This document shows positions 1 through 35,578 of a DNA stretch of 35,578 nucleotides, in pieces. Position 1 is the first letter of the stretch, and each line of letters begins with the position of its first letter. Origin of the DNA: a virus; IMG/VR virus record IMGVR_UViG_3300046517_000320, positions 1 through 35,578 of that record. One strand, written 5' to 3'. The notes below the pieces were generated by a model that saw nothing but the letters and a program-made list of their open reading frames with translations, was not told the DNA's origin and ran no database searches. The position numbers were made by a program, and so were the translations under genes.

Positions 1-1
1 T

Positions 2-1858
2 GCTATTCATGAAAAGGAGGTTGCAGAACAAAAGAGTGTTATCGCACTGAATTTGGACAACAATGAGTTGACCAATGCTATTATACTTCAGATCAAGCAT
101 ACTGCTCAACTTCAAATAGAGCGTGCAGAAATCGAAGCTACGTCTAAGGCATACGGGGATCTTAGTACTGTCCTCGGTGGTATTGGTGACCTCGTTGGTG
201 GAAAAGGGGGCGGTCTTCTCAGTGGTCTTGGAGGCCTGTCTGGTGCTCTCAAGGGAATCGGCGGAACCAAGGGGATCAGTAACACCATAGGAGACATGTT
301 CTCTAACGGTGCTGACGAAGAGGGCATGGGTGGGAGCACAATGAAGTTTGCGATGAACTTCGTTGGTGGTATCGCGAAGTTCATGCCTATCGCTGGGGCA
401 GCAGTCGGTCTCGCAACTTCTGTCATCAGCATGTTCCACAAGCCTGAATTCGAAAAGATTGCGAAGGAACTCGGAAAGGAACTCGGAACAGACATTTCTG
501 ACGAGACCGCAAAAGCAATCGAAGCTACCGAGAAAAAGCTGAATGTCAGTCGTGCGATGGCTGAAGCTCTGAATGTCGACAAGATCATCGGGGAAGCTGG
601 GTTGTCAGACAAGACTTTTGCGATGGTTGGGGACTTGATGAAGGGCATTGCGGACGGATCAATCCCTGCTGCGGAGGGAATGGACGAACTCGACAAAGCC
701 TTCCAAAAGGTCTCGGAAAGTTCTCCTGCTGCGGCCATTGCCATGATGAAACAGGCAAAAGTGCTCGGGGAAGAACTCACACCAGCGATGCAGAAGTACC
801 TCGACGTTCAGCACAAGTTAATGGCCGAAGGTGCCGACGAAATCGGCAAGGGCCTTGCTCTTTCTGGTGCTGAAACGTTTGGATCGCAGTTCGGGACTGA
901 TGCTGCTCAATTCTTTGTGATGGGCTTTGCTGAAGAAATCGCACAGAATGGTCTTCTCTCCGCTTTGGACTCTCAGAAGGACAACATCAATAAGATGTTC
1001 GACGAGTTCCAGAAAGCTGGAAACGAAGACGCGATGGCATTGCTCCAGCCATATAAGAATCTGGAAGACGTAATCAACGGTGCTGATACTGCTTTGAAGG
1101 GAACTCTCACAACCTTCAGCGGTATGGAGAAGGTCTTCCAAGGTCTCTCGAAAGCTGGAGACCTGACGCTCAGCAACTTCCAGGCTATGGAGCGTAGCAT
1201 CAGCAAAGTCAATGATGACCTTACCAAGCAAGGTATCACTGGCGACGCATCCATGCAAATTCAGCATCAGGCACTTCAGGACATTATCGACGCTCACAAT
1301 ACCTACGGGTATGTGATTGACGAGAATACGCAGAAGTTGATCGACCAGGAAATCGCGGCGGGCCACGCATTCAAAACTGACCCGATTGTTGGACTAACGC
1401 AGGCCCTCAACGACCTGATCGTAACTCTTGGTGGTGTCCCGTCTGCGATAAACGCTGTTTCAAATTCGATTGACAATATGCACACAACGCCCGGAGGTGG
1501 TGTAGATACTGGTGGACATAATTCTGGTGCTCCAACAAGTGATTATAACAACTATGCTCAACAGCAACAGCAAGCTCATCAGTTCCATGCTGCTTCCGGA
1601 ATGGATATGGTTCTCGGGTATGGACCTCTTCCTGGTGGTGCGTCGGGGATTCTAGCCCATCCTGGTGAACACGTTCAAATCACTCCTGCTGGTCAGTCGA
1701 GAACTTCGGACACTAGCATCACCTTCGCGCCAGTGATTAATATCAATGGTTCTGGGTTGAGCAAGGCTGAAGTTCTACAGATGGTTGACAAGGACATCAA
1801 GGACAACGTTTTTGGTCTCCAGACTCGTATCAAGCGGGTCATGGAAGGGAGATATTAG
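2..1858 (+). CDS. Tail tape measure protein, C-terminal part (5' truncated by window)
   Basis: The frame is open from the first bases of the window through a possible TTG at 53, so this is almost certainly the C-terminal ~618 residues of a longer protein, not a gene starting at 53. Near the visible N-terminus is a Gly/Leu-rich hydrophobic stretch (GGLLSGLGGLSGALKGIGG) and then a membrane-like segment (MPIAGAAVGLATSVISMF). A long alpha-helical region rich in Ala, Lys and Glu follows. The C-terminus carries GILAHPGEHVQITPAG, which resembles the GE-x-h-x-P closing motif of many tape measure proteins. Tape measures set tail length and help DNA entry. The tail-tip genes directly downstream fit this. 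Family assignment is inference from composition, the end motif and gene order. Confidence 0.75.
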   Translation, partial: AIHEKEVAEQKSVIALNLDNNELTNAIILQIKHTAQLQIERAEIEATSKAYGDLSTVLGGIGDLVGGKGGGLLSGLGGLSGALKGIGGTKGISNTIGDMFSNGADEEGMGGSTMKFAMNFVGGIAKFMPIAGAAVGLATSVISMFHKPEFEKIAKELGKELGTDISDETAKAIEATEKKLNVSRAMAEALNVDKIIGEAGLSDKTFAMVGDLMKGIADGSIPAAEGMDELDKAFQKVSESSPAAAIAMMKQAKVLGEELTPAMQKYLDVQHKLMAEGADEIGKGLALSGAETFGSQFGTDAAQFFVMGFAEEIAQNGLLSALDSQKDNINKMFDEFQKAGNEDAMALLQPYKNLEDVINGADTALKGTLTTFSGMEKVFQGLSKAGDLTLSNFQAMERSISKVNDDLTKQGITGDASMQIQHQALQDIIDAHNTYGYVIDENTQKLIDQEIAAGHAFKTDPIVGLTQALNDLIVTLGGVPSAINAVSNSIDNMHTTPGGGVDTGGHNSGAPTSDYNNYAQQQQQAHQFHAASGMDMVLGYGPLPGGASGILAHPGEHVQITPAGQSRTSDTSITFAPVININGSGLSKAEVLQMVDKDIKDNVFGLQTRIKRVMEGRY

Positions 1859-2097
1859 TGGCGAATACTAAACCTCCTAAACCAATAAATCTTCCTAAGG
1901 TTGGTGTTAATCAAAACTGTCCTTGGTCACAGGGATATAGAGTTTTAACGCCGAATGCAGGAGTAGTGCTAAACATAGGAGATCAATTTCTTCTAGACTG
2001 TGTTTCGTCGTGTACTGGTGCTCCAGCTTCTATCGTATCAGGCCCAAACGATGATGGGACATATGTCGCATTTGTCCCTGGTCATGATTTGAAATAA
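1858..2097 (+). CDS. Small hypothetical tail-region protein (79 aa)
   Basis: A GTG start shares its G with the tape-measure TAG stop (TAGTG), with a GGGAG ribosome site six bases upstream, so translation is likely coupled. The product is Pro/Gly rich at the N-terminus (ANTKPPKPINLPKVG) with a predicted beta-rich body and a CVSSC pair. It is not recognised as a known family. Its position between tape measure and hub suggests a small tail-tip component, but nothing in the sequence proves this. Confidence 0.6.
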   Translation: MANTKPPKPINLPKVGVNQNCPWSQGYRVLTPNAGVVLNIGDQFLLDCVSSCTGAPASIVSGPNDDGTYVAFVPGHDLK

Positions 2098-2101
2098 CGA
2101 T

Positions 2102-3469
2102 ATGATCTTCTCTGTCCCGATGTTGGTGGAAGCCGCAAAACAGAATCCTGCAATCTACGCTGCCCTGTATCTTAATTGGCCGTCAATCACGTCAGGACTC
2201 TCGGTTGTGCCGTCTGAGATCCCTTCGGTTGCTACGATTTGGACAAAGGCTGGAATCGGTGGGTCAATTGGGGATGCTTCTTCCAACTTAACGAGCCGCA
2301 GGGTACTTGAGTTTGGAACCGTTGAGCGTTCGGTAAACCAACGCGATTCGTCCCTGACTCTCCTTGAAGCAGGTGTTCTGATTGACGACCAAGACGGGTA
2401 TTTTTCTAAGATACTCGGAACGGGAATTGATCTTCGTGGAATGACTGCGGCAATCTATTTGCGGCTCATTTCTGGTTCTAACGTTGCAAATCAGTACACC
2501 GCAATTGCTGGAGTTGTCTACGACTTTAAGCAGGAGGGCACAGGATCTTGGCGGCTTTACATTCGGACAAATGACAGTCCTCTTGTAAGCCCGGTTCCAC
2601 GGTTAAAGCAGAGAAGTCGTGATTGGGTCAATCTGGATAAGGCGGCTCGTGGAAAGTTAGCACCAGTTATATATGGTGCTCACATATCTTGTTGGATAGA
2701 TGGTGGATCAGCGACAGGAGCTCTTCCAACTCTTTATGTAGATACTGTCGGTTTTCGGTATCTCGTAAGTTTTGGATGGACGACTGTTTACGCCGTTTAT
2801 GTTGACGGTACTCGGGCCACCTCAGGGTATACTATTACTCATCCAAAGATTAGTGGTATCACCTTCACCTTGATCGACTTCACGAGTAGTCAGGGAACTT
2901 CCGAGATTACCGCTGACGTTTTTGGTTACGAGACTGTTGGAGATGGAACCGGTACTCTTATTTACGCTCCAGCGGATTGCATGAAACATTTCCTCGCTAA
3001 TTTCGTTTATTACGAGGCAACTGGTGGGGTCTGGAATACAACAGACGATCGAGCCAATGTGGATACAACTCTTTGGACAACATGGCAAGCTCGCTACTAT
3101 GGGAACCCGACCGCATTTTCTTGTTCTCGGTACATAGGGGAGAGTACAACAGCAATTGATGAACTCCAGAGTTGGGCTGCTACCTTTCAAGCGAGTCTTT
3201 TCTTTACCCCATCTGGCACCATTGGAATTCGTTTTGATCCACTAACAACACCTGTGGATACTTCTGTACTTCAAGCGTATCGACTTGGGGCTAATCTGAG
3301 AAATCTTACCCCAGCGTTTAATACTCAAGACCTTTATAAAAGGGTCTCTGGGAACTACCGTTTCTTCGCTTCTCAGGCGCAGTATCAGGAAGAATTAACA
3401 GTTTTCAATCAGCCAGCGAAGATTAATTCTGCTGACCCGATTGACTTATCATGGGGCCCGGTGTACTGA
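2102..3469 (+). CDS. Tail hub / baseplate protein, N-terminal part of a split hub
   Basis: A 455-residue protein following the tape measure. The N-terminus (RRVLEFGTVERSVNQRDSSL, then VLIDDQDGYFSK) looks like the beta-rich hub fold of tail-tip proteins. The middle is beta-rich with many Tyr and Thr. The C-terminus (LYKRVSGNYRFFASQAQYQE followed by LTVFNQPAKINSADP) resembles the part of hub proteins just before the segment that leads into 'GDVVxVTHP'. That continuation is missing here and appears instead in the next gene after a LamG-like domain (about residues 248-345 of the downstream protein). The stop overlaps the next start (TGATG) and a GGGCCCG heptamer lies just before it. Hub identity is by resemblance and order. 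No metal-binding or enzymatic motif was seen. Confidence 0.6.
   Translation: MIFSVPMLVEAAKQNPAIYAALYLNWPSITSGLSVVPSEIPSVATIWTKAGIGGSIGDASSNLTSRRVLEFGTVERSVNQRDSSLTLLEAGVLIDDQDGYFSKILGTGIDLRGMTAAIYLRLISGSNVANQYTAIAGVVYDFKQEGTGSWRLYIRTNDSPLVSPVPRLKQRSRDWVNLDKAARGKLAPVIYGAHISCWIDGGSATGALPTLYVDTVGFRYLVSFGWTTVYAVYVDGTRATSGYTITHPKISGITFTLIDFTSSQGTSEITADVFGYETVGDGTGTLIYAPADCMKHFLANFVYYEATGGVWNTTDDRANVDTTLWTTWQARYYGNPTAFSCSRYIGESTTAIDELQSWAATFQASLFFTPSGTIGIRFDPLTTPVDTSVLQAYRLGANLRNLTPAFNTQDLYKRVSGNYRFFASQAQYQEELTVFNQPAKINSADPIDLSWGPVY
3454..3460 (+). other. Candidate -1 slippery heptamer G_GGC_CCG at hub gene junction
   Basis: Read in the upstream gene's frame the codons are TGG GGC CCG GTG TAC TGA, so G GGC CCG fits the X_XXY_YYZ pattern. 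A -1 slip would continue as GGG CCC GGT GTA CTG ATG GCT, the exact frame of the downstream gene, and would fuse the two products. The downstream frame is open from 3445. No strong downstream pseudoknot was identified by eye, and GC-only heptamers are not classic efficient slip sites, so function is speculative. Confidence 0.25.
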
Positions 3470-5826
3470 TGGCTATCCTGGAAGTAACAAATGGTCTCAC
3501 GCTTTGGTTGAAGCCAGAGACTTTCTTACCGTCTAATGGATCAGCCATTACTCTTTGGGCTGATTGTTCTGGCAATGGTAATGATTTTACTCCACCAGGA
3601 GGACTTGAACCGACGTGCGCTTGGGATGATGGGCTTTCTGCGGGCCTCTGTTACGCCTCGTTTAATGGAACAACTCAGTACATGACTGGTCCGTTAATGA
3701 GTGCTCTTTTTGGAACCCAAGCAGCTCTTTGTGCAATCGTCGCAAGGCCTGATGCGGTTTCTACCAGTGTTGCCACTGGAAATCAAAATGTCGGTCTTCT
3801 CAGCAGCAATAGCTCAGCACAAGCTATTGGGATGTATTTGAAAAATGCGGCCAGAACTTATCTGGTATGGAATCATGACGGGGCAACTCCTATAACGGTA
3901 GCTATGCCGTTAGAGGCTGCGTGGGGATCGTGGCACATTTTCCTGATGTGGCACGGTCTTGTCAATCTTGTTCAAACAGTTGAAGATCCTTTTAATCTTA
4001 ATTTTTCAGCGGCTGGAGCCACTGCGGGACTAGGCACCGTCACCGCTCTTGGACGAAATTATCTAGGGGCTGGTGCTTCGTATTTTCAAGGTGGAATCGG
4101 GGAAGTTCTCTGTTACAATGTGGTCCCGACCGTTGATAATATTGCACGGATTGTCAATTATCTTCGTGCTCGTTGGGCACCTTTTGGAACTGCTCTTTTG
4201 TCTGTTCCAACAGGAGACACACTAGAAACTGTTCGTGACATCACAAGTCGGCGTTTGGTATCGAATATGGAGATCCACCCCACATATTCAATACCAGAAC
4301 TACCACTTCTCGCAGCGAGTCACGACTTACTGGAAGACATCGTTGTATCTCACCCTTTGATCCCAACTACTGACGGACTCGGGTCAGGGAACCAACTTTG
4401 GTCGTCTCGACCAGTACGAGTTCTGAAGTCAAAGTTAGATCTTGATAATCTCAAGGTTGATATTGAAGCAATTGATCTACGTCCTCGGATCATGACCTAT
4501 TTTGAGAGCGGTATTCCTCTCAAAACATCTTCCGCAGAACGTGCAGGAGTTGCAATTCTTCAGTCTCCTGGAAACGCATCAGGAAGACCATTTAGGACCT
4601 ACGTTCGAAATCAGACAGGGTACGCTATCCGTCAAAATGATGGGGCGATAGAAGCAGTTAACGCGAACGCGGAACGCGTTGATGCGAATGGTCTCATCAG
4701 TGAAACCATCCTCACAAACAACTTTATTAGATCCAGTTTCGTCAGTGGTTCCACCGGATGGACCCTTGTTGCTCCGGGAACAGGGACCAATGCTGTTGAG
4801 ACGACCGCTGGTCTCTTCATGTTTGATAGTTCTATCACTACACAAAACTTGAAGATTGACTGGCTAACTGGAGCAGCAGGAACCGCTGCTCGTGCAACTG
4901 GAGGAGCAGCTGTCTCATTAACAGCTAATTTCTGTGTTCAGTTCTTCTATCGCTGTGTGGGTACGGCTAAGACGTGGACACTTTCGAGAAGTGGTGCCGG
5001 TAACCTCTTCTGGAATGATACTACGAAAGCGTGGGTAGCTGCGGATCCTGGGAATCTAATTCCAGCAGCATCTGTAATCACACAGTTTGTATCTCGAAAT
5101 ATAACTGGAGACGCGGCTGCTCGTACATACACTATCAAGTTTTCTTCCGCGGAACTTGGAGCACTTCGCATTTATCACATTCAGTGCGGTAACACGACAT
5201 GGCCTAATAGTGTTCTCGTTACGGACGCCACAGTAATCGGTCCAACAACTCCTGAAACGCTTCTCATCAACAATCCGACTGGTAATCGTACATTCAACGC
5301 ATCTGTAGGAACTTTCATCGGTTACGTTCGACCGTTTTGGAATTCCTCTGAAGTGGGGACAAGAAGTTTCTCAGTCTTCCAGTGCTTCTATGATCTAAAC
5401 AATCTTTTTGTCCTTAGCTACGATGGCACTAATTCAAGATGGGCAGCCATAGCTCGGGCTGCTGGAACTAACTACAGTGCTCTCTTATCCGCAGCAGTTA
5501 CTAACAAGGCGTCTTTCGCTCTTCCTGGGGCAACATACAACGCAATCCCAGTAGCCATGCGATGGACCTCTTCTGTCGGGGAACTCGGTACTGTTCTTAC
5601 ACTCTCGATTTTCATTGACGGAGTAAAGGGAACGGATGTCACCTATGTTGCTCCGACGGAATCGGTAAAATCTTACATGTATCTAGGGAATGGAACATCA
5701 GCACTTGGCGCGGTCCCGGCCGGGCCATTTGATGGTTACATCTTTGGACTTCGTTTCTACCCGATTGCACTGACTGACGATGAAATCATTGCCAAGTCGT
5801 TCTCCACGTTCACGTACTCGACGTAA
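3469..5826 (+). CDS. Tail hub C-terminal part with LamG-like and carbohydrate-binding-like domains
   Basis: The ATG at 3469 overlaps the previous stop (TGATG) and is preferred over the in-frame ATG at 3451. It gives 785 residues. Residues ~5-235 form a LamG/concanavalin-like lectin domain (LTLWLKPETF, LWADCSGNGNDFTPPG, FNGTTQYM, GGIGEVLCYN). Residues ~248-345 look like the missing end of a tail hub (VRDITSRRLVSNMEIHPTYS, LEDIVVSHPLIP, VRVLKSKLDLDNLKVDIEA). Residues ~405-595 resemble a CBM4/9-type jelly roll, and ~615-785 form a second LamG-like domain ending FDGYIFGLRFYPIALTDDEI. The likely role is host-surface sugar binding at the tail tip. Domain calls are by pattern and no catalytic residues were found. 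Confidence 0.65.
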   Translation: MAILEVTNGLTLWLKPETFLPSNGSAITLWADCSGNGNDFTPPGGLEPTCAWDDGLSAGLCYASFNGTTQYMTGPLMSALFGTQAALCAIVARPDAVSTSVATGNQNVGLLSSNSSAQAIGMYLKNAARTYLVWNHDGATPITVAMPLEAAWGSWHIFLMWHGLVNLVQTVEDPFNLNFSAAGATAGLGTVTALGRNYLGAGASYFQGGIGEVLCYNVVPTVDNIARIVNYLRARWAPFGTALLSVPTGDTLETVRDITSRRLVSNMEIHPTYSIPELPLLAASHDLLEDIVVSHPLIPTTDGLGSGNQLWSSRPVRVLKSKLDLDNLKVDIEAIDLRPRIMTYFESGIPLKTSSAERAGVAILQSPGNASGRPFRTYVRNQTGYAIRQNDGAIEAVNANAERVDANGLISETILTNNFIRSSFVSGSTGWTLVAPGTGTNAVETTAGLFMFDSSITTQNLKIDWLTGAAGTAARATGGAAVSLTANFCVQFFYRCVGTAKTWTLSRSGAGNLFWNDTTKAWVAADPGNLIPAASVITQFVSRNITGDAAARTYTIKFSSAELGALRIYHIQCGNTTWPNSVLVTDATVIGPTTPETLLINNPTGNRTFNASVGTFIGYVRPFWNSSEVGTRSFSVFQCFYDLNNLFVLSYDGTNSRWAAIARAAGTNYSALLSAAVTNKASFALPGATYNAIPVAMRWTSSVGELGTVLTLSIFIDGVKGTDVTYVAPTESVKSYMYLGNGTSALGAVPAGPFDGYIFGLRFYPIALTDDEIIAKSFSTFTYST

Positions 5827-5834
5827 GGGGTGAT

Positions 5835-7073
5835 ATGGCAGTCTACGCTTGCGTCGGATCAACCTTAAACCACTTAGGTAGGATTCAGGCTATCCCCACC
5901 TTTGTGGCGGGGTCAGCGGATGCGTCGTTTCCAATCACCAAGTTGTACGATGGTGTTCCTGGGGATCCCTTTCGCTTCGCTGCTGTCATAGCAGACAGTG
6001 AGTTCAAGTGGGACTTGAATCTCGTCGTGAATGGTGGCGCGGAGACAGGAACCACTGACGCGACGAGTTGGTCAGAAGTCAACACAGGGACAGGAGCAGC
6101 CACTCGTTCCACGGTCGCGGGTGAATTCAACGAGGGTGTCGCCGGATTCAAGTTCGTATCAGGAACCGGGACTACTTTCTACTATCAGGACATCGTCGTG
6201 CGCGCGGGCGAGCGACTGAACCTCACAGCAATGTTGAAGGGTGATGGAACTCGTGCGGTAGTGCTCCGTGTCCAGAACCTCTATACCAACATGAATCTCA
6301 CTTCTGCTGGCGCGTGGCAATCGGGCGCTGCGGATGTCTACTCAAACGCGACGAATGCGTGGGTAACTCAGGCGACTCGTACTTTCACAGTTGAATCGTA
6401 TACCCTGTGCCTCTATGACACTGTGACCTTACGTATCACCATTGGGTGTGCAACCGCGAGCGGAACCGTGTTTGCGGATGCGGTCTACTGCTGGCCGGAT
6501 TCGGACATCATGGCGGTTCTCGGCCACAATATGTCAACGGTGCTCGTTCCGACGTGGCGGCATTCTGACGATAACGCTTCGTTCACGACCGTTTCCACGA
6601 TGACCATTGCACGGCCCTCCTTCTTCGTTGCACCGACAACCTCGACCAAGCGGTATCAATCCTTAAAGCTGACAGGAACCCCGAGGGTTGCTCCGTACAT
6701 TGGTGAACTCATCCAGTCTCAGAGAAAGACCCTTTCCAACGATATCCTGCCGTCAATGCAAATTGCCTCTACAGTTTTGCAAACGAGAAGTGCTGACCGA
6801 GCTCACCAGTACGGATCTGATCTGGTCAGGACTATCGCGTGTAAGATGAAGCACTTCGGAGTGGCGAACTACAAGGAATATCGCGACGAAGTGTTCGAGC
6901 GTAGCTCGGGCGGTGCTTCACCAATTCTCTTGGTTCCAATCTCCACAGAGACCGACGTGTTTTATGGGAGAATCAGGGAAACGTGGTCCGCGGTACGTCA
7001 GGGACCTCAGTTCTGGAGTGAATCTTCTTTTACGCTTACCGAACTTGCAACTCCGATGAACATGGGGACGTAA
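5835..7073 (+). CDS. Tail-tip structural protein with inserted carbohydrate-binding-like domain
   Basis: A 412-residue product following an AGGGGTG ribosome site. Residues ~1-60 and ~225-410 look like a single tail protein (VLGHNMSTVLVPTWRHSDDN, then TSTKRYQSLKLTGTPRVAPY) interrupted by residues ~62-222, which resemble a CBM4/9 jelly roll (NLVVNGGAETGTTDATSW, then YYQDIVVRAGERLNLTAMLK). The late part, VFYGRIRETWSAVRQGP, resembles the closing segment of tail proteins found next to hubs. It is the last gene of the rightward late module and faces the leftward operon with an 18-bp gap. It is probably a tail component that contacts the cell surface. The family name is uncertain. Confidence 0.6.
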   Translation: MAVYACVGSTLNHLGRIQAIPTFVAGSADASFPITKLYDGVPGDPFRFAAVIADSEFKWDLNLVVNGGAETGTTDATSWSEVNTGTGAATRSTVAGEFNEGVAGFKFVSGTGTTFYYQDIVVRAGERLNLTAMLKGDGTRAVVLRVQNLYTNMNLTSAGAWQSGAADVYSNATNAWVTQATRTFTVESYTLCLYDTVTLRITIGCATASGTVFADAVYCWPDSDIMAVLGHNMSTVLVPTWRHSDDNASFTTVSTMTIARPSFFVAPTTSTKRYQSLKLTGTPRVAPYIGELIQSQRKTLSNDILPSMQIASTVLQTRSADRAHQYGSDLVRTIACKMKHFGVANYKEYRDEVFERSSGGASPILLVPISTETDVFYGRIRETWSAVRQGPQFWSESSFTLTELATPMNMGT

Positions 7074-7091
7074 CTCCGCCGTCCACGCAAT

Positions 7092-7352
7092 CTAGAAGCA
7101 AGTGTCGCAGGTGCAGTGAGCTCGCTTCCCTGAGCGGCAACCTTCCGAGGCCTTGTGTTGAGGAGCGAATCCTTTTCCGTAGCCTTCCTCCTTGCATGTT
7201 CTGCAAGTCGAAACTTCGAGGCACTCCTTGCAAGATGGTTTTCGACCCTCCACCACCACTTCGGTAGGGCTGGCAGCATCGTTCCAGAGACCGCACATCG
7301 TCTTGGTGTAGTTGGGATTCGGCTGATATGGGTTATTGAGATGGGTTGCCAT
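7092..7352 (-). CDS. Cys-rich small protein, probable zinc binding (86 aa)
   Basis: Last gene of the leftward operon. Its ATG overlaps the upstream stop (TAATG) and a GGAGA ribosome site lies seven bases before it. The C-terminal half carries CKEC, CRTC and CTCDTC clusters, enough to bind one or two metal ions, while the N-terminus (MATHLNNPYQPNPNYTKTMC) looks unstructured. It is not recognised as a family. The stop lies close to the convergent tail-gene stop with no clear terminator between them. Confidence 0.7.
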   Translation of the reverse strand: MATHLNNPYQPNPNYTKTMCGLWNDAASPTEVVVEGRKPSCKECLEVSTCRTCKEEGYGKGFAPQHKASEGCRSGKRAHCTCDTCF

Positions 7353-7645
7353 TAGTTCTCCTCGCTATCGTGATAGTGTAACGCTTCGATGCTCGCGTTC
7401 CTGTCCTCGGCTGCTTTGTTCGCCGCCTCGTCAGCCTTGTGGAGTTCCTCCCGTCCGTAGAGTTCTTCGAATTCGTCGCGGAAAAGAGTTGAACCTTCAG
7501 GATTCATGGGAGTCCACATTTCGATGAACCAGCCTCCTGTGATGCCGACGCTCATGTCAGGAGGGTCAAAGGTCGCGAGGGTTTTCCCCTCGACCTTCAA
7601 TCCGTTACAGTCAACCTCGTGGTCGAACAGGATTGGTTTTTTCAT
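7352..7645 (-). CDS. Hypothetical acidic protein (97 aa)
   Basis: The start at 7645 (MKKPILFDHEVDCNGLKVEG) is chosen because a GGGGAGG ribosome site lies nine bases upstream. The longer in-frame version from 7726 lacks one. The body is beta-like (MSVGITGGWFIEMWTPMNPE) and the C-terminus is a charged helix rich in Ala, Glu and Asp. The stop overlaps the next start (TAATG). No family recognised. Confidence 0.65.
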   Translation of the reverse strand: MKKPILFDHEVDCNGLKVEGKTLATFDPPDMSVGITGGWFIEMWTPMNPEGSTLFRDEFEELYGREELHKADEAANKAAEDRNASIEALHYHDSEEN

Positions 7646-7704
7646 GGTCAGCAACCTCCCCGGAACCTGCGAGGTGCGCGTCCACCACGCAGGCTCCAGG
7701 TTGG

Positions 7705-7887
7705 CTACTCCCAGTCTCTGTGCCAAGAGTTAATCGGAACAGGAAACCCGTCCCGATCAGTGAATTGGTCGCAGGAGCATTTCTCGGAACACTTCCAGTA
7801 TCCCTTTCTAGCAAGTGAGTGAGTCTTGTAGGGATGACCGCAAAGGGAACAAGGTGCCATCGCTGTTTCTAGATCGGTTACGATCAT
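7705..7887 (-). CDS. Small zinc-finger-like protein (60 aa)
   Basis: Start at 7887 is supported by a TAGGAGG ribosome site seven bases upstream. The TAG in that site is also the stop of the preceding gene, so the two are translationally linked. The sequence has CSLCGHPYKTHS and CSEKCSC, a CxxC...CxxxCxC arrangement typical of a metal-binding knuckle. Function unknown. Confidence 0.7.
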   Translation of the reverse strand: MIVTDLETAMAPCSLCGHPYKTHSLARKGYWKCSEKCSCDQFTDRDGFPVPINSWHRDWE

Positions 7888-7898
7888 AGAACTGCCTC

Positions 7899-8135
7899 CT
7901 AGACCGAAACCTTGTCGAGCTGCTCCGGAGTGAATTCCTCGAAGCAGAGTTTCAACGCTTCGTCGCGGTAGCTCACGAAGAACCGGATGAACTTGGCTTG
8001 CCGCGATCCCTGCTCTTCCGAAAGGGATTTCCACGTCTTTGCCTTGCGGATGGCATCCCGCCAGTCCAGCCCTTGAGCCGAGACGAAAGTGGAGTCCTCG
8101 GCGACCGCCAAGACGTTGACCCGTGGTATTAGCAT
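7899..8135 (-). CDS. Hypothetical protein (78 aa)
   Basis: Starts at an ATG with AAAGGAGA upstream. The product is mixed alpha/beta with a basic middle (WRDAIRKAKTWKSLSEEQGS) and an acidic end. No motif or family recognised. It is second in the leftward operon behind the HNH gene and its stop is reused as part of the next gene's ribosome site. Confidence 0.65.
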   Translation of the reverse strand: MLIPRVNVLAVAEDSTFVSAQGLDWRDAIRKAKTWKSLSEEQGSRQAKFIRFFVSYRDEALKLCFEEFTPEQLDKVSV

Positions 8136-8149
8136 GCTTTCTCCTTTGG

Positions 8150-8518
8150 TTATTCCATCCCGCCCTTGACCGCGTTCACGAATCCGCCACGTCGTGCGAT
8201 TAGCTTCTTGGCCGCGCCAACGTCTAGCTTTCGGCTAGTCGTCTTCCGGATGAAGGCGAGGACCTTGGCAACAGGGACGCCACGGTAACGGCTAGCGGCT
8301 TTGGCGAACGCTTCAACGCTACGGTCCTGCCTAGACGAGTTGCAGGATAGGCACGACGTGACAAGGTTGGTTTCGTTGTTGCTTCCACCCTTGGAATGGG
8401 CGATTAGGTGATCCAGGGTGAGTCTAACCGTGTCTTCGACGGTAGCCTGACACCAGACGCAGGCTAGGCCATCCCGTAGGTATATGGCAAGGCGCTTTTC
8501 CTTGCGGATCCAGTTCAT
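8150..8518 (-). CDS. HNH endonuclease (McrA-like)
   Basis: Start at 8518 (MNWIRKEKRLAIYLRDG) has GGAGG seven bases upstream. Longer in-frame starts run into the promoter. The 122-residue product has the HNH core: a CVWC pair, then LTLDHLIAHSKGGSNNETN with the catalytic His pair region and Asn, then CLSCNSSR as the second zinc pair. HNH proteins cut or nick DNA. Stand-alone copies are common in phages as homing nucleases or packaging helpers. First gene of the leftward operon, behind a promoter of the phage-wide family. Substrate is unknown. Confidence 0.85.
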   Translation of the reverse strand: MNWIRKEKRLAIYLRDGLACVWCQATVEDTVRLTLDHLIAHSKGGSNNETNLVTSCLSCNSSRQDRSVEAFAKAASRYRGVPVAKVLAFIRKTTSRKLDVGAAKKLIARRGGFVNAVKGGME

Positions 8519-8576
8519 CCCCTGGCCTCCGTTTAGGTGCCGGTCGCGCGGTCGGCGTAAGTGCTTCACGAGAACC

Positions 8577-8605
8577 AAGATAGCGAAGTTTAAAACCGCT
8601 GTCAA
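8577..8605 (-). promoter_or_regulatory. Leftward promoter of the HNH operon with GTTTTAAAC spacer site
   Basis: On the minus strand TTGACA (8605-8600), a 17-bp spacer containing GCGGTTTTAAACTT, and TATCTT (8582-8577). The predicted start near 8570 leaves a ~50-base leader before the HNH start. The spacer palindrome matches that of the rightward promoters, suggesting shared control. Confidence 0.75.
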
Positions 8606-8656
8606 GTGGTATTTTTGCCGAATGCACGCCAGGAACGCCAGGGAACGCATCCTACG

Positions 8657-8675
8657 ACGGCCGGCTGGCGAAAGG
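8657..8675 (-). repeat. Partial copy of dispersed GGCCGG element (reverse orientation)
   Basis: ACGGCCGGCTGGCGAAAGG on the plus strand. Its reverse complement matches the end of the copy at 21852-21916 (CCTTTCCCTAGCCGGCCGT) with two differences over 19 bases, continuing to GCCGGCCGTC. Confidence 0.45.
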
Positions 8676-8689
8676 TAAAACGTTTTACC
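8674..8689. promoter_or_regulatory. Perfect 16-bp palindrome, candidate operator
   Basis: GGTAAAACGTTTTACC is its own reverse complement. It lies between the leftward promoter and the hairpin array and resembles a dimeric repressor operator. No cognate repressor gene was identified in the window. Confidence 0.5.
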
Positions 8690-8778
8690 AACGGCTAATA
8701 TAGTAGGGTCCGGGTGTTTCTACGTCCATTTTGAAATGCCCAGGAAGGCCCCTAGCAACGCCTACGTTCAACGTGGCC

Positions 8779-8998
8779 GTAAGTGTTAGAAAACAAAGGG
8801 GTTACGGCCGTTTCCCAGAAAGCCCTAACCTGTTGAAAGTAAAGGGGTTACCCGTAACCCTAACAAACCAAAGGGTTTACCTAAGTGTTGAAAACAAAGG
8901 ACTTAGCCAAAACCTGGCTAAGTTGTTGAAAACACAGCACTTAGTTTTCCACAGGCTAACCCGTTGAACTGTAAGGGTTTCCGGCTAAGTCGTTGACT
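8779..8998. repeat. Seven-unit hairpin array: covarying stems, conserved GTTGAAAACAAAG loop
   Basis: Units of ~26 bp begin near 8779, 8825, 8854, 8881, 8918, 8956 and 8985. Each has a short arm, a loop like GTTGAAAACAAAG, and a complementary arm. The arms change together: GTAA/TTAC (8 bp if extended: GGCCGTAA/TTACGGCC), TAACC/GGTTA, AACCC/GGGTT, CTAAGT/ACTTAG twice, AACCC/GGGTT, and a partial AGTC/GACT. Neighbouring arms can also pair, for example CTTAGCC 8902-8908 with GGCTAAG 8916-8922 and GGGTTAC 8845-8851 with GTAACCC 8854-8860. Possible roles are origin iterons, repressor sites or structured RNA. Confidence 0.75.
8945..8953 (+). promoter_or_regulatory. DnaA-box-like site
   Basis: TTTTCCACA, one base from the TTATCCACA consensus, inside the hairpin array between units five and six. 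A single short match could be chance. The context gives it some weight. Confidence 0.35.
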
Positions 8999-9063
8999 CG
9001 TATAGACATCGTTATTTCTCCTACCTATCTATAGGGAAAACGCATCTTCGGGAAAAATACCTG

Positions 9064-9091
9064 TTGACAAAGTTTTAAACTGGCGTATCTT
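9064..9091 (+). promoter_or_regulatory. Promoter with GTTTTAAAC spacer site, leaderless output
   Basis: TTGACA (9064-9069), a 16-bp spacer with AGTTTTAAACTGG, and TATCTT (9086-9091). The next gene's GTG starts at 9099, seven bases after the -10 box, where transcription should begin, so the mRNA is probably leaderless. Confidence 0.75.
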
Positions 9092-9098
9092 GGTTGGT

Positions 9099-9266
9099 GT
9101 GAACGCGCAAATGTCGGACCCGGCATCGTGGACTGAACAGCCGATGGTATGTCTCCAGTGTGGGAGGACTTACGGCTACAAGGTCATGGGAGGGGTAGGG
9201 CATGGTTACTGCTCCCAGACGTGTCTGGACGTTTTCAAGGTGAAGATGGGAATTCCTGTGAAATAA
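9099..9266 (+). CDS. Small zinc-finger-like protein (55 aa)
   Basis: GTG start at 9099 placed at the predicted transcription start, with no ribosome site. An alternative is the ATG at 9111, which also lacks one. The product has CLQCGRTYGY and YCSQTC, a CxxC...CxxxC metal site like those of small treble-clef or MYND-like proteins, then a basic tail ending MGIPVK. It forms its own unit between two promoters. Function unknown. Confidence 0.65.
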   Translation: MNAQMSDPASWTEQPMVCLQCGRTYGYKVMGGVGHGYCSQTCLDVFKVKMGIPVK

Positions 9267-9270
9267 CCAC

Positions 9271-9298
9271 TTGACAGGGTTTCAAACCGTGTTAGGCT
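9271..9298 (+). promoter_or_regulatory. Promoter with GTTTCAAAC spacer site
   Basis: TTGACA (9271-9276), 16-bp spacer GGGTTTCAAACCGTGT, TAGGCT (9293-9298). The ~50-base leader has a GTGGC/GCCAC hairpin (9318-9333) before the gene at 9355. Confidence 0.7.
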
Positions 9299-9354
9299 TG
9301 ACGTTGAACGTCGCACCGTGGCAATGAAGCCACTTGAAAGGATAAAGTACCCTT

Positions 9355-9765
9355 ATGGCAACCCCGACCGCCGCTCCCTCGAAGCCGGCTCCCGCTCCCG
9401 GTCCGAAGCCCGTCAAGTCGTTTGCCGTGACCCTTCGGGATCCCTCCCAGGCCGCGATCTACGTCACGGCCAAGGTCCAGGCGGATGGCAAGGTCATCAC
9501 CCGCGTGAAGCACAAGGCCAAGATCGACGGCGTGAGGACGGTCAAGTACGGAGCCAGCGAGACGCATCCGAACCTCGAGGCCGGTCGCAAGGCCGTGGAC
9601 GTGATGGTCGCGGAATTCATCAAGCTCGGCTGGTCCAAGAGCACTCGCGTGGTCGGCACCCGTGGTGCGGATTCGTTCGATCTTTCCAGCCTGCCCAAGC
9701 CGAACATGACTCCCGCCAAGCCGACTCCCCCGGCTCCCAAGGCCGAGAAGGCGCCGAAGAAGTAA
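9355..9765 (+). CDS. GC-rich hypothetical protein with Pro/Ala/Lys-rich ends (136 aa)
   Basis: ATG at 9355 with a weak upstream GAAAGG. Residues 1-20 (ATPTAAPSKPAPAPGPKPVK) and the C-terminus from ~110 (Pro, Ala and Lys rich) look disordered. The basic core between them (LRDPSQAAIYVTAKVQADGK and ASETHPNLEAGRKAVDVMV) looks like a small alpha/beta domain. Codon use is strongly GC-ending, unlike neighbours further right. It has its own promoter and terminator, as if strongly or separately expressed. A nucleic-acid-binding role is possible given the charge, but no family was recognised. Confidence 0.75.
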   Translation: MATPTAAPSKPAPAPGPKPVKSFAVTLRDPSQAAIYVTAKVQADGKVITRVKHKAKIDGVRTVKYGASETHPNLEAGRKAVDVMVAEFIKLGWSKSTRVVGTRGADSFDLSSLPKPNMTPAKPTPPAPKAEKAPKK

Positions 9766-9788
9766 CAGCGCCGCCTTTCGACAGCGCG

Positions 9789-9816
9789 ATGCCCTCGGGT
9801 GGACGCCCGAGGGCAT
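9789..9816 (+). terminator. Strong hairpin terminator
   Basis: ATGCCCTCGGG (9789-9799), loop TGGACG, CCCGAGGGCAT (9806-9816): an 11-bp perfect GC-rich stem followed by TGCTCTTTCT rather than a pure T run. Near-identical to the hairpin at 10712-10740. Confidence 0.7.
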
Positions 9817-9846
9817 TGCTCTTTCTGGGCTCACACGAAAATTCTC

Positions 9847-9875
9847 TTGACGTGGTTTAAAACTTGTGCTAGACT
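9847..9875 (+). promoter_or_regulatory. Promoter with GTTTAAAAC spacer site
   Basis: TTGACG (9847-9852), 17-bp spacer TGGTTTAAAACTTGTGC, TAGACT (9870-9875). It follows the terminator within ~30 bases and drives the gene at 9934 with a ~50-base leader. Confidence 0.75.
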
Positions 9876-9933
9876 GATACCAGGTCAGCCGCTACCGCTC
9901 GCGGGTGGTGGACGGCCAGGAAAAGGAGAAAGA

Positions 9934-10704
9934 ATGACCGAACAAGAGAAGCTCCTGGACAAGCTGCAAAAGATCAAGGCGCACCAGGAATCGGCCGCGG
10001 CCATCGGGTCAGAAGCGGAGGCGCAAGCGTTCGCCGAGATGCTTCAGCGTTTGCTGATGAAGCACAAGCTGAGCATGACGGACCTCGAATTCGAGAGGTA
10101 CGAAAAGGAAGAGCCGGTCGAGACGCGCGTGGTGGACACGTCGAAATTTCCCGAGGGCGCCGAGTTCGACTCCAAGGTGCCGAACACGACGCGGGTCGAG
10201 TGGATCGAAACCCTGGCGTCCATCGTCGCCAAGTCTCATTCCTGCCGCATCCTGGTTCACAACAAATCGGACAAGATCACGCTGGTCGGTCGGGACTCCG
10301 ATATCGCCGTGGCCGAGTACATGGTGGTTGTCCTGACTCGCACGGTCAGGAAAATCACGTGGGCCGCTTGCAAACAGTACAAGGCCGAGGGACATCGCGG
10401 CCGTGACTTCGTGGACTTCAAGAACTCCTTCCAGATCGCCTTCGTTCGGCGCATCGCCGAACGGTACGAGGCCGAACTGAAGACGCAGGAAGGTTCGAGC
10501 AGCACTGCCCTCGTCCGGATCAAGAAGTCCGAGAAGGCCGTGGTGGACTTCCTCAAGCAAAACTCCCGGCCGGCCTCCATGGTTCGTAGCCGGGATCGCG
10601 GCCACTCCGAAGGTTACAAGCGCGGACGTGACGCCGCCGAGGGAATCAACCTCAAGTCGAACGGCGTCAGCGGCAGCCGCTCGAAGGGAAATCTCAACGG
10701 CTAG
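9934..10704 (+). CDS. DUF2786 domain protein
   Basis: ATG at 9934 has AAAAGGAGAAAG directly upstream. An in-frame earlier start at 9799 would lie inside the terminator and promoter. The 256-residue product begins with the DUF2786 signature: KLLDKLQKIKAHQES, SEAEAQAFAEMLQRLLMKH, KLSMTDLE. The middle (WIETLASIVAKSHSCRILV, then ITLVGRDSDIAVAEYM) matches the domain that follows DUF2786 in many phage and bacterial proteins. The C-terminus is basic, Gly/Ser rich. DUF2786 has no established function. The gene is GC-rich, monocistronic and closed by its own terminator. Confidence 0.85.
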   Translation: MTEQEKLLDKLQKIKAHQESAAAIGSEAEAQAFAEMLQRLLMKHKLSMTDLEFERYEKEEPVETRVVDTSKFPEGAEFDSKVPNTTRVEWIETLASIVAKSHSCRILVHNKSDKITLVGRDSDIAVAEYMVVVLTRTVRKITWAACKQYKAEGHRGRDFVDFKNSFQIAFVRRIAERYEAELKTQEGSSSTALVRIKKSEKAVVDFLKQNSRPASMVRSRDRGHSEGYKRGRDAAEGINLKSNGVSGSRSKGNLNG

Positions 10705-10711
10705 AACCAAG

Positions 10712-10740
10712 TGGCCTCGGGTGGTGGACGCCCGAGGCCA
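10712..10740 (+). terminator. Strong hairpin terminator
   Basis: TGGCCTCGGG (10712-10721), loop TGGTGGACG, CCCGAGGCCA (10731-10740). It shares CCTCGGGTGG and GGACGCCCGAGG with the hairpin at 9789 and is followed seven bases later by the next promoter. Confidence 0.7.
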
Positions 10741-10746
10741 ATTCTC

Positions 10747-10775
10747 TTGACAGCGGTTTTAAACCGTGGTACACT
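10747..10775 (+). promoter_or_regulatory. Promoter with GTTTTAAAC spacer site
   Basis: TTGACA (10747-10752), 17-bp spacer GCGGTTTTAAACCGTGG, TACACT (10770-10775). It drives the small-gene operon starting at 10797. CGGTTTTAAACCG here is a 13-base imperfect-centre palindrome. Confidence 0.8.
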
Positions 10776-10796
10776 GTAACCAGTTAGGAGGGCATA

Positions 10797-10991
10797 GTGC
10801 CTGTCAAATTCGAAGATGGCGACTGGTATCGCACTTGTCAAGAGTGCGGCAACAAGCAGCGAGCAAAGCGACCCGATCTCAACCATGAGTTGACGAATTC
10901 CTACGCCAACTCGAAGTGCCGCAAGTGCAAGAGCGAAGCTCTGGACTACGGCAAGACTTACATGGAGTTCGTTCCGGACGACGAAGAGTAG
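10797..10991 (+). CDS. Zinc-ribbon-like small protein (64 aa)
   Basis: GTG start with TAGGAGG five bases upstream. Two pairs, CQEC and CRKC, are ~30 residues apart, the spacing of a zinc ribbon, with an acidic C-terminus (FVPDDEE). First gene of the long rightward operon. No enzyme motif, family unknown. Confidence 0.75.
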   Translation: MPVKFEDGDWYRTCQECGNKQRAKRPDLNHELTNSYANSKCRKCKSEALDYGKTYMEFVPDDEE

Positions 10992-11001
10992 GAGGGTACT
11001 C

Positions 11002-11286
11002 GTGGAAAAGACACAAGGAGCCGTTCCTGGTATCGAACTCTTCGGCAATGGTGGCGCAACCATTGATGGACCTGAGGCGGTAGACTACTTCCGCCTTTGC
11101 GTGATTATCAACGCTCTTCACTTGGAGCTTAAGGTTCCTGGACTGCGAGCGTCACGCTTCTCCGCGCTGAAAGCTGCGAAACTCACCTACAACGTCAAGG
11201 GCAATAAAGCCCGAGTGGTCGCACAGTTGGAGGTCATCCGTGAAGTTCTCCGGAAGGAGATGAATGACCGAAAGGAAGTTCAGTGA
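11002..11286 (+). CDS. Hypothetical protein (94 aa)
   Basis: GTG start with TAGGAGG six bases upstream. The product is mostly helical with a basic centre (VPGLRASRFSALKAAKLTYN). The stop overlaps the next GTG start by four bases (GTGA). No family recognised. Confidence 0.7.
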   Translation: MEKTQGAVPGIELFGNGGATIDGPEAVDYFRLCVIINALHLELKVPGLRASRFSALKAAKLTYNVKGNKARVVAQLEVIREVLRKEMNDRKEVQ

Positions 11287-11576
11287 GCAAAATCACGGTG
11301 TACCTCACGGCCAGCGGCTCCGGTGAACGCTACGAGATTGGCGTGGTGGACAATCTCGAAGAAGCCACCGAGCTAATCCACAAACTGGATAAACGATATT
11401 ATGTCCTCGCCGAAGAATCCATGGACTTTCAGGAGGAGTACGATGCGCTCCCCGAAACCGACCCTCTGAAAGCCTACGAGGGTTGCGACATCTACGCCGA
11501 AAGCGAAGATGGCGAACACTGGATGATGGACTCTAATGGTGAAGAACCCGAGGTCATTACCTGGGAGTTGGCCTAG
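11283..11576 (+). CDS. Acidic hypothetical protein (97 aa)
   Basis: GTG start overlapping the previous stop (GTGA). A strongly acidic product: a beta-strand start (MSKITVYLTASGSGERYEIG), an acidic helix, and a C-terminus rich in Glu and Asp. Such small acidic phage proteins sometimes mimic DNA, but that is only a possibility. No family recognised. Confidence 0.7.
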   Translation: MSKITVYLTASGSGERYEIGVVDNLEEATELIHKLDKRYYVLAEESMDFQEEYDALPETDPLKAYEGCDIYAESEDGEHWMMDSNGEEPEVITWELA

Positions 11577-11794
11577 TGTCGCTGGTCAGGAACAGATGGT
11601 ACGTCTGGTTGATGGGGCTCGGAACTGGGCTTGCCATCGGTTGCCTGACCCAACGATGGTTCGACGAACGTGAGTGCCTGACAAGACTCACTGGACTTTA
11701 CTCGAAAGTTCAAAAAGCTCAGGATCGTTGCAACGAAGCCAACGAGGGAATTGCTAAAGCAATCATCGACTACAAAGGAGGACCCCTTGACTAA
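11576..11794 (+). CDS. Small membrane-anchored protein (72 aa)
   Basis: GTG start overlapping the previous TAG by one base (TAGTG). After a short basic N-terminus (SLVRNR) comes one membrane helix (WYVWLMGLGTGLAIGCL), then a charged helical tail with two Cys. It resembles the size and layout of i-spanins, but no overlapping o-spanin or lysozyme gene is nearby, so no lysis role is assigned. Confidence 0.6.
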   Translation: MSLVRNRWYVWLMGLGTGLAIGCLTQRWFDERECLTRLTGLYSKVQKAQDRCNEANEGIAKAIIDYKGGPLD

Positions 11795-11954
11795 ACTCCT
11801 TCCTGGCCTAACCTTCTCCCTTCGCCGTGCAATCGGCTGGACCCGATTCCAGTCGAATCTGTCCCGCAAGATCGGCATTCCTCTGTCGCGTGGTGGACGG
11901 GAGAAGAAGGTCGGGAGTCTGCTCCTGCGGCTTCTATTTGGGAGAAAGCACTGA
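11787..11954 (+). CDS. Basic small protein (55 aa, TTG start)
   Basis: TTG at 11787 has AAGGAGG five bases upstream and overlaps the previous gene by eight bases. A highly basic product: FSLRRAIGWTRFQ, SRKIGIPLSRGGREKKVG, RLLFGRKH. The pI would be very high and nucleic-acid contact is plausible. No family recognised. The stop overlaps the next start (TGATG). Confidence 0.6.
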   Translation: MTKLLPGLTFSLRRAIGWTRFQSNLSRKIGIPLSRGGREKKVGSLLLRLLFGRKH

Positions 11955-12127
11955 TGCCCTGCGAACACGTTGCGAAGTGCGATTGGTGTGGGAAGATCGT
12001 TTGCAACGAGTGCCTCAACATGTGCGACGTGTGCAAGAGAAGACCTCAGATCTGTGACGATTGTTGGCCGGATCACAAGAACGCCAATGCTGGATCTCAC
12101 ATACCGGAGGTGAAAGATGAATCATAA
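11954..12127 (+). CDS. Zinc-binding (RING/B-box-like) small protein (57 aa)
   Basis: ATG overlapping the previous stop. Cys pairs CDWC, CNEC, CDVC and CDDC in regular spacing, followed by a His-containing tail, could hold two zinc ions in a cross-brace. The first residues are MPCEHV. No known phage family is recognised, and any ubiquitin-ligase-like meaning is not implied in a bacterial host. Confidence 0.65.
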   Translation: MPCEHVAKCDWCGKIVCNECLNMCDVCKRRPQICDDCWPDHKNANAGSHIPEVKDES

Positions 12128-12278
12128 ACACAAGTCTGCGATTTCATTCGCAGATCGCCAACTCCCTCTTGGGCCTTATGTCCGATGCGTTTGTGGAAGG
12201 GTCTGGTTCATCGAGAAACTTCACATTTACGAGGCGTTCATCAAACATTGGAACGAATGTCGAAAGGAGAAAGAATGA
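12117..12278 (+). CDS. Small CxC...H/C protein (53 aa)
   Basis: The ATG lies inside the end of the upstream gene with CCGGAGG before it. The product has CVCG and a later HxxxC (KHWNEC), so a single zinc site is likely: CxC...H(x3)C. The overlap with the next gene is ATGA. No function recognised. Confidence 0.6.
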   Translation: MNHKHKSAISFADRQLPLGPYVRCVCGRVWFIEKLHIYEAFIKHWNECRKEKE

Positions 12279-12529
12279 GTCTCAAGACTGCCGTCTGCCC
12301 CGAATGTAAGCAGGAGTGCAAGGTCTTAGATGGACGTCTCCCCTGGCATGGGTATCCGTCAGCTTTTGGGATGACGTGGTGTATATGGTCAAGATCTCTG
12401 GCTACCGACGAAACCGACATCGACGACCTTCACGAGTTGGCACTCCAAGTGAACGTGTTGGTTGATACACTCCCTGGTTGGGCAGGATTGAATTCTGCTA
12501 CGGCGCGGGCCGAGTGGGCTCTTCGGTGA
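12275..12529 (+). CDS. Zinc-ribbon-like hypothetical protein (84 aa)
   Basis: ATG at 12275 has AAAGGAGA upstream and overlaps the previous stop (ATGA). The N-terminus carries CPECKQEC, then PWHGY and a further Cys (MTWCIW), followed by an acidic helix (DETDIDDLHELALQVN). Probable metal-binding N-terminus, rest unknown. Confidence 0.65.
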   Translation: MSLKTAVCPECKQECKVLDGRLPWHGYPSAFGMTWCIWSRSLATDETDIDDLHELALQVNVLVDTLPGWAGLNSATARAEWALR

Positions 12530-12903
12530 ATTATAGAATCTGGAACCCACGACTGATGACGCCAATCATGTCCAGACTTTACGCGATGGCTCTCAGAAAC
12601 AACCTGACTGAGCCGCTGGGCCGAGCAGTTTACGTCACGAATCGGCACCACAACGATGCGGTCACTTCAACGCGATGGTGTTCTAATAAAGAGTGGCCTA
12701 AAGAAAAGTGCCGTTGCGAGTTGTGCGTCATGAAGCGATGCCTTCTCGAAACTGCTGCCCGATGGGCAAAGCACTGGCAGTCAGGAGGAAGCCTCAAAGC
12801 CCTCTGCCGAACGCAGGAACAGCAGTCGGCTCTTCGTCGTGAGATTCGACTTCGTGAGAAGGCTCGCCTAAAGAATCTGCTTGACAACGGTTTTAAACTG
12901 TAG
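12526..12903 (+). CDS. Cys-rich hypothetical protein (125 aa)
   Basis: GTG at 12526 overlaps the previous stop (GTGA). The in-frame TTG at 12478 is less likely. The middle has KCRCELCVMKRC, a compact Cys cluster, and the C-terminal third is a basic helix rich in Arg. The last eight residues are encoded by the next promoter's -35 and operator region, so gene end and promoter are interleaved. Function unknown. Confidence 0.6.
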   Translation: MNYRIWNPRLMTPIMSRLYAMALRNNLTEPLGRAVYVTNRHHNDAVTSTRWCSNKEWPKEKCRCELCVMKRCLLETAARWAKHWQSGGSLKALCRTQEQQSALRREIRLREKARLKNLLDNGFKL

Positions 12904-12909
12904 TACAAT
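12881..12909 (+). promoter_or_regulatory. Promoter with GTTTTAAAC spacer site
   Basis: TTGACA (12881-12886), 17-bp spacer ACGGTTTTAAACTGTAG, TACAAT (12904-12909), the best -10 of the set. A short leader with AAAGGAG leads to the gene at 12931. It lies over the end of the preceding gene. Confidence 0.8.
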
Positions 12910-12930
12910 AAAGGAAGTAAAGGAGAACGA

Positions 12931-13293
12931 ATGAATCCTGAAGACTTCAACCCTGAGCGGCTCAAGAAGTTTCTCAACGACCTTCTCAACCAGGACGAAA
13001 CCGAGGCAAGGGCCATGAAGCTCTGGCTCACGGTCCCGGTGAACCTTCACATCAAGAACGCGGCGATGGCGCAGGAGAGTATTCCTGACATGATCCACAC
13101 GGCGCGTCGTGTGAACCCTCAGCTCGCCGCGGCGCTGTACGCCGAGATCGCCACCATCTACCTGGAGGTCGCTTCTCACATGCAGGCGGCATCCGCGGCC
13201 ATGAAGGAGGCGACCGACACGGCCGAGAACCTGACCAAAGTCGCGATGGAACCTCTGAACAAGCCTTCGCGTGGTGGGAGCATTAATCACTAA
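12931..13293 (+). CDS. Hypothetical helical protein (120 aa)
   Basis: ATG with AAAGGAG upstream. Predicted all-helical with Ala-rich segments (PQLAAALYAEIATIYLEVAS) and a short basic tail (KPSRGGS). First gene behind a strong promoter. Its stop overlaps the next start (TAATG). No family recognised. Confidence 0.7.
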   Translation: MNPEDFNPERLKKFLNDLLNQDETEARAMKLWLTVPVNLHIKNAAMAQESIPDMIHTARRVNPQLAAALYAEIATIYLEVASHMQAASAAMKEATDTAENLTKVAMEPLNKPSRGGSINH

Positions 13294-13481
13294 TGGAAAA
13301 CGTAGCTTACGTTGGTGATGGCGTCTACGTCAAACTCGGTCCGGATGGCACCATCATTTTGTACACTTCTGATGGGCTCTCCAACACGAACACTATCTAC
13401 CTGGAACCTCAAGTGTACGAGTCCCTTCTTCTCATCGTCGACGGGATGCGCGGCATTCGAAAGGGAGGAAAGAAGGTATGA
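13293..13481 (+). CDS. Conserved phage hypothetical protein (62 aa)
   Basis: ATG overlapping the previous stop. The sequence VAYVGDGVYVKLGPDG, ILYTSDG and TIYLEPQVYESLLLIVD resembles a short beta-rich protein I recall from many unrelated phages, of unknown role. Ends with a basic tail. Confidence 0.75.
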   Translation: MENVAYVGDGVYVKLGPDGTIILYTSDGLSNTNTIYLEPQVYESLLLIVDGMRGIRKGGKKV

Positions 13482-13651
13482 TGTGCCTCAACTGCGGAAA
13501 CCGACAGACAGAATCGGTGGTCTGCTACGACTGCGATGGCGTCTTCTGCGAGAAGTGTGAAGACGCCCTCTTCAACGACGAAACCATGATCTGCACTCAG
13601 TGCATGGAACAAGAGAAGTCGGACCAGAAAGAAAGAGAGCAAGAAGCCTGA
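13478..13651 (+). CDS. Zinc-binding small protein (57 aa)
   Basis: ATG overlaps the previous stop (ATGA) with AGGGAGG upstream. Cys pairs CLNC, CYDC, CEKC and CTQC are evenly spaced, like a RING/FYVE-type double zinc site, then a charged helix rich in Glu, Lys and Gln. Similar in design to the product of 11954-12127, suggesting distant paralogy. Function unknown. Confidence 0.7.
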   Translation: MMCLNCGNRQTESVVCYDCDGVFCEKCEDALFNDETMICTQCMEQEKSDQKEREQEA

Positions 13652-14487
13652 TGCCCTTCATCAAGCCCATGTACGCATCTCACGCAATTCCCAAAGTCAT
13701 TCAACCGGGAGAATGGATCGCCGAACAGAAGTGGGATGGTCACCGCCTCATCGTTTCGACGGCGGAGACCGGCGGAAACCTGTTCGGGGATAGCACCGTT
13801 CGAGCATGGTCTCGGAATGGTCTGGAACGCATCATTCCCTACCACATCACCAGCGCCATCGACAAGCTGCCGTCAGGGATTTACGACGGCGAACTGATCG
13901 TACCCGGAAAACGAAGCTACGGTGTTACGGAGCTGACCGAACAGGATAAGCTCAAGTTCGTTTGCTTCGATGTTCTGGAACTCCTGGGGAAAAGCACCTT
14001 GGAGATGCCGTGGTGGGCTCGCCGGGAATACCTGGAAGAGATCTACAGGCAACGTCACGAGGTGGTGGACATCGGGTTTTCACTGACCGAGGTCATGCGT
14101 CTGGAGAACGTCGAACAGATCGGCGAATACGCCCATCAGGTGTGGGCCAACGACGGTGAGGGGCTCATCTTGAAGAAGACGGATTCCTTGTACCTTCCTG
14201 GGAAGCGACCGAAATCCTGGGTGAAGGTCAAGGATCTGCGCAGTGCCATTCTCACCATCGTCGGTTACAAGTCGGGGCTGATGGGTCCTCATTCCGTTAT
14301 TGTTCTGCGAGACGACTCCGGCTTCGTTACCTCCGTCAAGTGGAAGAACTACGAGATTCTGGACGACATCGAAGCAAACCACGAGAAGTACCTTGGACGC
14401 AGGGTCAGGATCGAATACCAGGAGCGGACTCCGGACGGCAGCTACCGACATCCCAGGTGGGATCGCTGGGCCGAGGAGAACGAATAG
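13651..14487 (+). CDS. ATP-dependent DNA ligase
   Basis: ATG at 13651 overlaps the previous stop (TGATG). It gives 278 residues, a minimal ligase. Nucleotidyltransferase motif I is EQKWDGHR with the AMP-accepting Lys. YDGELIV, LKFVCFDVLEL, EGLILKK and SWVKVKD match motifs III, IIIa, IV and V. The C-terminal ~90 residues fit a small OB fold. It seals nicks during replication or repair. It has no DNA-binding N-terminal domain, as usual for small phage ligases. Confidence 0.93.
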   Translation: MPFIKPMYASHAIPKVIQPGEWIAEQKWDGHRLIVSTAETGGNLFGDSTVRAWSRNGLERIIPYHITSAIDKLPSGIYDGELIVPGKRSYGVTELTEQDKLKFVCFDVLELLGKSTLEMPWWARREYLEEIYRQRHEVVDIGFSLTEVMRLENVEQIGEYAHQVWANDGEGLILKKTDSLYLPGKRPKSWVKVKDLRSAILTIVGYKSGLMGPHSVIVLRDDSGFVTSVKWKNYEILDDIEANHEKYLGRRVRIEYQERTPDGSYRHPRWDRWAEENE

Positions 14488-14499
14488 GAAGTGACTCTC

Positions 14500-14631
14500 A
14501 TGATGCCGCCTCGCTGTGTGCTGTGCAAGTCGGTGAAGCATCACCTTCTCAAGATCGTAGCCAAGAGGGGTGAAAACTTTGTCGAGGAACTCTGGTGCTG
14601 GCTTTGCCTGAGAAACCATTACGAGGACTAA
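14500..14631 (+). CDS. Small CxxC protein (43 aa)
   Basis: Begins at ATG 14500. An in-frame GTG at 14491 is an alternative, and the ribosome site (GGAA) is weak. CVLC and CWLC pairs 31 residues apart make a zinc knuckle. The stop overlaps the next start (TAATG). Function unknown. Confidence 0.55.
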   Translation: MMPPRCVLCKSVKHHLLKIVAKRGENFVEELWCWLCLRNHYED

Positions 14632-14861
14632 TGAAGAAAATCGCTGTTGTCGTTGTTGTCGATGACGGAATAGGGAGAAATTCTCGTATGCAATTCTCCC
14701 ACACCACTTGGCCTGTCAGTGAAAATCGGGATGAGGCGCGACAACAGCATCGGGATCTTTGCGACATAGCCTGTAATCTCATTGGCAAACCACACGAGTA
14801 TTCTGACGGACAGAGGACTCATTACGGGTTAATCGTTCACACCTATGTGAGGGTCGAATGA
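14631..14861 (+). CDS. Hypothetical protein (76 aa)
   Basis: ATG overlapping the previous stop. Starts with a hydrophobic strand KKIAVVVVVDDGI and ends with a beta strand (HYGLIVHTYVRVE). The middle is helical and charged. No family recognised. Stop overlaps the next start (ATGA). Confidence 0.6.
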   Translation: MKKIAVVVVVDDGIGRNSRMQFSHTTWPVSENRDEARQQHRDLCDIACNLIGKPHEYSDGQRTHYGLIVHTYVRVE

Positions 14862-15013
14862 TGCGAATCTACTTTCGTACACTCGGTGGTCATGTTCATT
14901 GCCGAGTCTTCACCGACGGTGCCAAGAGTGGAGATCTTGTTTTCTCCCTTAAGGAATTCGAGATGGTTCGAAGCCACTGCTTCTCCCCATATGTCACTTG
15001 GATCACAGAATGA
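14858..15013 (+). CDS. Hypothetical small protein (51 aa)
   Basis: ATG overlaps the preceding stop. The product (MMRIYFRTLGGHVHCRVFTD at the start) looks like a short beta-meander. No motif recognised. It is supported by four-base overlaps on both sides and matching codon use. Confidence 0.55.
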   Translation: MMRIYFRTLGGHVHCRVFTDGAKSGDLVFSLKEFEMVRSHCFSPYVTWITE

Positions 15014-16035
15014 CCGAGATCAAGCCGTTAACCGACGAACAGATCGAAGTCGAACTCACCGAGTGGCAGGCTCAGAAAGCTGACCCTACCCCGAATCGCC
15101 TTTACCATTGGGCTCTGGCCACGGTAGACCATCTCTTCGTCACCATCGATATCCTCACCAAGAAAGCGAACGATGCCGACGCCGAGAACGAAAAACTCTG
15201 CGAAATGCTCATCGAGTCGGAGCGTTGCCTTGAGGCGGAGTCGGCCCAGCAGGCCAAGCGCATCGCCGAACTGGAGGCATTGGTAACCAATGGTGAGCAG
15301 GCGCACATTGCTCTTGATGCCGCGTGGGACGAGAAGTACCAGGATCTTGCGGATCGCCATGAGTCCGCCATGCAACAGTTGAATGAATTGCTGGTGGAAA
15401 CAGATCGAGAGCGTGAAGCGGAATCAGACTGGCGCCAAAGTCAGATGGAGTATGGGCGCGTAACTACCTCCCTCCGCGAACAGATCGCCACCCTCACCAA
15501 AGAACGGGATACAGAAAAGCAAATGCGTGTTGATATGGCGAAAGAGTTGAATATCCCGGTCAAGTACTATGACAACTATGCTGTATATGGAACGTCAAGT
15601 ATTAGTTATGTTGAAACTCTCCGATCCGAGAACGAGCGGCTCAAGCAAGTATCACGCGATAACGAAGCAGCATGGCGAAAGGAGAACAAGTGGCTGAAGG
15701 GGGAGGTAGCAGAGCGTGAAGACGCTGTCGTTGAGGCTCAGCAGGCTCTCATCGAAGCTGGGTCGCGTTGTGGTGGAGACGGCTCAATAGCCTTCGGAAT
15801 CTCCGACCTTCGCGAGAAGCTGGTCGAGTGCGAGCATGCCTACAACGAAACTAGAAAGGCCGCCGAGCTATCTGTTGGTTATCTTCAAGAGAAGCTGGCG
15901 CAGGCGGAAGAGATGGCAGAGGCGGTTGATGAGGCCTTAGAGAAAATCAATTCGTCGCAGGAGTACGTCATTGGCGTTCTGAGCGTGGCCCTCTCTACCT
16001 TCCGTGCGGCAGGGGAGAAGGGAGAAGGGGAATGA
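15010..16035 (+). CDS. Coiled-coil protein (341 aa)
   Basis: ATG at 15010 overlaps the previous stop (ATGA). Residues 1-55 (LTDEQIEVELTEWQ, then RLYHWALATVDHLFVTIDIL) form a helical head. Residues ~55-330 show continuous heptad-like Leu/Ala/Glu repeats (ENEKLCEMLIESERCLEAES, SLREQIATLTKERDTEKQMR), a long coiled coil broken near residues 180-200. Such proteins occur in phage early regions with unknown roles. A structural scaffold is possible but unsupported. Confidence 0.7.
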   Translation: MTEIKPLTDEQIEVELTEWQAQKADPTPNRLYHWALATVDHLFVTIDILTKKANDADAENEKLCEMLIESERCLEAESAQQAKRIAELEALVTNGEQAHIALDAAWDEKYQDLADRHESAMQQLNELLVETDREREAESDWRQSQMEYGRVTTSLREQIATLTKERDTEKQMRVDMAKELNIPVKYYDNYAVYGTSSISYVETLRSENERLKQVSRDNEAAWRKENKWLKGEVAEREDAVVEAQQALIEAGSRCGGDGSIAFGISDLREKLVECEHAYNETRKAAELSVGYLQEKLAQAEEMAEAVDEALEKINSSQEYVIGVLSVALSTFRAAGEKGEGE

Positions 16036-16160
16036 AGCGCGCGGTGTGGGTGGTGGAGCGGAAGGATCTTCAAAACCAGGAGACCGACGCGAAGAATCGT
16101 CTTATTGACCTTCTTCTCCAAAAGGACCTGGAGATCGCAAAACTCAAGGAAAGGATGTAA
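16032..16160 (+). CDS. Short helical protein (42 aa)
   Basis: ATG overlaps the previous stop (ATGA). The product is a charged amphipathic helix (NRLIDLLLQKDLEIAKLKER) that could pair with the upstream coiled-coil protein. Support is gene overlap and coupling, with no family. Confidence 0.5.
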   Translation: MKRAVWVVERKDLQNQETDAKNRLIDLLLQKDLEIAKLKERM

Positions 16161-16162
16161 TC

Positions 16163-16705
16163 ATGGGTAGAGAGGTTCGTCGTGTCCCAGCCGATTGGGT
16201 ACATCCCGAAGGCGTATCCCTACTTGACGGATTCTCCCGTCGTCACGCGAAGTGGAAACTCGAAGAAGAGAAGTGGAACGAGGGGCTCATGGAAAACTTC
16301 GCCGCCAGCGAGAACTGCCTCGCGGAACCGAAGTGGATTCCGAAATGTCCTAACGCTCTCAAGTGTCGGTCGTTTGCAGATTGGGACGGCCCCGAGCCCG
16401 ATCCTACCGAATACATGCCTGACTGGCCCGAGTCGGAACGAACTCACTACCAAATGTACGAGACATGCTCCGAAGGGTCACCAATCTCCCCTGTCATGGA
16501 ATCGCCCGAAGCCTTGGCCCGATGGCTTGCCGATAACGGCGCCTCGTCGTTCGGTTCGATGACGGCCACCTATGAGCAGTGGCTCGTGGTGTGCCGTGGC
16601 AACTCCGCCCCGTCGATGGTCATGGCCCTATCTTCGACTGGCAGCACCATGATGTCAGGTGTGGAAGCAATCGCAGAACTGGAGAAAGCGAAGAAGGAAT
16701 CGTGA
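16163..16705 (+). CDS. Conserved phage hypothetical protein (180 aa)
   Basis: ATG two bases after the previous stop. The start MGREVRRVPADWVHP, a middle EYMPDWPE, and a C-terminal part with MYETCSEGSPISP and ALARWLADNGASSFGS match a conserved phage protein I recall from several phage groups, of unknown function. The C-terminal domain looks compact, while the N-terminal part is charged and helical. Stop overlaps the next GTG start. Confidence 0.75.
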   Translation: MGREVRRVPADWVHPEGVSLLDGFSRRHAKWKLEEEKWNEGLMENFAASENCLAEPKWIPKCPNALKCRSFADWDGPEPDPTEYMPDWPESERTHYQMYETCSEGSPISPVMESPEALARWLADNGASSFGSMTATYEQWLVVCRGNSAPSMVMALSSTGSTMMSGVEAIAELEKAKKES

Positions 16706-17427
16706 ACACGATACTTGCCACAATCATTTGGGTGATGCTTACTGGACAGAGCAACTCAAATGGTGCTGGAACCGTTCTCGCCGAAGACAAGATTCCTGAC
16801 ACCGCCCCGATTGTAGTTCTTACCCCAGAGTCAGGACTACGTGATTCTCAGGAACCTTGGCGCGTCAAGGGTGTCGGAGCTGGTCGGAGTTTCGCCAAGT
16901 ATGTCCTAGCTCACGACACCACTATCACGCAAATCTGGATGATTGCTTGCGGTGTCGGAGGAAGTGGGATACAGACATGGCTCCCTAATGCTCCGAATAC
17001 TCACATGACTGATTGTGTGAATCTCGCAAAACGTGCTGAGAGTTTCGGCGCAAAGCCTGGAGCTATTCTTTGGATGCAAGGAGAGAATGACAGCGGGACC
17101 TTAGCTTTGGCTCAGATGTACGGTGTAAGGGAGAAGAATCTGATTCTTGGATTCAGAAGTGCTGTCGGAGTTCTGGATCTGCCATTTCTCATGTCCGAAC
17201 TCCCTAACAATGTCCCTGTTGGATTCATGCCATATAGAGATGTTGTGAACCAGCAAGCTGAGGACATGCTCGCCACCTTACCAAATACAGCTTTCATCCA
17301 TACAGACGACCTTAAAGCAATGAGAACTGATGAACCTGTTCATTGGGAGCGTGGTCCTCAACGTGCAATAGGAAATAGGTTTGGAGAAGCACTTCTCTCA
17401 ATAACTCCTGTGTTGGGCGGAAATTGA
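16702..17427 (+). CDS. SASA-type SGNH esterase (carbohydrate acetylesterase-like)
   Basis: GTG at 16702 overlaps the previous stop (GTGA), giving 241 residues. LTGQSNSNGAG holds the GQSN block with the nucleophile Ser. GVGGSGIQTW and LWMQGENDS match the later blocks of the sialic-acid-9-O-acetylesterase / CE6 family (SASA). A C-terminal DEPVHW supplies the likely Asp-His pair. Residues ~3-12 (ILATIIWVML) are hydrophobic but too short to be sure of a signal peptide. These enzymes remove acetyl groups from sugars. In a phage this would normally act on host surface glycans, so its place among small early genes is odd. Confidence 0.8.
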   Translation: MNTILATIIWVMLTGQSNSNGAGTVLAEDKIPDTAPIVVLTPESGLRDSQEPWRVKGVGAGRSFAKYVLAHDTTITQIWMIACGVGGSGIQTWLPNAPNTHMTDCVNLAKRAESFGAKPGAILWMQGENDSGTLALAQMYGVREKNLILGFRSAVGVLDLPFLMSELPNNVPVGFMPYRDVVNQQAEDMLATLPNTAFIHTDDLKAMRTDEPVHWERGPQRAIGNRFGEALLSITPVLGGN

Positions 17428-17527
17428 GACACTATCACAGTTTCGTTGACATAGTTGTGCTCGTCACCGTAGATGGTGACGACTGTCTTTGCCCTAATTG
17501 TCGAGGGCGTCAATCAAGGAAACAATT
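17428..17527 (+). promoter_or_regulatory. Intergenic leader with hairpins and weak promoter
   Basis: TTGACA at 17446-17451 is followed 17 bases later only by GTAGAT, a poor -10, and its spacer lacks the GTTTnAAAC site of the phage promoters. A perfect 8-bp hairpin, TCGTCACC/GGTGACGA (17461-17482), follows, and a smaller one, GCCCT/AGGGC (17491-17508), precedes the gene at 17528. The first may be a terminator for the upstream operon or a leader structure. Confidence 0.35.
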
Positions 17528-17863
17528 ATGGATAGTAAGATCAGTCTCGAAAAGATGGTCCAACTAGAGATAGCTTATGGTATCCGTGGTGCCGACGCTG
17601 ACATGGACGACTGGACAGAGGCAGCTATGATCGTGGCTAGGGGCGAGAGTGGGTTCATGTTCAATCAGAGTTTCAACAACAGGAACCCTTATCTTGCCGC
17701 TGCCGAGTGGGCTTCAGATTTCATCAACGCCGGTTTTAGAAACGTTCCTCCTTGGATCTGGCATTTCATGCTGCGTGACATCAACGTAGCGCATGAGAAT
17801 GCTTTGAAAGAAAAGAAGAGAAGGGCCTATGATAGGTTCTTCAAAGAGAAAGAACGAGAATGA
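17528..17863 (+). CDS. Hypothetical protein (111 aa)
   Basis: ATG at 17528 with CAAGGAA upstream. The longer TTG start at 17498 would lie in a hairpin. The product is helical with a Trp-rich centre (AAAEWASDFINAGFRNVPPW) and a very basic tail (KEKKRRAYDRFFKEKER). No family recognised. Stop overlaps the next start (ATGA). Confidence 0.65.
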   Translation: MDSKISLEKMVQLEIAYGIRGADADMDDWTEAAMIVARGESGFMFNQSFNNRNPYLAAAEWASDFINAGFRNVPPWIWHFMLRDINVAHENALKEKKRRAYDRFFKEKERE

Positions 17864-18033
17864 CACGAAGATTGAAAGTATGGTTCTATGGACCTAAGCA
17901 GAAGATCAAGTGTCTTGCTTGCAAGAAACCACGATGGCTTAGAATCAAATTTCTGAATGGCAAAGTTATCAACCTCTGTAAAGATCACCATTATGATCTT
18001 CTAGACGAGATTGACATGGGAGGTCGCGCATGA
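17860..18033 (+). CDS. Small zinc-binding basic protein (57 aa)
   Basis: ATG overlaps the previous stop. CLAC, then CKDHH give a CxxC...CxxHH metal site. The rest is basic and aromatic (RRLKVWFYGPKQKIK). Function unknown. Stop overlaps the next ATG. Confidence 0.6.
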   Translation: MTRRLKVWFYGPKQKIKCLACKKPRWLRIKFLNGKVINLCKDHHYDLLDEIDMGGRA

Positions 18034-18224
18034 ACGGCTATTCTCACTTTAGTGATGAAACTCCTGGGTGGTACACTATCTTCGCAGATAACACGATGTA
18101 CGTTATCTATCTCGAAGAAGACAACACTTGGACGATAGACGAATATCGATTCACAGAACAGTGGATTGACGTGTCGAACCATCAGATCCCTCCCAAAGGA
18201 CTGCACGACGATAACGACGAATAG
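18030..18224 (+). CDS. Acidic hypothetical protein (64 aa)
   Basis: ATG overlaps the previous stop and GGGAGG lies upstream. Tyr/Trp/Asp-rich beta protein (PGWYTIFADNTMYVIYLEED) with an acidic C-terminus. No family recognised. Confidence 0.65.
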   Translation: MNGYSHFSDETPGWYTIFADNTMYVIYLEEDNTWTIDEYRFTEQWIDVSNHQIPPKGLHDDNDE

Positions 18225-18232
18225 GAGACAAT

Positions 18233-18463
18233 ATGGACGTCTTCGACATGCACAATATCGTTGAATCGGGCCGTGAAGCGAGCAAGACTGCAAACGAACC
18301 TCTACCTTCAAACAAAGAGAAGTTCACCGAGAACTATGACTACGGCCCTGAACTCAAGGGTAAGGAGATCAGCTTGAAGCAAGTCATCGTGGAATTGGTC
18401 CTGTTGGGGATTCTGTTCGTCGCCACCCTCTTTTATGTTTACTGGCTCTGGACAAAGAAGTGA
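18233..18463 (+). CDS. Small tail-anchored membrane protein (76 aa)
   Basis: ATG with AGGAGA upstream. A charged N-terminal ~50 residues precedes one C-terminal membrane helix (VELVLLGILFVATLFYVYWL) ending in WTKK, so it would be tail-anchored with most of the chain on one side of the membrane. The stop overlaps the next GTG (GTGA). Role unknown. Confidence 0.65.
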   Translation: MDVFDMHNIVESGREASKTANEPLPSNKEKFTENYDYGPELKGKEISLKQVIVELVLLGILFVATLFYVYWLWTKK

Positions 18464-18639
18464 CTTATCTTAGTGGGATTAAACGCTGCCCTCGTTGTAA
18501 AGAGGTTCTACCCGATTATCCGACTAAGCCTGGATCGTGTTCGTGTGGGGCTTCCGAATGGCATTTCTGGGGAGGGGGAGATGCTAACTCTGTAGGAACA
18601 ATCGACTTAACCAGGCCAGATAAACGAGGCAAGAAGTGA
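18460..18639 (+). CDS. Zinc-ribbon small protein (59 aa)
   Basis: GTG start overlapping the upstream stop by four bases, and its own stop overlaps the polymerase GTG the same way (GTGA). CPRC and CSC pairs form a short ribbon (KRCPRCKEVLPDYPTKPGS), followed by Trp and Gly-rich sequence. Translational coupling to polymerase suggests a role near replication, but only by position. Confidence 0.65.
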   Translation: MTYLSGIKRCPRCKEVLPDYPTKPGSCSCGASEWHFWGGGDANSVGTIDLTRPDKRGKK

Positions 18640-20471
18640 TCCAGCAAAGCCTGTTCGACGAGCCATCTGTTCGACCGGAATTCAAGAACTGGACTCCTGA
18701 CGAGCCACCTTGTCTGGACGGCATCCACGAAATAGAACTGGACGTAGAGACTACAGGGGTGAGGTGGTGGACAGGTGACAAGATAGTCGGTATCGCTGTC
18801 AGGATACCGAACGGAAAGACATTCTATCTTCCAATTCGCCACACGGGAGGAAACCTCCCAATTGAAACTGTTCACCGTTGGATGAGACGGGAACTCCGAA
18901 ACAAGCACATCACAAACCTGTCAACTCGATTCGACATTCACATGATTCGGAACGAGGGTTTCGACCTTGAGGAACAGAATTGCACAGTCGAAGATGTTGC
19001 CCATTGGGCAGCGCTTCTTGATGACCATCGTCGGTCGTTTTCGCTGGAAAATATCAGTCAGCAACATCTAGGTTACGGTAAGATCAAAGGCATCGACCTA
19101 ACACAAGGTGCCCACATCTACCACGCTGCGGAGTTAGCTGACTACGCCAAGCGAGACGTTGAACTAGTCGGGAATCTGAAAGACATAATGATTCCCTTAA
19201 TGGCCGAGCAGAATCTCAACAGGGTCAGGCAGCTTGAATCAGAAGTTATCTTCCCTGTCGTGGAGATGGAACGTAACGGAGTTGTGTTGGACCTTGAGCG
19301 GCTTGAACGCTGGAGAGTCGAAGCCAAGATCGAACAGGAACGCCTCTTCTGGCAAGTGTTCAACGATACAGGGGTAAGGATTGACAGCAAGAAAGGATTG
19401 AAGGAACTCTTTACCAAGCTGAATATAAGTAATCCTTATACTACCCCTGGCGGAGCAATGTCATTCAAGGATGAAGTCTTTGAAGCACTCGGGGACTTGC
19501 ATCCTGCACTTCAGCCCACGCGCCGATACCAGAAGTTGAAGAGTCTTCGGTCAAAATACATCGACGGGTATTGGGATCAGGTGCAAAGGTACGGAGGGGA
19601 CATCCTCCGATATGCTTTACATCAGCTTAGAAGTGACGAGGGTGGCACCATCAGCGGACGGTTCTCTTCTTCAGTCCTTGATAGGGACACAGACGAAGGG
19701 ATCAACATTCAGCAGCTTCTCGCAGTTAAGAAGCAGCGAGTAGCGTTCGGCTACGCAGAGGATGACCCATCTGGTGACGACAAAATCTTCCTAGTCAGGA
19801 AGTTGGTCAAGGCTCCAGAAGGGCGATGGTTCCTGTCGTCCGACGGAATGCAGATTGAATATCGCTTCTTCGCACACTACGCGAATTCACCCGCAATTCT
19901 CGAGAAGTACAAGGAGAACCCACTAGTTTCATTCCACAAGATGGTCGGTGAACTCCTAAGGCAGTACCGTTCCGATATCACGTACAAGCGAACGAAGGAC
20001 CTCAATTTCGCGTTCGTGTTCGGAGCCGGCATGAAGAAGATAGCTTCCATGCTTGGTGTTAGCATGATGGTCGCTCACGAAATCGTCGAAGTGTACCACT
20101 CGAAGTTCCCTGAAGTTAAGGAGCTAATCGGGAAGTGTATGCACGCTGCAGAGCACCGTGGCTATGTCAAGACCATCCTTGGCCGCCGCTCCCGCTTTCC
20201 TGACAAGAAGCGGATTCACAAGGCTCTCAATTGCATTGTTCAGGGTAGCTCGACCGGCGACTACATGAAGATGAAGCTCGTGGAACTTCATCGGGAACGC
20301 AAGCGAACTGGATTCGTAATGCGCGCACCTGTTCACGACGAGGTCATCGGGGACGTTCCTGACCAAGAGTCGGCCAAAATGGTGACTGAGATTCTGGATC
20401 GTCAGTCACTTGATCTTCGTGTGCCGATCCTTTGGGAAACGGTAACAGGGTCTCATTGGGGAGAATGCTAA
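18636..20471 (+). CDS. DNA polymerase, family A (pol I-like)
   Basis: GTG start overlapping the previous stop, 611 residues. The 3'-5' exonuclease motifs are DVETTG (Exo I), STRFDIHM (Exo II) and YAKRDVEL (Exo III). The polymerase motifs are SDGMQIEYR (A), KDLNFAFVFGAG (B, O-helix) and PVHDEVIGD (C). All three catalytic acids of palm motifs A and C are present. The O-helix Tyr of E. coli Pol I (Y766) is Phe here (FVFGAG), while the F762 position is retained as Phe. There is no 5' nuclease domain, as usual for phage polymerases. It is the main replicative enzyme, copying the phage genome. Confidence 0.95.
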   Translation: MIQQSLFDEPSVRPEFKNWTPDEPPCLDGIHEIELDVETTGVRWWTGDKIVGIAVRIPNGKTFYLPIRHTGGNLPIETVHRWMRRELRNKHITNLSTRFDIHMIRNEGFDLEEQNCTVEDVAHWAALLDDHRRSFSLENISQQHLGYGKIKGIDLTQGAHIYHAAELADYAKRDVELVGNLKDIMIPLMAEQNLNRVRQLESEVIFPVVEMERNGVVLDLERLERWRVEAKIEQERLFWQVFNDTGVRIDSKKGLKELFTKLNISNPYTTPGGAMSFKDEVFEALGDLHPALQPTRRYQKLKSLRSKYIDGYWDQVQRYGGDILRYALHQLRSDEGGTISGRFSSSVLDRDTDEGINIQQLLAVKKQRVAFGYAEDDPSGDDKIFLVRKLVKAPEGRWFLSSDGMQIEYRFFAHYANSPAILEKYKENPLVSFHKMVGELLRQYRSDITYKRTKDLNFAFVFGAGMKKIASMLGVSMMVAHEIVEVYHSKFPEVKELIGKCMHAAEHRGYVKTILGRRSRFPDKKRIHKALNCIVQGSSTGDYMKMKLVELHRERKRTGFVMRAPVHDEVIGDVPDQESAKMVTEILDRQSLDLRVPILWETVTGSHWGEC

Positions 20472-20614
20472 TGGGATTCTTCATTGATGGTATGTGGGTA
20501 TCTGATGAAGATGAAAATTATCAACCTCACCTAGGCCCAAGTCCTTCTCCATTCTCATATGTGTTGTTGATAGTAGTGATGATTGCTGTTATCCTTTATT
20601 CTTGGTACTGTTAA
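20471..20614 (+). CDS. Small membrane protein (47 aa)
   Basis: ATG at 20471 overlaps the polymerase stop (TAATG). Another in-frame ATG at 20465 lies inside polymerase. Acidic N-terminus, a Pro-rich turn, then one membrane helix (FSYVLLIVVMIAVILYSWYC) to the end. Role unknown. Confidence 0.55.
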   Translation: MGFFIDGMWVSDEDENYQPHLGPSPSPFSYVLLIVVMIAVILYSWYC

Positions 20615-20628
20615 TGAGAAGATTTCCC

Positions 20629-20657
20629 TTGACACGAGTTTGAAACTGTGCTATGGT
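20629..20657 (+). promoter_or_regulatory. Promoter with GTTTGAAAC spacer site, leaderless output
   Basis: TTGACA (20629-20634), 17-bp spacer CGAGTTTGAAACTGTGC, TATGGT (20652-20657). The next ATG is at 20664, six bases past the -10, so the mRNA should begin at the start codon itself, and no ribosome site exists. Confidence 0.8.
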
Positions 20658-20663
20658 TAAAAC

Positions 20664-21086
20664 ATGACCGAAGCGATTTTAAATCAACAACTGAACGCTC
20701 ACCTCAAGAAAACGTGCGCTGGGATTGTCATCTTCAAGTTGAACGACGCTATCACTTCTGGCGTTCCTGATAACACGTACACTTGCTTCGGGAGAACCTC
20801 CTGGGTTGAAGTGAAGTACGACAAGGATGGTGTCAAGGACCGTCCACTCCAGAATCTCCGAATGAAGCAATTGGAGGTAGCGGGGTTCGCGTGGTACGTG
20901 ATCTTTCGTGACCGTTTCAAAGGAGAAAAGTCAACATGGATTATTCGACCACGAGATGTTGACGACTACTTCAATATCCGGCCACTACGAAAGGCAGAGG
21001 GGTTCGACTTCGAGTTAGTGGAACGTTACATCAAGGAATTACATTTCGATAACACCATGGATGTGTTTAACCAGAGGAAACCATGA
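20664..21086 (+). CDS. VRR-NUC / PD-(D/E)xK nuclease-like protein
   Basis: ATG at the predicted transcription start, 140 residues. The core has the VRR-NUC pattern: an N-terminal helix (EAILNQQLNAHLKKTC), GVPDNTYTC with the catalytic Asp, SWVEVKYDKDG with the E-x-K, and a downstream QNLRMKQLEVAG helix with the usual Gln. Such nucleases in phages cut branched or junction DNA in replication and recombination. The stop overlaps the following regulator-like gene (ATGA). Confidence 0.75.
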   Translation: MTEAILNQQLNAHLKKTCAGIVIFKLNDAITSGVPDNTYTCFGRTSWVEVKYDKDGVKDRPLQNLRMKQLEVAGFAWYVIFRDRFKGEKSTWIIRPRDVDDYFNIRPLRKAEGFDFELVERYIKELHFDNTMDVFNQRKP

Positions 21087-21253
21087 TTGAATCAGAGCGG
21101 GACGTGTTCACAGGTTTGCATTTGACTGATGAAGTCAAAGAAGCAGCGAAGGAGCAAGCGCGGATGAACGGTCTCTCCCTGTCGCGCTACATGTACGAAG
21201 TGCTCCGCACCAAGCTGGAGAGCCTGGGGTACAAATTCGAGATGAATCCATGA
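21083..21253 (+). CDS. Ribbon-helix-helix (Arc-like) DNA-binding protein (56 aa)
   Basis: ATG with AGAGGAAACC upstream, overlapping the previous stop (ATGA) and the next gene's start (ATGA). A short beta strand (FTGLHLT) is followed by DEVKEAAKEQARMNGLSLSR and a second helix (YMYEVLRTKLESL), the layout of the Arc/MetJ/CopG fold with the typical G-x-S-x-S turn. It is the only recognisable transcription regulator in the window, so it is a candidate for binding the repeated GTTTnAAAC sites. That link is inference. Confidence 0.65.
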   Translation: MIESERDVFTGLHLTDEVKEAAKEQARMNGLSLSRYMYEVLRTKLESLGYKFEMNP

Positions 21254-21846
21254 AACCATTCATCACAACTAGGTCAGGAAAGCACGTCAATCCATTGGAC
21301 ATGGATTTTGAACATATTGATATAGAGGACATTGCACATCACTTGTCCCTTATCAATAGGTTTAACGGAGCAACGACACGACCAATCAGTGTGGCACAAC
21401 ACTCGGTTTTCGTGTCCCTACTGGCCGAGAAACTCGCAGTAGTGGAAAATGACTATTCCCGTCGAAAGATTGCCTTGCAAGGGCTACTTCATGATGCCTC
21501 CGAAGCATACCTCGGAGACATTACGAAGTGGCTCAAGCAGACGTGGCCGATTTATAACACGGCCGAGCAATGTCTTCTTGGTCAGATTCTGATCAAGTAC
21601 AAGGCTGACACGGATGTTCGTCCGTATCAGCTACACCGTTATGTGGAGATGGCTGATCGGTTTATGGTCATCTACGAAGGAATGGAAGGTGAGGTCCCAT
21701 TCTGGGAGAACACTGGACCTGAGTACATGCAACTCGATGACATTCATTGGGGGATCATTCATGACCTTGGATGGTTCTTCATTGATGACTTTCGGGATGC
21801 CCGTTCGGCGTTCCTGGACAGGTTCCGTGCTTTGTCTCTGGGGTAG
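21250..21846 (+). CDS. HD-domain phosphohydrolase (5'-deoxynucleotidase-like)
   Basis: ATG overlaps the previous stop. The 198-residue product has metal-binding HD residues: His in SVAQHSVFVSLL, the HD pair in LLHDASEAYLGD, and a later Asp in VEMADRFMV. It resembles YfbR-like phage proteins that remove phosphate from dNMPs. In a hypermodified-DNA phage, such enzymes can drain unwanted precursor pools. Substrate is not shown by the sequence. Confidence 0.75.
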   Translation: MKPFITTRSGKHVNPLDMDFEHIDIEDIAHHLSLINRFNGATTRPISVAQHSVFVSLLAEKLAVVENDYSRRKIALQGLLHDASEAYLGDITKWLKQTWPIYNTAEQCLLGQILIKYKADTDVRPYQLHRYVEMADRFMVIYEGMEGEVPFWENTGPEYMQLDDIHWGIIHDLGWFFIDDFRDARSAFLDRFRALSLG

Positions 21847-21851
21847 CCTGT

Positions 21852-21916
21852 GGCTTCGGTAAACCCTTGTAAACGGGACTTCTACCGGCCGGCGACCCTT
21901 TCCCTAGCCGGCCGTC
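21852..21916 (+). repeat. Dispersed GGCCGG palindromic element, intergenic copy
   Basis: Ordered blocks GGCTTCGGTAAAC, AAACGGGA, CCGGCC, GACCCTT and CTAGCCGGCCG recur in order within the helicase gene (35200-35293). CGGCCGGC/GCCGGCCG form an 8-bp hairpin with a 13-base loop. It sits between the HD gene and the GATase gene, where it may also terminate transcription. Confidence 0.6.
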
Positions 21917-21949
21917 CGTGTCGTTTATAGGTCATTCTAGGGGCTCACA

Positions 21950-22558
21950 ATGTGTGGTGTGATTGGTTACGTCCCGCTGCTAAAAGACCCCGATCAGAGC
22001 AATGCTTTCTTTAGATTGTTCTACGAGAGTCGAATTCGCGGAGTTCACGCATTCGGAATCTATCAGGACGTGGAGCCATTCACTTCCTTTGATTTCGACA
22101 GTGTTGAAGCGGAGTTCGACCCTACTCGGCCGGCCATAGCTCACTGTCGATATTCGACTTCCGGAGATTGGCACAGTCTCAAAAATGCCCAACCACTGAT
22201 GGCACGACAAGGAGGAACAGCTCTCGTTTTCAACGGTGTAATCCACATGGGCACAAGAGAAGAATTCAATCGTGACTTCAATGTGAATTGTACCGGAGAC
22301 AATGACGGCGAAGTATTTCTCCGAAAGTTGGATCAGGGAATTCAGGCAGAAACGTTTCTCGACCTTCTTGAGGGGTCATTCGCAGGATGCTGGATCGATA
22401 AGCACAGCAATCTTCTGTACGCTCGAAATACCAGACGCCCTCTTTGGCGGCGCCGACAATACGGAGCATTGTGGGTTGCCTCAACTAAAGACATCTTCCT
22501 TCGTGCAGGGTTCTCAGAACCGGAGGAAGTTCCACCAGGAGTGGTGTTCTGTGAATAG
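21950..22558 (+). CDS. Class II glutamine amidotransferase (GAT-II)
   Basis: ATG with TAGGGGC upstream. Residue 2 is the nucleophile Cys (MCGVIGYVP). RGVHAFGIYQD, IAHCRYSTSGDW, FNGVIHMG and GDNDGEVFLR match the glutaminase core of PurF/GlmS-type proteins. It is 202 residues with no synthetase domain, so it likely supplies ammonia from glutamine to a partner. The amidoligase two genes downstream is the natural partner, a pairing described for GAT-II and GS-like amidoligases. The first gene of the proposed modification island. Overlaps the next gene by eight bases. Confidence 0.85.
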   Translation: MCGVIGYVPLLKDPDQSNAFFRLFYESRIRGVHAFGIYQDVEPFTSFDFDSVEAEFDPTRPAIAHCRYSTSGDWHSLKNAQPLMARQGGTALVFNGVIHMGTREEFNRDFNVNCTGDNDGEVFLRKLDQGIQAETFLDLLEGSFAGCWIDKHSNLLYARNTRRPLWRRRQYGALWVASTKDIFLRAGFSEPEEVPPGVVFCE

Positions 22559-23498
22559 ATTAAACGAATATCTACATTACCACAGGGAATCTATTCGCAT
22601 TGGAGATGTAGACCCAGCACATAAGTGCATGAGGTACATCTGCGACCGCTATGAACTGAACATCGAACAGAGGTACTGGCTCGCATTCCTGTACGGTCTC
22701 ACCTACAATGCTGCGAGCGCGTTCTACGTTTACAACGAGTTCCCTGACTGGGAGAATGTCAACATAGACCGTATGCAACGATGGTGGGACTCGGAAGGCC
22801 GCGAGAAGATCGTTTGTACCACAGACAGGCGATGGGTCAGAAGCTCGAATTTGTTCGTTCCTGCTGTTGAATCCTACAACTATCACATAGGTAGTGATTC
22901 TCAAGAAGAAGCGTTTTCAGATTTTATCTGTTATGCTACTCCTGAAGAACGGTACGACACTATTTATAGATGGGCCAAGCAATTAGTCTCCTTTGGGCAG
23001 TTCAGCCTCTTCCTATATTTGGAGGCACTGGACGCTATCACCCATTTGGAATTGAGAGCAACGCAACTCGACCTCAGTAAAGCGTGGTCCTGTCGAAATG
23101 GGCTCTGCTACGCTTATGGGTTTGATGACGCAATCACAGACAATGAGATGCCCACACCTTTAGATTGGGAACCTCACATTAAGTCGGCCTGGAATGACCT
23201 TCTCGACAGGTTGCCAGAGGCTACCGTCTGGAACATCGAAACGACCCTCTGCGCTTACCGTAAGTGGCGCGATGGGAAGCGTTATATCGGCTATTATCTC
23301 GACCGTGAAGCCGACCAGATCGCTGTAATGCAGAGTCACGTCCCTGACGGAGTATTCTGGGACGTGCTCTGGCAGTATCGTCAGGAAACACACAACCATG
23401 ATTACCTACCTGAAATGAATGGACATGCTCGGCCCAACCGAGTAACGAAAGAATGGAAGGAGTATGGTGTGGCGAGGACGGTCGCACTACTCACATGA
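22551..23498 (+). CDS. Candidate amino acid:DNA transferase-like protein (hypermodification family)
   Basis: GTG at 22551 with AGGAG nine bases upstream, overlapping the GATase end. It gives 315 residues. The first part has the pattern EQRYWLAFLYGLTY, YVYNEFPDWENV, RWW, then a TDRRWVRSSNLFVPA block and SYNYHIG, which I associate from memory with helical phage proteins of thymine-hypermodification loci (ADDT or alpha-glutamyl/putrescinyl thymine pyrophosphorylase families). The C-terminal half has CRNGLCYAYGFDD, ETTLCAYRKWRDGKRYIGYY and DREADQIAVMQSH. The context (GATase, amidoligase, hmdU kinase) fits. Moderate to low certainty on the exact family. Confidence 0.5.
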   Translation: MNRLNEYLHYHRESIRIGDVDPAHKCMRYICDRYELNIEQRYWLAFLYGLTYNAASAFYVYNEFPDWENVNIDRMQRWWDSEGREKIVCTTDRRWVRSSNLFVPAVESYNYHIGSDSQEEAFSDFICYATPEERYDTIYRWAKQLVSFGQFSLFLYLEALDAITHLELRATQLDLSKAWSCRNGLCYAYGFDDAITDNEMPTPLDWEPHIKSAWNDLLDRLPEATVWNIETTLCAYRKWRDGKRYIGYYLDREADQIAVMQSHVPDGVFWDVLWQYRQETHNHDYLPEMNGHARPNRVTKEWKEYGVARTVALLT

Positions 23499-24391
23499 AC
23501 TGTAACACAAACCCAGCATCTTGGACGTATGGGCTCGAACTCGAACTGTCGGACTGTGAACGAGACACTCCGCTTCCTGGAAAATCTACGTGGGACCGCA
23601 AAGACAACACCATCGTTAATTCGAATGGAGTTGCGAACGACCCGCGAGGCCGAACGTGGAAGTTTGGTGGAGAGATCAACACAGAACCTACGAATGGGAT
23701 TGACGATCAAGTGATGGTCGTTGACAACATCATCAAGTCGTTATCCCCCAAACCGACGGTAAACTACCGAAGCAATCTCCACGTTCACATTCGAGTTCCT
23801 GGGCTCAGTGACGATGTTCAAGCCATCAAGAAGGCTATGCGGTACGTTGAACTCCACGGTCAGCGTGCCTTCGATTTGGTTGACCCTCTCCCCGAAAAGC
23901 CGGAGAAGGGCACTCCCGAAATGGTGCGCTGGAGGCGCCGCAAACAGAGCCACCAGAACATGCTGACTACTGAGCAGTACGCCAACGTGTATCACTCGAA
24001 TTCGACGGAACAAATCAAGTTAGCACACGTGATTTCGTATTCTGTTGATGGAACTCCTCAGTGGCAGTTCGTTCAACGCTGCGGAGTAAACTTCCTCTCA
24101 TTGTGGAAACATGACACCATCGAATTTCGGCACTTCTGTGGCACCCTCAGCCTTTTCGAGATGTACTTCTCACTTCTGTGGTGTCGTCAGTTTTTGATTG
24201 CAGCATTGCAAGATCACAAAATGACACCCGATTCCATTTACGGGAGTTGGGGTTCCCATATCGAATACCCGAAGCAGCCGCTTCTCAGTCGTTGGCACGA
24301 GGAACGCTACCGTTTGACGTCGCCACGGTACAACTCCGATAGTGAGATTTTGGCACAAATCGAATTCTATCGTGAAGAGGGAACATTATGA
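23495..24391 (+). CDS. GS-like amidoligase
   Basis: ATG at 23495 overlaps the previous stop (ATGA). It gives 298 residues. WTYGLELEL, GGEINTEPTNG, SNLHVHIRV and TIEFRHFCGT match the acidic ATP/metal sites of the amidoligase family with a glutamine-synthetase fold (Amidoligase_2). Members join carboxyl and amino groups using ATP. With the GAT-II upstream the likely reaction is amidation or amino-acid ligation. The target could be a modified base, a protein or a cell-wall peptide. The neighbouring hypermodification genes make the first attractive. Confidence 0.75.
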   Translation: MNCNTNPASWTYGLELELSDCERDTPLPGKSTWDRKDNTIVNSNGVANDPRGRTWKFGGEINTEPTNGIDDQVMVVDNIIKSLSPKPTVNYRSNLHVHIRVPGLSDDVQAIKKAMRYVELHGQRAFDLVDPLPEKPEKGTPEMVRWRRRKQSHQNMLTTEQYANVYHSNSTEQIKLAHVISYSVDGTPQWQFVQRCGVNFLSLWKHDTIEFRHFCGTLSLFEMYFSLLWCRQFLIAALQDHKMTPDSIYGSWGSHIEYPKQPLLSRWHEERYRLTSPRYNSDSEILAQIEFYREEGTL

Positions 24392-24615
24392 GAGACCATG
24401 TTCGCCAAACACACGAAGACACTAATGATACCTGCGAAGAACGTTCTGGATTACCTGAATGTTCTCAGTGCCAGTTGTTTATCTGCAAGGTGTGTGGTAC
24501 CTTCGAGGGTGGGCTTGCCACAGAGTGCCCTGGAGAAAAAATTACCATTGAACAAGCGGATGACATCTATCAAGGAAAGATCGATTTCATTGGAGGAAGG
24601 TGGATCAGAAAATGA
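24388..24615 (+). CDS. Conserved phage zinc-knuckle protein (75 aa)
   Basis: ATG overlaps the previous stop (ATGA). CSQC, CKVC and a later Cys (TECPGEK) with the pattern CKVCGTFEGGLATECPG, then DDIYQGKIDFIGGRWIRK. I recall this pattern in small conserved proteins from many phages, of unknown role. Stop overlaps the next ATG. Confidence 0.7.
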   Translation: MRDHVRQTHEDTNDTCEERSGLPECSQCQLFICKVCGTFEGGLATECPGEKITIEQADDIYQGKIDFIGGRWIRK

Positions 24616-25007
24616 AGGTCCTCGTTCTTTGCACAGGCAACCGATACCGTTCCCCGATGGTGGCGCATCTTCTCCGTCAGGCGCACCCTGACTGGGAGGT
24701 GAAGTCGAGAGGAACCTTTGCGTCGGTTTCTACTCCGACCCCGAAGCGATGGCGTGACCTTGTAGGTTACGATTGGTCTCCAGAACTTCCACAAAGAATT
24801 AGTGAAAGTGATGTCGCGTGGGCCGATGTTATCGTGGGGTTCCAAAAGTCTCACATCGTCGCTGCTGGTAGCTTCGATTCTTCCAAGAAGCTCGTCCATT
24901 GGCCGGTGGAGGATCCCGCGTTTGTTGACAGAGAAGAATGGGGAGAACTCTACGCCAACATTGCGAACAGCATCCCAGACCTTGTGTCAAGAATCGAGGA
25001 AGCATGA
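24612..25007 (+). CDS. Low-molecular-weight protein tyrosine phosphatase-like protein
   Basis: ATG overlaps the previous stop (ATGA). 131 residues begin VLVLCTGNRYRSPM, the CX5R(S) P-loop of LMW-PTP / arsenate-reductase-fold enzymes. PVEDPAF holds the general-acid Asp-Pro. Both essential features are present, so an active enzyme is likely. It acts on phosphate esters, in this context either protein phosphotyrosine or a nucleotide/base-phosphate intermediate. Phage-borne members are uncommon. Confidence 0.75.
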   Translation: MKVLVLCTGNRYRSPMVAHLLRQAHPDWEVKSRGTFASVSTPTPKRWRDLVGYDWSPELPQRISESDVAWADVIVGFQKSHIVAAGSFDSSKKLVHWPVEDPAFVDREEWGELYANIANSIPDLVSRIEEA

Positions 25008-25198
25008 AAATCAGGTTCCTCGTCGCTTGGCAATACGCTGACGGTGAAAATGAACGCGAAATGATAAACCTTGAACCGATGACATTTTTCGAGGCGTTTG
25101 AAGACATCGAGAAAGCTATGACGTATGCCTCAGATAAACAAGATGATGGCTGTCAGGCTGAACTCTTTGGGTGTCTTTCTCTAGGAACATTCAAATGA
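25004..25198 (+). CDS. Hypothetical protein (64 aa)
   Basis: ATG overlaps the phosphatase stop (ATGA) and its own stop overlaps the next ATG. Beta-alpha pattern (KIRFLVAWQYADGENE, then FFEAFEDIEKAMTYAS) with an acidic middle. No family recognised. Confidence 0.6.
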   Translation: MKIRFLVAWQYADGENEREMINLEPMTFFEAFEDIEKAMTYASDKQDDGCQAELFGCLSLGTFK

Positions 25199-25839
25199 CC
25201 GCAAGGCGAGGAAAGCGAAAGAAGGACAAAGAGCCGCCAATCCCAAAAGGGCAGCCAAAGGTCAAAATTACCGATGCACGTGGTGATCCCGTTCATTTGG
25301 AGATGGGTGACCTAAAAGAAGTAAAGATGTTGTTCGGTAGTGATATCAAAATTAGTGGAGAAGCACAAGAATACTTGGGAGGACTAGCTAATCAACACTT
25401 TAATTTAGAAGGTAGTTGGGTTTTTTCTCGGCATTCCCCTTTCCCATTCAGCCATTACAGAGGTAACATCATTCAAGTTACTCACTTTCTTGGTAGGGAA
25501 CTTGGAGTACCATACCGTGATATTCTTGGAGGTGTCCCTATTATTTGTTCCTCTGAATTTATGGTTGGTGCGAGACAGTTTGAAATTTTCTCCGACATTT
25601 GTCATATCGGTTATGAGGCTATAGCAGAGCTAAGAACGCAAATCGAAAGTCATCGAATTGTTTTACTTCATACTCCCCCCTTTATTGATGGATCAGAATA
25701 TATTCATAGAGATGGACCTCTTTCTATTGGGTTGAAATACCTGAGGGATTTTGACGCAATCAATTTTACTCTACAAGTTTGCGGTAACTCGACCAAGACG
25801 CAAGAAGAAATCGAATTCGAAGAGATGTATGGTGACTAA
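25195..25839 (+). CDS. Hypothetical protein, AT-richer than neighbours (214 aa)
   Basis: ATG at 25195 overlaps the previous stop. A basic N-terminus (TARRGKRKKDKE) is followed by an alpha/beta domain (FGSDIKISGEAQEYLG, then HYRGNIIQVTHFLG, LLHTPPFIDGSEYIH). Residue His-rich spots at ~90 and ~165 could bind metal but no known motif is matched. Codon use is more AT-rich than the rest of the island, a sign of possible separate origin. Unknown function. Confidence 0.6.
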   Translation: MTARRGKRKKDKEPPIPKGQPKVKITDARGDPVHLEMGDLKEVKMLFGSDIKISGEAQEYLGGLANQHFNLEGSWVFSRHSPFPFSHYRGNIIQVTHFLGRELGVPYRDILGGVPIICSSEFMVGARQFEIFSDICHIGYEAIAELRTQIESHRIVLLHTPPFIDGSEYIHRDGPLSIGLKYLRDFDAINFTLQVCGNSTKTQEEIEFEEMYGD

Positions 25840-25848
25840 GGAGAAATC

Positions 25849-26019
25849 ATGAAGTGTCCCTACTGTCAATCTGAAAACGTCGATTACCCTACCGTTAACA
25901 TTGGTGTGGGAGAACAGCAGTGCGCTCCGGCAGGGTGTATGGATTGCGGCGCCGTCCAGCTCTACCCAGACGAATCTCCTAAAACAGAGGAGGAAAAGAA
26001 GACCGGCTGGACGCGGTGA
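25849..26019 (+). CDS. Zinc-ribbon small protein (56 aa)
   Basis: ATG with AAGGAGAAATC upstream. CPYC and CMDC pairs, with a further Cys before the second pair (CAPAG), make a zinc ribbon like transcription or replication ribbons, then an acidic then basic tail. The stop overlaps the first glycosyltransferase GTG (GTGA). Possible accessory to that gene set by position. Confidence 0.65.
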   Translation: MKCPYCQSENVDYPTVNIGVGEQQCAPAGCMDCGAVQLYPDESPKTEEEKKTGWTR

Positions 26020-26798
26020 ACATCTGCATTTGTATTCCCACCAAACGCCACCCTCCTCTTCGAACGTTGATGAACCATCCGACAGGAGGCTTTCCGGTCA
26101 TCGTAATTGCTGATCCTGAAGTATACGACGAGCACGTTGCATATTCAGATAACCTCGTCGAAATGGGGAAGAAGGGGATTGGAGCCCAAGTTGCAGAGTG
26201 TTATACACAAGCTGCGGCTCATGGCTATGATCACTTCGTCAGGCTGGACGATGACCTCGAACCTGGGGTTTTTGTTGAACGTGCTCAGGAAGACCCGGAG
26301 GACACTGACAAAGATGCGGACTTCGAGGTTCGTCGTCCATCTCTTCTTTACGTTATTGACAAGTTGATCGAATGTCTTGAGCATACAGGATTGTCGTATG
26401 CCGGCATCAATTCCAATGGGAATGCCCACTGGATGAGAGCAGGGTACTCGAAGACATACGGTGATCTTCCTGGCTGTTGCAATCTGTCAATAGCGAGCCC
26501 CACACCGTTCATGGATCCTGAACTAAAGCGCATGGAGTGGGTCTACAGAGTCTGCGCTCACCGACGTTACGACCTTGCTAACGGAGGGGCAGGGAGAAAC
26601 GGCAAGGTCAATTTCATCGGGCTCGACTACAAGCGGCTCTGGGGGAACATGACATCTTGCGACATATCACAGGAAGATATGGACAAGTCCCAGAACATCA
26701 TTCTAACGGCCTTCTCCGATCTCGTCATGTTCACTGACCCATCAACTTGGACTAACGCCGTTCCTCACAACATTCCAAAGGTTAAGTATCTCAAATGA
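26016..26798 (+). CDS. GT-A-like glycosyltransferase, paralog 1
   Basis: GTG overlapping the previous stop, 260 residues. First of five tandem paralogs. NICICIPTKRHPPL, IADPEVYDEH, AECYTQAAAHGYDHFVRLDDD (DxD-type metal site) and CAHRRYD then GKVNFIGLDY and SCDISQED are shared landmarks. A GT-A fold with nucleotide-sugar use is inferred from the N-terminal strand and DDD motif. It has an extra acidic insert (EDPEDTDKDAD) after the DDD region, and KTYGDLPGCC instead of the HISGG motif of paralogs 3 and 4. Confidence 0.65.
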   Translation: MNICICIPTKRHPPLRTLMNHPTGGFPVIVIADPEVYDEHVAYSDNLVEMGKKGIGAQVAECYTQAAAHGYDHFVRLDDDLEPGVFVERAQEDPEDTDKDADFEVRRPSLLYVIDKLIECLEHTGLSYAGINSNGNAHWMRAGYSKTYGDLPGCCNLSIASPTPFMDPELKRMEWVYRVCAHRRYDLANGGAGRNGKVNFIGLDYKRLWGNMTSCDISQEDMDKSQNIILTAFSDLVMFTDPSTWTNAVPHNIPKVKYLK

Positions 26799-27586
26799 GA
26801 GATAAAAGTGAGATTCTGGTCTGTATACCTTCGAAGAGACTTCCTCCGTTAACAAGTCTTGAGCTTCACCTTGAACGGCTACGTTACCCTATTCTCCTTA
26901 TCTCGGACCCAGACGTTTTCGAGATTCACAGACAATTCTATGATGGGTCCAAGATAGACGTAATACGTGGAGAACACGGTGTCAAACGGCAGACCATGAG
27001 ATGCTACTCCGAAGCCGCTGACCGCGGGTATCAGCATTTCTTTAGAATGGATGACGACTACATCCCTGGTGTCTTTTACCAACTGGAGAAGCAATTAGAT
27101 GTCGACATCAATGACATCATCGAACAAGCACACCGATGTCTGCTTGAACTGAATGTCTCTTACGTTGGGTTCATGAATACCAAGAATCCTAGGGAACTGA
27201 GACCTTCATTTTCCAAAACTCACGGTCATCTCGCCGGTGCCGCCGTCATGGCTATCTCAACCAAGACCCCGGAAACTTTCATGAGCCTTGACCCTGATCT
27301 TGCAGGGGTTCACGAAGACCTCTACAGAACATGTGCTCACAGAAGGTACGAGCGCGACGTTCTTGGTGGGCGAGGGGAAAACGGGAGAGTTAACTTTATC
27401 GGGGCTACGTGGGCCGGATGCTTCGGAAAGAACACGTCGATCGTATCTACGCAGGAAGGGATTTACAGATCCGAAAATTTCCTTTCACAAGAGTTCCCTG
27501 ACATGATAACCTTCATTGATGGTAGTGAGTACGTGAACGTTCTGGGTTTCGAGAAACGAAAGAAACGTTATCTCAAGTCTTGGTGA
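26795..27586 (+). CDS. GT-A-like glycosyltransferase, paralog 2
   Basis: ATG overlaps paralog 1's stop (ATGA), 263 residues. ILVCIPSKRLPPL, ISDPDVFEIH, RCYSEAADRGYQHFFRMDDD, KTHGHLAGAA, CAHRRYERDV, GRVNFIGATW and KNTSIVSTQEG align in order with the other copies. Paralogs 2 and 4 share the FFRMDDD and FGKNTSI/YGKNTSI forms, marking a subgroup. Metal-dependent sugar transfer is inferred from the DDD site. Acceptor unknown. Confidence 0.65.
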   Translation: MRDKSEILVCIPSKRLPPLTSLELHLERLRYPILLISDPDVFEIHRQFYDGSKIDVIRGEHGVKRQTMRCYSEAADRGYQHFFRMDDDYIPGVFYQLEKQLDVDINDIIEQAHRCLLELNVSYVGFMNTKNPRELRPSFSKTHGHLAGAAVMAISTKTPETFMSLDPDLAGVHEDLYRTCAHRRYERDVLGGRGENGRVNFIGATWAGCFGKNTSIVSTQEGIYRSENFLSQEFPDMITFIDGSEYVNVLGFEKRKKRYLKSW

Positions 27587-27588
27587 TT

Positions 27589-28392
27589 ATGAACACTTGT
27601 ATCTGTATCCCAACCAAACGAAAAACCCCAGTTCTAACTCTGGAAAGTTTCAGTATTCCAGATGACAGGAAAGTCCTGCTCATTTGTGACCCCGAAGTCT
27701 ATCAGGAACACAAAGAAAAATACGAGAACGACCCTAAAATCATGGTTGTTCTTGGGGTTCGAGGTATGGCTCGTCAGGCGTCAGAATGTTATCGCTTGGC
27801 GGCATTGCACGGATACGACACTTTCCTGCGCCTTGATGACGACCTTCAACCCGACTCGTTCATTCACGTAGATGGGTATAGTGTCGGTCTTGAAGAACTC
27901 ATCAACGAGATGCAGGACTGTATGGAGCATTTCGATATTACTCTCGTAGGGCTTCAAATGACGTCTAATCGGTATTGGTTGGACAACAATGATCAGCCTT
28001 ACGGTCGAGCGTATTCTCATATCTCCGGTGGGGTAAGTCTGGTTAAAAGTTCTCTTGACCCGACGGTCTTTGTTCACCCACTTCTGAGACATAGTGAGGA
28101 TACTTGGAGAACTTGTTCCCATCGTCAATATGACATTGATCGTGGTGGCAAGGGGTTGAATGGGAGAGTGAATTTTATCGGATTCAACTTCTCTGGTTGC
28201 ATGGAATGGAGCCAAGGGAACAAGGGCAATAAGTCGATTATTGATTCTAATCAGGAAGACATTGAGAGTGACAAGCGTTTGATTGAAGAACACTTTTCAC
28301 ATCTGATAGAATTCGGCAGACTTGGAGACTATGACAATGGAGGTAAGTACCGGAATTACAAGAAGAAGTATCTAAGGTACAAACCAAACTAG
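27589..28392 (+). CDS. GT-A-like glycosyltransferase, paralog 3
   Basis: ATG at 27589 gives MNTCICIPTKRKTP, matching the paralog starts. A GTG at 27583, overlapping the previous stop (GTGA), is an alternative. CDPEVYQEH, ECYRLAALHGYDTFLRLDDD, YSHISGGVSLV, CSHRQYD and GRVNFIGFNF, then SIIDSNQED are present. An extra loop (EWSQGNKGNK) sits before the last motif. Basic C-terminus (YKKKYLRYKPN). Confidence 0.65.
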   Translation: MNTCICIPTKRKTPVLTLESFSIPDDRKVLLICDPEVYQEHKEKYENDPKIMVVLGVRGMARQASECYRLAALHGYDTFLRLDDDLQPDSFIHVDGYSVGLEELINEMQDCMEHFDITLVGLQMTSNRYWLDNNDQPYGRAYSHISGGVSLVKSSLDPTVFVHPLLRHSEDTWRTCSHRQYDIDRGGKGLNGRVNFIGFNFSGCMEWSQGNKGNKSIIDSNQEDIESDKRLIEEHFSHLIEFGRLGDYDNGGKYRNYKKKYLRYKPN

Positions 28393-28400
28393 GAGACGTT

Positions 28401-29171
28401 GTGGAAAATCTGCTAATCATTATTCCAACGAAAAGAAAGCCTCCAGTTAAAACGTTGGAAACTTATCAACCAGTCAAATATCCAATAGTGATTCTTGCTG
28501 ATCCTTCAGTTTATGAGGAACATCAAGAGTACTACCGCTTTTCTCTCGCAAAGGTAATTCCTGGCGCAGTTGGGATGGGGGCTCAATCCCACCTTTGCTA
28601 CGTCACGGCTCATGAATTGGGTTTCGATAAATTCTTTCGCATGGATGACGATCATGTTCCGGGGATGTTTCGCGCGTGTGATCTAATGACTGATGCAATC
28701 TATGAACCGTCATTAGATATTATTATCCATTGTGCGAATTTTTGTCTTAAAACTCTACCAGTAACCTTGGTAGGATTTCAGAATAAAATAGGAGCTGCCG
28801 CCTTATCTTCTGGGAGTGGTAAGTGCAGAGAAACCTTTACCCACATCTCGGGTGGCGCAAATTTAGCCGTGGTCATCCCCGGCATGCTTGACGATAAGGT
28901 CCTCAAGACACTACAAAGAAATGAAGATTCTTATCGAACCTGCTTCCACCGTAAGCGTGCTCTCAACCAGAAGAACGGCAGAGTAACCCACATCGGGGTT
29001 TCTTGGAGTAAGTGCTACGGGAAGAACACGTCAATCCTCTGTAGTCAGGAAGAACTCACTGCGTCTGAGGACACGGTTTCGAGATGCTTCCCTGACATGC
29101 TGACCTACGGCCCGGAGACATTGCTGGATGAGCGTGGACTCACCATAAGAAAGCGGAGATACCTTCCTTGA
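28401..29171 (+). CDS. GT-A-like glycosyltransferase, paralog 4
   Basis: GTG with TAGGAGA upstream, 256 residues. LLIIIPTKRKPPV, LADPSVYEEH, CYVTAHELGFDKFFRMDDDH, FTHISGGANLAV, CFHRKRALN, GRVTHIGVSW and YGKNTSILCSQEE. All landmarks are kept, so it is probably active. The stop overlaps paralog 5's TTG. Confidence 0.65.
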   Translation: MENLLIIIPTKRKPPVKTLETYQPVKYPIVILADPSVYEEHQEYYRFSLAKVIPGAVGMGAQSHLCYVTAHELGFDKFFRMDDDHVPGMFRACDLMTDAIYEPSLDIIIHCANFCLKTLPVTLVGFQNKIGAAALSSGSGKCRETFTHISGGANLAVVIPGMLDDKVLKTLQRNEDSYRTCFHRKRALNQKNGRVTHIGVSWSKCYGKNTSILCSQEELTASEDTVSRCFPDMLTYGPETLLDERGLTIRKRRYLP

Positions 29172-29902
29172 GCGTGTGTATCTGCATCCCCACTAAACGG
29201 AAGCCACCACTAGACACTCTGAAAAATTACAAGGTTCCAAGAGAAGTCAAAACATATATCATCGCCGACCCTTCTGTGTACACGGATCACCGATCGTACT
29301 ATTCTCGCTCGGAGTATTACGTTCTCCCCGGTGTCCCTGGAATGTGTGCGCAAATCGCTGAATGCTACAGTTGGGCTTACTCCCATGGGCACGATTGGTT
29401 CTTACGTTTAGATGATGACTGTCCACCTAACATCTTTCGACACTATGACGAGAGCCCTGCTACCTTGGATGAAATTCTCCAAGAATGTCTGACTTGTGCG
29501 GAGACATTAGGGGTTACTCTTGTTGGGCTTAATCTTAAGCATTCCGATATGTGTTTAGACTATGAACACAGTGATAGGAACACTTATGGATTTGTGAATT
29601 TCGCGAGAAGCACAAACCATCCTGAATTGTTCGTGGACACTACTCTACAGAAGCGTGAAATCGAGTACAGGGTTTGCGCTCACCGTAGGCATGACAAGAA
29701 GTTGATGGGCGTAGTGAAGCATATCTACGCAAAGTACAGTCTCATTAAAAATGTTCCTACCGTCATCGAAAACAGTGTTAAAGCCAGTAACGAAGCGTTG
29801 CTGAGAATAGTCGAATTGTTCCCGGAGATGGTCACCCGTATGGACCTTAAACACGGTGGAGATGGTTCAGTAGTTACGATGAAATTTAAAAGAATCACTT
29901 GA
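29168..29902 (+). CDS. GT-A-like glycosyltransferase, paralog 5 (diverged)
   Basis: TTG start overlapping the previous stop. A GTG at 29174 is an alternative. 244 residues, the shortest. VCICIPTKRKPPL, IADPSVYTDH, AECYSWAYSHGHDWFLRLDDD and CAHRRHD are kept, but the HISGG motif is replaced by YGFVNFARS and the GKNxS...SQED motif is lost (KNVPTVIENSVKASNE). It may have a changed acceptor or partial loss of function. Its stop lies in the next promoter's -35 box. Confidence 0.6.
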   Translation: MSVCICIPTKRKPPLDTLKNYKVPREVKTYIIADPSVYTDHRSYYSRSEYYVLPGVPGMCAQIAECYSWAYSHGHDWFLRLDDDCPPNIFRHYDESPATLDEILQECLTCAETLGVTLVGLNLKHSDMCLDYEHSDRNTYGFVNFARSTNHPELFVDTTLQKREIEYRVCAHRRHDKKLMGVVKHIYAKYSLIKNVPTVIENSVKASNEALLRIVELFPEMVTRMDLKHGGDGSVVTMKFKRIT

Positions 29903-29927
29903 CATTTGAGTTTAAATATGGTAGGGT
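29899..29927 (+). promoter_or_regulatory. Promoter with degenerate GTTTnAAA spacer site
   Basis: TTGACA (29899-29904), 17-bp spacer TTTGAGTTTAAATATGG, TAGGGT (29922-29927). A GTG follows at 29937, leaving a leader of at most ~3 bases. Separates the glycosyltransferases from the kinase cluster. Confidence 0.7.
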
Positions 29928-29936
29928 TGGGTACTT

Positions 29937-30125
29937 GTGAAATCCTTTGGTCAGTTACCGAGACGTGGTGGGTTGGCAGCAGTGAGACACTCTGTTTTGC
30001 TGGAAATCCGAGCCGGTAACTCTGAAGGTGCCTATGCCCTGACTAAGATTCTAGTTAGGTTAGCCCGTCAACGAGAGGAAAGAAAGAATGATAGTCAACG
30101 TAAGAGGAACGAACGGATCGGGTAA
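29937..30125 (+). CDS. Basic leader-proximal small protein (62 aa, uncertain)
   Basis: GTG placed just after the promoter, probably leaderless. Arg/Lys-rich helical product (KSFGQLPRRGGLAAVRHSVL, then LVRLARQREERKN). It overlaps the kinase start by 38 bases in another frame, unusual for this genome, so it could be a leader peptide coupling translation to the kinase, or no gene at all. Confidence 0.4.
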   Translation: MKSFGQLPRRGGLAAVRHSVLLEIRAGNSEGAYALTKILVRLARQREERKNDSQRKRNERIG

Positions 30126-30708
30126 GACAACAGTCGTGCGCGAATTGATGAAGCGTTACAAAGCCATCAAGAATGTCGAACTCCCCAACAGCGCCCGACG
30201 AACCCCCATCGGTCATTTGTGCGGCCTGCACGATGACGACACTTTCAACCTTTGGTTGATGGGGCCTTACCTCGACACTTGCCAGACCGGCGGATGCGAC
30301 CTCATCAAGAACCCTTCACACATCATGGATGATGACGGCATGACCGTCATCACCCCCGGCTACTTTTCGATCATCGAGGAACGTGCGCGGGAAGGTTACC
30401 ACGTTCTCTTCGAAGGGATCGTCGCGCAGCACTGCACAGGAAAGCTCCTGGATCTTCACAGAGCCAAGCTGGACGTTCTCGTCATTGGGCTTACGACCCC
30501 TGTCGAGATTTGCATCGAACGGGTGAAAATTCGCCGCGCCGAGGGACAAGGGTACAAGAAAGAGCTAGTTCTCGACCCGAGCAACCTGATCCGTGAAGAA
30601 CGCTCCGTAAAGAACGCCCTCGCCAAACTGAAGTCTAACGGTGTCCACGTCGAGCACATGGACGTGGCCGACGCCATCAAACGAATTGCGGGGATCTTCG
30701 GATGTTAG
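30088..30708 (+). CDS. P-loop kinase, 5-hydroxymethyl-dU DNA kinase-like
   Basis: ATG with GAGGAAAG upstream, 206 residues. NVRGTNGSGKTTVVRELM is the Walker A site. LDTCQTGGCDLIKN and YHVLFEGIVAQH, then VLVIGLTTPVEICIERVKIR, LDPSNLIREERS match, from memory, the P-loop kinases that sit beside 5-hmdU-kinase-helical-domain proteins in hypermodified phages. The role would be ATP phosphorylation of 5-hydroxymethyluracil in DNA. A dNMP kinase is the alternative. Next to its probable helical partner, overlapping by seven bases. Confidence 0.7.
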   Translation: MIVNVRGTNGSGKTTVVRELMKRYKAIKNVELPNSARRTPIGHLCGLHDDDTFNLWLMGPYLDTCQTGGCDLIKNPSHIMDDDGMTVITPGYFSIIEERAREGYHVLFEGIVAQHCTGKLLDLHRAKLDVLVIGLTTPVEICIERVKIRRAEGQGYKKELVLDPSNLIREERSVKNALAKLKSNGVHVEHMDVADAIKRIAGIFGC

Positions 30709-31553
30709 AAGAAAACGTCAATCAGTTCTTCGCTACGGCTCGGGAACGTTACAACATCAAACTTCGACGGGAAGCTGGAGAACCTCCGCCGTGGACATTC
30801 GACCCTCACTTCAAGACGTGGCGATTCTGCAACGTTCATCGCGAAGACGACAAGACCACCGTTCACTTTCGCGAGAACGTTCGCAACCCACTAAAGATGG
30901 CTCCACTGTTTCATCAGCTTCGGTCGGCGTTCATTTATCGTTGGTTCAACCGAATTGAAACCAACGATATGATTCTTGATCTTCTTCGTGGTGAATGGAA
31001 CACCGAAGAAGCGAGACGGCGACTCGAAGGGTGGAGCCCACTCGTCACTGGTGCGTTTATGGTCAGTTCTCCCGCAGGGTGCAACAAGCTGGATGGCATC
31101 TTGTGGTGCATTGACACTTCACTCCCAATGCTGGAAGGCTTTCTCGGAAATTGGGGAACTGCCATTTACGGATTTGAAGGACTCAAGGGTTGGTGGAAGC
31201 ATCTCAAGACCCTACCCTACATGGGCGGATTCATGGCCTACGAGCTGGTCTCCGACCTTCGCTGGACTCCCCTTCTGGACAAGGCACCTGACATCATGAC
31301 GTGGGCCAATCCGGGTCCTGGTGCCCAACGTGGGCTGAGCTGGCTCACGCACGACGACAACACAATCAAAATCGACCAAGACGATGTTCAACCGTCGATG
31401 CAGGAACTCCTTGCAAGGGCTGGAGATTCTGCGTATTGGCCTAAGGAGTGGCGTTCTTGGGAGATGCGTGAAGTTGAGCACTGGCTCTGCGAATACGACA
31501 AATGGGAGCGCTCAAACCACGGTCAGTCACAAAAGCGGAGGTACTCGTACTAA
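30702..31553 (+). CDS. 5-hmdU DNA kinase helical-domain (HMUDK_hel) protein
   Basis: ATG overlapping the kinase stop, 283 residues. FATARERYNIKLRREAGEPP, WRFCNVHREDD, GAFMVSSPAG, GGFMAYELVSDLRWTPLL, DIMTWANPGPGAQRGLSWL, EMREVEHWLCEYDKWERSN follow the pattern of the HMUDK_hel family, predicted to work on base-modified DNA with the kinase. The highly conserved MTWANPGPGAQRGL block makes the family call firm. Here kinase and helical parts are separate genes. Stop overlaps the next start (TAATG). Confidence 0.8.
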   Translation: MLEENVNQFFATARERYNIKLRREAGEPPPWTFDPHFKTWRFCNVHREDDKTTVHFRENVRNPLKMAPLFHQLRSAFIYRWFNRIETNDMILDLLRGEWNTEEARRRLEGWSPLVTGAFMVSSPAGCNKLDGILWCIDTSLPMLEGFLGNWGTAIYGFEGLKGWWKHLKTLPYMGGFMAYELVSDLRWTPLLDKAPDIMTWANPGPGAQRGLSWLTHDDNTIKIDQDDVQPSMQELLARAGDSAYWPKEWRSWEMREVEHWLCEYDKWERSNHGQSQKRRYSY

Positions 31554-32548
31554 TGTACGTCATCGAAGCCAGAAACGTAAACGACGCTGCTCAGCACGCG
31601 TACAATGTCATCAACAAAATTGGAGTCGAACGTGGGAGCCGTAACGGTCCAGTACTTGTCTCTCCATATCCCGTCACTACCGTTTATCTCCGGCCCTGGG
31701 AGCGTGTGCTGTTTGGTGAAAAACGAGACGCAAATCCGTTCTTTCACCTATACGAATCCATGTGGATGCTGGCAGGTAGACGAGATCTTGATCCTCTTCT
31801 TCGTTACGTCAAGAACTTCTCCCAGTTCAGCGACGACACTTCCACTCTTCACGGAGCCTACGGGTATCGTTGGCGAAAGATGTTCGGAACCGACCAGCTC
31901 GACGTGATCGTCGAACGTCTCAAAAAGAATCCGGAAGACCGACGCTGTGTTCTCCAAATGTGGAGTGCCATTCACGACCTCGACATTAACTCTCGTGACA
32001 TACCTTGCAACGATACCGCTACGTTTCAAATCGGTCACGACGGTAAGCTAAATCTCGTGGTCTTTTGCCGTAGCAACGATATCGTTCTTGGGTGCTACGG
32101 GGCGAACGCGGTTCACTTCTCTTTTCTGCTGGAATACATGGCGGTGAGAATTGGTGTGCCGATGGGGACGTATTCTCAAGTCAGTGTGAATTGGCACGCC
32201 TACATCTCGACTCTCGACAAGTTGAAGTACGATACGTCGCTCGACATTCAACCCTACGACAATCTGGACACCATTCCAATTCCTTTCGAGAACACTGACA
32301 GGTGCCTCTTAGACCTGCTGAAAAACGTGGACGAACAGGATCAACGGGAAGACCTATTCAATACCCCTTGGATGGACACCGTGTGGCGAGTCATGTTGGC
32401 CCATCAACGTTACCGTCTTTATCCACCACCGTATCGGTTTGAATTTTCGTTGAACGCCCTCGCTAAGTCGGTTCACGTCACCAACGATTGGATCGTTGGG
32501 GCAACACAATGGCTCGAACGACGTTATCGGACCTGGAGAGACCACTAA
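31553..32548 (+). CDS. Thymidylate synthase family protein, probable dUMP hydroxymethylase
   Basis: ATG overlaps the previous stop, 331 residues. RRCVLQMWSA, then DIPCNDTATFQI holds the catalytic Cys152, with Asn where classical synthases have His (PCH). LNLVVFCRSNDIVLG and GANAVHFSFLLEY match the substrate site. The Asn there suggests a uracil substrate, not cytosine. SVNWHAY follows. The form PCN plus RSND...GANAVHFS is what I associate with TS-like proteins of base-modified phages, so dUMP hydroxymethylation to hmdUMP is favoured over ordinary methylation. It would supply the first step of the pathway. Confidence 0.75.
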   Translation: MYVIEARNVNDAAQHAYNVINKIGVERGSRNGPVLVSPYPVTTVYLRPWERVLFGEKRDANPFFHLYESMWMLAGRRDLDPLLRYVKNFSQFSDDTSTLHGAYGYRWRKMFGTDQLDVIVERLKKNPEDRRCVLQMWSAIHDLDINSRDIPCNDTATFQIGHDGKLNLVVFCRSNDIVLGCYGANAVHFSFLLEYMAVRIGVPMGTYSQVSVNWHAYISTLDKLKYDTSLDIQPYDNLDTIPIPFENTDRCLLDLLKNVDEQDQREDLFNTPWMDTVWRVMLAHQRYRLYPPPYRFEFSLNALAKSVHVTNDWIVGATQWLERRYRTWRDH

Positions 32549-32814
32549 TGGCTATCCTCCTTTCGGATCTAAACCTTGCTACAATCGGCCCGGAAGCAAT
32601 GGAACGAATTTCACGACAGACAATGCCTGCATGTGGATCTTGTAAGTATTGGAGTAAAGGCACGATTCAAAATCAGAAAGGATTCCCAATAGGAAATTGT
32701 AAGAAAATTCATTGGCAAGATATCAAAGACGGTACACTGGCCGCTTGTGAATCTCCTGGTGAATTGGAAACACGTTCCGATTTTGGATGCACTATGTGGG
32801 AGACAAAATCATGA
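32548..32814 (+). CDS. Cys-rich small protein, probable zinc binding (88 aa)
   Basis: ATG overlaps the TS stop (TAATG). CGSCKYW, GNCKK, CESPGE and FGCTMWE resemble a small Cys-rich protein common in phages (four or five Cys). The N-terminus is helical. Function unknown. It overlaps the next start (ATGA), between TS and NDK. Confidence 0.65.
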   Translation: MAILLSDLNLATIGPEAMERISRQTMPACGSCKYWSKGTIQNQKGFPIGNCKKIHWQDIKDGTLAACESPGELETRSDFGCTMWETKS

Positions 32815-33368
32815 GCTACACAATCGCACTCATCAAGCCTGACGCAGTTCAACGGAGATTGGTTGGCTTAATCATCTCCAGGGTTGAAGAAACGGGACTC
32901 GGCATTGTCGCAATGAAGATGCTTCACAGCAGCGGATGGAACGCCAAAGCGTTCTATTCTCGGCAGCACTTCGGAAAGCCGTATTACCGCGATCTTTGCA
33001 CGTTCATGCTTGCAGGAGATAGCTTCGGTCTCGTCTTGTCAGGAACGGACGCTATCATGACGTGGCGGGATAAGATGGGTTCCTTCAACACTCGTGCTGA
33101 AGGGACCATCCGCGGGGACTTCATGTTGAAGGATGCCCGTCCAATGGAGAACCTCGTCCACGGTTCTGACAGTCTGGAGAGCTATGCTTACGAATACAAC
33201 GTTCTCTTCGGGCAGCCTGTCAAACTGGGAGACGTATCACGGTGCGTTTGCAACCATTTTCACTTACTGACGAATGAGTTGCAAGAAGGAATCGAAAACA
33301 CCCGCACGGAACGATGTGCTCAATGTGGGTGTCTACACTTCGTCGCAGGAGAGTTGGTCAGGAAGTAA
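32811..33368 (+). CDS. Nucleoside diphosphate kinase with C-terminal zinc extension
   Basis: ATG overlaps the previous stop, 185 residues. Residues 1-137 are NDK: SYTIALIKPDAVQRRLVG, GTIRGDF, and NLVHGSDSLES with the phospho-accepting His. The C-terminus adds CVCNHFH and CAQCGCLHF, a likely zinc site absent from ordinary ~150-residue NDKs. It makes dNTPs from dNDPs, here perhaps including hmdUTP. NDK genes are uncommon in phages, so its place beside a dUMP hydroxymethylase is meaningful. Confidence 0.88.
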   Translation: MSYTIALIKPDAVQRRLVGLIISRVEETGLGIVAMKMLHSSGWNAKAFYSRQHFGKPYYRDLCTFMLAGDSFGLVLSGTDAIMTWRDKMGSFNTRAEGTIRGDFMLKDARPMENLVHGSDSLESYAYEYNVLFGQPVKLGDVSRCVCNHFHLLTNELQEGIENTRTERCAQCGCLHFVAGELVRK

Positions 33369-33385
33369 TCCATTAAGGAGAAAGT

Positions 33386-33781
33386 ATGAGAAAGACAAAG
33401 AAGCACCTTGGCCGTAAGTTTTCGGAAGTTCTCAACGGGAAGAGTTTCGACGAGCATGTCGAAATTATCGGTGACCCTGAAGAAGTCAGGAATACCGTCG
33501 TAAAAGAGATGCTCGATGAAGTTGATAAGCGGGTGGTTTCTGCCTCCGTCAATCACCCGTCGCACTACGGCGGAAAGAACGACAAGTTCGAGCACATCAA
33601 GGTCGCCGAGGCAAAGGGTTGGGACGGAGACGCCTACATCTACAACCTGACGCGCTACATTTGGCGTCTCGAATTCAAAGACGGCAAGATCACAAATCTG
33701 AAAGACGCCCAGCCTGTGATTCAGGAACTCAAGAAGGCCCTGTTCTATCTCCAGCGCAGGGTCAGCAGACTCGAGAAGTGA
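33386..33781 (+). CDS. DUF3310 (SaV-like) protein
   Basis: ATG with AAGGAGAAAG upstream, 131 residues. VNHPSHYGGKNDKFEHI, then EAKGWDGDAYIYNLTRYIWR match DUF3310, a common phage family of unknown role sometimes called nucleotide-kinase-like. The N-terminal ~50 residues are an extra acidic-basic helical part and the C-terminus is a basic helix (KALFYLQRRVSRLEK). Confidence 0.82.
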   Translation: MRKTKKHLGRKFSEVLNGKSFDEHVEIIGDPEEVRNTVVKEMLDEVDKRVVSASVNHPSHYGGKNDKFEHIKVAEAKGWDGDAYIYNLTRYIWRLEFKDGKITNLKDAQPVIQELKKALFYLQRRVSRLEK

Positions 33782-33782
33782 C

Positions 33783-33959
33783 ATGACCGAATCCAAAGGT
33801 GGAATCACCTTTCTTGAACTCTTGCTGGTCGTATTCGTTACACTCAAACTCTGCAAGGTAATCTCCTGGTCCTGGTGGTACGTGATGACACCTCTCTGGA
33901 TTCCTGTTCTACTTGCGCTGATAGTGTTTGTCGGAGCCTGGATCTGGAACCATAAATGA
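33783..33959 (+). CDS. Small phage membrane protein (58 aa)
   Basis: ATG one base after the DUF3310 stop. Two hydrophobic helices (FLELLLVVFVTLKLC and PVLLALIVFVGAWIW) joined by a Trp-rich turn (VISWSWWYVMTPLW). This pattern recurs in small two-helix phage membrane proteins of unknown role. Stop overlaps the next start (ATGA). Confidence 0.7.
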   Translation: MTESKGGITFLELLLVVFVTLKLCKVISWSWWYVMTPLWIPVLLALIVFVGAWIWNHK

Positions 33960-34198
33960 AGGGAGTTATCTTCAAACTCGTATTGAACCGTGGTTTCGGG
34001 TTCATTCGAGGCGACAATGGAGTCGCCTACTTCTTTCACGCACGAGAAGTCATCCCTACTTTTGCCTTCGACATCATGCGTGAAGGAATGGCTGTTGAGT
34101 TCATATCAGATATCTGTGAAAAGGGACCACGGGCGGAGAAGGTTCGAGTCGACAAATCCCTTGAACTGAAAGCAGCGAATGCGAGAAAGTTAAAGTAA
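33956..34198 (+). CDS. Cold-shock domain protein (80 aa)
   Basis: ATG overlaps the previous stop. RGFGFIRGDNGVAYFFHARE contains the RNP1 (GFGFI) and RNP2-like (YFFH) segments of the cold-shock OB fold, and GPRAEKVRV matches its last strand. Binds single-stranded RNA or DNA. Probable RNA chaperone or ssDNA-binding role in infection. Confidence 0.8.
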   Translation: MKGVIFKLVLNRGFGFIRGDNGVAYFFHAREVIPTFAFDIMREGMAVEFISDICEKGPRAEKVRVDKSLELKAANARKLK

Positions 34199-34199
34199 T

Positions 34200-35578
34200 A
34201 TGGATCTGTCACGTTCACGAATCCCGCCGTTCGACCACCAGAGGGTCGGCGTTGACAAACTCGTTATGTGGAACGAGCCCAGCGTCGGCCGCATTCACGG
34301 TGGATGCTTTGCTTTGTTCGACGAAATGGGAGCGGGCAAAACAAAGCAAGTCATTGATGCAGCACAAATCCTATTTGAAATAGGAGAAATTGACCTTGTA
34401 ATTGTCATCACTCCTAACACCGTTCGACCAGTCTGGGTCGATCCCGACTTTGGAGAACTGGAAAAGCATTCTTGGGAAGATCTCCCAGTTGCTTGGACCG
34501 AATATCGTCAGAAAACTCGATCCTGGGGGCGAGGGCCGAAGGCTGACCGACGCCTTGATTGGATCGTGACGAACTACGATTTCATTCGTAAGCACGAGCG
34601 GCTGGAATACTTGCTCCAGTTTGCTGGCCCTAAGACCATGCTCGTGTTGGACGAATCAACAGCGATTAAGAACCCAACGACTCAGCAATTCAAGGCTTGC
34701 CTGAAACTGAGGCGGCTCTGTAAGCGCGTTATAATCCTTAACGGTACACCTATCGCTAACAACCCTGGTGATCTGTTTGCCCAGATGTACATACTCGACC
34801 CGAAGATCATAGACCAGAAGAACTGGTTCTACTTCCGTTCGCGATATGGGATCTTGGGTGGGTTCAAGGCAAAGCAGATTGTCGGTTGGCGAGACGTTGA
34901 AGACTTGCAACGTCGCATCGCCCCATACTGCCTAAGACGGCTGAAGATGGACTGTCTCGACCTTCCACCGAAGCTAGATCCGGTGATTGTGCAGACAACG
35001 TTGACTCCTCCAACGTGGAAGATCTACAAAGACATGCGCGATGACATGCTAGCGTGGCTGGATACGCAGACTGTAGCAATCTCATCTCAAGCTGCCGTCA
35101 AGGCCATGCGCCTCGCACAAATTACGAGCGGGTTTCTTGGTGGAATTGAGGACGTTGACTTGCCAGAGCCGACCCCGACCGGACCGACCGAAACTGACGC
35201 TAGCCGGCCGCCGTGGGTGCCCGTCCTGGCGTCGGTAAACGGCCCTGGGAGGCCAAACGGGAACCCGGCCGACCCTTCACCCCTGCCGGCCGGTTTGGAC
35301 GGCCCCACGCGGGAAATTGGCTCCGAAAAACTGGAAACACTTCTCGACTGGATTGGTGAACGTCTCGAAAACGAACCCAACTTTAAGCTGATGGTTTGGT
35401 GCCGATTTCGTGTCGAACTTCAGCGATCAGTGCGCGCCATCGAAGCCAGGTTTCCTCACGTTCAGGTAGGTTCTATCATCGGTGGGCAGAAGGCGGATGA
35501 CAGACAGCGATCATTAAGCCTGCTTCATCCTAACACGGCGCCCGAGGGTCCTGTCGTTGTTCTCGGTATCACGCAAAC
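34200..35578 (+). CDS. SNF2-type (SF2) helicase / ATPase, 3' truncated by window
   Basis: ATG one base after the previous stop, with no clear ribosome site. 459 residues are visible and the frame runs off the window. DEMGAGKTKQ is Walker A, LVLDESTAIKN the DExx box, and LNGTPIANNP motif III, with an SNF2-like LRRLKMDCLDLPPK segment. Residues ~321-375 are a GC-rich, Pro/Gly-rich block (PEPTPTGPTET and onward) between the two RecA lobes, the place where dispersed repeats sit. Phage members of this class unwind or remodel DNA at forks. Frame is intact through the insert. Confidence 0.88.
   Translation, partial: MDLSRSRIPPFDHQRVGVDKLVMWNEPSVGRIHGGCFALFDEMGAGKTKQVIDAAQILFEIGEIDLVIVITPNTVRPVWVDPDFGELEKHSWEDLPVAWTEYRQKTRSWGRGPKADRRLDWIVTNYDFIRKHERLEYLLQFAGPKTMLVLDESTAIKNPTTQQFKACLKLRRLCKRVIILNGTPIANNPGDLFAQMYILDPKIIDQKNWFYFRSRYGILGGFKAKQIVGWRDVEDLQRRIAPYCLRRLKMDCLDLPPKLDPVIVQTTLTPPTWKIYKDMRDDMLAWLDTQTVAISSQAAVKAMRLAQITSGFLGGIEDVDLPEPTPTGPTETDASRPPWVPVLASVNGPGRPNGNPADPSPLPAGLDGPTREIGSEKLETLLDWIGERLENEPNFKLMVWCRFRVELQRSVRAIEARFPHVQVGSIIGGQKADDRQRSLSLLHPNTAPEGPVVVLGITQ
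35200..35293 (+). repeat. Dispersed GGCCGG element inserted in frame in the helicase gene
   Basis: CTAGCCGGCCG at 35200-35210 is followed by a second run: GGCGTCGGTAAAC (35228-35240), AAACGGGA (35255-35262), CCGGCC then GACCCTT (35265-35277) and GCCGGCCG (35285-35292). The order matches the intergenic copy at 21852-21916. It adds about 50 residues without breaking the helicase frame. Confidence 0.6.

Follow-up and report, generated by a model that had tools for sequence, protein, structure and literature searches.

A seven-copy array of imperfect dyads between divergent promoter-like sequences of a phage carries a motif that recurs in viral intergenic regions

An array of dyads in a divergent intergenic gap

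The virus record IMGVR_UViG_3300046517_000320 (35,578 bp, analyzed whole and referred to here as the window) contains a largely noncoding gap (8650–9090) holding a series of short repeats with complementary flanks, which an earlier note described as seven hairpins whose arms covary around a conserved loop. Are these repeats maintained for the structures into which they fold, or are they copies of a site that is read in another form? Window alignment and matrix scoring place a repeat array at 8777–9010, consisting of seven imperfect dyads of 24 to 25 bp, all in one orientation, 62 to 79% alike, and with starts irregularly spaced by 27 to 46 bp:

8780–8804, + strand: unit 1, TAAGTGTTAGAAAACAAAGGGGTTA, 25 bp, matrix score 26.9 (alignment)
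8826–8850, + strand: unit 2, TAACCTGTTGAAAGTAAAGGGGTTA, matrix score 26.3 (alignment)
8855–8879, + strand: unit 3, degenerate, TAACCCTAACAAACCAAAGGGTTTA, matrix score 14.5 (alignment)
8882–8905, + strand: unit 4, 24 bp and thus one base short, TAAGTGTTGAAAACAAAGGACTTA, matrix score 28.0 in the 25-bp register from 8881 (alignment)
8919–8943, + strand: unit 5, the best copy, TAAGTTGTTGAAAACACAGCACTTA, matrix score 32.8
8957–8981, + strand: unit 6, degenerate, TAACCCGTTGAACTGTAAGGGTTTC, matrix score 13.7 (alignment)
8986–9010, + strand: unit 7, reduced to an intact left half-site, TAAGTCGTTGA, the right half being lost (alignment)

The impression of a nonrandom, functional-looking array is borne out, in that the repeat units are real and lie in a divergent intergenic region. 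It is also correct that they do not form a CRISPR array: their limited likeness and irregular spacing differ from the near-identical repeats and constant spacers of such arrays. As hairpins, the units hold up less well: all seven are recognizable as repeats, but unit 7 has no right arm and unit 1 pairs only partly (TAA/TTA, plus extended outer arms GGCCG/CGGCC). Complementary arms had been reported for at least six units, whereas perfect 5- to 6-bp arms exist in five (8826–8850, 8856–8877, 8881–8906, 8918–8944, and 8958–8979), and most arm pairs are of two types, TAACC and TAAGT, each of which occurs on both sides. The number of hairpins is only marginally unusual: the array contains five nonoverlapping perfect hairpins versus 2.5 in dinucleotide shuffles, 92 of 2,000 shuffles have as many, and so do 3 of the 147 blocks of 241 bp into which the window was tiled. 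Conservation of the loop is not confirmed: GTTGAAAACAAAG is exact in unit 4 only, GTTGAAAACA is present in two units, and the remaining units diverge. Both strands fold better than their shuffles as RNA (z = −3.3 for the + strand and z = −2.4 for the − strand), although for the + strand this would be expected of any dyad array.

The features surrounding the array are as follows:

8150–8650, − strand: HNH endonuclease gene, left of the array (Pfam HNH, 1.3e-10)
8577–8605, − strand: sigma70-type promoter-like sequence TTGACA-17-TATCTT with GTTTTAAAC in the spacer, directed towards the HNH endonuclease gene
8945–8953, + strand: DnaA-box-like 9-mer TTTTCCACA, a single, weak copy with one mismatch to TTATCCACA
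9064–9091, + strand: sigma70-type promoter-like sequence TTGACA-16-TATCTT with GTTTTAAAC in the spacer, directed towards the small ORFs on the right
9355–9765, + strand: orphan ORF of 136 aa, right of the array, without a Pfam or PHROG family

These features agree with the divergent setting and the DnaA-box-like site that had been noticed before: the array lies between promoter-like sequences at 8605 (−) and 9064 (+), which diverge and point outward from the gap. A scan of 1.6 kb found three promoter-like sites versus 0.5 expected. Translation of the HNH gene probably begins at an internal Met that lies downstream of the promoter at 8577. No relative of the 136-aa ORF was found by a pattern search of viral contigs or in the phage collection.

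A separate feature of these promoters is the 9-bp palindrome GTTTNAAAC, which occupies the −35/−10 spacer of seven TTGAC-type promoters, at 8605 (−) and at 9064, 9271, 9847, 10747, 12881, and 20629 (+). Because all seven copies in the window (7/7) fall inside such spacers, a phage regulator probably uses the palindrome as its operator.

Recurrence of the motif in other viruses

When the arm letters are left free, the window-type core TAANNNGTTGAAAACAAAGNNNTTA matches 37 viral stretches versus 13 for the reversed control, such that part of the 37 may be due to chance. Deduplication leaves 30 distinct sites, 23 of which are intergenic, versus 5 distinct control sites, none of which is. At the free positions, GT on the left and AC on the right are each present in 14 of the 30. 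Loci with this core also hold additional dyads (64, versus 22.4 after shuffling; 22 versus 22.0 in control loci), and these neighboring sites point to a more symmetric parent motif, TAAGTNNTTGANNNTCAANNACTTA, which is 25 bp long with the half-site CGTAAGTCGTTGAT (the full motif can also be written as cgTAAGTNNTTGA-NNN-TCAANNACTTAcg, with each half-site being (CG)TAAGTCGTTGAT). The parent motif is present in at least 120 viral stretches versus 3 for its reversed control, and a relaxed version of it yields 776 distinct sites in the fetched loci versus 18 in shuffled sequence. We found no close relatives of the phage itself by DNA, by the ORF at 9355, or by PolA in viral contigs; as such, the evidence for recurrence applies to the motif and not to this particular array.

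Strong sites are predominantly intergenic (674 of 814, or 83%), whereas noncoding bases make up only 19.6% of the loci, most of which are partial contigs whose ORFs were called mechanically. Neighboring sites lie at preferred distances of 41 to 42, 48 to 50, and 58 bp, and several contigs possess ten or more sites, mostly paired around a GC-rich spacer. In six loci (L161, L098, L140, L132, L153, and L086), the pairs take the form of composite intergenic elements, in which two 25-bp dyads 40 to 58 bp apart enclose a GC-rich and often palindromic spacer; such elements recur in many gaps of a region of small ORFs. In three related phages (L013 at 11415, L014 at 799, and L046 at 3454), the same capsid-like gene ends at the motif, its stop codon either being the first TAA of the motif or abutting it.

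Many of the carriers have genes that we read as T4-like (PhoH, a gp55-like sigma factor, terminase, and portal), but other groups are also represented, and a comparison of shared proteins recovered no single protein gene common to all motif-bearing viruses. Neighboring genes shared among loci were considered as the source of the binder and rejected, as they are lineage markers only (by our reading PhoH-, Gp88-, and gp55-like) along with a protein resembling phrog_19182. The window encodes such a protein (94 aa, 11002–11286; E = 0.007), and similar ones exist in seven motif-bearing loci; this small phage protein may well be generic. Sinorhizobium phage phiM12 was likewise dropped as a carrier, its IHF-type sites occurring at chance level (6 versus 4.2 in 49 kb).

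Controls outside viruses consisted of one asymmetric pattern, which had two matches in all contigs of the genome collection, and of 199 Acidobacteriota genomes, none of which contains the exact dyad. Searching the literature for the sequence strings returned no paper that names the motif, the sole relevant match being a report on Stenotrophomonas phage DLP6, in which PHIRE predicted paired “phage promoters” before the clusters that start at genes 060, 092, 113, 121, and 131 (PMC5349666). The reported positions coincide with pairs of TAAGTCGTTGAT-type half-sites, an identity judged from position. The software-called DLP6 promoters differ from the dyads described here in being asymmetric direct repeats, 25 bp apart and located before gene clusters. 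The IHF-consensus half-sites with this 25-bp pairing upstream of gene clusters in DLP6 (L173, 34653–34727; L175) have an N4 that is mostly GTCG.

Half-sites vary independently

If the arms of each unit were selected to pair, changes on one side should be matched by changes on the other, as the earlier note proposed. Within the window, 74.5% of the cells of an eight-pair stem are paired, versus 69.5% when right arms are redealt among the units, a value reached by 89 of 500 shuffles, and 90 of 500 match or exceed the covariation score; with only seven sequences, this test is weak by itself. The 30 window-type sites of other viruses contain 8 complementary pairs versus 7.5 after shuffling (p = 0.48), and left GT and right AC are not coupled. 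A set of 694 distinct, unoriented sites contains 334 like pairs at positions 4 and 5, more than the 301 ± 7 obtained by global shuffling but in keeping with the 326.9 ± 7.7 obtained when half-sites are shuffled within each genome; the likeness between arms thus reflects the preference of each phage for one version of the half-site. At positions 6 and 7, like pairs are depleted (122 versus 148 ± 9), the opposite of what selection for hairpins would produce. Flank positions 1 and 2 pair above independence (342 versus 289 and 388 versus 334), and some viral copies have longer outer stems.

The two half-sites, then, vary independently. With no covariation in relatives of the motif and with arms in the window that pair no better than shuffled ones, the view of the units as selected hairpins fails the refutation test set by the earlier note. 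As far as can be judged from sequence, what looked like arms are the half-sites of a dyad, each varying independently of the other, the “loop” comprises the inner parts of those half-sites plus a short center, and the ability of the array to be drawn as hairpins is a by-product of the dyad. More generally, dyad half-sites can pass for covarying hairpins.

A candidate array of sites for a duplex-DNA-binding protein

We consider the array to be, with somewhat better than even confidence, seven partly decayed copies of a dyad that are predicted to serve as sites for a dimer of a double-stranded-DNA-binding protein, which would shape or regulate the divergent early promoters. A host-encoded IHF/HU-like protein or another regulator would bind the half-sites as duplex DNA, and the bound proteins would lie side by side at 27- to 46-bp intervals between the divergent promoters, bending or looping the region and thereby coordinating or blocking early transcription. 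Given that the array sits between divergent promoters and that the motif is predominantly intergenic in other viruses, the most likely role of the array is regulatory or architectural. The link to promoters comes from inspection of the window and of DLP6 rather than from statistics, since the orientation of genes flanking motif sites does not differ from background. A point against a protein-binding array is that the window copies are degenerate, with four scoring >26 and two only ~14.

In a broader and more tentative form of this proposal, to which we give rather less than even credence, a single widely conserved factor, which several unrelated phage groups use or themselves encode, would read TAAGTNNTTGANNNTCAANNACTTA and organize intergenic regulation genome-wide, with the window offering a seven-copy array. 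Were one protein to read the 25-bp site across viruses that differ in their replication and structural genes, it would be either a host factor that many phages need or a shared phage regulator, and either would open a way to study how uncultured phages control their early genes; the motif itself can be searched by a simple pattern. Mycobacteriophage L5 stoperators and the promoter/stem-loop cassettes of T4 type are dispersed phage operators that are typically lineage specific. The present sites resemble these in being numerous, short, repeated, and situated in intergenic gaps near promoters, but they differ in sequence and symmetry and in that the motif is common to several phage groups.

The leading named candidate for the binder is the IHF/HU (DNABII) family, a special case of the protein-binding array, in which the dyad would represent two inverted IHF consensuses sharing a central W (YAANNNNTTGAT-W-ATCAANNNNTTR) and host IHF would bend the early region. 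We take the IHF kink to be placed at the CA|A step. Within the dyad, 9 bp separate the two CA|A steps, which matches the distance between the two kinks of IHF (PMC8421141). When retrieval sites are excluded and the left half-site is fixed (n = 259), the right half reads W.87, A.50, T.75, C.73, A.97, R.99, N4, T.94, T.98, R.95, in agreement with the IHF consensus WATCARNNNNTTR (PMC8421141) at every fixed and degenerate letter. The DLP6 half-sites fit this consensus as well (AATCAACGACTTA). Among plasmids, the dyad is matched best by IncW R7K and a related plasmid, within their oriT region, and by Bordetella plasmid BPP5P1, beside an oriT-like region:

L019, 3004–3028: (T/G)AAGTCGTTGAAAATCAACGACTTA dyad by the presumed nic hairpin (IncW R7K)
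L020, 3003–3027: (T/G)AAGTCGTTGAAAATCAACGACTTA dyad by the presumed nic hairpin (BPP5P1)

These fit the motif but are single sites rather than arrays. The oriT of R388 binds IHF (PMC3264647), which does not by itself establish that this very dyad is covered. Other results make plain IHF insufficient: two of the four N positions on each side are strongly constrained, as replacing GT/AC with CA/TG inside NNNN, with the IHF letters unchanged, reduces the number of loci from at least 120 to 6. The viral sites also differ from ordinary IHF sites in being symmetric, often paired, and abundant in viruses, and the exact dyad is, as noted, missing from the Acidobacteriota genomes. Window units deviate from the consensus by one or two mismatches, none being perfect, and carry TTTCAA or worse instead of WATCAA. 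Moreover, a check of 40 virus records for a phage-encoded DNABII protein found none, which means that a host protein would be needed. On balance, we regard IHF/HU sites as a somewhat unlikely reading, with IHF a candidate and not an identification.

The other explanations fare worse. Iterons of a phage replication origin, or a partition site, would likewise present repeated sites in direct orientation within a divergent noncoding region, here with one DnaA-box-like 9-mer, and an initiator bound to them would melt the nearby DNA; two plasmid oriV regions (L022 and L023) also have half-sites similar to ours next to iterons, albeit with BLAST matches near chance. Yet the DnaA box is single and imperfect, no initiator gene was recognized adjoining the array, and other viruses have the motif scattered across numerous intergenic gaps, not confined to one origin. 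The earlier note had suggested mapping an origin by GC skew, which shows no switch in the window and lends no support, so that an origin role is possible but improbable. Still less credible is that the units are recognized in folded form, as hairpins of RNA or single-stranded DNA sharing a conserved loop: the folding z scores, the perfect arms of five units, and the longer outer stems of some viral copies favor it, but the lack of covariation in all three data sets, the depletion of like pairs at positions 6 and 7, the DLP6 sites that have no second arm, and an Rfam search without a match near the gathering score largely refute it. We attach a similarly slight chance to the copies being small MITE- or REPIN-like repeats that move and spread through phage intergenic regions. 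Such an element would suit the numerous, nearly identical copies that individual genomes carry in pairs around a GC-rich spacer; however, between phages the 25-bp dyads are alike and the spacers are not, the window array lacks the paired layout, and no common transposase was seen among the shared proteins. Tus-Ter, attC, dif, and FNR boxes were set aside because their sequence or spacing does not fit.

Other features of the phage

Beyond the array, the window contains a run of TAGT-like glycosyltransferase paralogues (26016–32548; weak Pfam matches), a two-part 5-hmdU DNA kinase (30088–31553), and a thymidylate-synthase homologue (31502–32548). Based on this gene set, the DNA of the phage is probably thymine hypermodified.
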